The notes under the pieces were generated by a model that saw only the letters and a program-made list of their open reading frames with translations, was not told the DNA's origin and searched no databases. The translations under genes and the position numbers were made by a program. Shown piece after piece: positions 1-41,628 of a stretch of 41,628 nucleotides of DNA. Each line of letters begins with the position of its first letter. Within the stretch, counting starts at the first letter, position 1. This DNA is from Bacteroidaceae bacterium (GTDB taxonomy: Bacteria > Bacteroidota > Bacteroidia > Bacteroidales > Bacteroidaceae), in NCBI GenBank assembly GCA_017645655.1, contig JAGCNZ010000082.1, forward strand, positions 1-41,628, written 5' to 3'.

Positions 1-1
1 G

Positions 2-2197
2 ACTGCCATCGAGATCCAGAAGGAGTTGCCGCCGGGCATGGAACTCGTGGATGTGATGAGCACGAAGGACTTCCTCGACGCCAGCATCCGCAATGTCGTA
101 CGCACGCTCGTCGAGGCCATCTTCCTCGTCGTGCTTGTCGTCTATATCTTCCTGCAAGACCTCAAGAGTACGTTCATCCCGTCGCTCGCCATCGTGGTGA
201 GTTTGATAGGCACCTTCGCCGTGCTTTATTTCATTGGTTTCAGCCTTAACCTGTTGACGCTCTTTGCTTTGGTCTTGGTGATAGGCACGGTGGTGGACGA
301 TGCCATCGTCGTGGTGGAAGCCGTCCAAGCGAAGTTCGACGAGGGCTATAAGTCGCCTTATCTTGCCTCTGTTGACGCGATGAAAGGCCTCACCTCTGCC
401 CTCATCACGACCACCATTGTCTTTATGAGCGTCTTCATCCCCGTTTGTTTCGTAGGCGGAACCACAGGCGTCTTCTATACGCAGTTCGGTGTGACGATGG
501 CGATTGCCGTTATCATTTCCACCATCAACGCCATGACGCTCTCGCCCGCCCTGTGTGCCTTGATGCTCCGACCCAGGCGAGAAGGCGACACGAGCTTCTC
601 GGCGCGCTTCCACGAGGCGTTTAATGTCGGCTTCCATCGCGTGGTAGGCAAGTACCAAAGGGGCGTCCTGCGCATCTTCCACAACCGTTGGCTGCCTTGG
701 GTTTCCGTGGTTGCCGTGTGCTTCTTGCTGGCCTACATGCTCAAGACGACGAAGACCGGCTTCGTGCCAAACGAGGACATGGGCTCCATCAACGTCAACG
801 TCCAGTGCGCTCCAGGCACGAGCATGGCTGTGACAGGCAGGATAACGCGCGAAGTGGAGCGTCGCATCAAGGACATCCCGCAGTTCCGTCTCTACAACAT
901 GACCATCGGTCGCGGCTCGACATTCGACCAGTCGTCGTCCGCCGGCTCGTTCAATATCCGCCTGAAGAACTGGGATGAACGCAAGGCGAAGGGTGACGAC
1001 ATCAACTCCGTGATAGATGAAATCTACCGCCGGACTGCTGATATCACGCAGGCTCAGATACGTGTCAGCACCCGTCCTATGATATCAGGTTATGGCGCGA
1101 CGAGTGGCTTCGAGCTTCACGTGCAAGACCGCAAGGGCGGCAAAATCGAGGACCTGATGCGCATCACCCGTGTTCTGATTGACTCCTTGAACCAAGAACC
1201 CGCCATCTCTCGCGCGTTTACCACCTTCGACACCAAGTATCCGCAGTATCGCGTGGAAGTGGATGCTGCCCGTTGCAAGCGCGATGGTGTGACGCCGAAT
1301 GCCGTCTTGCGGGTACTTTCGGGCTATGTCGGAGGCACTTACAGCAGCAACCTGACACGCTTCACGAAGCTTTATCGCGTCATCGTACAAGCCTCGCCCG
1401 AGTTCCGTCTCGACGAGAAATCGCTCTCCAACATGCGTGTCCGCAGCGAGAGCGGGCAGATGATTCCCATCACGCAGTACATCTCGATGGAGCGCGTCTA
1501 TGGCAGCGAGGGCCTGAACCGCTTTAACCTGTTCAGCAGCATCGCCGTCATGGGGCAGACCGCCGACGGTTACAGCAGCGGACAGACGCTGGAAGCCATT
1601 CGCCGCACCGCAGCCAAAGTGCTTCCCGAGGGCTATGGCTACGAGTTCGGCGGCATGTCGCGCGAGGAAGCGTCGCTGGGCAACACGACCGCCATCATCT
1701 TCGTCATCTGCGTCCTCTTCATTTACCTCATCCTTTGTGCGCTCTACGAGAGCCTCTTCATCCCCTTGGCCGTCATCCTGAGCGTGCCGTTCGGACTGCT
1801 CGGCAGCTTCCTTTTCTCGAGGATGTGGGGCTTAGAGAACAACATTTATATGCAGACGGGACTCATCATGCTCATCGGCTTGTTGGCAAAGACGGCCATT
1901 CTGCTGACCGAATACGCCACGGAGCGACACCGCAAAGGCATGAGCATCACGATGGCCGCGATGAGTGCCGCCAGAGTTCGTCTGCGCCCAATTCTGATGA
2001 CTTCGCTCACCATGATATTCGGCATGCTGCCCCTCGTCTTCGCTCATGGCGTGGGAGCCAACGGCAACATCTCGCTCGGCGTAGGCTGTGCAGGCGGCAT
2101 GCTCGTCGGCACCATCGCGTTGCTCTTCATCGTGCCCGTGCTCTACATGCCTTTCCAATGGCTCCACAGCCGCTTCGGACACGCGGTGAAGCGGTAG
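2..2197 (+). CDS. RND (HAE1/AcrB-type) multidrug efflux permease, 5' end outside window
   Basis: This is the C-terminal 731 residues of an inner-membrane proton-driven efflux pump; the frame is open from base 2, so the true start lies upstream and roughly 300 residues are missing. The sequence shows the two hydrophobic halves of the family: a helix with the Asp-Asp pair (D99-D100 of this fragment, context TVVDDAIVVVE) and the matching lysine helix (K630, context GLLAKTAILL), which form the proton relay in AcrB. The SPALCALML motif and the large periplasmic porter loops between the halves are also present. It would work with a periplasmic adaptor and an outer-membrane channel, which are not in the window. 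The substrate cannot be inferred. The fragment ends in a short cytoplasmic basic tail, as is usual for the family. Confidence 0.95.
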   Translation, partial: TAIEIQKELPPGMELVDVMSTKDFLDASIRNVVRTLVEAIFLVVLVVYIFLQDLKSTFIPSLAIVVSLIGTFAVLYFIGFSLNLLTLFALVLVIGTVVDDAIVVVEAVQAKFDEGYKSPYLASVDAMKGLTSALITTTIVFMSVFIPVCFVGGTTGVFYTQFGVTMAIAVIISTINAMTLSPALCALMLRPRREGDTSFSARFHEAFNVGFHRVVGKYQRGVLRIFHNRWLPWVSVVAVCFLLAYMLKTTKTGFVPNEDMGSINVNVQCAPGTSMAVTGRITREVERRIKDIPQFRLYNMTIGRGSTFDQSSSAGSFNIRLKNWDERKAKGDDINSVIDEIYRRTADITQAQIRVSTRPMISGYGATSGFELHVQDRKGGKIEDLMRITRVLIDSLNQEPAISRAFTTFDTKYPQYRVEVDAARCKRDGVTPNAVLRVLSGYVGGTYSSNLTRFTKLYRVIVQASPEFRLDEKSLSNMRVRSESGQMIPITQYISMERVYGSEGLNRFNLFSSIAVMGQTADGYSSGQTLEAIRRTAAKVLPEGYGYEFGGMSREEASLGNTTAIIFVICVLFIYLILCALYESLFIPLAVILSVPFGLLGSFLFSRMWGLENNIYMQTGLIMLIGLLAKTAILLTEYATERHRKGMSITMAAMSAARVRLRPILMTSLTMIFGMLPLVFAHGVGANGNISLGVGCAGGMLVGTIALLFIVPVLYMPFQWLHSRFGHAVKR

Positions 2198-2262
2198 TTC
2201 GGAAGTGTCTGGTTGCCCGATATCGCTTGCTGCGTCTTGGGGTGTGGCAGCTTTTTTTGTGT

Positions 2263-2350
2263 CATTTGACAGGTGAAGTTCGTTGCTCCTTCATGTAAGA
2301 GTGATTGCTCTTACATGAAGGAGCAATTGCTTCTACATGAAGGAGCAAAC
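2263..2350. repeat. 22-bp-period array A with CATG core
   Basis: Three consecutive 22-bp units at 2285-2306, 2307-2328 and 2329-2350 carry the core CATG at 2292, 2314 and 2336, exactly 22 bp apart. Unit 1 is inverted relative to units 2 and 3, so 2283-2301 and 2308-2326 form a perfect 19-bp inverted repeat with a 6-nt loop. A decayed unit may precede them at 2263-2284. The array lies between the end of the efflux gene and the promoter of the next gene. It belongs to the same period class as the arrays at 24814, 34646 and 40148. Confidence 0.8.
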
Positions 2351-2379
2351 AACTTAACTGCATTTTTTTTGCAAAACTC

Positions 2380-2410
2380 TTGGTGAAATGGGGGATTTTT
2401 GCTAATTTTG
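2380..2410 (+). promoter_or_regulatory. Bacteroidota-type promoter for the HU/winged-helix gene
   Basis: TAATTTTG at 2403-2410 matches the -7 consensus TAnnTTTG. A TTG at 2380-2382 lies 20 bp upstream in the -33 position. The start codon at 2436 follows about 25 bases downstream. Confidence 0.65.
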
Positions 2411-2435
2411 TGGAGCAAAATAAAACGATACGACT

Positions 2436-3062
2436 ATGCCTATAAGATTTTCGATTGCCAAGCGCGGCGTCCTTCCAACCGAGGGACAGCAGGAGAATGT
2501 GAGTGAAACGACTGATTTGGAGAGCCTTCGCGTCTTGTTGGAAAGCCCGCAGACGACGGATGCCATTGAGTTTCAGAGCAGCAACGGCAGGTTGCCTTCC
2601 GTGTTGCCCAAAGCCGAGTTGCTGGCGGCTCTGAGCACTTTGCAAAGGGTGATGGTTCATGAATTCGAGAAGGGCAATGCCGTTACACTGCCCGACATCG
2701 GCACTTTCCGCCTTTCCTTGAAGGGCAGCATCGAGGTGAAGGACGGTAACTATCACGGCAAGGACGTCCGCGTGGATGGCATTCTGTTCCGTCCCGACCG
2801 CGAGTTGCTGGCCGAGGTGCGTGGTTTCGAGGTGGACCAGGTTCCGTATGGATGGAAGTTCAATGCAGAAGAGTCGGAGGTCGAGGCACGCCTCGCCGAA
2901 CTCTTTGCCAGCAAAACATACATTACTCATAAGGATGTGTCGGTCGCTTTCGAACAGACCTTGACCCGCAACCGCGTTACAAAACTCTTGGGCAGGCTCG
3001 TTCGAGAGGGGCGTTTGGTTCGCGAAGGCAAGGGCACTCAGACGCGTTATCGCCTCGCATAG
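2436..3062 (+). CDS. HU-like DNA-binding protein with C-terminal winged helix
   Basis: A 208-residue protein. Residues 1-130 resemble the Bacteroidales HU-related family: an N-terminal strand (MPIRFSIAKRG), a helical region, then the HU signature GNAVTLPDIGTFRLSLKG, which forms the base of the DNA-binding arms. The last 65 residues (from about 140) have the pattern of a winged helix, with two helices, a recognition-type helix rich in Arg and Thr, and the wing GRLVREGKGTQTRYRLA. No signal peptide or membrane segment is seen, so it should act on the nucleoid. The gene has its own promoter. The HU assignment rests on the GIGTFRL-like motif; the winged helix is inferred from pattern only. Confidence 0.8.
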   Translation: MPIRFSIAKRGVLPTEGQQENVSETTDLESLRVLLESPQTTDAIEFQSSNGRLPSVLPKAELLAALSTLQRVMVHEFEKGNAVTLPDIGTFRLSLKGSIEVKDGNYHGKDVRVDGILFRPDRELLAEVRGFEVDQVPYGWKFNAEESEVEARLAELFASKTYITHKDVSVAFEQTLTRNRVTKLLGRLVREGRLVREGKGTQTRYRLA

Positions 3063-3132
3063 GCAAAAATTTTTCTCTTTTTAGCGACATATTTCTGCTG
3101 TTCTTGTGTATATAAGGGTGGCAAGACAAACT

Positions 3133-3693
3133 ATGGCAGACCAGGAAAAGCAGATGATACTCGCTGCCCAGCGCGGGCAAGCCGACGGTTTTAAGTACCT
3201 GATGGACAGGTACGGACGTCAGGTTCAGCTGCTTGTGGCACAGATGGTCGGCGATGTTCGCGACGCGGAGGAGCTGACGCAGGACGCTTTCGTGCGTGCC
3301 TTCACACATCTCTCCGACTTTGACCCCGAGCGAGCCTCGTTCACGACGTGGCTTAGCCGAATCGCCTACAACACGGCCCTGAACCATCTTCGCAGCCGAG
3401 GACTGGCCTCTATGCCGCTCGACGAGGAGCGCTACACCCCGCCAGACGGGGCATCGTGGGCGCAGGAAGAGGACGAGATGGCAGCAAGAAACGAACGGCT
3501 CATGCTTCTCGACAAAGCCATCGACTGCCTGCGCCCAGAGGAAAGGACGCTCCTGCACCTGCATTACTACGAGGAGCGTTCGCTCGCAGAAATAGCCGAG
3601 GTGATGGATGTGGCAGCAGGTCCGCTCGCCAGCAGGCTGCAAAGAATCAGGAAGAAACTCAAGAAGTTGTTATCATTGACCATTGAACATTGA
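3133..3693 (+). CDS. ECF-type RNA polymerase sigma factor
   Basis: A 186-residue sigma-70 family protein of ECF size. Region 2 is at about residues 17-85 (LMDRYGRQVQLLVAQM, then DAEELTQDAFVRAF and FTTWLSRIAYNTALNHLRSR), which binds core polymerase and the -10 box. Region 4 is at about 130-185 (LRPEERTLLHLHYYEERSLAEIAEV, the helix-turn-helix reading the -35 box). I chose the ATG at 3133; an upstream GTG at 3106 would add nine residues of poor quality. The next gene starts 34 bp downstream and encodes a one-pass membrane protein, the usual place for an anti-sigma factor. The trigger is unknown. Confidence 0.92.
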   Translation: MADQEKQMILAAQRGQADGFKYLMDRYGRQVQLLVAQMVGDVRDAEELTQDAFVRAFTHLSDFDPERASFTTWLSRIAYNTALNHLRSRGLASMPLDEERYTPPDGASWAQEEDEMAARNERLMLLDKAIDCLRPEERTLLHLHYYEERSLAEIAEVMDVAAGPLASRLQRIRKKLKKLLSLTIEH

Positions 3694-3727
3694 AGCTTTA
3701 GCTCGACGAAAGTCAACATTGACCATT

Positions 3728-4384
3728 ATGAAGCAGGAAAAGGAACTGGATAAACTACTAAAGGCAGCATTTGAACGAAAGGCAGCCAACGTGCCGCCAC
3801 TCTCGGAAGACTTTGCCGAAAGGGTGCTGAAGGCTGTAGAAGTCCGTCGGCGAAACAAGCAACGCACGGTGGCGCTTTGGGTGAGCGGCATCGCAGCAAC
3901 TTTGCTCGTGGGCTTCTTCCTCTTTGTGAACAAGCCGAAAGAACTGCCTGTAGTGACTCAAAATACTGAAATACCAGAGAAGCAACAAACGCTTCAACCA
4001 GAGCCGACGAATGACGAGTCGAAAAGCCTGACACAGGAGGGTGAAAGACATCACGTGTCAAGTCGGACAAAACCACATGTGACATTGGCAAAGACCACAC
4101 GTGAAGTTGAGCAACCTGACGCGTCAAGTTCCGAAGAACCTCTGCTTGCGTCTTTAGAGGCGGAACAAGAAGTCGCTCCACCTCCCTCGGAAAGGGCAGA
4201 GGAGCAACCTGAGGAAGCACCCGTCATCTCGCCCGAAATGCAGGCTCTCGTCGATATCTACCTCGCCGAAGAAGCCTTGCAGGTCGCCTACAAACAACAG
4301 GAGCAGACAGAACCTCTGCGGGCATACATCGCCACGCTTGAGGGCGAGGAACTCGAGACATCGCACGAAATCATTTCATTCTAA
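3728..4384 (+). CDS. One-pass membrane protein, possible anti-sigma factor
   Basis: 218 residues from the ATG at 3728. A cytoplasmic part of about 50 residues (KQEKELDKLLKAAFERKA and on) precedes one membrane segment (VALWVSGIAATLLVGFFLFV), followed by a long Glu/Pro/Ser/Thr-rich periplasmic linker and a helical end (MQALVDIYLAEEALQVAYKQ). The topology and its place directly behind an ECF sigma gene fit an anti-sigma factor, but I see no zinc-binding ZAS motif or other signature, so that role is inference. The linker at about residues 109-135 is encoded by a 22-bp-type repeat array (4053-4130), which suggests that segment is poorly constrained. Confidence 0.6.
   Translation: MKQEKELDKLLKAAFERKAANVPPLSEDFAERVLKAVEVRRRNKQRTVALWVSGIAATLLVGFFLFVNKPKELPVVTQNTEIPEKQQTLQPEPTNDESKSLTQEGERHHVSSRTKPHVTLAKTTREVEQPDASSSEEPLLASLEAEQEVAPPPSERAEEQPEEAPVISPEMQALVDIYLAEEALQVAYKQQEQTEPLRAYIATLEGEELETSHEIISF
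4053..4130. repeat. 22-bp-type array E inside a coding region
   Basis: Cores ACGTG at 4053, ACATG at 4075, ACGTG at 4099 and GCGTC at 4121 are spaced 22, 24 and 22 bp. Sequence after each core (TCAAGT, TGACATTGG, AAGTTGAG, AAGTTCCG) resembles the units of the intergenic array at 24814. The array sits in the variable linker of the one-pass membrane protein. Because 22 is not a multiple of 3, each unit is read in a different frame. Confidence 0.65.
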
Positions 4385-4405
4385 ACATTCAAAACGTTAT
4401 TAATT

Positions 4406-5281
4406 ATGAAGAACTTAATCCTTGCGAGCTTGATGCTCGTCAGTTTGAACGCTTCCGCACAGAATGTCATAGCGCAAGACATAGAGTCCTGGATGAGCAG
4501 TCTCATCTCCCAAGCCATTGACAACAAGGTGGAAGTCAGCAAGAGTCTTGGTCAGGAACGCGACATAACGAAGGAGGGAACGCCTCTGAAGTGGCGTTGC
4601 GACATTATGACGTTCACCCTTCCAAAGAAGCAACGTTCCATGCTCGACGAGATGATAAAAGCCTTTGAAGCCAACGGAACCTACAATCCGAACTGTTATA
4701 GCGTCAACACTTTATCGACGGGCAACCCGCAGAACGAAGGCAAGCGGAACCTGATGATAGGTGATGACCCGAGTCGCTACGTCACCATTGGCGAGCAATA
4801 CGGCAACTACATCAACATCAACATACTTGATGCTGGCGACACCACTAAGACGCATCGCTACGCATACGCCCTCGAATGGAAGGAAGACCACAAGGGAAAT
4901 GTCTTCGCACGATACATCGTGACGTACGCCAAGATACCTTCGGCACAGACAACCACCTATATAGGCATGGGCATCCCTTCCAACCAAATAGGCTACATCA
5001 ACGAAAAGGCGAATGACGACGCTTTCATCACCAACTTTAACAACTTGAAGGATTATTACTTCAATCATCAAACGAAATTGACGGCAGTCACGGCTGGCTC
5101 CATCTATAACCTTTGCAAGATGGGCGTCGAGTATGGTGTCTTCAGACGTCCCGAATCTACAGAGAAGTGGGAGAAGGTAATGCACGACATTGACTCTTTA
5201 ATAGAAGTAGCGAAGACCGAGACAGACCGCAAGAACTTCCAGAAGGCGCGCGACCTGCTGATGAAGATGAAACAAAAGTAG
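4406..5281 (+). CDS. Secreted protein of unknown function in the sigma-factor operon
   Basis: 291 residues with a clear signal peptide (MKNLILASLMLVSLNASA, cut before QN). The mature part has no domain I recognise with confidence. It is a mixed polar protein with a region around ITKEGTPLKWRCDIMTFTLPKKQ near residues 54-77, a central beta-rich part, and a charged helical C-terminus (TDRKNFQKARDLLMKMKQK). It starts 21 bp after the membrane protein and is followed by a terminator, so the sigma factor, membrane protein and this protein form one operon. Such triplets of sigma factor, membrane regulator and exported protein are common in Bacteroidales. The exported protein could be a target or a sensor; the sequence does not say which. 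Confidence 0.8.
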   Translation: MKNLILASLMLVSLNASAQNVIAQDIESWMSSLISQAIDNKVEVSKSLGQERDITKEGTPLKWRCDIMTFTLPKKQRSMLDEMIKAFEANGTYNPNCYSVNTLSTGNPQNEGKRNLMIGDDPSRYVTIGEQYGNYININILDAGDTTKTHRYAYALEWKEDHKGNVFARYIVTYAKIPSAQTTTYIGMGIPSNQIGYINEKANDDAFITNFNNLKDYYFNHQTKLTAVTAGSIYNLCKMGVEYGVFRRPESTEKWEKVMHDIDSLIEVAKTETDRKNFQKARDLLMKMKQK

Positions 5282-5342
5282 GCAGCCACACAAGCAAAAA
5301 GTATTTTTCTCAATTAAGTTTTTGGTAATTTTCTTTTCATGT

Positions 5343-5376
5343 CCTCGACCAGCTGCGAAGCCAGTCGGGGATTTTT
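5343..5376 (+). terminator. Rho-independent terminator of the sigma operon
   Basis: CCTCGAC (5343-5349) pairs with GTCGGGG (5364-5370, with one G-U pair), with an inner GCT/AGC pairing, and is followed by ATTTTTG. Confidence 0.65.
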
Positions 5377-5455
5377 GTATCGTCCCATTACTGCGAATAG
5401 GGAAAGCTTTCTCTCTTTTTTTAGAGAGAACAGCTGCTATGTCCAAATAAAGTTG

Positions 5456-5463
5456 TATCTTTG
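5456..5463 (+). promoter_or_regulatory. -7 element TATCTTTG upstream of the hexosaminidase gene
   Basis: TATCTTTG matches TAnnTTTG. Transcription would start near base 5470, which leaves the ATG at 5472 almost leaderless and favours the ATG at 5493. No convincing -33 box is seen. Confidence 0.55.
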
Positions 5464-5492
5464 CAAGCGAAATGAAACTAACGACTGCTATT

Positions 5493-7109
5493 ATGAAAAG
5501 GCTTTCTGTTCTTTTTACTTCCCTGCTTTTGTGTGCAGGTACGGCAATGGCTGCCGTCAACATCATTCCCAAACCTACATCTGTCGTAGAACGCGAAGGC
5601 ACGTTCCGCCTCAAGAACGGCATGACCATCGGCTACAACAACCCGGTCCTCGCCCCAGCAGCCACGTACCTTCAGGACTTGCTGACACAAAGCACAGGCT
5701 TCAGCTTCAAGACAAAAGCCGGCAAGGGAAAGATACAACTCAACATCGTCCTTCCCGACGAGAACAACGAAGACTACGAACTCATTAGCGACAAGAAGGG
5801 CGTCCTCATCACGGCCCACAGCTATCGTGGCATCATCAATGGCATTGCGACGCTGAGGCAATTAATGCCTATTAAATGTAGGCAGAACTTTTGTTTGTTC
5901 GGAGGCTTTCATGAATTCTATTGGGGAATACCTTCTGTCACTATTAAGGACGCCCCGAATTTCCATTGGCGAGGCCTGATGCTCGACCCCGTTCGTCACT
6001 TCTTCTCTGTTGAAGAGACGAAGCGTTTGCTCGACCAGATGGCGCTCTATAAGCTCAATAAGTTTCATTGGCACTTGTCGGACAACGAGGGCTTCCGCAT
6101 GGAAGTGAAGGCTTATCCCGAGTTGACGGGCGATTCGATGGCTTGGCGTCGCTTTAACTACCACGACCGCCAGTGCCTCGACCGAGCTGCAAAGGAGAAC
6201 AATCCTACGATGCTCCTTCCGTGGAAGTTCTTCAAGGAAGTCGAGGGCTTTGGTGAGCTTTACGGCGGCTACTATACGCAGGACGAGATTCGCGATGTCA
6301 TCCAGTACGCAGCCATTCGTGGCATCGACGTGATTCCCGAGATTGATATGCCCGGACACAACGGTTCGGCTTGCTGGTGCTATCGTTGGCTGAGTTGCAC
6401 ACAAGATGGTCGGGAGCCGCTTTGCCTCGGTCGCAACACGACCATCGAGTTCGCAGAAAAGGTTTATGACGAGGTCTTCCAGCTCTTCCCATACGAGTAC
6501 GTGAGCATCGGCGGCGACGAAGTGAACCGCCGTCGTTGGTCGGAGTGCAGCGAGTGCAAGAAGCGCATCGAGAGCGAGGGCTTGAAGGACGTCAGCGAAC
6601 TGCAAGCGTGGTTCACGAAGAAGATGGAGAAGTACTTCAACGCCCACGGACGTCGCATCCTCGGTTGGGACGAGATACTCGAGGGCGGACTCTCCAAGAC
6701 GGCAACCGTGCATTGGTGGCGTGGCGACCATCCCGACGTGACGCAGAAGTCAACGGCTATGGGCAACGAGGTCGTGCTCTGTCCCTTCACCTTCCTTTAT
6801 TTTGATTACGCGCAGGACGACAACACGTTGCGTCACATCTACGACGGCGACATCGTGCCCGTTGACCTCACGGCCGAGCAATTGAAGCTCATCAAGGGCA
6901 TGCAGGCAAACATCTGGTGCGAGCGCATTCCCACGGAAGCCCGCATGCAATGGATGGCCTTCCCTCGTGCTTTGGCATTGGCTGAAAAGGCTTGGACGCC
7001 CCGCAAAGACCAGAGTTGGGACGACTTCTTCCCACGCTTGCAAGCACACCTGAAGCGACTCGACGCGATGGGCATCCAGTATCGTCCCTTGCAGACCAAG
7101 CGTCCGTAA
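5493..7109 (+). CDS. GH20 beta-N-acetylhexosaminidase
   Basis: A 538-residue exported enzyme that removes terminal GlcNAc or GalNAc from glycans such as host mucin or chitin fragments. The signal peptide is MKRLSVLFTSLLLCAGTAMA. A GH20b-type N-terminal alpha/beta domain (about 21-135) precedes the TIM barrel, which starts near DAPNFHWRGLMLDPVRHFF. The barrel contains FHWHLSDNEGFR, DVIPEIDMPGH and the catalytic pair in SIGGDEV (D342-E343), where the Asp holds the substrate acetamido group and the Glu is the acid. W residues of the sugar pocket follow (LGWDEIL, VHWWRG). No sorting tail is present, so it is likely periplasmic or surface-linked by other means. The upstream ATG at 5472 is less likely because of the promoter position. 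Confidence 0.95.
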   Translation: MKRLSVLFTSLLLCAGTAMAAVNIIPKPTSVVEREGTFRLKNGMTIGYNNPVLAPAATYLQDLLTQSTGFSFKTKAGKGKIQLNIVLPDENNEDYELISDKKGVLITAHSYRGIINGIATLRQLMPIKCRQNFCLFGGFHEFYWGIPSVTIKDAPNFHWRGLMLDPVRHFFSVEETKRLLDQMALYKLNKFHWHLSDNEGFRMEVKAYPELTGDSMAWRRFNYHDRQCLDRAAKENNPTMLLPWKFFKEVEGFGELYGGYYTQDEIRDVIQYAAIRGIDVIPEIDMPGHNGSACWCYRWLSCTQDGREPLCLGRNTTIEFAEKVYDEVFQLFPYEYVSIGGDEVNRRRWSECSECKKRIESEGLKDVSELQAWFTKKMEKYFNAHGRRILGWDEILEGGLSKTATVHWWRGDHPDVTQKSTAMGNEVVLCPFTFLYFDYAQDDNTLRHIYDGDIVPVDLTAEQLKLIKGMQANIWCERIPTEARMQWMAFPRALALAEKAWTPRKDQSWDDFFPRLQAHLKRLDAMGIQYRPLQTKRP

Positions 7110-7134
7110 GGAAGTAATAAAGCATCAACAATCT

Positions 7135-7170
7135 GCTCCTTCGTTGTTTCGACGAGGGAGCTTTTGTTTT
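7135..7170 (+). terminator. Terminator after the hexosaminidase gene
   Basis: GCTCCTTCGT (7135-7144) pairs with ACGAGGGAGC (7152-7161) with one G-U pair, followed by TTTTGTTTT. Confidence 0.8.
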
Positions 7171-7274
7171 GTATTACTACGAATAACTGTTCAATAACTA
7201 CGAATAAACGTTAAAAAGCGGTCAATATCTAAAGTTTCCGATATCTAAACATTGCGAGATTAAGTAAAACTCCC

Positions 7275-7282
7275 TTACTTTG
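7275..7282 (+). promoter_or_regulatory. Likely -7 element of the BlaI-type regulator gene
   Basis: TTACTTTG is close to TAnnTTTG and sits 16 bases before the ATG at 7298. As BlaI-type repressors bind their own promoter, an operator is expected here, but I see no clear dyad. Confidence 0.4.
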
Positions 7283-7297
7283 CCTTCGGAAACAAAC

Positions 7298-7699
7298 ATG
7301 AAGAATGATATGAAACGCAACGACAACACACTGACTAAGGTTGAGTTCGAAGTGATGAACATCCTTTGGGACATCGAAGGAGCGGCTTGTGCGTGGGACA
7401 TCATCGAACGCTACGAAGAGCCGAAACCTGCTTATACAACCATCGCGACCTACTTGAAAGTGCTCTGCGAGAAAGGCTATCTCGACTTCCACAAAGTGGA
7501 AGGGCAGGGCAAGACGCACCGCTACCTGCCTCTCGTCACGCGCGCCGAATACACGCGCCGCACCATGCAAGAGGTCAAGAAGAACTTCTTCGGCGGCAGC
7601 GTGAAGTCCATGCTCAACTACTTCGTTCGGGAAGAGAACCTCTCAGCCGAAGAAGTCAAGGAACTGCTAAAGCTCATTGATTATTCAAACGACAAATGA
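7298..7699 (+). CDS. BlaI/MecI-family transcriptional repressor
   Basis: 133 residues. The winged helix-turn-helix of the BlaI/MecI family is at about 7-75: LTKVEFEVMNILWD, then the recognition region PAYTTIATYLKVLCEKGYLDF and the wing KTHRYLPLV. A C-terminal dimerisation helix region follows (SVKSMLNYFVREENLSAEEVKELLKLI). These repressors are inactivated by cleavage after an M56 membrane peptidase senses a signal such as beta-lactam. An M56 gene follows 187 bp downstream on the same strand, matching the usual pair. The likely start is the ATG at 7298; an internal ATG at 7310 is possible. No beta-lactamase gene is nearby, so the regulated target is unknown. Confidence 0.92.
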   Translation: MKNDMKRNDNTLTKVEFEVMNILWDIEGAACAWDIIERYEEPKPAYTTIATYLKVLCEKGYLDFHKVEGQGKTHRYLPLVTRAEYTRRTMQEVKKNFFGGSVKSMLNYFVREENLSAEEVKELLKLIDYSNDK

Positions 7700-7712
7700 T
7701 ATGTTTTATTAA

Positions 7713-7820
7713 ACCACGAATTACACGAATTGCACGGGCTGTTCTTTTACCACGAATTACACGAATTGCTCGAATTATTCGTCGATATCAAGGGTATAGC
7801 CAATTCGTGAAATTCGTGGT
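7713..7820. repeat. Direct and inverted copies of an ACCACGAATTACACGAATT element
   Basis: Two identical direct copies (7713-7733 and 7749-7769) of ACCACGAATTACACGAATTG plus one base are followed by an inverted copy at 7801-7820 with one mismatch. The second direct copy and the inverted copy can form a hairpin of about 20 bp between the repressor and peptidase genes. Confidence 0.8.
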
Positions 7821-7849
7821 AGGAAAAAGCAATCCATGTCTTCAGACGT

Positions 7850-7883
7850 TAAATCGTAAATTGTAAATCGTCAAATTGTAAAT
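7850..7883 (+). repeat. GTAAAT leader element before the M56 peptidase gene
   Basis: A 28-nt block of the form GTAAATnG repeated, with GTCAAAT as third word, extended here by one 5' word. It ends 3 bases before the ATG. The same block precedes ftsY, rimO and the batB-batC gene. Confidence 0.7.
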
Positions 7884-7886
7884 GCT

Positions 7887-9713
7887 ATGATGTCCGCTTT
7901 ACTTTTATACTCCATCAAGTCGGCTATCGTGTTGACTCTGCTGTATTTGCCCTACATGTTGATGCTCAGGCGAGAGAGTTTCTTCCGTTTCAATCGCTTG
8001 GTGTTGCTGGCTATTCTGCTTATGTCGCTCGTCTTGCCGCTCTGCAATATACCTTGGATGTCGCTCGATAACCAGCCAGTCGTGCAAGCGGCACAGTTGC
8101 AAATGCTCGAGTTGGGCATTCCCGTTCATGTCCTGCCCGAGGTGCAAGTGCTGGCAGACGGTGCGTCGGTGCACGAGATATCACGCTTCAGCCTGTTCCT
8201 TCTCGTAAGTCTTATATATATAATAGGTATGGTGATGCTTCTCGCGATGAGGCTTTGGCAGATTGCTCGCCTGCAGTTCGGCTTGAAGCGGGGCGTGCTC
8301 TGGCACAACGACGAGCAGGGCGTCCGCATCTATTGCCATTCGGGCGATGTGGCGCCATTCAGTTGGATGAAGAACATCGTGATTAACGAGAAGGACTACG
8401 ACGAAGCGGGTCGCGAGATTGTCCTTCACGAGATGGGACACATACAGGGCCGCCACTCGTGGGACGTCGTGCTGCTCACCCTCGTGCAGATGCTTCAGTG
8501 GTGGAATCCGCTCTGTTACGTGCTGGGCATCAGCCTTCGTGATGTGCACGAATACGAGGCCGACAACTTCGTCCTCCAGCAGGGCGTCTCGGCACAAGGC
8601 TATCAGTTATTGCTCATAAGAAAAGCCGTTGGCTCCGGTGGGTACCCTTTTGCCAACAGCTTTAACCATAGTTTAACTAAAAAACGTATCACTATGATGA
8701 AGAAAATGAAGTCAAATCCGTGGATGAAGAGCAAGGCGCTCTATGTCATCCCGGTCGCTGCGTTGGCACTCAGCGCCTTCGCAACGCCTAAGTTCGTCGC
8801 TCCTATTGAGGAGACAGTAACTAAACTCGAGGGCAAAGGTACGGAGAATTCCGCAAACTTGCAAGCTTTTGAGGAAGAAAAGAAGAAAGTAAAGGTTGAA
8901 GAAACCTCTGGTACAACCATGATGCGTGTGCGTGGTACTAATAATGCACAGCCTTTGATTGTCCTCGACGGCAAGGTCATCGAAGTCCCTGATGATGCGA
9001 AGGACATCAATTCCGAGGAGCAGCTGACATCACTCATTAATGTCAATCCTGAGGACATCGAGAGTATTACCGTGCTTCAGAAGGAAGCTGCTACCGCCAA
9101 GTGGGGCGACAAAGGAGCCAATGGCGCCATCGTAATTAATACCAAGAGCAAAGATGACGTCAAGGAACTCGTAAAGAAGCTGCCCGGAGCAGAGATGGAC
9201 GACGACGGCAATATTACAGTCAATGGCAAGAGTGTCGCCAAGATAATGCTCGAGGGCAAGGAAGTCTTCAACAAGAACGACACCATCTACAACGTGGTGG
9301 AAGTGAGGGCAAAGTTCCCTGGCGGCGATGAGGAGTGCTTCAAGTTCCTTTCTGAGAACATCCGCTATCCCAAGCTCTGCCATGAGTTCGGCGTGCAGGG
9401 GCGTCTCATTGTGAGATTTGTGATTGAGAAGGACGGAAGCATCTCAAACATCGAGAAAGTAAGAGGCCCGGGAAAGGAACTCTCGCAAGTCGATGTGGTT
9501 GCCTACAAAGAAGAGAATCCTGACGCTACAGAGCTTCCCAAAGAAGGGCAGGACTTGGGTGACTTGCTTTATGAAGAAGCCGTGCGCGTCCTTAAACTCA
9601 TGCCCAAGTGGGAGCCAGCAAAGGACAAGGACGGCAACGTCGTACGCAGCCGCTTCAACCTGCCTATCATGTTCCGGCTCAGCGCGCGTCAGGAAGGTAA
9701 TAGCCCCCAATAA
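7887..9713 (+). CDS. M56 (BlaR1-like) sensor peptidase fused to plug-like and TonB C-terminal domains
   Basis: 608 residues. The N-terminal ~260 residues are an M56 membrane metallopeptidase: helices (SAIVLTLLYLPYMLML, LVLLAILLMSLVLPL, LFLLVSLIYIIGMVMLLAM), then the zinc motif HEMGH in IVLHEMGHIQGRHSWD and the downstream zinc-ligand region DVHEYEADNFVL. A further membrane helix (KALYVIPVAALALSAFA) leads outside. Next comes a segment like a TonB-dependent receptor plug (INVNPEDIESITVLQKEAA, then GANGAIVINTKS) and a TonB C-terminal domain (about 470-605: ENIRYPKLCHEFGVQGRLIVRFVIEKDG). It probably senses an envelope signal and cleaves the upstream BlaI-type repressor. The fusion suggests signal input through TonB-type contacts. 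ATG codons at 7887 and 7890 are both possible starts. Confidence 0.9.
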   Translation: MMSALLLYSIKSAIVLTLLYLPYMLMLRRESFFRFNRLVLLAILLMSLVLPLCNIPWMSLDNQPVVQAAQLQMLELGIPVHVLPEVQVLADGASVHEISRFSLFLLVSLIYIIGMVMLLAMRLWQIARLQFGLKRGVLWHNDEQGVRIYCHSGDVAPFSWMKNIVINEKDYDEAGREIVLHEMGHIQGRHSWDVVLLTLVQMLQWWNPLCYVLGISLRDVHEYEADNFVLQQGVSAQGYQLLLIRKAVGSGGYPFANSFNHSLTKKRITMMKKMKSNPWMKSKALYVIPVAALALSAFATPKFVAPIEETVTKLEGKGTENSANLQAFEEEKKKVKVEETSGTTMMRVRGTNNAQPLIVLDGKVIEVPDDAKDINSEEQLTSLINVNPEDIESITVLQKEAATAKWGDKGANGAIVINTKSKDDVKELVKKLPGAEMDDDGNITVNGKSVAKIMLEGKEVFNKNDTIYNVVEVRAKFPGGDEECFKFLSENIRYPKLCHEFGVQGRLIVRFVIEKDGSISNIEKVRGPGKELSQVDVVAYKEENPDATELPKEGQDLGDLLYEEAVRVLKLMPKWEPAKDKDGNVVRSRFNLPIMFRLSARQEGNSPQ

Positions 9714-9757
9714 CAATGCTTATAGTTTTTAGAAGTTAATAATTTGGCGCCATACAG

Positions 9758-9790
9758 CTCCTTCGTTGCGAAACGAAGGAGTTTTTTGTT
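9758..9790 (+). terminator. Terminator after the M56 peptidase gene
   Basis: CTCCTTCGTT (9758-9767) pairs perfectly with AACGAAGGAG (9772-9781) across a GCGA loop, followed by TTTTTTG. Confidence 0.88.
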
Positions 9791-9829
9791 GTTTCCTATT
9801 CCTTAATTAATACTAAAAATTCGGTATTA

Positions 9830-9863
9830 TTTGCGATGGATTGGGCTTTTTTTGTTACCTTTG
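9830..9863 (+). promoter_or_regulatory. Promoter of the AraC-family gene, near-copy of the ftsY promoter
   Basis: The -7 box TACCTTTG is at 9856-9863 and an upstream TTTG at 9830-9833. The 24 bases 9830-9853 are identical to 12557-12580 in front of ftsY. The 22-bp spacer is longer than the usual 19-20. Confidence 0.65.
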
Positions 9864-9957
9864 CATTCGTTGACAGTACTATTCCTTGTGGTATTTGATG
9901 GTTCAATATTCGGCTGCCTTACAAATAACAGTAAATGAAATAGAGTTGATAGACAAC

Positions 9958-11040
9958 ATGAATATCTCTGCTTTCCTGATAGGCGTTTCTACTGCGTTTT
10001 TTTCCATCTTCGCTCTTCATATACTCTTCTGGCATAAAAGACGCTCACGCTTTCAGACGGTGGTAGGTGTCATCATGGCCATCTGGGCTTTATGGAACGT
10101 AAAGGACATCATCATCACCTTCCCCAGTATGTATCGGGAAGATGTACTCAACTGGATTCTCATCATCGACGGCTGGTCTGCCATCACCTATACCATCTTC
10201 GTCTTCGAGGTGACTATGCCCGGATGGACTACCTTCAAGCGGCTATTACTTTTGGCCATACCATTTTCGGCTTTCACACTTGCCTATCTGATATGGCCCA
10301 TTCCAAGGGTAATCATCGCCTATGTGGCGTTCTTGTGGTGCTATGCGTGGACTATTGTGATTATCGGCTACGTCAAGATGAGGCAGTACCTGAACTATGT
10401 AAGGAGCAACTACTCGAACATCGAGAACATCGATGTGTCGTGGTTGCGTCCCGTGTTCGGCTTTGTCATTGTCAGCCAACTGGCTTGGCTCTTCACCTCG
10501 CTCTATGCCCATATACTGACCGACATTATTTACTACTCTTCTGTCATCCTGCTATGGCTCATCGTGTTGCACTATAGCTGGAACTTCCATCCTATCGTGC
10601 CCGATGCGGATGCTGGTTTGGGGAACGATGGCTTCGACGATGCTTCTGCTGGCAAAGCTGTTCAACAGTCTCCCCTGCCCGTCGGTGGTGTGGAGCAACT
10701 CATGGAGAGCGAACGGCTCTATCTGAACAAGAACCTGACGCTGAACGACCTCGCGAAAGCGATGGGTACCAACCGTACCTATGTGAGCAACTATCTGGGC
10801 ACGGTGCTTGGACAAACGTTCTATGACTATGTGAACCAGCTGCGCATAGAAAAAATGAGCATTCCCATGATGCAGGAACACCCAGAGTTCAAACTGGAAT
10901 ATGTGGCAAGCGAGAGCGGCTTCAGCTCGATTTCTACTTTCCGCAGGGCATTTGTAAAACTGACTGGGCAAACACCCAGTCAGTTCGGAAAAGAGCAACT
11001 ACTCCCGGAAAACACTGAAGGATGGGAGGTAAATGCCTGA
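9958..11040 (+). CDS. Membrane-anchored AraC-family transcriptional regulator
   Basis: 360 residues from the ATG at 9958; an ATG at 9898 would add 20 residues. The N-terminal ~215 residues have seven hydrophobic segments (for example FLIGVSTAFFSIFALHILFW, VIIAYVAFLWCYAWTIVIIG, DIIYYSSVILLWLIVLHYSW). The C-terminal ~100 residues are an AraC-type double helix-turn-helix: LTLNDLAKAMGTNRTYVSNYL and VASESGFSSISTFRRAFVKLTGQTPSQF. It should bind DNA from the membrane after sensing a ligand through the seven helices. It stands alone with its own promoter and ends 2 bp from a converging gene, with no terminator in between. The ligand and target genes are unknown. Confidence 0.9.
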   Translation: MNISAFLIGVSTAFFSIFALHILFWHKRRSRFQTVVGVIMAIWALWNVKDIIITFPSMYREDVLNWILIIDGWSAITYTIFVFEVTMPGWTTFKRLLLLAIPFSAFTLAYLIWPIPRVIIAYVAFLWCYAWTIVIIGYVKMRQYLNYVRSNYSNIENIDVSWLRPVFGFVIVSQLAWLFTSLYAHILTDIIYYSSVILLWLIVLHYSWNFHPIVPDADAGLGNDGFDDASAGKAVQQSPLPVGGVEQLMESERLYLNKNLTLNDLAKAMGTNRTYVSNYLGTVLGQTFYDYVNQLRIEKMSIPMMQEHPEFKLEYVASESGFSSISTFRRAFVKLTGQTPSQFGKEQLLPENTEGWEVNA

Positions 11041-11042
11041 GA

Positions 11043-11780
11043 TTATTGCGGCATCTTTACGGGGCGTATGGTGTGGCCGCCATCACGGCCGAAATAGTTC
11101 ATCTTCATCATACCGCTGCCGAAATAGAAGGTCTCGGCATTGCGGTTGTTATATTCATAGCGTGTGGACGACCAGTAGTAGCCGTATGTGTTGCCGTTGT
11201 CCAGTAGCTTGCTGGATTCTTCATCCATTGTTTTCTGATAGTGACGCCCTGCCGCAGGGATGAAGATGCTATTGCCGTTGGGACCGGTAAATCGCCTTCC
11301 GTTCATCTCGTTCACCGTCTCCCATTCCACTGTGCACTTTTCCATCAGTTCATTAAACTGCTCCAAAGTGGGCATCTGCCATCCATTACCCCATTGGGCC
11401 GTAGCAGCATCATATGCTTCCATGCCTGCAATATCGGTTGTACCGATGTCAATGACATTCCAGGTGTTACCATCTACATAATAGGCGTAGTTGTTGGTCG
11501 TGAACAGTTCTTTTGTCTGGGGCTCGGCCCATGCAAAGTATTCGCCGTATTCCTCTTCGGTTTCGGCACCAAGGTTGACGGGCGACCATAGTGTACCCGA
11601 GGGCAGGCCAAGATCGACAGGTTGCACCGTCTTCACTACCTGAAAGTCGATGTGTGAAACCTCGCTGGCTTCGTACTTCACAATTTCGCCGTCGGCTTTA
11701 TGAACCCTGTAATAAGATTGTGCTGTTGCGCTGGCTGCCGTAAGGAGCATGCATGCCAGGAGTAAGAATGTCTTTTTCAT
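11043..11780 (-). CDS. Secreted protein with FISUMP-like (paralogous lectin-like) domain
   Basis: 245 residues with signal peptide MKKTFLLLACMLLTAASATA. The mature part shows the hallmark words of the Fibrobacter major-paralogue (FISUMP/TIGR02145-type) domain: VDLGLPSGTLWSPVNLG, FAWAEP, WGNGWQMPTLEQFNELM, FIPAAGRHY, YGYYWSST and the end GGHTIRPVKMP. These domains are found on surface proteins of gut Bacteroidota; their activity is unknown. A short N-terminal piece (YYRVHKADGEIVKYEASEVSHIDF) resembles the tail of the adjacent upstream protein family. Its start overlaps the stop of the preceding gene by 4 bases (ATGA), so the two are translated together. Confidence 0.85.
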   Translation of the reverse strand: MKKTFLLLACMLLTAASATAQSYYRVHKADGEIVKYEASEVSHIDFQVVKTVQPVDLGLPSGTLWSPVNLGAETEEEYGEYFAWAEPQTKELFTTNNYAYYVDGNTWNVIDIGTTDIAGMEAYDAATAQWGNGWQMPTLEQFNELMEKCTVEWETVNEMNGRRFTGPNGNSIFIPAAGRHYQKTMDEESSKLLDNGNTYGYYWSSTRYEYNNRNAETFYFGSGMMKMNYFGRDGGHTIRPVKMPQ

Positions 11781-12265
11781 TTTCTGATGTATTTAAATGA
11801 TTGATTTTTTGTCTTAATGATAATAACTCCTTTGTGTGACAGGCTGATGGAGAGGCTTGCTGCCCCGCTCTCATCGACCTTCTGGCTGGCTATCAGCTTC
11901 CCGTCGGCTGTGTAGGCCGTCATCATGCTGCCAGGAGTCAGTCCGCTGGCTTTGATAGCGCCGGCTGCAACCTCGAAGCGTGAAGACTGCGGGGCCGTGA
12001 TGCGAGTCCCGTTGTTTACGGTCTCGGAGAGATAAACCTTCTGTACAATGTCTGCATCGTACAAAACTTGTGTGTCGGAAGCGGTCAGCTGCACCAGGTT
12101 GCCAACGAAGGTGATACTGGGCAAGGTTGAGAGCAGAAACTCGGACTTGTTGCCATCCGCCAACTCGACTACCACACAGGGCTCCATAACCTGCGCCTGC
12201 ATGCCTAAAGACAGCAGAAGCATGACTAATGAAGAAAACAGTCTTTTTGAATTTCTTTTGTTCAT
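11777..12265 (-). CDS. Small secreted protein with T9SS-like C-terminal domain
   Basis: 162 residues. Signal peptide MNKRNSKRLFSSLVMLLLSLGMQA. The middle (VVELADGNKSEFLLSTLPSITFVGN) is a short module common before sorting tails in Prevotella proteins. The C-terminal ~75 residues look like a type IX sorting domain: an Ig-like fold with MTAYTADGKLIASQKVDESGAASLSISLSHKGVIIIKTKNQSFKYIRK. If so, it is exported across the outer membrane. It has almost no catalytic cargo, so it may be a scaffold or a minimal surface protein. It is first in a two-gene operon and has a clear promoter on the minus strand. Confidence 0.8.
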   Translation of the reverse strand: MNKRNSKRLFSSLVMLLLSLGMQAQVMEPCVVVELADGNKSEFLLSTLPSITFVGNLVQLTASDTQVLYDADIVQKVYLSETVNNGTRITAPQSSRFEVAAGAIKASGLTPGSMMTAYTADGKLIASQKVDESGAASLSISLSHKGVIIIKTKNQSFKYIRK

Positions 12266-12315
12266 TGTGATTTAATTATTGATTATGAATATGATGGGTT
12301 GTGACTTTCTGCCTG

Positions 12316-12323
12316 CAAAGGTA
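12316..12323 (-). promoter_or_regulatory. -7 element of the secreted-protein operon
   Basis: On the minus strand this reads TACCTTTG followed by CA, matching TAnnTTTG. It lies about 50 bases before the ATG at 12265. Confidence 0.65.
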
Positions 12324-12556
12324 CACGAAAAAATTAAAGGAGTTTTATGGAAAACCTATCAGGAGGGAGCATTAAAACAATTCAATGCGTCAAATGATAA
12401 AAGCCGGGGCTTATATAGTGCTGTATGTTTGGATTTCGGTGCAAATCTCTACACTAAATAGGAAAAAAGGGGATGTGCCTATTTTGATACACCCTCTTTG
12501 GGAGATTTCCTCTGCTGAACCGTTCAATTCTTAATAAAAGATAAAAAATCACTCTT

Positions 12557-12590
12557 TTTGCGATGGATTGGGCTTTTTTTACTATCTTTG
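12557..12590 (+). promoter_or_regulatory. ftsY promoter
   Basis: -7 box TATCTTTG at 12583-12590 and TTTG at 12557-12560. The segment GCGATGGATTGGGCTTTTTT is shared exactly with the AraC-gene promoter at 9830. Confidence 0.68.
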
Positions 12591-12606
12591 CATCCGATGT
12601 TAACAT

Positions 12607-12634
12607 GTAAATTGTAAATTGTCAAATTGTAAAT
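12607..12634 (+). repeat. GTAAAT leader element before ftsY
   Basis: A 28-nt element of four words (GTAAATTG, GTAAATTG, GTCAAATTG, GTAAAT, with shared bases). It ends 7 bases before the ATG, the same distance as at the batB-batC gene. Confidence 0.75.
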
Positions 12635-12641
12635 AACATAG

Positions 12642-13595
12642 ATGGGATTCTTTAATTTCTTTAGCAAAGAGAAGAAGGAAACGCTCGACCAAGGGCTCGA
12701 GAAAACGAAGGAAAGCTTCTTCGGTAAACTGACGCGAGCCGTTGCTGGGAAGTCTAAGGTGGATGACGAGGTGCTCGACAACCTCGAGGAAGTACTCGTG
12801 ACAAGCGATGTGGGTGTAGATACTACACTCAACATCATCAAGCGAATCGAGGCTCGAGTGGAGCGCGACAAGTACGTGACGACCGACGAGCTGAACAACA
12901 TTCTTCGCGATGAAATCGCACAATTGCTCACGGAAAACAATACAGATGACACCGAAGGCTTTCAGATTCCTGCCGACAAAAAGCCGTATGTCATCCTCGT
13001 TGTGGGCGTTAACGGCGTAGGCAAGACGACTACTATCGGCAAACTCGCTTACCAGTTCAAGGAGGCAGGCTTGAAAGTCGTGCTTGGCGCTGCCGACACA
13101 TTCCGTGCTGCTGCTGTAGAGCAGATATGTATCTGGGGCGAAAGGATTGGCGTTCCCGTTGTAAAACAGAAGATGGGAAGCGACCCTGCCAGTGTGGCTT
13201 ACGATACCCTGAACAGTGCGATTGCAAATGGCGCAGATGTTGTGCTCATCGATACTGCGGGCCGCCTGCACAACAAGAAGGGCCTCATGGATGAGCTCTC
13301 GAAGATAAAGCGTGTAATGCAGAAGCTCATGCCCGAAGCGCCGCACGACGTGATGCTTGTCCTTGATGGTAGCACCGGCCAGAATGCCTTCGAGCAAGCA
13401 AAGCAATTCACGTCTGCAACGGAGGTGACGAGCATGGCCATCACGAAGCTCGACGGCAGCGCAAAGGGTGGGGTAGTGATTGGCATAAGCGACCAGTTCA
13501 AGATTCCCGTTCGCTACATCGGCCTCGGTGAACGTGCAGAAGACCTCCAGCCCTTCAATCGCAGAGAGTTTGTCGACTCCTTATTCAAAAATTAG
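12642..13595 (+). CDS. ftsY: Signal recognition particle receptor FtsY
   Basis: 317 residues, a compact FtsY of the NG type. It is the membrane-side GTPase that receives ribosomes carrying nascent membrane proteins from Ffh. The N domain is a helical bundle (about 1-100) with LVTSDVGVDTTLNIIKRI. The G domain carries GVNGVGKTT (Walker A, residues 122-129), the insertion-box region with DTFRAAAVEQ, DTAGR (G3), TKLDGSAKGG (G4) and the closing helix with GERAEDLQPFNRREFVDSLF. The long acidic A domain of E. coli FtsY is absent, which is normal for this phylum; only a short amphipathic start (MGFFNFFSKEKKE) could contact the membrane. It is followed by rimO on the same strand. Confidence 0.97.
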   Translation: MGFFNFFSKEKKETLDQGLEKTKESFFGKLTRAVAGKSKVDDEVLDNLEEVLVTSDVGVDTTLNIIKRIEARVERDKYVTTDELNNILRDEIAQLLTENNTDDTEGFQIPADKKPYVILVVGVNGVGKTTTIGKLAYQFKEAGLKVVLGAADTFRAAAVEQICIWGERIGVPVVKQKMGSDPASVAYDTLNSAIANGADVVLIDTAGRLHNKKGLMDELSKIKRVMQKLMPEAPHDVMLVLDGSTGQNAFEQAKQFTSATEVTSMAITKLDGSAKGGVVIGISDQFKIPVRYIGLGERAEDLQPFNRREFVDSLFKN

Positions 13596-13596
13596 G

Positions 13597-13702
13597 AATG
13601 AAGAGTGAAGAATTAAGAATGAAGAATGAAGGTTGAAGAGTGAAGAATGAAGAATGAAGGATGACGAGTGAAGGATGAAGAGTGAAGAATGAAGGATGAA
13701 GT
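13597..13702. repeat. Minisatellite of 7-8 bp GAAGAATG-like units
   Basis: About 13 degenerate repeats of GAAGAATGAAGG-like words lie between ftsY and rimO. There is no open frame of note on either strand beyond the repeat itself. It probably varies in length between strains. Confidence 0.8.
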
Positions 13703-13745
13703 TGCCGTGATGTAAATTGCTAAATTACTAAATTGTAAATAAATA

Positions 13746-13806
13746 GTAAATTGTAAATAGTCAAATTGTAAATAAATTGTAAATTGTAAATTGTTAAATT
13801 GTAAAT
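13746..13806 (+). repeat. Two GTAAAT leader elements running into the rimO start
   Basis: Two 28-nt copies, at 13746-13773 and 13779-13806, of the element seen before ftsY and batB-batC. The second copy overlaps the first codons of rimO, and the TTG at 13791-13793 lies within it. Confidence 0.75.
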
Positions 13807-15098
13807 CCATTGACCTCATCACGCTCGGCTGCAGCAAGAACCTTGTTGACAGCGAGAAACTTATCCGTCAGCTCGAACTGAACGGCTTCAAGGTGACGCA
13901 CGACAGTGAAGACCCCGAGGGCGAGATAGCGATTGTGAATACCTGCGGTTTCATCGGCGATGCGAAGGAGGAAAGCATCAACATGATTCTCGAACTTGCA
14001 GAGCGAAAGAAGCAGGGCAAGCTCCGTCAGCTCATCGTGATGGGTTGCCTTTCGCAGCGCTACTTCGAGGAGTTGAAGGTGGAACTTCCAGAAGTGGACC
14101 GCTTCTATGGTAAGTTCGATTGGGAACAAATTATCACCGACCTGAAGGGCACTTATCACAAGGAAGCTTGCAACGAAAGGCGGCTAACGACACCTTCGCA
14201 CTATGCCTATTTGAAGATAAGCGAAGGCTGCAATCGGCATTGTGCTTATTGCGCCATTCCTATCATCACAGGCAAGCAAAAGTCCCATTCCATCGAGGAA
14301 ATCGTGGCTGAGGTTGAGGGCTTGGTTGCGAAGGGGGTCAAGGAATTTCAGGTCATTGCACAGGAGTTGACAGGCTACGGCACAGACCTCTACGGCAAGC
14401 AGATGATTGCGCCACTCATCGACCGCATAGCTCAGGTGCATGGCGTGGAATGGATCAGGCTGCACTATGGCTATCCAGCACATTTCCCGTGGGAACTCCT
14501 GCAAGTAATGAAGCGTCACAATAACGTATGCAGATACCTGGACATCGCCTTGCAGCACATCAGCGATAGTCAACTCTCGGCAATGCGCAGGCATATCACA
14601 AAGCAAGAAACCTACGATTTCATCGAGAAAATCCGGAGGGAAGTGCCCGGCATTCACCTTCGCACGACACTTATGGTTGGCTTTCCTGGCGAGACCGATG
14701 AGGATTTTCTGGAGCTTATTGATTTCGTGAAGTGGGCAAGGTTTGAGCGGATGGGTGCCTTTGCCTACAGCGAAGAGGAGGGAACGTACGCCGCTGAGCA
14801 CTATGAGGACAATGTCCCAGAAGAAGTTAAGCAGGCTCGACTGAGTAAACTCATGCGTATTCAGCAACAAATCAGTTCCGAAGTGCAAGAGAGCAAGGTT
14901 GGCCAAAGCATGAAAGTCATCATTGATCGCGAAGAGGGCGATTACTTTATAGGTCGCACGGAATTCGATTCACCGGAGGTTGACCCCGAAGTACTCATCA
15001 AGAAAGCTGATGCTCCCAACCTTAGGCCAGGATTATTCGTGCATGTAAATATAAAAAATGCCGATGAATTCGACCTTTTTGGATGTGTCGAGGAATAA
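13791..15098 (+). CDS. rimO: Ribosomal protein S12 methylthiotransferase RimO
   Basis: 435 residues. It is a radical-SAM enzyme that adds a methylthio group to an aspartate of ribosomal protein S12. The N-terminal UPF0004 domain has the three cysteines of the auxiliary 4Fe-4S cluster (C14, C52, C86; contexts TLGCSKNLVDSE, NTCGFIG, MGCLSQR). The radical-SAM motif is C147, C151, C154 (CNRHCAYCAIP). A C-terminal TRAM domain follows (about 365-435). No ATG exists before the conserved TLGCSKN; the frame opens only after a stop at 13773. TTG at 13791 or ATT at 13809 are the possible starts. The TTG is within a repeat element, so the leader repeat seems to supply the start codon. Confidence 0.95.
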   Translation: MLNCKSIDLITLGCSKNLVDSEKLIRQLELNGFKVTHDSEDPEGEIAIVNTCGFIGDAKEESINMILELAERKKQGKLRQLIVMGCLSQRYFEELKVELPEVDRFYGKFDWEQIITDLKGTYHKEACNERRLTTPSHYAYLKISEGCNRHCAYCAIPIITGKQKSHSIEEIVAEVEGLVAKGVKEFQVIAQELTGYGTDLYGKQMIAPLIDRIAQVHGVEWIRLHYGYPAHFPWELLQVMKRHNNVCRYLDIALQHISDSQLSAMRRHITKQETYDFIEKIRREVPGIHLRTTLMVGFPGETDEDFLELIDFVKWARFERMGAFAYSEEEGTYAAEHYEDNVPEEVKQARLSKLMRIQQQISSEVQESKVGQSMKVIIDREEGDYFIGRTEFDSPEVDPEVLIKKADAPNLRPGLFVHVNIKNADEFDLFGCVEE

Positions 15099-15128
15099 AA
15101 GAACTGACTAACAAATATCTCAAACAAT

Positions 15129-15404
15129 ATGAACAACAAGGAATTTATTGCCGATTTGGCCAGCCGCACTAAATTGAACAGCAAGGAGGCCGCTTCGCTG
15201 GCAAGCGCTGCCGTATCTGCCATCATTGGCGAACTGATGGAAGAAAACACGATTTTCGTACCCGGTTTTGGCACCCTCGAGGTGAAGAAGAAGCTCGAGC
15301 GTGTTTTGGTCAACCCCAACACCAAACAGCGTATGCTCGTCCCGCCCAAGATGACGGTGAACTTCAAGCCCAACACATCCTTGAAATTAAAAGTTAAGAA
15401 TTAA
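15129..15404 (+). CDS. HU-family histone-like DNA-binding protein
   Basis: 91 residues, the normal HU length. Helices NKEFIADLASRTKLNSKEAASLASAAVSAII are followed by the signature FVPGFGTLEVKKK, then the DNA-gripping arm with NPNTKQRMLVPPKMTVNFKPN. The proline at the arm tip that intercalates in DNA is replaced by a local arrangement around KQRMLVPP. The gene starts 30 bp after rimO and 12 bp before a second HU-domain gene, so the two should be co-transcribed. It could form heterodimers with the HU domain of the downstream membrane protein; this is inference. Confidence 0.92.
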   Translation: MNNKEFIADLASRTKLNSKEAASLASAAVSAIIGELMEENTIFVPGFGTLEVKKKLERVLVNPNTKQRMLVPPKMTVNFKPNTSLKLKVKN

Positions 15405-15416
15405 GAGTTAAGAATT

Positions 15417-16418
15417 ATGGCTAACAAGATAACCCTCCAGCAGCTTGCTAAAACCTTAGCAAAGAAGCAGAACATTACGCAGAAGGATGCCGAGGCATTT
15501 CTGAAAGAATTCTTCGATTCCATCGTTCAAAACGTCACCTCCGACAAACTTGTCAAGGTAAAAGGTTTGGGAACGTTCAAGCTGATTGAAGTCCTCGACC
15601 GCGAGAGTGTCAACGTCAATACCGGTGAACGCATCGTCATTCCTGGGCATTCGAAACTCTCTTTCGCACCCGAGACAGCCCTCAAGGACCTCATAAACAA
15701 ACCTTTTGCCGACTTCCCTACTGTTGCTCTCAATGAGGGGACGAGCATCGAGGAAATGGAAAAGGTGCCTGTCCCAGAGTCCTCTACTGATTCTTCTGCC
15801 GATGAGGATGGAGAAAATGTTGCCGTTCAGCCAGTTCAGGCATTTACGCCTGTTCCTGAGGCAGAACCAACTCATGAACCTGAGCCCGAACAAGAGACGA
15901 TTCCTGAGCCAGAGTCTGTGCCTTCGCAAGAACCCGAACCACAATCGGCTCCTCTGCCTGAATCAAAGCCTGTGCCCGAACCCGAGCCTACTCCTGAATC
16001 CATTCCTGCCGCAGGAACGACGAATGATGGAAATAATCCCCATTCCATCGGTAAATATGCCCTTTGGATAGGCTTGCTTTTGTTGCTTTGCCTGCCTTGT
16101 TTCTTTGCTTATAGGTTCTTAAATAAACCCACCATTAAGACGGAGGAGCCGGCTCAACCGCAAGTAGAAACTCCGATTGAAGCAGCACCTGTGCCCGAGG
16201 TTGAATACGCACAAGTTCCTGGTGGTGAGTACAAGATTGTGGGAACGCGTAAGACGCACGTCATGAAACCAGGTGAGTTCATCACACGCATTGCCATTCA
16301 GGAATACGGCCACAAGGACTTTGCCCAATACATCATCGTCCACAACGCCTTCCCCGACCCCGACAACGTCCCTGTCGATATGGAAATCAAACTGCCCGAG
16401 CTCGAGAAGATTGAGTAG
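15417..16418 (+). CDS. HU domain - Pro/Glu linker - membrane helix - LysM-like protein
   Basis: 333 residues. Residues 1-95 are an HU domain (KLVKVKGLGTFKLIEVLDRESVNVNTGERIVIPGHSKLSFAP). Residues ~110-205 are a Pro/Glu-rich linker with many PEPE repeats. One membrane helix follows (ALWIGLLLLLCLPCFFAYRFL, about 217-237), then a periplasmic part ending in a LysM-like domain (THVMKPGEFITRIAIQEYGHKDFAQYIIVHNAFPDP, about 280-333), which binds peptidoglycan in other proteins. The HU half should be in the cytoplasm and the LysM half in the periplasm, so it could tether the chromosome to the cell wall. That function is inference from topology. It follows the small HU gene by 12 bp, and a strong hairpin ends the unit. 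Confidence 0.9.
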   Translation: MANKITLQQLAKTLAKKQNITQKDAEAFLKEFFDSIVQNVTSDKLVKVKGLGTFKLIEVLDRESVNVNTGERIVIPGHSKLSFAPETALKDLINKPFADFPTVALNEGTSIEEMEKVPVPESSTDSSADEDGENVAVQPVQAFTPVPEAEPTHEPEPEQETIPEPESVPSQEPEPQSAPLPESKPVPEPEPTPESIPAAGTTNDGNNPHSIGKYALWIGLLLLLCLPCFFAYRFLNKPTIKTEEPAQPQVETPIEAAPVPEVEYAQVPGGEYKIVGTRKTHVMKPGEFITRIAIQEYGHKDFAQYIIVHNAFPDPDNVPVDMEIKLPELEKIE

Positions 16419-16424
16419 GACACA

Positions 16425-16459
16425 ACAAGAAAGCCGCCCATGTTGAGCGGCTTTCTTGT
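16425..16459. terminator. Bidirectional hairpin between convergent genes
   Basis: ACAAGAAAGCCGC (16425-16437) pairs perfectly with 16447-16459 (13 bp, 9-nt loop). The plus side has only a weak U tract (CTTTCTTG). It separates the HU-LysM gene from the minus-strand operon. Confidence 0.8.
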
Positions 16460-16477
16460 GTTAAAGTCAGATACAGA

Positions 16478-17530
16478 TTATTTCACGACTTCTTTCCTGC
16501 CTTTGACAACGTAGATTCCCTTAGGTAAGCCCTTGAGTTCAGTCACTTGGTGGCGGATGAGCTTTCCGTCCAGAGTATAAACGTCGAAGGGTTTGTTGTC
16601 GTCGTAAACGTCGGTTATCGCATCCCAATCATCTACAATCTCAAATTCGTAGGTGTAGGTCTCGCCATATATCTCTGCCCACGTCTTGGCTCTGAAGAAG
16701 AGTGTGTGCTTACCGACAGACAGGCTTTCACCATCTATTTCCAGTTGCACGATGCCGGGACAAACGCCAGTTGCCGTTACCGTTGCTGTTTGGTCGTCAA
16801 TCCAGTACTCGTATTCCATGAACTCTGAGTCGAAGATGCCGTTGTTGATGTAGAACGGTATCTGTTTCCATGCACCTGCCTCGCCCCGCTCGTTCAAGGT
16901 CCGGTAGTTGAAGAAGTGGAGGCCGTAACTCATCTGACTGATGTCGATGTCGAACTTCACTTCGCCTCCTCCGAAAGGCATGCGGTGCGGCTGCTGGTCG
17001 TAGCTTGTCACCCAGTACTCTATCCATGCACCTTCATCGGTTCCTGGCCAGCCTTCGGGCACGAGGAATGGTATTACCTTCCATGTGTCGCCTTCGCCCC
17101 GCGCGTTTAGCGTGCGATAGTTGAAGAAGTGCATGCCTGGAGAGTATTGACTGGCATCGATGTCGAGCGTGACGGCAGTGCCGGCGTATGGTTCTCTGTG
17201 CGGCGTGCTGTCATAGCCTGTCACCCAGTACTCAATCAGTGCAGCATCGTTTGTGCCTGGCCAGTACTCGGGCATGAGGAAGGGGATGCACCTCCATACG
17301 CCTTTCTCGCCGCTTTCGTCGTAGGGCAAGACATTGAGAAAGTGCAGACCTGGGGTGAGCGAAGAGACTGATACACCATCTATTGTGTAGGTCTGCTCGC
17401 CGAGTATCAGGTTGCTCCACTTCGTGTTAGCTCGATTGCTGTCTATCCATTGCTCACAGCGTATTTGTGCCGAAGTTTGCAACCAGACAGCGGTCAGTGC
17501 CACGAACATTAATATAAGTCTTCGCTTCAT
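16478..17530 (-). CDS. Secreted repeat protein with T9SS sorting tail
   Basis: 350 residues. Signal peptide MKRRLILMFVALTAVWLQTSA. The body holds about four beta-rich repeats of some 70 residues; two are very clear, with IEYWVTxYDxxPHRxPF, DIDxSQxSxGxHFFNYRTLNxRGE and WKxIPF, while the first (EQWIDSNRAN, PGLHFLNVLPYDESGE) and last (EYEYWIDDQTATV, VGKHTLFFRAKTW) are diverged. The end DVYTLDGKLIRHQVTELKGLPKGIYVVKGRKEVVK is a type IX (Por) sorting tail, so the protein should reach the surface. No enzyme motif is seen. It may be an adhesin or matrix protein. It is second in an operon, 4 bp after the beta-helix-like gene. Confidence 0.85.
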   Translation of the reverse strand: MKRRLILMFVALTAVWLQTSAQIRCEQWIDSNRANTKWSNLILGEQTYTIDGVSVSSLTPGLHFLNVLPYDESGEKGVWRCIPFLMPEYWPGTNDAALIEYWVTGYDSTPHREPYAGTAVTLDIDASQYSPGMHFFNYRTLNARGEGDTWKVIPFLVPEGWPGTDEGAWIEYWVTSYDQQPHRMPFGGGEVKFDIDISQMSYGLHFFNYRTLNERGEAGAWKQIPFYINNGIFDSEFMEYEYWIDDQTATVTATGVCPGIVQLEIDGESLSVGKHTLFFRAKTWAEIYGETYTYEFEIVDDWDAITDVYDDNKPFDVYTLDGKLIRHQVTELKGLPKGIYVVKGRKEVVK

Positions 17531-17534
17531 AGGG

Positions 17535-18521
17535 CTATTCCTTCGACAATGTGAGCGTCACGTTAAGTTTCTTGTTTACTGCATCAATTTGTACTGCACT
17601 CTTCGTGACGCGAGGCAGTTCAGGTGTTCGTCGGAAGGGATTTGTCCCGCCGTAGCAGCCAACCTTCAAGCCATCATTGCCAAGATAAGAGGAGGATTCG
17701 TAGTTAACAACACTTTCTGCTCCAATGTTTACCTGATAGCAGTTGTTTAAATAAACGGAAGGGTTGTAAAGGAAGAAGTAGGTGGTGCTATAACTAGTTG
17801 CCCCTAAATCTATAAGTTTTGAAGACTGAGGATAAATACAGTAGTTCAGCGTACACCCGCCAATACATGTGCCATAGTAGCCATTGTCATGATGATATGT
17901 TATACACCACCTCAGAACGCAGTTATCAAACGTAGCCAAGATAGTGTCGTTTATCTCGCGAATGTTGCAATGGTTGAAGTATGCGCTGCCGTGCAGGTAG
18001 TCGTAAGGCTGCAAAGTGCGTATTTTCGTGTTGAAGCAATTGAACTCCTTGACTTTCTGCGTAAGGTGCAGCGTGCCCTGAATGTCGCAGCGGTCGAGCT
18101 TTACGTCGTGGAAGTCGCTCTCAGTGAAGTTTAAATCGTTCATCTGGCATTTGCGGATAGTAAGCTGCTTGTTGGCACATGTCACGGAGACGTTACCCGT
18201 GAAGGTCAGCGCGTCGAGGACAGGCATTGACAACGGGTTCTGCCCTGCGATATAGACGGTGCAGCCACCGGAAATAATGGTCTCAGGACCTGTGCCGCGC
18301 ACCATGATGCGCTTTGTCACGTTGAAGGGTTCGAACGAGCCGTTGCTCAGATAGATGGTGTCGCCGTCGGAAGCGGCATCGACTGCTTGCTGCACTTGGT
18401 CGTACATGTACATTGTCCGCTGCCCGTTGTGGCTCAGCATTACCGTTGGTGCCACGTCTGCCTTGGCCTCGACAAGCGTCAGAGCCATCAGCATTCCTAA
18501 GAGTAAGTTTCTTTTTCTCAT
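17535..18521 (-). CDS. Secreted right-handed beta-helix-like protein
   Basis: 328 residues from the ATG at 18521; a longer frame to 18587 would run into the promoter. Signal peptide MRKRNLLLGMLMALTLVEAKA. The body starts with YDQVQQAVDAASDGDTIYLSNGSFEPFNVTKRIMVRGTGPETIISG, the typical first coil of parallel beta-helix proteins of the pectate-lyase/DUF1565 type, and continues with short coils (LTIRKCQMNDLNFTESDFHDVKLDRCDIQG). No catalytic residues can be identified. Unlike the neighbour it lacks a sorting tail, so it may stay periplasmic or ride with its partner. It is first in a two-gene operon. Confidence 0.8.
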   Translation of the reverse strand: MRKRNLLLGMLMALTLVEAKADVAPTVMLSHNGQRTMYMYDQVQQAVDAASDGDTIYLSNGSFEPFNVTKRIMVRGTGPETIISGGCTVYIAGQNPLSMPVLDALTFTGNVSVTCANKQLTIRKCQMNDLNFTESDFHDVKLDRCDIQGTLHLTQKVKEFNCFNTKIRTLQPYDYLHGSAYFNHCNIREINDTILATFDNCVLRWCITYHHDNGYYGTCIGGCTLNYCIYPQSSKLIDLGATSYSTTYFFLYNPSVYLNNCYQVNIGAESVVNYESSSYLGNDGLKVGCYGGTNPFRRTPELPRVTKSAVQIDAVNKKLNVTLTLSKE

Positions 18522-18565
18522 TGTGTTGTTTTTTTTGAGGTTAATATTTTCATGCCTTTCGACTG

Positions 18566-18573
18566 CAAAGATA
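18566..18573 (-). promoter_or_regulatory. -7 element of the beta-helix/repeat-protein operon
   Basis: TATCTTTG, followed by CA, on the minus strand; about 45 bases before the ATG at 18521. Confidence 0.62.
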
Positions 18574-18848
18574 CGAAAAAAAGGCAACAGTAGATTGTAA
18601 AATCAAACTTTTATGAAAAATTTTTTGCTTTAGGGGTGAGCCAAGCATGTGTGGATTTATGAAAGTCCTCGTGTGGATTTTTCGTTCCTGTCGAGACGGG
18701 CACGATTCAGGGTATTGAGCAGTCCTCTCAGTCTCGCTTCGGAGGGGCTTTATTTGTTTCAGGCGGTCTGGGCTGTGGTTCGCTTTGCACTTTTTGCTGC
18801 CTTTTTAACAAAGTTAAACATCGCTATAACTTTATTTATCATTTCTGG

Positions 18849-18880
18849 TTTGGCAGTTCGGGCAGAAAGCAGTAATTTTG
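18849..18880 (+). promoter_or_regulatory. Promoter of the moxR-bat gene train
   Basis: TTTG at 18849-18852, a 20-bp spacer and TAATTTTG at 18873-18880 match both Bacteroidota boxes. Start codon at 18915. Confidence 0.72.
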
Positions 18881-18914
18881 CGCCCGAAAAAGAATATATA
18901 CATTATTTATTATT

Positions 18915-19910
<996 letters not shown>

Positions 19911-19942
19911 TACAATTCATAATTCATAATTAAGAGCGAGAA

Positions 19943-20818
19943 TTGGAAACAAGCGAAATATTAAAGAAGGTCAGGAAGATCGAGATTAAGACTCGAGGCC
20001 TGAGCAGCAATATCTTTGCGGGCGAGTACCATTCTGCCTTCAAGGGACGCGGCATGACTTTCTCCGAAGTGCGCGAGTACCAGTACGGCGACGACATTCG
20101 CGACATCGAGTGGAACGTGACGGCTCGCTTCGGTAAGCCTTACGTCAAAGTTTTCGAGGAGGAACGCGAACTGACGGTCATGCTGCTGGTTGACGTCAGC
20201 GGAAGTCTCGACTTCGGTTCCGTCAAGCAGTTCAAGCGCGATATGGTGACCGAGATTGCGGCCACGCTTGCCTTCTCTGCCATACAGAACAACGACAAGA
20301 TCGGCGTTATCTTCTTCTCCGACAAGATTGAGAAGTTCATTCCGCCTAAGAAAGGCCGCAAGCACATCCTGTATATCATCCGCGAGCTCCTTGACTACAA
20401 GCCCGAGAGCCAACAGACGAACATCGCCTACGCCCTCGAGTACATGACGCAGGCCATCAAGCGACGCTGCATCGCCTTCGTGCTGAGCGACTTCCTCGAC
20501 CAGCATCCCTTCCTGCAACCGCTCTCTATTGCCGCACACAAGCACGACGTCGTTGCCATTCAGGTTTATGACAAACGCGTCGCAGAGTTGCCCAACATCG
20601 GTCTGCTCAAAGTGCATGATGCGGAGACGGGACAGGAGCAGGTCATCGATACGAGCAGCAGCGTGGTCAGGAATGCGCAGGCAAGATGGTGGAAACAACA
20701 GAGCGAGCGGCTTAAGGACACCTTCAGTCGCAGCCAAGTCGATGCCGTCAGCGTCCGTACAGACCAGGATTATGTGAGTGTGTTAATGGCGCTCTTTGCA
20801 AAAAGGAAGACCCCCTAA
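19943..20818 (+). CDS. DUF58 (VWA-like) partner of MoxR
   Basis: 291 residues. The DUF58 core has RGLSSNIFAGEYHSAFKGRGMTFSEVREYQYGDDIRDIEWNVTA, followed by a VWA-like fold with the metal site LLVDVSGS (D84, S86, S88). No membrane segment is seen, so it acts in the cytoplasm with the ATPase. The start is TTG at 19943; a stop at 19931 excludes an upstream start, and the residues after TTG (ETSEILKKVRKIEIKTRGLS) match the family start. The final codons and the stop (AAG ACC CCC TAA) are inside a dispersed CCCCCTAACCCCCTTTAGGGGG element, so the exact C-terminus came from the repeat. Confidence 0.92.
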   Translation: METSEILKKVRKIEIKTRGLSSNIFAGEYHSAFKGRGMTFSEVREYQYGDDIRDIEWNVTARFGKPYVKVFEEERELTVMLLVDVSGSLDFGSVKQFKRDMVTEIAATLAFSAIQNNDKIGVIFFSDKIEKFIPPKKGRKHILYIIRELLDYKPESQQTNIAYALEYMTQAIKRRCIAFVLSDFLDQHPFLQPLSIAAHKHDVVAIQVYDKRVAELPNIGLLKVHDAETGQEQVIDTSSSVVRNAQARWWKQQSERLKDTFSRSQVDAVSVRTDQDYVSVLMALFAKRKTP

Positions 20819-20863
20819 CCCCCTTTAGGGGGAATAATAAGCCCCTTCCCTCCCTTGGGGTGG
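20811..20863. repeat. Two CCCCCTTTAGGGGG-type elements at the DUF58 stop codon
   Basis: ACCCCCTAACCCCCTTTAGGGGGAATAATA-like copy from 20811 and a diverged second copy (CCCCTTCCCTCCCTTGGGG) from 20842. The stop codon of the DUF58 gene (20816-20818) lies in the first copy. Two inverted copies follow at 20925-20999, so the pairs could fold back on each other. Confidence 0.75.
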
Positions 20864-20879
20864 AATAATAAATAAGGAT

Positions 20880-22025
20880 ATGATAATGATACGCGAAATA
20901 AGAAATAAGTTGAAGACAATAAGTTCTCCTCCCAAAGGGGGATGGGGGTTTTTTTTGCTCCTTTGCTTCCTTCTCCCCCTAAAGGGGGGCGGGGGGTCTG
21001 CTTCGGCTCAGGTGCAGGTCGATGTGAAGCTCGATTCGCTTCAGCTCTACATCGGTCAGCAGACAAACCTCACACTTTCTGTCACTTTCGACGCGAAGCA
21101 GAAGCTCCAGATGCCTGACATCAAGAAGGGACAGGAACTGATTCCCGACATAGAGGTCGTGGAGGTTGGCAGTCCCGATACTGCTGTCCTGAACGACGGC
21201 AAACGCATGACCGTCAGCCAAGCCTACACGATAACGGCTTGGGACAGCGCGTTCTATTACCTGCCGCCGATGCAAGTGATGGTCGATACCAGTCGTTACG
21301 AGTCGAAGAGCCTCGCGCTGAAAGTCTATACAGTTGACATCGATACCCTTCATCTTGACCAGTTCTTCCCGCCGAACGACATCATGGAGCTGCCCTTCAT
21401 GTGGGAAGAGTGGCGGATGGTCATATTCGGCAGCCTTTTGTTCCTGCTGATGTTGGCCTGCATTGCTGTGCTTTGGTATCATGTCAAGCACGGTAAACCC
21501 ATCGTTCGCTTCATCAGAAGGAAGAAGAAACTGCCTCCTCATCAGGTAGCAATGACGGAGATAGAGCGCATCAAGAGCGAGCGAAAGTGGGCCGAGGAGG
21601 ACAGCAAGGAGTACTACACCCTGCTGACCGATACCCTCAGAAACTACATCCGCGACCGCTATGGCTTCAACGCGATGGAGATGACCTCGAACGAAATCAT
21701 CGAGCGACTCATTTCGGAGAACAATCAGGAAGCCCTTGACGAACTGCGAGAGATATTCCGCACGGCCGACCTCGTCAAGTTTGCTAAGTGGAGCACACTC
21801 ATAAACGAGAACGATGCCAACCTTGTTGCGGCCGTTGAATACGTTAATCAGACCAAGATAGAAGTCGATCCGAATGCAAAACCCGAGCCTGAAATCATCA
21901 AGGAGACTGACCAGAAACGCCTCACGCAAGTCAAGATAATGCGCGTGGCAATGGTTGTTCTGGGCGTTCTCTCTGTTGCTTTGCTCGCTTGGATAGTATG
22001 GCGTTCGGCAGACCTGCTAATGTAA
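20880..22025 (+). CDS. Bat-locus membrane protein (unnamed, between DUF58 and batA)
   Basis: 381 residues. A signal-like N-terminus (FFLLLCFLLPLKGGGGSASAQ), a periplasmic beta-rich domain (about 45-175: VDVKLDSLQLYIGQQTNLTLSVTFD, DMPD-type strands), one membrane helix (MVIFGSLLFLLMLACIAVLWY), a cytoplasmic helical domain with WAEEDSKEYYTLLTDTLRNYIRDRYGFNAMEMTSNEIIERL, and a final membrane helix (VAMVVLGVLSVALLAWIVW). A protein of this kind is found at the same place in Bacteroidales Bat loci; it recalls BatD in layout. The signal peptide is unusual because it is encoded between two inverted copies of a GC-rich repeat (20925-20999). Its role is probably structural, in the MoxR/VWA complex. Confidence 0.82.
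   Translation: MIMIREIRNKLKTISSPPKGGWGFFLLLCFLLPLKGGGGSASAQVQVDVKLDSLQLYIGQQTNLTLSVTFDAKQKLQMPDIKKGQELIPDIEVVEVGSPDTAVLNDGKRMTVSQAYTITAWDSAFYYLPPMQVMVDTSRYESKSLALKVYTVDIDTLHLDQFFPPNDIMELPFMWEEWRMVIFGSLLFLLMLACIAVLWYHVKHGKPIVRFIRRKKKLPPHQVAMTEIERIKSERKWAEEDSKEYYTLLTDTLRNYIRDRYGFNAMEMTSNEIIERLISENNQEALDELREIFRTADLVKFAKWSTLINENDANLVAAVEYVNQTKIEVDPNAKPEPEIIKETDQKRLTQVKIMRVAMVVLGVLSVALLAWIVWRSADLLM
20925..20999. repeat. Inverted pair of CCCCCTTTAGGGGG-type elements within a signal-peptide coding region
   Basis: Two copies (about 20925-20955 and 20971-20999) in the opposite orientation to those at 20811. The second is nearly identical in reverse complement to the copy at 23037-23066. They encode SSPPKGGWG and PLKGGGGS, which flank the hydrophobic core of the downstream gene's signal peptide. 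Confidence 0.75.
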
Positions 22026-22035
22026 AGACTTAGAT

Positions 22036-23034
22036 ATGACATTTGAAAACCCACTATATCTGCTTCTGTTGCTCCTCGCGATACCTTATCTTGTATGGTA
22101 TTGGTTTAGGCACAAGGCTTCTACGCCTTCCATCCGAGTCAGCAGCACAGAGGCTATGTTCAAGGCTCCCAAGAGTCTCAGGCAAAGATTGTTGCATTTG
22201 CCGCTCCTTTTGAGGCTTGCCTGTTACTCACTTGCCGTGATTGCTTTGGCAAGACCGCAGACTTCGAACAGTTGGAGCAGCAGGCATACCGAGGGCATAG
22301 ACATCATGCTTTGCATAGACGTCAGCACCAGTATGCTTGCCGAAGACCTGAAGCCCAACCGCATCGAGGCAGCGAAGAATGTCGCCCTCGAGTTCATCAG
22401 CGGTCGTCCCGACGACAACATCGGCCTCACGCTCTTTGCCGGAGAGGCTTACACGCAATGTCCCATGACCGTTGACCATGCGGTTCTCTTGAACTTGCTG
22501 AATAGTACGAAGGTCGACATGGTACAGCGAGGACTCATAGAAGACGGCACTGCGATAGGCATGGGACTTGCAAATGCTTTGTCGCGACTCAAGGACAGTA
22601 AGGCGAAGAGCAAGGTCATCATCCTGCTCACAGACGGCTCCAACAACTGCGGACAGATAAGTCCCAATACGGCAGCCGACATCGCGAAGAGCTTCGGTAT
22701 ACGTGTCTATACCATTGGTGTCGGCACGAACGGCATGGCTCGCTATCCCTTTCCAGTCGGCGGCCGCATAGAGTACCAAAACATTCCCGTGGAGATTGAC
22801 ACGAAGACACTCGCCACGATTGCCCGCAAGACAGACGGCGAGTTCTATCGCGCCACGAACAACCAGAAGTTGCACGAGGTCTATCAGGAAATCGACAAGT
22901 TGGAGAAGACCAAGATGAACGTGAAGCAGTACTCCAAGCGCTACGAAGCCTTCGGCATGTTCCTGCTTGCCAGCGTACTCTGCCTTATGCTGGAGATACT
23001 GCTGAGGAATACGATATTGAAGAGAATACCGTAA
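22036..23034 (+). CDS. batA: BatA: VWA-domain aerotolerance membrane protein
   Basis: 332 residues. Two N-terminal membrane helices (PLYLLLLLLAIPYLVWYWF and LPLLLRLACYSLAVIALARP), then a VWA domain with an intact metal site DVSTS (D95, S97, S99) followed by the later Asp in ILLTDGSNNCG, and a C-terminal helix (FGMFLLASVLCLMLEILL). The VWA domain faces the cytoplasm or periplasm, between the helices. In Bacteroides fragilis, Bat proteins help aerotolerance. The gene starts 10 bp after the previous stop and is followed by batB-batC. Confidence 0.92.
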   Translation: MTFENPLYLLLLLLAIPYLVWYWFRHKASTPSIRVSSTEAMFKAPKSLRQRLLHLPLLLRLACYSLAVIALARPQTSNSWSSRHTEGIDIMLCIDVSTSMLAEDLKPNRIEAAKNVALEFISGRPDDNIGLTLFAGEAYTQCPMTVDHAVLLNLLNSTKVDMVQRGLIEDGTAIGMGLANALSRLKDSKAKSKVIILLTDGSNNCGQISPNTAADIAKSFGIRVYTIGVGTNGMARYPFPVGGRIEYQNIPVEIDTKTLATIARKTDGEFYRATNNQKLHEVYQEIDKLEKTKMNVKQYSKRYEAFGMFLLASVLCLMLEILLRNTILKRIP

Positions 23035-23036
23035 GG

Positions 23037-23066
23037 ACAGACCCCCCGTCCCCCTTTAGGGGGAGA
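23037..23066. repeat. CCCCCTTTAGGGGG-type element between batA and batB-batC
   Basis: A copy of the element seen at 20811 and 20971, placed directly after the batA stop codon. It is a GC-rich hairpin (CCCCCTTTAGGGGG, self-complementary). Confidence 0.7.
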
Positions 23067-23074
23067 AATAAATA

Positions 23075-23102
23075 GTAAATCGTAAATAGTCAAATAGTAA
23101 AT
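23075..23102 (+). repeat. GTAAAT leader element before batB-batC
   Basis: The 28-nt element, with variant words (GTAAATCG, GTAAATAG, GTCAAATAG, GTAAAT). It ends 7 bases before the ATG. Confidence 0.72.
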
Positions 23103-23109
23103 AACCTCG

Positions 23110-24813
23110 ATGTTTCGCTTTGCAAGTCCACAATATCTCTACTTGTTGTTAGTGCTCGTGGCACTAGCAGCTATACATTATTATATTATATACAAGAAGA
23201 AAAGGCAGGTGAAAAGCTTCGGCGACCCTGAGCTGACCAGGCAACTTTTCTTGGGCGTATCGCGTTGGAGGCCAGAGGTGAAGTTCTGGCTCACGATGCT
23301 TGCCCTTGCTTCTTTCATCGTTGCTTTGGCCCGTCCGCAGTTCGGCACACGCCTCGACACCCGCGAACGCACTGGCATAGAGGCCATCATAGCACTCGAC
23401 GTCAGCAACTCCATGCTGGCTGAGGACGTGAAGCCTAACCGCTTGGAGAAGGCGAAGATGATGGTCAGCAACATGGTGGACGGCATGAGGGACGACAAAA
23501 TCGGCCTGATTGTCTTCGCCGGACAAGCCTTCGTGCAGTTGCCCATCACCAGCGACTACGTAAGTGCCAAGATGTTCCTCGAGACCATCTCGCCTTCGAT
23601 GATGAGCGTTCAGGGTACAGACATAGCGGAAGCCATCAACCTTTCAATGCGTAGTTTTACTCAGCAGGAAGATGTCTCCCGCGCTATCTTCGTGATAACC
23701 GACGGCGAAGACAACGAGGCTCGAGGTGTTGAAGCAGCAAAGCAAGCCGCAGCAAAAGGCGTCCGTGTCTATGTGCTGGGCATCGGCAATCCCGGCGGCG
23801 CACCCATTCCCATCCCGGGCACCGGGCAATACATCATCGACGACGAGGGCAACACAGTCATCTCGAAGTTGAGCGAGGAGATGTGTCGCGAGATAGCGAC
23901 GGCAGGAAACGGTTCCTACATCTATGTCGACAACAGCAGTTCGGCTCAGAAGAAGCTGTCGGAGCAGGTTGACCGACTCGCCAAAGCTAAGATGGAGAGC
24001 CAGATTTATAGCGAATACGACGAGCAGTTTCAGGGCTTCATCCTCATCGGACTCCTGCTTTTGTTGCTTGACGTCCTGCTCCTCGAAAGGGAAAGCAAAT
24101 CGACCTGGCTCAGCAACCTCTTCCGCAGAGGACGTCCGGCAGCCGCACTCTTCTTGTTGATTTTCAGCATGACGGCAATGGCTCAGACCGACAGAGACTA
24201 TATCCGCCGCGGCAATCGCCTGATGCGTGACAGCGTTTACGACAAAGCTCAGGTCGAATACCAGAAAGCCATCGAGAAGGACAACACGAATCCCATCTCG
24301 CACTTCAACCTCGGAAACGCTCTCCTCTATCAGAACAAGGCTGAAGACGCCATGAAGGAGTACGAGACGGCAGCCCGATTGGAGAAGGACAAGATGCGTC
24401 TGGCTCAGATTTATCACAACATGGGCGTCGTCCTGCAGAGTGCCAAGCAGTTCGACAAGGCCGTAGCTTGCTACAGGAACTCCCTGCGAAACGACCCCAC
24501 GAACGATGAGACGCGCTATAACTACGCCCTGAGTCTCTTCCAGTTGAAGAAGAATCAAGGCGGTCAGGACAATCAGGACCAGCAGAAGGACGACAAGGGT
24601 CAGGACGAGAAGAAGGAGCAAGAACAGCAACAACAGAAACAGGAACAAGATAAGAAAGACGAGCAGCAGCAACAGCCTCAGCCCGAGCAAATGAGCCGCG
24701 AGAACGCCGAACAGATGCTCAATGCCGCGATGCAGGACGAGAAAGCTACTCAGGAAAAGATTCAGAAAGCACAGCAAAAACGTCAGCAAAAACAGCTTCA
24801 GAAACAATGGTAA
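23110..24813 (+). CDS. Fused BatB-BatC: VWA protein joined to a TPR protein
   Basis: 567 residues in one uninterrupted frame. The BatB half (1-~330) has two N-terminal helices (SPQYLYLLLVLVALAAIHYY, WLTMLALASFIVALARP), a VWA domain with DVSNS (D97, S99, S101) and FVITDGEDNE, and a last helix (FILIGLLLLLLDVLLLE, about 308-325). Then follows what looks like a former signal peptide of BatC (AAALFLLIFSMTAMA, about 344-358), TPR repeats (about 360-480: DYIRRGNRLMRDSVYDKAQVEYQKAIEKD, HFNLGNALLYQNKAEDAMKEY) and a Gln/Lys-rich tail. In Bacteroides the two are separate genes. The fusion should anchor the TPR in the periplasm next to the VWA domain. Confidence 0.92.
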   Translation: MFRFASPQYLYLLLVLVALAAIHYYIIYKKKRQVKSFGDPELTRQLFLGVSRWRPEVKFWLTMLALASFIVALARPQFGTRLDTRERTGIEAIIALDVSNSMLAEDVKPNRLEKAKMMVSNMVDGMRDDKIGLIVFAGQAFVQLPITSDYVSAKMFLETISPSMMSVQGTDIAEAINLSMRSFTQQEDVSRAIFVITDGEDNEARGVEAAKQAAAKGVRVYVLGIGNPGGAPIPIPGTGQYIIDDEGNTVISKLSEEMCREIATAGNGSYIYVDNSSSAQKKLSEQVDRLAKAKMESQIYSEYDEQFQGFILIGLLLLLLDVLLLERESKSTWLSNLFRRGRPAAALFLLIFSMTAMAQTDRDYIRRGNRLMRDSVYDKAQVEYQKAIEKDNTNPISHFNLGNALLYQNKAEDAMKEYETAARLEKDKMRLAQIYHNMGVVLQSAKQFDKAVACYRNSLRNDPTNDETRYNYALSLFQLKKNQGGQDNQDQQKDDKGQDEKKEQEQQQQKQEQDKKDEQQQQPQPEQMSRENAEQMLNAAMQDEKATQEKIQKAQQKRQQKQLQKQW

Positions 24814-24935
24814 ACGTGACGGGTTCAAACGACACACGTGTCGTTGCTAAATTACACACGTGTAGTTGGCAATTTACACACGTGTAGTTGGCGATTTACT
24901 AACGTGTCGTTTTCCGACTATCCACGTCAAGTTGA
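24814..24935. repeat. 22-bp-period array B with ACGTG cores
   Basis: ACGTG at 24814, 24836, 24858, 24880 and 24902, then ACGTC at 24924: six cores, exactly 22 bp apart. Two central units share ACGTGTAGTTGGC and a following ATTTAC. The head GGTTCAAACGACAC resembles the heads of the arrays at 34646 and 40148. It lies between batB-batC and batD. Confidence 0.9.
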
Positions 24936-24950
24936 AAGAGACTCCATAAG

Positions 24951-26795
24951 ATGAAAAGACTTTACACGATATTCACACTCTTATTCCTTGCGCTAAGCTC
25001 TGTCTTCTCGCAAGTTACGCTCAAAGTTCAGGCACCTTCCCAAGCCGAAGTAGGCCAAAGAATTCGCATCAGTTATGTCGCTAACACGCAGGAGATAGAA
25101 GATTTCCAGATTGGCAGCTTCGAGGGTTTCAACGTCCTTTACGGCCCCAGCACGAGTCGCTCGAGCAATTTCTCAATGGTGAACGGCCGCACAACTCAGA
25201 GCAGTTCCACAACCTTCACCTACACCGTCGTACCTATCACGGAGGGAACACTCAAGGTTCCTGCCGCTACAATCAAGGTCGACGGGAAATCCGTTAAGAG
25301 CGGAACGGCCAGCATCGAAGTGTTGCCGGCCAGCCAGCAACAGAGCCAACAGCCTCAGAACCAACAGCAAGGCGGTAATCCTCGCCAACAGCGTCAGCAA
25401 CAAGGCGCTTCCAGTTCCGGTCAGATAAGCGGCAGCGAGCTCTACATGACTGTGACGGCCAACCGCAAGAAAATCTACGAGCAGGAGGCCGTGATGCTGA
25501 CCTACAAGCTCTACACGCTGGTGAACATCCAACAAATATCAGGCGATATGCCTCAGATAGACGGTTGTCACGTTCAGGAACTCGAGCGTTCTACACAAAT
25601 GTCGCTCAAGTACGAACGCGTCAACGGCCGTAACTACGGCACAGCCGTCTGGAAGCAGTACGTCGTCTTCCCGCAGAAGACGGGCAAAATCAAGATTCCC
25701 AGCATCACTTTCGACACGCAGGTTGAGGTACAGAACCACTCGATGGACCCCTTCGACATCTTCTTCGGCGGCGGAAGTCTCTCGCAAATGGTGCGCAAGC
25801 AAATCGTCGCGCCAGCCATCGAGATTGACGTTATGCCCCTCCCCACACCGAAGCCCGACAACTTCTCGGGTGCCGTGGGCAAGTTCTCGGTGTCTGCCAC
25901 GCTGACGCCCGACCTGGTGAATGCCAACGATGCTGCAACCCTCCGACTCGTCGTCTCTGGTCAGGGCAACATGAAACTCATGAAGGCTCCGACGATTCGA
26001 TTCCCTCAAGACTTCGAAGTCTATGACCCCAAAGAGAATAACAAGACGCAAAATACGGCAACAGGCTCAAAAGGAAATATCACTTACGACTATGTCGTCG
26101 TGCCCCGTCACGGCGGAAAATTCTCGATTCCACCGGTTGAATTCTGCTATTTCGACCCCGAACAGGAGCGATACAACACGGTTCGGACGGACTCTTTCCA
26201 CCTCGCAGTTGCCAAAGCAAAGGGTCAGCCGGTCGCTTACACTCGCGAACAGGAAGATCTTAACGTGCTGAGTAACGACATTCGCTTCATCAAGTTGGGC
26301 GAGTTGGAGAGCGAAGACGAGGATGACTTCTTCGGAACTTCCTCATATTGGCTTACTTACCTGCTCCTCTTCATTGCCTTCATCGCTGCTTTCCTCTGGT
26401 TGAGACGTCAACAGAAACTCAATCCGAACTCTTGGAGCGTGAAGGGTAAGAAGGCGGGCAAAGTGGCGTCTCGTCGTCTGAAGCAGGCTTCGAAACTCAT
26501 GCACACCAAAGATGATGCCGCTTTCTACGACGAGGTGATGCGCGCTCTGCTCGGCTATGCAGGCGATAAGCTGTCTCTTCCGACCAATGAACTCAATAAG
26601 GAGAACGTCATCAGCAAGCTCACGTCAAGGGGCGTAGAACAGCAAGTGGTCGATTCCTTCATTGCCGTTCTGAGCGATTGCGAGTTCGCGCGATATGCTC
26701 CGACTGCCGATGCGAACCTTGCAAAAGAAAAGATTTACCAGCAGGCCTCAGATGTGATTACTCAGATGAACGCCTCCCTCAAGTCACACAAATAA
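24951..26795 (+). CDS. batD: BatD: large periplasmic aerotolerance protein
   Basis: 614 residues. Signal peptide [20 protein letters not shown], then beta-sandwich domains in the periplasm: [48 protein letters not shown] is the typical BatD beginning. A Gln/Asn-rich stretch (about 125-155) links the first and second domains. One membrane helix ([19 protein letters not shown], about 466-485) leads to a helical cytoplasmic tail with [29 protein letters not shown]. BatD is thought to be the scaffold linking the VWA and TPR Bat proteins. The reading frame is intact, and the gene is preceded by the 22-bp array B rather than by a clear promoter. Confidence 0.93.
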
Positions 26796-26808
26796 TCAAA
26801 ATTTCGCG

Positions 26809-27564
26809 ATGAAACCGTACATTTTTGCAATATTACTCGCTTTTGTTCCTCTCTTGACACAAGCCGCCAGTCCTGCCGAAACGAAGACTTTGGCCGACAG
26901 CGCTTATGCCCGAGCCGATTACGAGACCGCCGTAAAACTTTATGGCGAGTTAGCTGAGACAAATCCTAATAGCGAGGTCTTCTACAACCTTGGTTGTGCC
27001 TACTATCGCATCGATGATATTGCGCACAGCGTCCTCTGGTTCGAGCGTGCGTTGAAACTCGATCCGAGTAATAAGGACGTTGTCTTCAACCTCGAACTGG
27101 CTCGCACAAAGACCATCGACAAGATAATTCCACAGCATGAATTCATACTGTTCACCTACTTCCGTAGCATGACGAACTGGTTCAGCCTTCGCACTTGGAC
27201 CATCATCGGCTTGTTGTCCTTCGTCCTCATGCTCGTCCTCCTGCTCATCTTCTATGCTTCCGACAGCATTTTTGTGCGAAAATGTGCCTTTTCATCGGCA
27301 GTTTTGCTTCTGCTCGTATGCATACTTTCCAACGTTTGCGCCATGAAGCAGAACGATTTCAAGCAGGTTCATACAAGCGGCATCATCACGGCTCCAGCCG
27401 TCACAGTCAAGAGTACACCGGCCGACAACGGCAACGATCTTTTTGTCCTTCACGAGGGAAGTAAGGTTGAAATCCTCGACAGCAGCCTCAAAGAATGGTG
27501 CGAAGTGACCATCGCCGACGGCAAGCAAGGCTGGATTCCCAAGAAGTCGTTCGACCTCATTTGA
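26809..27564 (+). CDS. batE: BatE: TPR protein with two membrane helices and an SH3-like end
   Basis: 251 residues. Signal peptide [22 protein letters not shown] repeats (about 25-105: [65 protein letters not shown]), two close membrane helices ([38 protein letters not shown]) and a bacterial SH3 domain (about 190-251: [47 protein letters not shown]). This is the standard BatE layout of Bacteroidales. The SH3 part may contact peptidoglycan. It follows batD by 13 bp, and the sensor kinase starts 32 bp after it. Confidence 0.92.
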
Positions 27565-27596
27565 GGAGAATATCCCTTTTATCCGAAATAACTCAG

Positions 27597-30500
27597 ATGA
27601 AACCCCAAGCCACCCTTCTCCCGATTATTGCCCTTTTCATCGCTTGTTCCTCGATCGGTGAAAGGGAAGCAATGGTCGTTTCGGAGAACAACGACTTGGC
27701 TTATCGTCTGCGCTATACGGATATCTCGGCATCCTTACAGGCTGCAAAAAAGGCCTACTCTTGCTCTTCTAATGACCCTGACGGCAAAGCGGAGGCTTTG
27801 AACAACATGGCGTATGTCGCTTACCAGCAGATGCGCTACGACCAGGCCCTACATCTCTTGCAACGCATATCCGGGTTCAGCCGCAACCAGCTTGAATTGC
27901 TTTGTGCCGACGTGCTAACGATGAAAGTGATGCAACGCATTGGCCATGGCAAATCGTTCTTTGATGCCCGCCTACGTGCCCAGAAGCGTCTCAGCCGAAT
28001 CCTTTCCGAGGAGGACAATCTGACTGAGCGTCAGAAACATCGTCTCCATTATGCTTTGACCGAGCTCCACATTGTGGCATCCACTTATTATTATTATCTC
28101 GGTCAGGACAGCGCGGCCCGCAGCGAGATTCAGGATGCGGCTCAGTATGTGAACCTTGAGACAGATACTACGCAATGGCTGTACTATCACTATATGTTGG
28201 GCAGTGGCGGACTCGTTGACGGCAGTCCCGATGAGGTGACCATCACGGAGTTCAATCATCTTTTCCGTGTCTATACGCTGGCCAAAGCCAATCATTTCAC
28301 GTATTTTGAAGCAAATGCGTTGCAGTCGCTATCGGCTATGGTTGCCGATTCGGCTCGTGCAAATTGTGTGAAGCAGCAGCGTATAGATGCCTACAGCTAC
28401 CTCTTTGGAGAGCATCTTCGCTGGCAAACCGACAGCACTCTCTCGCTACGACATCAGTTTGCGGCAGCCCTGTCGCATCACTCCATTGACCTCTTCCGGC
28501 AGTATCGCGACCTCTTCCAGACTGCTTGTGCAATGAGAACGCTTGGCGAGGTGTATTTCACGGCTGAACATTACGATGAGGCTCTCCAGAGTTTCCACAA
28601 AGCACTGCATCTTGCTTCTGACTTCAGGAGGTCGCCTTACCAGGTAACTCCTTGGTTGGCAGGCATTCACGAGAACCTCAGCCTTACCTATAGCGCATTG
28701 GGCGACAAGTTGAGTGCCGACAATCATCGCAATATCTATCTCGATTTGCTTGATGAATCCAGGCAGAATAAAGAGCTTGACAGTCGAAAGGCTCTGCTGA
28801 AGCAAGAAGCCCACAGCGAGCGAATCCAGTTCCTTCTGCTGCTGTCGCTCGTCGTTCTGGTCGTCGTCCTTTCCATTTTATATTATAGGCAACTTAAACG
28901 ACGCTCGCTTTCTTTCGAAAAACAGGTGCGTGAGATTGCTTCCAGCGAAGACTGTAAGCAGGCAGAACATAAGTTGCAGATGCTTCTGCAGGATGGCGAA
29001 GAGCAATTAGAAGAGCGCAAAGAGGAGTGCGCTGTCGTGCAGCAACGCATCCTGAATGAGCAAAAGAGACACATCCTTCAGCGGACTAAGTTGTCCGTTG
29101 TCTATGCCATCATACCTTACTTGGACAGGGTCATTGCCGAAGTAAAGAAGCTTGATGAAATGGATGGAAATGAGTCAGAACGTCTTTCCTACATAGAGGA
29201 ATTATGTTCAGGCATGATGACCATCAACGACCGACTGACCTCGTGGATTCAGATGCAACAGGGGAAACTTAGCCTTCAAGTGTCACGTTTCCCTCTCAAG
29301 GACGTGTTTGCTGTTATCTCAATGCAGCAATACGCTTTTGCTCAGCAGCAACTCACACTCGAAGTGCCTGAGTCGGACCTTCAGGTCAAAGCCGATAAAG
29401 CCCTTACTCTCTTTATGGTCAACACGCTTGTCGACAATGCTCGCAAGTTCACACCTGCAGGTGGAAAGGTTACAATTATGGCCGATTCCATCGATGACTT
29501 TGTGGAAATCAGTGTCCGTGACACGGGTGTCGGTCTGTCGCGGGAAGATGTGCAAACCTTGAACGACAGCAAAGTCTATGACCCTAACCGTATCGGAACG
29601 AAGAACGCAAGCAAGGGATTTGGTTTTGGCATCATGAATTGCAAGGGCATCATCAACAGTTACAAAAAGCTCTCATCACTTTTCAACGTCTGTGACTTCG
29701 GGGTTGAAAGCGAAGAAGGGCAGGGAAGCCGCTTCTGGTTCCGCTTGCCAAGAGTGTTGCCTTTGCTTTGCTTCTTTATATTTAACCTCTTCGCTCAAGC
29801 AATGCCACAACGTTGTTATGAGCTTTTCGACTCTACATATCATGCAAATTTGCAAGGTCGGTTTGTTGATGCTTGGCTTTATGCTGATAGTGCCATCGCG
29901 ATGGTTGAGGCGCCAGTCGATACTGCTTTGCTCGTTTCGCTCTATAATGAGCAAGCAATTGCTGCTCAGGCTCTTGGAGAATGGGATGCCTATCGTGTGA
30001 GCAATGCTGAGTGCGTTCGCTTGCATCGCCTTTTCAGTTCCGACAGTTCCCTCGCTTCAGATTGTCAGCGTCTTGAGAAGATGAACGATGATTCCCGCGT
30101 GCTTTATGTTCTGATAGTCTTGTTGCTCATCGCTTCTCTTGCGTTGTTCTATATGGTAGTGCTGCGTCATCGACTTCGCCATCGTGCCTCGCTCGACGAC
30201 CTCTATCAGCGTCTTTCCTCTGTTCTCCGTTCTTTCCCTGAGAATGCAGCGTCTTTGGATGAAGAGTTGAAAGATATTGCACACACTCTCGACCAGCCTC
30301 AGTTACGTCAGCCTATACGTGAACTTCGTCATAAGTTTGCCTCTGCTTTGGCGAAACTGCAAGAAACTAACAGCCTCGTTGAATGTTTCGAGGAGAAGAC
30401 TCAGAAGCAACGTTTCGAACACGACCGTTTGCATGTGATGAACCAGATACTCGACAATTCGTTGAGTACCATCAAGCATGAGACGATGTATTTCCCCTCG

Positions 30501-31058
30501 CGCATCAAGCAATTGACTGATGATATGCAGCAGAATGGCATTGAGTCAGAGACACGCCATACTCTCCTCGACCTCGTGACCTACTATCGTCACATTTATA
30601 TGCTGCTTTATGAGCAGGCTCAGCGGCAGACAGACCAAAGCCTTTTGCGTCTGCAACCTCTTCCTGTAAGCAATCTCCTCACGTATGCAGCAAAGACATT
30701 TGGCATCGATACTCATCCGGCTGAGGCATGGGTTAGGGGAGATGAGACGCTTCTCCATCTGCTTCTTGATCAGATGCTTGCAGTCGTTCCGGAGAACGTG
30801 ACGCTTGCTGTTGAGGTGCGCGACAGTATGACATATATAATATGTAATGTGTCGGGAGTAACTCTTACGTCAGATGAACTTTCCAATCTATTCTCACCAC
30901 AGACCGAACGAATGGAGTATCTTGTCATGCGCCAGATAGTTCGCGAGCATGATGCTGCTTGTGGTCATCCCGGGCTTCGCCTCGTTGCCGAGAATGCTGA
31001 GGCAGGCTACAAGATATCTTTCTCGCTCCTTTCAACCCATAAACCTTCGAACTCATAA
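27597..31058 (+). CDS. Large double sensor kinase (DUF5112/DUF5113-type)
   Basis: 1153 residues. Half 1: signal/lipoprotein-like start (IIALFIACSS), helical TPR-like repeats (about 30-400), a membrane helix (about 412-431), a coiled coil, a dimerisation region that lacks a histidine at the usual place, and a complete ATPase domain with N box (LVDNARKFTPAGG, about 612), G1 (DTGVGLS) and G2 (GFGFGIMN). Half 2: two membrane helices (LPLLCFFIFNLFAQA, about 720; VLYVLIVLLLIASLALFYM, about 836), a helical part, then STIKHETMYFPSRI with H961, and a diverged ATPase-like end without N or G boxes. From memory, this matches DUF5112/DUF5113 kinases of Bacteroidales. A response regulator follows 11 bp later. 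Confidence 0.85.
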   Translation: MKPQATLLPIIALFIACSSIGEREAMVVSENNDLAYRLRYTDISASLQAAKKAYSCSSNDPDGKAEALNNMAYVAYQQMRYDQALHLLQRISGFSRNQLELLCADVLTMKVMQRIGHGKSFFDARLRAQKRLSRILSEEDNLTERQKHRLHYALTELHIVASTYYYYLGQDSAARSEIQDAAQYVNLETDTTQWLYYHYMLGSGGLVDGSPDEVTITEFNHLFRVYTLAKANHFTYFEANALQSLSAMVADSARANCVKQQRIDAYSYLFGEHLRWQTDSTLSLRHQFAAALSHHSIDLFRQYRDLFQTACAMRTLGEVYFTAEHYDEALQSFHKALHLASDFRRSPYQVTPWLAGIHENLSLTYSALGDKLSADNHRNIYLDLLDESRQNKELDSRKALLKQEAHSERIQFLLLLSLVVLVVVLSILYYRQLKRRSLSFEKQVREIASSEDCKQAEHKLQMLLQDGEEQLEERKEECAVVQQRILNEQKRHILQRTKLSVVYAIIPYLDRVIAEVKKLDEMDGNESERLSYIEELCSGMMTINDRLTSWIQMQQGKLSLQVSRFPLKDVFAVISMQQYAFAQQQLTLEVPESDLQVKADKALTLFMVNTLVDNARKFTPAGGKVTIMADSIDDFVEISVRDTGVGLSREDVQTLNDSKVYDPNRIGTKNASKGFGFGIMNCKGIINSYKKLSSLFNVCDFGVESEEGQGSRFWFRLPRVLPLLCFFIFNLFAQAMPQRCYELFDSTYHANLQGRFVDAWLYADSAIAMVEAPVDTALLVSLYNEQAIAAQALGEWDAYRVSNAECVRLHRLFSSDSSLASDCQRLEKMNDDSRVLYVLIVLLLIASLALFYMVVLRHRLRHRASLDDLYQRLSSVLRSFPENAASLDEELKDIAHTLDQPQLRQPIRELRHKFASALAKLQETNSLVECFEEKTQKQRFEHDRLHVMNQILDNSLSTIKHETMYFPSRIKQLTDDMQQNGIESETRHTLLDLVTYYRHIYMLLYEQAQRQTDQSLLRLQPLPVSNLLTYAAKTFGIDTHPAEAWVRGDETLLHLLLDQMLAVVPENVTLAVEVRDSMTYIICNVSGVTLTSDELSNLFSPQTERMEYLVMRQIVREHDAACGHPGLRLVAENAEAGYKISFSLLSTHKPSNS

Positions 31059-31069
31059 ACTTTCACGAT

Positions 31070-31792
31070 ATGGAAAAATTCAAAGTAATCATCGTCGAGG
31101 ACGATAAGCTGGAACTTAAAGGTACACAGCAAATCCTGCAAACCGAAGTGCCTGAAGCAGAGATTATAGGCACAGCAACTGGCGAGGCCGACTTCTGGAA
31201 GTTGATGCGTGACGGCCAGCCCGACCTTGTCCTGCTTGACCTTGGACTGGGCGGAAGCACTACCGTTGGCGTTGACATCTGCAGGCAACTGCGTTCTCGT
31301 TATGCCGACATGAAGATACTTGTCTTCACAGGTGAGATTCTCAACGAGCGCCTTTGGGTTGAAGTGCTCAGCGCTGGTGCCGACGGCATCATCCTCAAGA
31401 CGGGCAATCTCTTGCAGCGTGACGATATAGTACAAGTCATGCATGGTCGTCATTTGGTCTTCAATGAGCCCTTCCTCGAGAAGGTGATGGCTCGCTTCCG
31501 CAAAGTTGTGTGCAAAGAGCAGGCCGCTGTCGATGCCTGCGTCGAGTACGAGATTGACGAGTACGACGAGCGCTTCCTGCGTCATTTGGCTCTCGGTTAC
31601 ACGAAGGACATGATTGCGGGACTGCGACAGATGCCTTTCAGCACAAAGAGCCTTGAGAAACGTCAGGTGGACCTTACCAATCGCCTTTTCTCTGAACGAG
31701 AAAGGAGTGGTGTCAATGCTGTTCGACTCGTGGTCAGAGCCATTCAGTTGCATATCATCGACCCAGAAAACTTAGTTGCCGATGAGCAATAA
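31070..31792 (+). CDS. Response regulator partner of the double sensor kinase
   Basis: 240 residues. The receiver domain (1-~125) has the acidic pair D11-D12, phosphoacceptor D57 (VLLDLGLGG), T87 (FTGE) and K110 (ILKTG). The output part (about 160-240) is helical with EIDEYDERFLRHLALGYTKDMIAGLRQMPFSTKSLEKRQVDLTNRLF, a LuxR/GerE-like helix-turn-helix pattern. It would bind DNA after phosphorylation by the kinase next to it. The gene overlaps the start of the following small membrane protein by 11 bases, so translation is coupled. The target genes are unknown; the upstream Bat genes are plausible candidates by location only. Confidence 0.9.
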   Translation: MEKFKVIIVEDDKLELKGTQQILQTEVPEAEIIGTATGEADFWKLMRDGQPDLVLLDLGLGGSTTVGVDICRQLRSRYADMKILVFTGEILNERLWVEVLSAGADGIILKTGNLLQRDDIVQVMHGRHLVFNEPFLEKVMARFRKVVCKEQAAVDACVEYEIDEYDERFLRHLALGYTKDMIAGLRQMPFSTKSLEKRQVDLTNRLFSERERSGVNAVRLVVRAIQLHIIDPENLVADEQ

Positions 31793-32336
31793 CGAGCGAA
31801 ACTTTACCATCCTGCTTGTATTGGCAGCTCTGTTGCCTTTCATCTCGTGGGTGTTGTCGGCATTGGGTGTGCCTTGCAGAAGCATTCTCGATGATGAAGG
31901 CCTGCGTTGGCTCTTTCGTCATGTGAGCGATTGCCTGCACAGCCGATTGGTGATGTTTGCGCTTTGTTGCCTGATGATGCAGGGCGTGATAAAGCAGAGC
32001 GGCATCCTGCCACTTGGCCGAGCTTTCCGCGACCCGAAGTTCTTGCGCTACCTTGCTGTCTATGCTGTTGTGTTCCTTACCATCATCTTCGCCGCCATTG
32101 CTCCAGACAGTCCTCTGCTGAGCGTAACAGGCGGTCTTGCCGGCAGTCCTTTGCTCGACGGCTTGCTCTTCCTTGGTTGGTTCTCGTTTATCGTCTTTTG
32201 CCTCTGCTATGGTCACAATAAACGCGAGCCTTGGTTGCAGATGCTTACGCATGGTATTAGGAAACATCCGCTTGCAATACCGTTTGCCATCGTTGTCTCG
32301 TTTTGCTGGCAATGCATCCAATATATGATAGCATGA
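31782..32336 (+). CDS. Small AbgT-like membrane protein
   Basis: 184 residues from the ATG at 31782, with five membrane helices. Part of it, SILDDEGLRWLFRHVSDCLHSRLVMFALCCLMMQGVIKQSGI, resembles the start of AbgT-type transporters (p-aminobenzoyl-glutamate/sulfonamide exporters), which are about 500 residues with this motif near the N-terminus. The present protein is only a third of that length but ends cleanly, so it is a short relative or remnant rather than a truncated gene. It overlaps the response-regulator gene at its start and, through ATGA at 32333-32336, the helicase gene at its end. Transport activity is doubtful at this length. Confidence 0.7.
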   Translation: MSNNERNFTILLVLAALLPFISWVLSALGVPCRSILDDEGLRWLFRHVSDCLHSRLVMFALCCLMMQGVIKQSGILPLGRAFRDPKFLRYLAVYAVVFLTIIFAAIAPDSPLLSVTGGLAGSPLLDGLLFLGWFSFIVFCLCYGHNKREPWLQMLTHGIRKHPLAIPFAIVVSFCWQCIQYMIA

Positions 32337-34621
32337 ACCTCGAAGAACTCAATCCCAGTCAGCGTGAAGCGGTGCTTTGCATCGATGCCCCTTCTCTCGT
32401 TATCGCCGGAGCAGGAAGCGGAAAGACGCGTGTCTTGACTTATAAGATAGCGTACCTGCTGGAGCAAGGCATGCAGCCATGGAACATCCTTGCGCTGACC
32501 TTTACCAACAAAGCGGCGCGCGAGATGCGCGAGCGCATTGCCACACTTGTCTCGCCCGAGAAAGCCGCCTCACTTTGGATGGGTACCTTCCACAGCATAT
32601 TTGCCAAAATACTTCGTGTCGAAGGCCATCGTTTGGGTTTCGACCAGAACTATACCATCTATGACGCAGCCGATAGTGCGAGTCTCATCAGGCTTGTCAT
32701 TAAGGAGATGAACCTTGATGAGAAGGTTTATAAACCGAGCGCAGTCCAAAACCGCATCTCTGCTGCCAAGAACAGGCTGGTCTTGCCATCCGGATATGCT
32801 TCCGTGCGTGAGTTCCGAGAGAACGATGCCTACTATCATCGCACGCTGATGCCTGAGGTTTACAACCATTACGAGGAACGCCTGAAGCAGTCCAACGCCA
32901 TGGATTTCGATGATTTGCTGCTCAATACATGGCTTCTCTTCAAGCACAATCCTGAGGTCGCAGCGCATTGGCAAGAGCGCTTCCAGTTCGTGCTCGTCGA
33001 TGAGTATCAAGACACGAACTATGCTCAGCACCAGATAATCAAGCTTCTCACCGATCAGCGACAGCGCGTGTGTGTCGTTGGCGATGATGCGCAAAGCATC
33101 TACAGCTTCCGAGGAGCGAACATCGACAACATCCTGCACTTCTGCGAGGCCTATCCCGGTACTCGTCTTTTCAAGCTCGAACGCAATTATCGCTCCACTC
33201 AAACCATCGTCAACGCTGCCGGCAGCTTGATTCGCAACAACCGTGAGCAGATATCGAAAAGTGTCTTCAGCGAGAAGGAGGTAGGCAATCCCATCGCTCT
33301 TTTCTCGGCATATAGTGATACGGACGAGGCCAACATTATCCTCAGAGAAGTGCAGCGTGCCCATCGAGCTGGCATTCCGTACAAGGGCATGGCTGTGCTC
33401 TACCGCACCAACGCCCAGAGTCGCAAGATAGAGGACGGCTTCCTGCAGGGTCGTGTGCCCTATCACATCTATGCTGGCACATCGTTCTACCAGCGCGAGG
33501 AAATCAAGGACATGCTTTGCTACCTGCGCCTCTCAGTAAATCCCTACGACGAGGAGTCGCTGCGACGCGTCATCAACAAACCCGCTCGAGGCATTGGCGA
33601 CACCACTGTCGGCAAGCTCTTCCTCGAGGCAAGGGCAGCGGGAAGTACGGTCTGGGAGGCCCTCGGAACAATGAAGGAGCAGGGTGCCAAGGGCAAGGAG
33701 CAGGGGAAAGCGTCTTCCTTCAATGCCGGCACTGTGTCGCGCCTGCTGGCCTTCTACGACATGATTGCCTCCTTCCACGAGAGTTCCCTGACCGACGATG
33801 CCTACGCCCTCGCTTTGCGCATTGCCAAGGAGAGTGGGTTGGAGGCTCACTATTTCAGCGGACACGACCCGGACGACATCTCGAAGCAGGAGAATTTCCA
33901 GGAAATGCTCGATGGAATCGGGCTTTTTGTGCAAGATAACAGGGAGCAAGGACTCGGCATTTCCCTCAGCGACTACCTGCAGATGGCGAGTCTCGCCACC
34001 GATTTCGACCGGACAAATGCAGAGAAAGATGCCGACCAAGTGAACATGATGACCATTCATTCTGCCAAAGGTCTTGAGTTCCCCGTGGTCTTCATCGCAG
34101 GTTTGGAGGAAGGTTTGTTTCCCAGCGAGATGAGTGCTGAAGTGCCGCGTGAGCTGGAGGAGGAGCGTCGCCTCTTCTACGTCGCTTTGACCAGGGCCGA
34201 ACGTCAAGTGGTTCTCACCTATGCCAAGTCGCGTTTCCGCAATGGCAGGATGGAGTTCTCGCGCCCGAGCAGGTTTATCCGCGAGATTCCGCAGCAGTTC
34301 TACAAGGCTTCCCAGTCTGCCTCCAGTCCCTCTCAACCCCGCATAGAGCAGCGGATGAAACCGCTTCGCCTTCAGAATGACGCAGGTGGTTTTGCCCCTC
34401 CGACCAGGCCGTTTTCGCCGACAAACAGGGCGACGACGAGTGTTCAATCGTCGGTTTCCGACGATTTGAAAGTGGGTTCTGCCGTCGTACACGAGCGTTT
34501 TGGCCGAGGCGTGGTTCAGGCTCTCGAGGGTTCAGGCATTGATGCAAAGGCGACTGTGCTGTTCGAGAATGCCGGCACAAAAGTCCTCATGTTGCGGTTT
34601 GCCAAGCTGACTTTGCAGTAG
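32333..34621 (+). CDS. UvrD/PcrA-family DNA helicase
   Basis: 762 residues. A superfamily-1 3'-5' helicase for repair and conflict removal. Q motif (LNPSQREAVLC), Walker A GAGSGKT (26-32), Ia LALTFTNKAAREM, motif II DEYQDTN (D223-E224), III VVGDDAQSIYSFRGA, IV with ERNYRST, V TIHSAKGLEF and VI FYVALTRAERQVVLTY are all present. The C-terminal ~60 residues (VGSAVVHERFGRGVVQALEG) form the Tudor-like domain that binds RNA polymerase in PcrA. An inserted KEQGAKGKEQGKASS stretch at about 448-462 derives from short DNA repeats. It starts by ATGA overlap with the membrane-protein gene and ends the 18.9-34.6 kb gene train. Confidence 0.96.
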   Translation: MNLEELNPSQREAVLCIDAPSLVIAGAGSGKTRVLTYKIAYLLEQGMQPWNILALTFTNKAAREMRERIATLVSPEKAASLWMGTFHSIFAKILRVEGHRLGFDQNYTIYDAADSASLIRLVIKEMNLDEKVYKPSAVQNRISAAKNRLVLPSGYASVREFRENDAYYHRTLMPEVYNHYEERLKQSNAMDFDDLLLNTWLLFKHNPEVAAHWQERFQFVLVDEYQDTNYAQHQIIKLLTDQRQRVCVVGDDAQSIYSFRGANIDNILHFCEAYPGTRLFKLERNYRSTQTIVNAAGSLIRNNREQISKSVFSEKEVGNPIALFSAYSDTDEANIILREVQRAHRAGIPYKGMAVLYRTNAQSRKIEDGFLQGRVPYHIYAGTSFYQREEIKDMLCYLRLSVNPYDEESLRRVINKPARGIGDTTVGKLFLEARAAGSTVWEALGTMKEQGAKGKEQGKASSFNAGTVSRLLAFYDMIASFHESSLTDDAYALALRIAKESGLEAHYFSGHDPDDISKQENFQEMLDGIGLFVQDNREQGLGISLSDYLQMASLATDFDRTNAEKDADQVNMMTIHSAKGLEFPVVFIAGLEEGLFPSEMSAEVPRELEEERRLFYVALTRAERQVVLTYAKSRFRNGRMEFSRPSRFIREIPQQFYKASQSASSPSQPRIEQRMKPLRLQNDAGGFAPPTRPFSPTNRATTSVQSSVSDDLKVGSAVVHERFGRGVVQALEGSGIDAKATVLFENAGTKVLMLRFAKLTLQ

Positions 34622-34645
34622 AGGAATGCCGTGTCGGAAAATCTG

Positions 34646-34776
34646 GCGTGCTTAGTTTTCAAACGACACGTGGGTTAATTGAAATTATCACGTGGGTAAA
34701 ATGAATTTATCACGTGTAATATTTCAAATATTACGTGGGTAAATCGCAAACATCACGTGCCATGTTTGCTCACTTC
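34646..34776. repeat. 22-bp-period array C with ACGTG cores
   Basis: Cores at 34646 (GCGTG), 34668, 34690, 34712, 34733 and 34755 are spaced 22, 22, 22, 21 and 22 bp. The typical unit is ACGTGGGTAAAATGAATTTA plus two bases. It sits between the helicase stop and the converging GLUG-protein stop. Units and flanks match array D at 40148. Confidence 0.88.
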
Positions 34777-34820
34777 GCTAAGCGTTTGCTTCACAAAGGC
34801 TTGGCGTGTGCCGTTTTTTC

Positions 34821-36776
34821 TCACTTCATCAGGACCTTCTTGCCGTCTCGGATGATGATGCGCGAGCCGTTTGGCAATCTGCCATTCAACGCTCTTCCGC
34901 TCAGGTCGAACCAGCTGCCGTCAATCCATGTGCCGTTAAGTGAGCGGATGGCATTTGGCAGGGCTTCCGGTGCAGCATCGGAGACTATCGGGTGTGAGAG
35001 CAGTGGATGTGTGTCGGTGCCTATCTCTTGGTGGTAGGCATCGGGCCAGAGTTTGCCCAGGAGAGTGCCGTCCTGCATCTCGGTCTGTGTAAAGGTGTCG
35101 AGTCCGGAACCGGTCTGTGCGCCTCCGCATGCGAAGCTGTTGGTGAAGTGGGGCGTGAAACCTCGGCAGATGTCGTGTCCGCTCTCCCATCCTTTGCCTT
35201 TGACGAGGACGTAGCAGTTGCGGATGCGAGCTCCCGTGGACCATCCCGAGAGGGCTCCATTGTCGCTGACGCCGTTGATGGTGCCCACGGTATAGCAGTT
35301 TGTGAAGTGCGCCGTGAAGTCGTTGTTCGGCACACAGCCGACGATGCCACCGCCGTTGTCGTTGACGTTGACTGTCCCCTCGAAGCCGAGATTACTGAAA
35401 TAGACGTGTCCGCCCTTCTCGCCGGATACCTTTCCAGCAAAGCCTCCTACATAACGATAACCAGTGAAGTTGCATGATGCAGCGAGTGTGAGGTCGTGAA
35501 TCTCCAGCCCGTCAGTCCCGACGTTCACCAGTCCGACGCCTGTCTCTCCCGTCCGTTTCATCGTGAGACCCGAGATGATGTTCCTTCGGCCGTCAATCTC
35601 TCCGCAGAACGGGACGTCGTTCGTGCCTATTCCAGGGAAGCTGTAGCCCGTCATGTCGATGTCCGCGGTAATGCGGCAGAAGTCGGTCGTGTGGCCAGGG
35701 ACCGTGTTTACCATGTAGGCGAACCAGCGCAGCGCCTCTGGTGTAGCTATTTCGTAATAGCCTTCATAGTCAGTGTACATGTACTCCATATCGACCATCG
35801 AGCAGACGCTACACAGGCCGTGAACGAAGTCGTGGGGCAGGTAAGTGGCATTGTCGGTGTTGGAAAAGGCGGCTGTTGACGAGGCAGATGTGCCGTCGCA
35901 TTTCAGTGTGCCAGATGCGTAAACGATGCCGTGCCGGGGCGAGAGCACGGGATGGTCGTCGGTGGCCTGCCCGTTGTCGAGGTTCTGACGGAAGAATCCG
36001 TCGGGTGAATTGCCGTTGAGCATCCAGGCGAGGGCTCCGTTCCTGCGTTGGGTGAGAGTAAAGCGCGTCGTGTTTTGCCTTCCAGAACTGTCATATACGC
36101 TGGTGACGGTGGGCGATGACCGGTACAGATAGTTGCTGCCATCCACGCCAGCCGACAGGGTGCCGCTGTTGTAGCAATAGGAGATGGCAGAGCTGCTGCC
36201 GCCCATCCACCCGCAGAAGATGGCCGACTCGCGACCTCCAGTCACTCGTCCGCTGTTGTAACAATAGCTGAGAACAAGGCTGCCGCTGTGGACGCAACCC
36301 ACGAAGGCTGCTGCATTCTGAGCACTGCCCGTCACCTTTCCCTCGTGTCCGCAGCATTCGATGCGAGCTGTACCGCTGCCTATCTTGTCGCCCACAAGGC
36401 CTCCAACAAAGGCTTTTCCCTTGATGTTGTTAGCCGCACCGGCAGTCAGGTTCAGGATGCATGCGCTGTCTATGTAGCCGAAGATGCCGACACCATCTGT
36501 CGAAGTGAGCGATATGGTAAGGCTGTCGATGGTAAAGCCCTGCCCGTCGAAAGTGCCGCAGTAGCCCATCGAGCTTGTCCCGATAGGGGTGAAGTCGCAG
36601 TCCTTCATGCTGATGTCGTTCGTCAGCAAAGCGTTCAGGTCGCGTTTGCCACCGTTCACGAGCGCAGAGAACTCGCATAAATCCTCAGCAGAAGATATGA
36701 GGTAAGTGCCATCTGCGTTGGTTTCGATTGCACTTGCAGTGAATATCGTGAGAAAAGGAATGAGGAAAATCTTCAT
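34821..36776 (-). CDS. Secreted GLUG-repeat protein with T9SS sorting tail
   Basis: 651 residues. Short signal peptide (MKIFLIPFLTIFTASA). The body consists of beta-helix coils with GLUG-type motifs (FVGGLVGDKIGSGTARIECCGHEGKVTG, YCYNSGRVTGGRESAIFCGWMGG, VGGFAGKVSGEKGGHVYFSNLGFEG). Two large units begin alike, with ISSAEDLCEFSALVNGG and IATPEALRWFAYMVNT. The C-terminus (WFDLSGRALNGRLPNGSRIIIRDGKKVLMK) is a Por/T9SS-type tail. GLUG repeats occur in IgA-peptidase-like and adhesin proteins, so this is probably a surface adhesin. Its ATG overlaps the stop of the GH3 gene by 4 bases. No catalytic site is seen. Confidence 0.85.
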   Translation of the reverse strand: MKIFLIPFLTIFTASAIETNADGTYLISSAEDLCEFSALVNGGKRDLNALLTNDISMKDCDFTPIGTSSMGYCGTFDGQGFTIDSLTISLTSTDGVGIFGYIDSACILNLTAGAANNIKGKAFVGGLVGDKIGSGTARIECCGHEGKVTGSAQNAAAFVGCVHSGSLVLSYCYNSGRVTGGRESAIFCGWMGGSSSAISYCYNSGTLSAGVDGSNYLYRSSPTVTSVYDSSGRQNTTRFTLTQRRNGALAWMLNGNSPDGFFRQNLDNGQATDDHPVLSPRHGIVYASGTLKCDGTSASSTAAFSNTDNATYLPHDFVHGLCSVCSMVDMEYMYTDYEGYYEIATPEALRWFAYMVNTVPGHTTDFCRITADIDMTGYSFPGIGTNDVPFCGEIDGRRNIISGLTMKRTGETGVGLVNVGTDGLEIHDLTLAASCNFTGYRYVGGFAGKVSGEKGGHVYFSNLGFEGTVNVNDNGGGIVGCVPNNDFTAHFTNCYTVGTINGVSDNGALSGWSTGARIRNCYVLVKGKGWESGHDICRGFTPHFTNSFACGGAQTGSGLDTFTQTEMQDGTLLGKLWPDAYHQEIGTDTHPLLSHPIVSDAAPEALPNAIRSLNGTWIDGSWFDLSGRALNGRLPNGSRIIIRDGKKVLMK

Positions 36777-39673
36777 GGCAATGGCTTTAATGTGGTGGAA
36801 CTACTCTGTTGGATGTCTCGCGACGAGAAGCCAAGCATGATGCTGTACTGGCCTGCGTCATATATAAAGTCGTGCTGGTTGACATCGTAATAGGTGAAGG
36901 CATCAGGTTTCAAATTGAACGTCACTCGCTGCGACTCGCCAGCACGGAGAAAGACCTTGGCGAAGTCGCGCAATTCCTTCAGCGGACGCTCTACGGGGCA
37001 CTCGCCTTCGCGTCCGACATAGAGTTGGACAACTTGTGCTCCATCGCGGTTGCCAGTGTTAGTCAGCGTGCAGCTCACCTCGATGTTGCCGTCCTCTTGT
37101 TGCTCTCCAATGATGAGATTGTCTATGCTAAACGTGGTGTACGACAAGCCGTGACCGAAGGGATATAGCACTTGTCGCCCGAGTTTGTCGTAGCCGCGAT
37201 AGCCCATGAAGATGCCTTCGCTGTAGCTGACGTGCTTGTCTCCATCGGGATCATGATAGGAATTATAGGTCGGGTTCTCGCTCCAGGCACGTTCAATCGT
37301 GATGGGCAGGTGCCCAGAAGGGTTGGTGCGACCGAAGAGGATGTCTGCGATGGCAGTGCCTCCCTGCTGTCCACCATAGTAGCCCCAAAGAATTGCATCA
37401 GCCTGCTCTTGCCATGATACCATTTCGACAGCGCCTCCGCCATTGACGATAACAACCGTCGGACGTGCCGCCTTCGCGATGGACGACAGCACTTCTTTGT
37501 CTTCGTTGGGCAGTTCGAAGCTGCGGTCATGCCCTTCGCCTTCGATGCTGGAGTTCATGCCGATGCATGCCACAACGAGGTCGGCGTCCTTCAGGTACTC
37601 GGCTAAGTAGTCTTTGTTGTCGTTGTTCTTTTTCCAGGAAAGGTTAACCATTGCATCGCCACTAAGCTGATAGTACTCAAAGGTAATGGCATAGACCTTT
37701 GTCTTCGAGAGGAGTTTCGATGCAGTCTTGGTGTGGTAGGACGAAGCAGCCCAGTCGTCGAGCACAGTTGTACCGTCAATAAGGAGCCGGAAACCGTCGT
37801 CACCACCAGCCGTGAAGGTATATGTGGCAGATGCAGGCACGCTGATGTAGCCGCTCCAACGCACGGAATAGTTCTTTGTCCCGATGCCTTCCACGTCTGG
37901 TCCGCCAGCGCTCCAGATGTAGTTTATCTTGGTTTCTGTCTGTGTCAGGAGTGGCGACCCGCTCAAGTCGCTTGTAGAAAAGTACTCGGCCTTAAAGCCA
38001 GGTTGGGTGAGTTCCTCGTCGGCGAAGATGATGGCGGGCAGCAGGTCGTACCGGTCCTTGCAGTCTACCTCGATGCCCAGGCTGTCGCCAAGCGCTCGTA
38101 TGCCGTTGAATGTGCTGACGTAGTGCCAGGGGTTGACGTTGCCGCTGCCTCCTCCGCTCACATATCCGGTAGCGTTCTTTCCTGTTACGACGATGTGTTT
38201 CACGCTGGAGGTGTCAATGGGGAGCAGGTTGTTCTCGTTGCGCAGCAGTGTTACGGCCTCGCTGTAGGCGGCGAGTGCGGTGGAGTCGCTTTCCGGGTCG
38301 AAGAGTGGAATGGTGTTGTCTTGCTGGCCTTCATCGTGGAATCCCATGCTGATCATGGTGTGCAGGATGTGTCGCACTTTTGTTTCAATATCGCTCATCG
38401 AGAGTTGCCCCCGAGCGATATACAGGCGCAGGCTGTCGGGCGTCATGTGGTCTGCGCTGGCCATTTCGAGGTCGAGCCCGCCCCAGGCAGCTCCCAAGCA
38501 GTCGTGCGTGGAGCCCCAATCGCTCATTACGATGCCTTTGTAGCCCCATTTGTCGCGCAGTATATCGGTGAGCAGTTGCCTGCTGTGCGTTGTGTAGATG
38601 CCGTTCACGAGGTTGTAGCTGGTCATCAGGCAACCCGTCTTGCCTTCTTGCACTGCGGCTTTGAAGGCGGGCAGGTATATCTCGTGGAGTGTTCTCTCGT
38701 CCATGTCGTTGCTGATATGGTCGCGGTCGTAGTCGGAGTTGTTGCCGAGGAAGTGCTTGACGGTGGTAGAGATGCCTTCTCGCTGCGCTCCTATGATGTA
38801 GTTGGCGGCAGTCTGCCCTGCCAAGTAGGGGTCCTCGCCCATGTATTCGAAGTTGCGTCCGCAGAGTGGGGAGCGATAGATGTTGACGCCCGGGCCGAGG
38901 ATGATGTTGATGCCTCGCGCTTTGCAGTCGCGGGCGATGGAGCGTCCGTAGCGCTGCGCCATGTCTCGATTCCACGTGGCAGCCAAGGCTTGGTTGGGCG
39001 GATAGGCAGTGGCGATGTTGTCCGAGCCGACGCCTTGCGGGCCGTCACACATTTCCATTCCGGGGATGTCGAGTCGGTCGACGCTCTTCGTATGATACCA
39101 GTTTGTGCCTCCCACCAAGGAGAATTTCTCGTCGTCGGTCATCAGGTTGAGCAGCGAGTCGACCATACGGTCAACGTATGCCTCGTCGGACTTGACGAGG
39201 ACGGATATGGTGCGCTGTCCTGCTTCATTGTGCGTGGCGGTGAGCGTGCAGTAGCCAGCCGAAACGGCGGTCACTTCGAACTGTGCTCCGCCGAGTCTGA
39301 CGGCTTTGGCAACGTTGCTGTTCGACGAGTGGATGAACTTGTCGACGTAGCGTACGACGCTTTCCTCGGGCTGGAAATCGATGTCGACGACGGCTTTCTC
39401 GCCTGGCTGCATCACGAGGTCGGGCAGCGAGAAGGTGAAATTGCTGCAGGGGAAATAGCGACTGATGTACTGTATCTGCGAGAGGTCTTTGTTCGGGTAG
39501 TAGATGTCTCCCGGGGCCCATTCGTCGTTGTCGCCGTTTTGGGAGAAGCGTATCTCGTCGGTGCTTGTGCCCACCATCGTGTTGTAGTGTACGGCAAACG
39601 TCTTTTTCTGTGCTGATGCAAGGAGTATGGACATCAGGCAACAGACGGCGGACAAGTAGGTTTTTCTCTTCAT
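36773..39673 (-). CDS. GH3 beta-glucosidase-type enzyme with PA14 insert
   Basis: 966 residues. Signal peptide MKRKTYLSAVCCLMSILLASA. An Ig-like domain (about 22-165: KKTFAVHYNTM, ISVLV) precedes the GH3 barrel (about 170-430), with PGMEMCDGPQGVG, TVKHFLGNNSDYDRD and the nucleophile D385 in IVMSDWGST. The second GH3 domain (about 470-860) is interrupted by a PA14 module (about 553-690: FKAEYFSTSDLSGSPLL, YSVRWSGYISVPASATYTFTAGGDDGFRLLIDG), a carbohydrate-binding insert. A fibronectin-like end follows (ISCTLTNTGNRDGAQVVQLYVG form). It should hydrolyse beta-linked glucosides or xylosides outside the inner membrane. No sorting tail is evident. The substrate cannot be set from the sequence. Confidence 0.95.
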   Translation of the reverse strand: MKRKTYLSAVCCLMSILLASAQKKTFAVHYNTMVGTSTDEIRFSQNGDNDEWAPGDIYYPNKDLSQIQYISRYFPCSNFTFSLPDLVMQPGEKAVVDIDFQPEESVVRYVDKFIHSSNSNVAKAVRLGGAQFEVTAVSAGYCTLTATHNEAGQRTISVLVKSDEAYVDRMVDSLLNLMTDDEKFSLVGGTNWYHTKSVDRLDIPGMEMCDGPQGVGSDNIATAYPPNQALAATWNRDMAQRYGRSIARDCKARGINIILGPGVNIYRSPLCGRNFEYMGEDPYLAGQTAANYIIGAQREGISTTVKHFLGNNSDYDRDHISNDMDERTLHEIYLPAFKAAVQEGKTGCLMTSYNLVNGIYTTHSRQLLTDILRDKWGYKGIVMSDWGSTHDCLGAAWGGLDLEMASADHMTPDSLRLYIARGQLSMSDIETKVRHILHTMISMGFHDEGQQDNTIPLFDPESDSTALAAYSEAVTLLRNENNLLPIDTSSVKHIVVTGKNATGYVSGGGSGNVNPWHYVSTFNGIRALGDSLGIEVDCKDRYDLLPAIIFADEELTQPGFKAEYFSTSDLSGSPLLTQTETKINYIWSAGGPDVEGIGTKNYSVRWSGYISVPASATYTFTAGGDDGFRLLIDGTTVLDDWAASSYHTKTASKLLSKTKVYAITFEYYQLSGDAMVNLSWKKNNDNKDYLAEYLKDADLVVACIGMNSSIEGEGHDRSFELPNEDKEVLSSIAKAARPTVVIVNGGGAVEMVSWQEQADAILWGYYGGQQGGTAIADILFGRTNPSGHLPITIERAWSENPTYNSYHDPDGDKHVSYSEGIFMGYRGYDKLGRQVLYPFGHGLSYTTFSIDNLIIGEQQEDGNIEVSCTLTNTGNRDGAQVVQLYVGREGECPVERPLKELRDFAKVFLRAGESQRVTFNLKPDAFTYYDVNQHDFIYDAGQYSIMLGFSSRDIQQSSSTTLKPLP

Positions 39674-39699
39674 ACCTTAATTTTTTTGACGTTGGTTCC

Positions 39700-40134
39700 T
39701 CAAGGCTTGCGGAACTTGAAGGCGGTTTCTCCTAACTTAATAATGTAATATGTGTGGTCGGGAAGCGTGCTGACGTCAATCGCTTCGTCGGATTTCGCGT
39801 GCTTCATGAGCCGGCCGTCGATGCTGTAGATGCTGACGTTGCTGCCTGCGGGAGCATTCGTCAGGTGCAGGATGTCCTTGGCAACCACGATGCCGGGCTT
39901 GGTCACGCCTGTCGGAATCTCTATGTCGAAGTGGGCGCGACGGACACCGCCTATGGTGACGCCGCTTGTCAGTACTACGGCGAAGGTGGAGTCGTCGTCG
40001 GCTGCGGCCAGGCAAAGCACGTCGCCCATCGCCACACACTCGCCGCCGTCGGTGATGAGGCACCACACGCGCTCTTCTCCCCACAGGGGAAGCAGCAGGG
40101 GCAAAGTCAGTAGGAGCAGGATTACTTTCTTCAT
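39700..40134 (-). CDS. Small secreted protein with T9SS-like tail, first in the GH3 operon
   Basis: 144 residues from the ATG at 40134. The N-terminus is a signal peptide (MKKVILLLLTLPLLLPLWG). A short middle (VWCLITDGGECVAMGDVLCLAAADDDSTFAVVL) precedes a tail like type IX sorting domains (GSNVSIYSIDGRLMKHAKSDEAIDVSTLPDHTYYIIKLGETAFKFRKP). Its layout is the same as that of the small protein at 11777. It starts 26 bp before GH3 on the same strand, so the three genes look like one operon. Function is unknown. Confidence 0.75.
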   Translation of the reverse strand: MKKVILLLLTLPLLLPLWGEERVWCLITDGGECVAMGDVLCLAAADDDSTFAVVLTSGVTIGGVRRAHFDIEIPTGVTKPGIVVAKDILHLTNAPAGSNVSIYSIDGRLMKHAKSDEAIDVSTLPDHTYYIIKLGETAFKFRKP

Positions 40135-40147
40135 GTTTTGTATCTCA

Positions 40148-40278
40148 TTGTGTCGTGTTTTCAAACGTCACGTGGGTAAAATGAAATTATTACGTGTAAT
40201 ATTTCAAATATCACGTGGGTAAAATGAATTTATCACGTGGGTAAATTTCAAACATCGTGTGCCGCGTTTGCCAATCAG
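40148..40278. repeat. 22-bp-period array D with ACGTG cores
   Basis: Cores at 40170, 40192, 40213 and 40235, with decayed cores at 40148 and 40257; spacing is 22, 21, 22 and 22 bp. The units match array C almost base for base but in a different order. It lies between the lipoprotein gene and the small secreted-protein gene, 5.5 kb from array C. Confidence 0.88.
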
Positions 40279-40316
40279 ACCAATCGTTTGATATGACGTG
40301 GCTTAGGTAGATGCCT

Positions 40317-40886
40317 CTATCCATTGTAGATGAGCAGGGTTTGCCCGAGGTAAGTGACGCGGTATCGGTAGAGCGGCCGGCCTTGGGGACCGTCGGCGAT
40401 GTTGCCGATGTCGTTGAGGTTGTATGTCCGTCCGCAGCTGTTGCACTTGGCATAGCCGCCGGTGCGCAGCTGAAGTGGCTTTGTGATGTTGTAATTCTGG
40501 TAGCAGTTGCTGCAGGCGCGGTCGTAGCAAACGACCCCGGCGACGTCCGAGCCAATCTCGGGAATAGAGAGGCGCCCCACGATGTATCCGCTCAGGCCGA
40601 GCGAATAGCCGCTGTATCCCACCAGTCCCACGATGTTGATGGCGGAGGTGTGGTTCGCGGCGTCGGTAAAGATGAAACGCTGTCCGTCGCTTGTTATGGA
40701 GCAGAACTCGCCCATGCTCTCGCAGCAGGTGTAGAGCACAGGCGCCTGCAAGACGTTCTCCACGCTGAGGTGCGCGGGCAGGTTGCAGTACTTGTTGCTC
40801 ACTTCTCCCTCCTTGCAGGAGCAAAGCAGAATGGCTGCCATCAATATGCTCCACAGGGAGACTCTGTGTATGCCGAGTTTATTCAT
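40317..40886 (-). CDS. Cysteine-rich lipoprotein
   Basis: 189 residues from the ATG at 40886. The signal is a lipobox (AILLCSCKEG), so the mature protein starts with a lipid-modified cysteine. It has eight cysteines in the mature part, among them CCESMGEFC and the pair CYDRACSNC / CNSCGRTYNLNDIG, which look like a zinc- or iron-binding ribbon. The GGYAKCNSCGRTYNLNDIGN segment recalls the end of Rieske-type proteins but without the histidines. No domain is assigned. It overlaps argH by 8 bases, so it is probably translated together with it. Confidence 0.8.
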   Translation of the reverse strand: MNKLGIHRVSLWSILMAAILLCSCKEGEVSNKYCNLPAHLSVENVLQAPVLYTCCESMGEFCSITSDGQRFIFTDAANHTSAINIVGLVGYSGYSLGLSGYIVGRLSIPEIGSDVAGVVCYDRACSNCYQNYNITKPLQLRTGGYAKCNSCGRTYNLNDIGNIADGPQGRPLYRYRVTYLGQTLLIYNG

Positions 40887-41628
40887 CGTTCGCAAGTTTC
40901 TTTTCCGCCTCTTCTGCCTTTTCGAAATGGAAACTGTCCCAAGTCTTCTCGAAGAGCGCGGCGATTTCCTTTGTGCAGAGATTGCCGATGCTGCCCTCGT
41001 GGCTGTGCCTGACCTCCTTCTTCGGAACGAAGCGTCCCGCCTCGATGTCCAGCCCTACCTTCTTGTAGGCGTCGCGGAAAGGCATGCCCTCGGCTGCCAG
41101 TCGGTTCACTTCCTCCACGGAGAACATCAGGTCGTAGCGCGCATCGTCGAGGATATGTTCGTTCACCTCGAGCCGACTTATAATGTAGGTCGCCATCTGC
41201 AGGCACTCCCTCAACTCCTGGAAAGCAGGCAGGAAGACCTCCTTTATGATTTGAAGGTCGCGGAAATAGCCGCTCGGCAGGTTGTTCATGATGAGCGTAA
41301 CTTGCTGAGGCAGGGCTTGAATCTTGTTGCACTTGGCACGTGTCAGTTCGAAAACATCCGGGTTCTTCTTGTGAGGCATAATGCTCGAGCCGGTCGTGCA
41401 CTCCTTTGGCAATTTGATGAAACCAAAGTTCTGACTGTTGAAGAGGCATGCGTCGAAGGCCAACTTGCTGACGGTTCCTGCTATTCCAGCCAAGGCGAAA
41501 GCCACGTTGCGCTCAGTCTTGCCGCGTCCCATCTGAGCATAGACCACGTTGTAATCAAGGGAATCGAAGCCCAGCAACTCAGTCGTCATCGTCCTGTTCA
41601 AGGGGAACGACGAGCCGTAGCCCGCGGC
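40879..41628 (-). CDS. argH: Argininosuccinate lyase, 5' end outside window
   Basis: The last 249 residues of argininosuccinate lyase, the final step of arginine synthesis (argininosuccinate to arginine and fumarate). The family signature GSSIMPHKKNPD is intact (context CTTGSSIMPHKKNPDVFELTRAKCNKIQALP), and the frame extends upstream of the window start with AAGYGSSFPLNRTMTTELLGF. It belongs to the fumarase/aspartase superfamily, a tetramer in the cytoplasm. The downstream lipoprotein gene overlaps its stop. Confidence 0.96.
   Translation of the reverse strand, partial: AAGYGSSFPLNRTMTTELLGFDSLDYNVVYAQMGRGKTERNVAFALAGIAGTVSKLAFDACLFNSQNFGFIKLPKECTTGSSIMPHKKNPDVFELTRAKCNKIQALPQQVTLIMNNLPSGYFRDLQIIKEVFLPAFQELRECLQMATYIISRLEVNEHILDDARYDLMFSVEEVNRLAAEGMPFRDAYKKVGLDIEAGRFVPKKEVRHSHEGSIGNLCTKEIAALFEKTWDSFHFEKAEEAEKKLANDE

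Follow-up and report, generated by a model that had tools for sequence, protein, structure and literature searches.

Palindrome lattices with a 22-bp pitch scattered between the genes of a Bacteroidaceae bacterium and its relatives

In a Bacteroidaceae bacterium, the gap between two genes of the bat operon (whose labels here include batB, batC, and batE) holds a row of near-identical cores at a constant step of 22 bp, which raises the question of whether this row, termed array B here, is a local signal of the operon, a product of chance or decay, or part of something wider. We find that array B belongs to a class of palindrome lattices with a 22-bp pitch that are scattered through the intergenic DNA of its own bacterium and of the relatives. 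The window, i.e., the whole stretch of 41,628 nucleotides that was analyzed, corresponds to contig C82 in a draft genome of 2.74 Mb. By batB/C, the closest named relatives of this genome are uncultured Bacteroidaceae/Prevotellaceae, of which nearly all are metagenome bins and many come from ruminants.

Array B and the other lattices of the window

The features on which the analysis rests are the following:
2283..2353, no strand assigned: CATG-core 22-bp palindrome lattice with a CAATTG-like spacer center, overlapping a predicted ORF
18645..18683, no strand assigned: degenerate trace of two units, located upstream of moxR and too weak to reach the threshold of the orthologous-gap scoring
23110..24813, plus strand: fused batB-batC ORF (VWA + TPR, 567 aa), whose TAA stop overlaps the first core
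24813..24935, no strand assigned: array B, six rows at 22-bp steps
24951..26795, plus strand: batD ORF (614 aa), whose start codon lies 28 bp past the first base of the last core
about 34645..34764, no strand assigned: sister array that contains the species-specific unit (minus strand: CACGTGATAAATTCATTTTACCCACGTG) as well as a 21-bp unit at its center
about 40152..40266, no strand assigned: sister array of the same composite type as that at 34645..34764

The neighbors of array B encode a MoxR-like AAA protein, a DUF58/VWA protein, a protein with weak, below-cut-off Pfam similarity to BatD, and BatA, and further a fused BatB-BatC (VWA+TPR), BatD, and a TPR/SH3 protein. The original prediction placed the array between batB-batC and batD, where it indeed fills the gap from stop to start. 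Of the six ACGTG cores that it listed at exact 22-bp steps, five stand (24814, 24836, 24858, 24880, and 24902), and the sixth, at 24924, is in lattice register and differs from ACGTG, reading ACGTC (CCACGTCAAG). As six-letter words, the cores are AACGTG at 24813 and 24901, CACGTG at 24835, 24857, and 24879, and CACGTC at 24923; the 22-bp rows in order are AACGTGACGGGTTCAAACGACA, CACGTGTCGTTGCTAAATTACA, CACGTGTAGTTGGCAATTTACA, CACGTGTAGTTGGCGATTTACT, AACGTGTCGTTTTCCGACTATC, and CACGTCAAGTTGAAAG, and the bases between the cores are partly conserved, as had been claimed. Tandem Repeats Finder independently detects the array (24832-24911, period 22, score 104), and it is absent from the output of another repeat search run on the window. 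In 300 dinucleotide-Markov simulations of the window, runs of ACGTG at 22-bp steps reached a length of two in five simulations and of one in the other 295. The window has no surplus of single ACGTG words (84 observed vs 80.5 expected), so that the signal of array B lies in the spacing. A simple scan of 24301-25000 found no instance of a loose Bacteroidota promoter motif.

The lattice at 2283 overlaps a predicted ORF (2262-2930, minus strand) without a Pfam match and is therefore probably intergenic. It is conserved in sequence, at 89% over 177 bp in the relative G486 and at 74% over 174 bp in G484 (the matching stretches being L193 19451-19627 and L186 2994-3167), and hence not every lattice turns over fast. 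CATG lattices resembling this type also occur in G490, G491, and L043. Upstream of moxR, where the window has only the two-unit trace, G484 and G487 carry clear 22-bp arrays. The window further contains, at 13596-13806, intergenic low-complexity arrays with the 7-bp units GAATGAA and TGTAAAT.

A 22-bp pitch across the genome and the family

Throughout the genome, the triple ACGTG-N17-ACGTG-N17-ACGTG has 140/134 matches on the two strands vs 0/1 for the reversed pattern, many sites being counted twice, once per strand, as CACGTG is self-complementary; the 22-bp spacing is thus far above chance. In the intergenic part of 369 kb of this genome, lag hits number 54 at 22, 10 at 21, 39 at 43, and 16 at 44, with 0 to 3 at each of the other lags from 13 to 59. 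The intergenic ACGT-ACGT distances of the genome samples and the window behave alike (118 at 22, 42 at 21, 3 at 20, 0 at 23, 7 at 24, and 19 at 27), and the pairs that by our rough gene calls are not wholly intergenic peak at 22 too (24, followed by 16 at 43). These calls were longest ORFs, made without a gene finder, by which the 2283 lattice was masked and went uncounted in the orthologous-gap scoring described below. Of the intergenic bases sampled, roughly 18% lie in lag-22 arrays (in stretches from contigs with matches), and the density of these arrays, 127 per Mb, may be too high since the sampled contigs were chosen from the list of triple-pattern matches. Nine of the 48 array gaps of this genome are without an ACGT lattice, some of the nine being AT-rich and doubtful. 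A coding repeat was rejected, as 22 is not a multiple of three, unlike nearly all genic tandem periods in close loci, and an assembly artefact of metagenome-derived genomes is unlikely, the arrays recurring in many genomes including the nearly complete G110 and G053.

The class to which array B belongs is genome-wide and reaches other genera of the family: the ACGTG triple occurs in 36/60 same-genus relatives, in 72/399 family genomes sampled (13/30 genera, the genome of array B included), and in 1/40 genomes of other families of the order. A scan free of any assumed core, covering one stretch per genus from 17 other genera of the family (that of G145 picked for its reversed-pattern count), gave lag-22 hits in 5/17, with six hits in all (one of them AT-rich and doubtful) and at most two at every other lag. 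The reversed-pattern control is nonzero in some relatives (e.g., G011, G145, G183, and G261), seemingly because other cores occupy the lattice in those genomes. More distant relatives show possible intergenic arrays with periods of 21 bp and 23 bp (L062 about 2843, L087 about 11084), and the pitch may accordingly shift between lineages.

Conserved places, changing letters, and symmetry

The batC-batD gap of most close relatives keeps a 22-bp lattice with other letters (e.g., units GTGAAGTTGCCCAACTTCAC+AC, CACGCCTAGTTTGCCAATTAGA, and CACTATACGTTTGCCATCGTCG), so that neither outcome by which the original prediction would have fallen, spacing at chance level or loss in relatives, was observed. 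Among 67 loci surveyed, 12 yielded no gap and 30 have a gap of at most 60 bp, as is mostly the case in the more distant relatives. In most close relatives, the length of the gap changes by whole units: 13 of the 25 gaps above 60 bp equal 6 modulo 22 (94, 116, 138 nine times, 160, and 182), two equal 5, and 10 fall elsewhere. Five off-register gaps still hold a lag-22 array (L049, L050, L056, L057, and L060), although the start codon used for L060 and L050 may be wrong.

Orthologous-gap scoring extended the comparison to six array gaps and 16 arrayless gaps of the genome of array B, matched in eight close genomes and covering gaps from 50 to 900 bp. A lag-22 array is present in 23/30 relative gaps at loci orthologous to the arrays vs 11/78 elsewhere (Fisher p=1.2e-9, a statistic that the kinship of the species inflates, as it does that of the covariation below), whereas at the comparison lags (17-20, 24-27) the threshold is reached in 0/30 array-orthologous and 4/78 control gaps. 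Three of the 23 positives repeat the sequence of a neighboring gap (G484 and G485 at 40165; G488 at L105 7710), and 14 of the 78 control gaps are too short to score; with the repeats taken as misses and the short controls dropped, the figures are 20/30 vs 11/64 (p=4e-6). Of the 11 control positives, two or more (those of G484 and G487 in the gap ahead of moxR) are counted twice. By locus, the positives are 8/8 in batC-batD, 7/8 at 34.6 kb (two of them, G484/G485, weak at 0.59), 2/7 at 40.2 kb (only G484 and G485), and 2/2, 1/2 (not independent), and 3/3 at the remaining three. As the G484/G485 sequence is already counted at 34.6 kb, the 40.2-kb locus has no independent orthologous array. Different letters at one place are seen at L105 14374, where G484 has palindromic CCCCTATAGGGG units, G486 units resembling GTCACACGTGAAGTTTGCCA, and G488 units resembling GTTAAGTCGGTCAACTTAAC. 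Spacing is thus held more strictly than sequence, as originally proposed, on the evidence of the ACGT distances, the gap lengths modulo 22, and the differing letters; neither chance (in view of the shuffled windows and the reversed pattern) nor plain decay (in view of the orthologous gaps) fits well. The retention of pitch, and often of place, while the letters change points to a function at the level of DNA or to a maintenance process. A different dispersed repeat, GCACTAAAA.G..CGACTTGGTGCTAA, lies beside arrays at L105 3999-4025 (plus strand) and 14515-14541 (minus strand), and ~44-bp matches to this stretch recur at many places in G484 and G485.

The batC-batD unit approximates AAC-N4-CACG-N4-GTT plus a 4-bp spacer center, often TGCC. 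The N4 arms around the CACG axis are Watson-Crick complementary at 0.592 vs 0.359 for shuffled partners, a value reached in 0/2000 shuffles, over 46 distinct units from the last four units of each of 15 loci whose relatedness was not controlled; the AAC/GTT half-sites are conserved without covariation of their own (0.696 vs 0.709). Over 81 arrays, mean palindromy is 0.590 vs 0.520 for column-permuted units, with 65 arrays more palindromic than the mean of that null and 16 not so; the dominant unit of the genome of array B is weakly palindromic, and its composite includes a 21-bp step. One dyad axis in a tandem repeat entails a second axis half a period away, i.e., an axis every 11 bp, and the pitch of 22 bp is, as the original prediction had it, close to two helical turns. 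Several palindromes share this pitch within one genome, namely CACGTG, CATG/CAATTG (window 2283), and GGACTCGAGTCC/CCACGGTGG in the genome of array B, and CCCCTATAGGGG and CACGTG-like units in G484. Lattices combining GGACTCGAGTCC and CCACGGTGG at 22 bp were observed at L106 18389-18513, L114 14193-14620, and L185 about 7391 (the genome of array B and G485). The sharing of one pitch by unrelated palindromes argues against a single sequence-specific protein as the binder. A single sequence-specific regulator of the bat operon is likewise unlikely, given that the class is genome-wide and the cores differ, and parS/ParB, suggested by the CACGTG core, was set aside as the flanks and core variation do not fit the parS sequence.

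Hairpins that act in transcripts, in mRNA stability or termination, would fit an array inside an operon, and the sense strand of array B does fold somewhat better than shuffles (z=–2.04, 10/200 shuffles as good; other strand z=–0.22). In the relatives, moreover, arrays are commoner in tandem (51/162) and convergent (18/43) than in divergent gaps (5/40), a deficit that speaks against a wholly neutral placement and may point to a function downstream of genes, including one exerted by RNA; this trend is absent from the genome of array B (divergent 10/37, tandem 26/142, convergent 8/27). Against transcripts stands the lack of a sense-strand G·U excess: G·T vs A·C counts on the sense strand of tandem gaps are 48/56 in the relatives and 69/69 in the genome of array B, those in the tandem gaps of other genomes 132/161, and those in batC-batD 21/20 at the core axis and 18/13 at the spacer axis. 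The composites of this genome are oriented with the genes in 10 cases and opposite to them in nine, Rfam models have no match to the window at the gathering threshold, and the 34.7-kb array folds better against shuffles on the minus than on the plus strand (z=–3.37 vs –2.49; the 40.2-kb array has plus –1.57 and minus –1.91). Without G·U excess or strand preference, DNA is favored over RNA, and the RNA-level repeat entertained in the original prediction is not borne out.

What the lattice may be

Among known systems, REP/BIME elements are described as intergenic, palindromic, species-specific, and present in more than 100 copies per genome, with alternating orientations at regular spacing and a location mostly between unidirectional and convergent genes (PMC2817692, PMC3733652). 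The lattice is similarly intergenic, palindromic, and in more than 100 copies (the copy number being that of the genome of array B), but it differs in the absence of a RAYT/Y1 match from that genome, in its strict 22-bp tandem pitch, and in placing unrelated sequences on one pitch. Two units of array B contain GTAG and the last one contains CGTC, and inspection found no constant GTAG/CGTC end tag in the composite or unit consensus.

The original prediction knew of no named Bacteroidota element of this kind; a partly comparable one, BrickBuilt of Porphyromonas gingivalis, is in print, and the lattice itself is undescribed in the literature searched, where subscription journals were thinly covered. 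BrickBuilt consists of dispersed, imperfect intergenic 23-nt tandem repeats with predicted stem-loops and strain-variable unit numbers, amounting to 19 elements per genome, many with a leader/tail and IS5-like terminal inverted repeats, and its sequence is confined to its species and near kin; according to the same paper, 22-nt tandem repeats have also been described in P. gingivalis W83 without exact locations (PMC4596501). Both are dispersed Bacteroidota intergenic tandem repeats of near-equal unit length (PMC4596501), but the lattice of our genome has a period of 22, then 21, with 23 at zero, its 37 composite flanks show no common leader/tail on inspection, and it comprises many more short rows whose letters vary by species and locus.

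Our leading, though tentative, interpretation is that of a REP/BIME-like DNA lattice, without RAYT in the genome of array B, serving as a putative platform for helically phased binding; repeats of a selfish kind, a mutational minisatellite, and RNA follow in that order. Acting as duplex DNA, the element would present a row of identically facing dyad sites with an axis about every helical turn, which dimeric or structure-reading DNA-binding proteins might bind next to one another, as has been proposed for REP/BIME rows elsewhere (as protein binding sites and in chromosome organization); the N4 arms, which differ between species, tend to stay complementary. The binding, its protein partner, and any benefit to the cell are inferred.

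Selfish or mobile repeats of the REP/MITE kind, whose units spread by copying without host function and whose conserved places would be old insertions, are a possible but rather doubtful alternative. The unit CACGTGATAAATTNATTTTACCCACGTG (up to three mismatches) is private, with 186+196 = 382 matches in one genome, none in the eight close-relative genomes (0/8; the closest having 98% identity in the best BatB/C protein segment and 82-84% DNA identity at another gene), one match in the 36 same-genus genomes (1/36), and none found in 24 genomes of other families. The 37 sampled composites share one 22-21-22 inner consensus within unrelated flanks and have outer units that resemble the older GTTTnnnAAAC type, with an old and a new half joined in some. 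Array B itself belongs to the older type, its best other match in the same genome being 73% identical. Spreading by copying also accords with the occurrence of both orientations and all gap types, with the 40.2-kb composite array being without an independent orthologous array in seven relatives, and with Y1 transposase matches (PF01797) in 12/36 same-genus genomes, several marginal and some in array-bearing genomes (G003, G013, G027, and G035). Yet PF01797 (Y1/RAYT) has no match in the genome of array B (G000, 84% complete), in 24/36 same-genus genomes, or in the array-rich G005, G008, G009, G012, G018, and G024 (incomplete genomes), so that a RAYT-driven REP is unsupported in the genome of array B. 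The alignment of the 37 composites likewise shows no sharp common ends, and several of the same loci are occupied in the relatives by 22-bp arrays of different sequence. A phage or plasmid origin of the composite was rejected, its exact pattern being absent from viral contigs and a 126-bp query having no plasmid or phage match. The binding platform and the selfish repeat can overlap, in that the lattice loci may be old, with one unit spreading through them.

In bacterial minisatellites (VNTR), tandem units are gained and lost whole, and the units of the lattice also come and go whole. A purely mutational origin, in which slippage adds or removes 22-bp units, template switching at hairpins makes the arms complementary, and pitch and palindromy are by-products, would account for the whole-unit length changes, the complementary arms, and unrelated sequences at one pitch. 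We consider it unlikely, as it leaves unexplained why 22 bp is common to unrelated sequences, why the ACGTG form is absent from 39/40 genomes of the other families of the order, why positions persist, and why one unit is common to hundreds of sites in one genome; unlike VNTRs, the lattice keeps one pitch over unrelated sequences and loci, has dyad symmetry, and shares positions between species. RNA hairpins, on the strand and folding evidence given above, are improbable.

Beyond the putative binding platform, we offer as a long shot that 22-bp palindrome lattices are preserved at inherited intergenic sites by a maintenance system that tolerates, or even causes, the turnover of their letters, such that pitch and symmetry would be what is inherited. 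Its reader might be a structure-reading protein (of shape or cruciform) or paralogous dimers of one 22-bp geometry, or there might instead be a writer, i.e., an enzyme that works in 22-bp steps, adding DNA or overwriting it. Should a protein bind the lattice, rumen and other Bacteroidota would have in it a DNA feature that spans the chromosome; should none bind, the lattice would clearly exemplify intergenic repeats in which pitch, and often place, outlast sequence.
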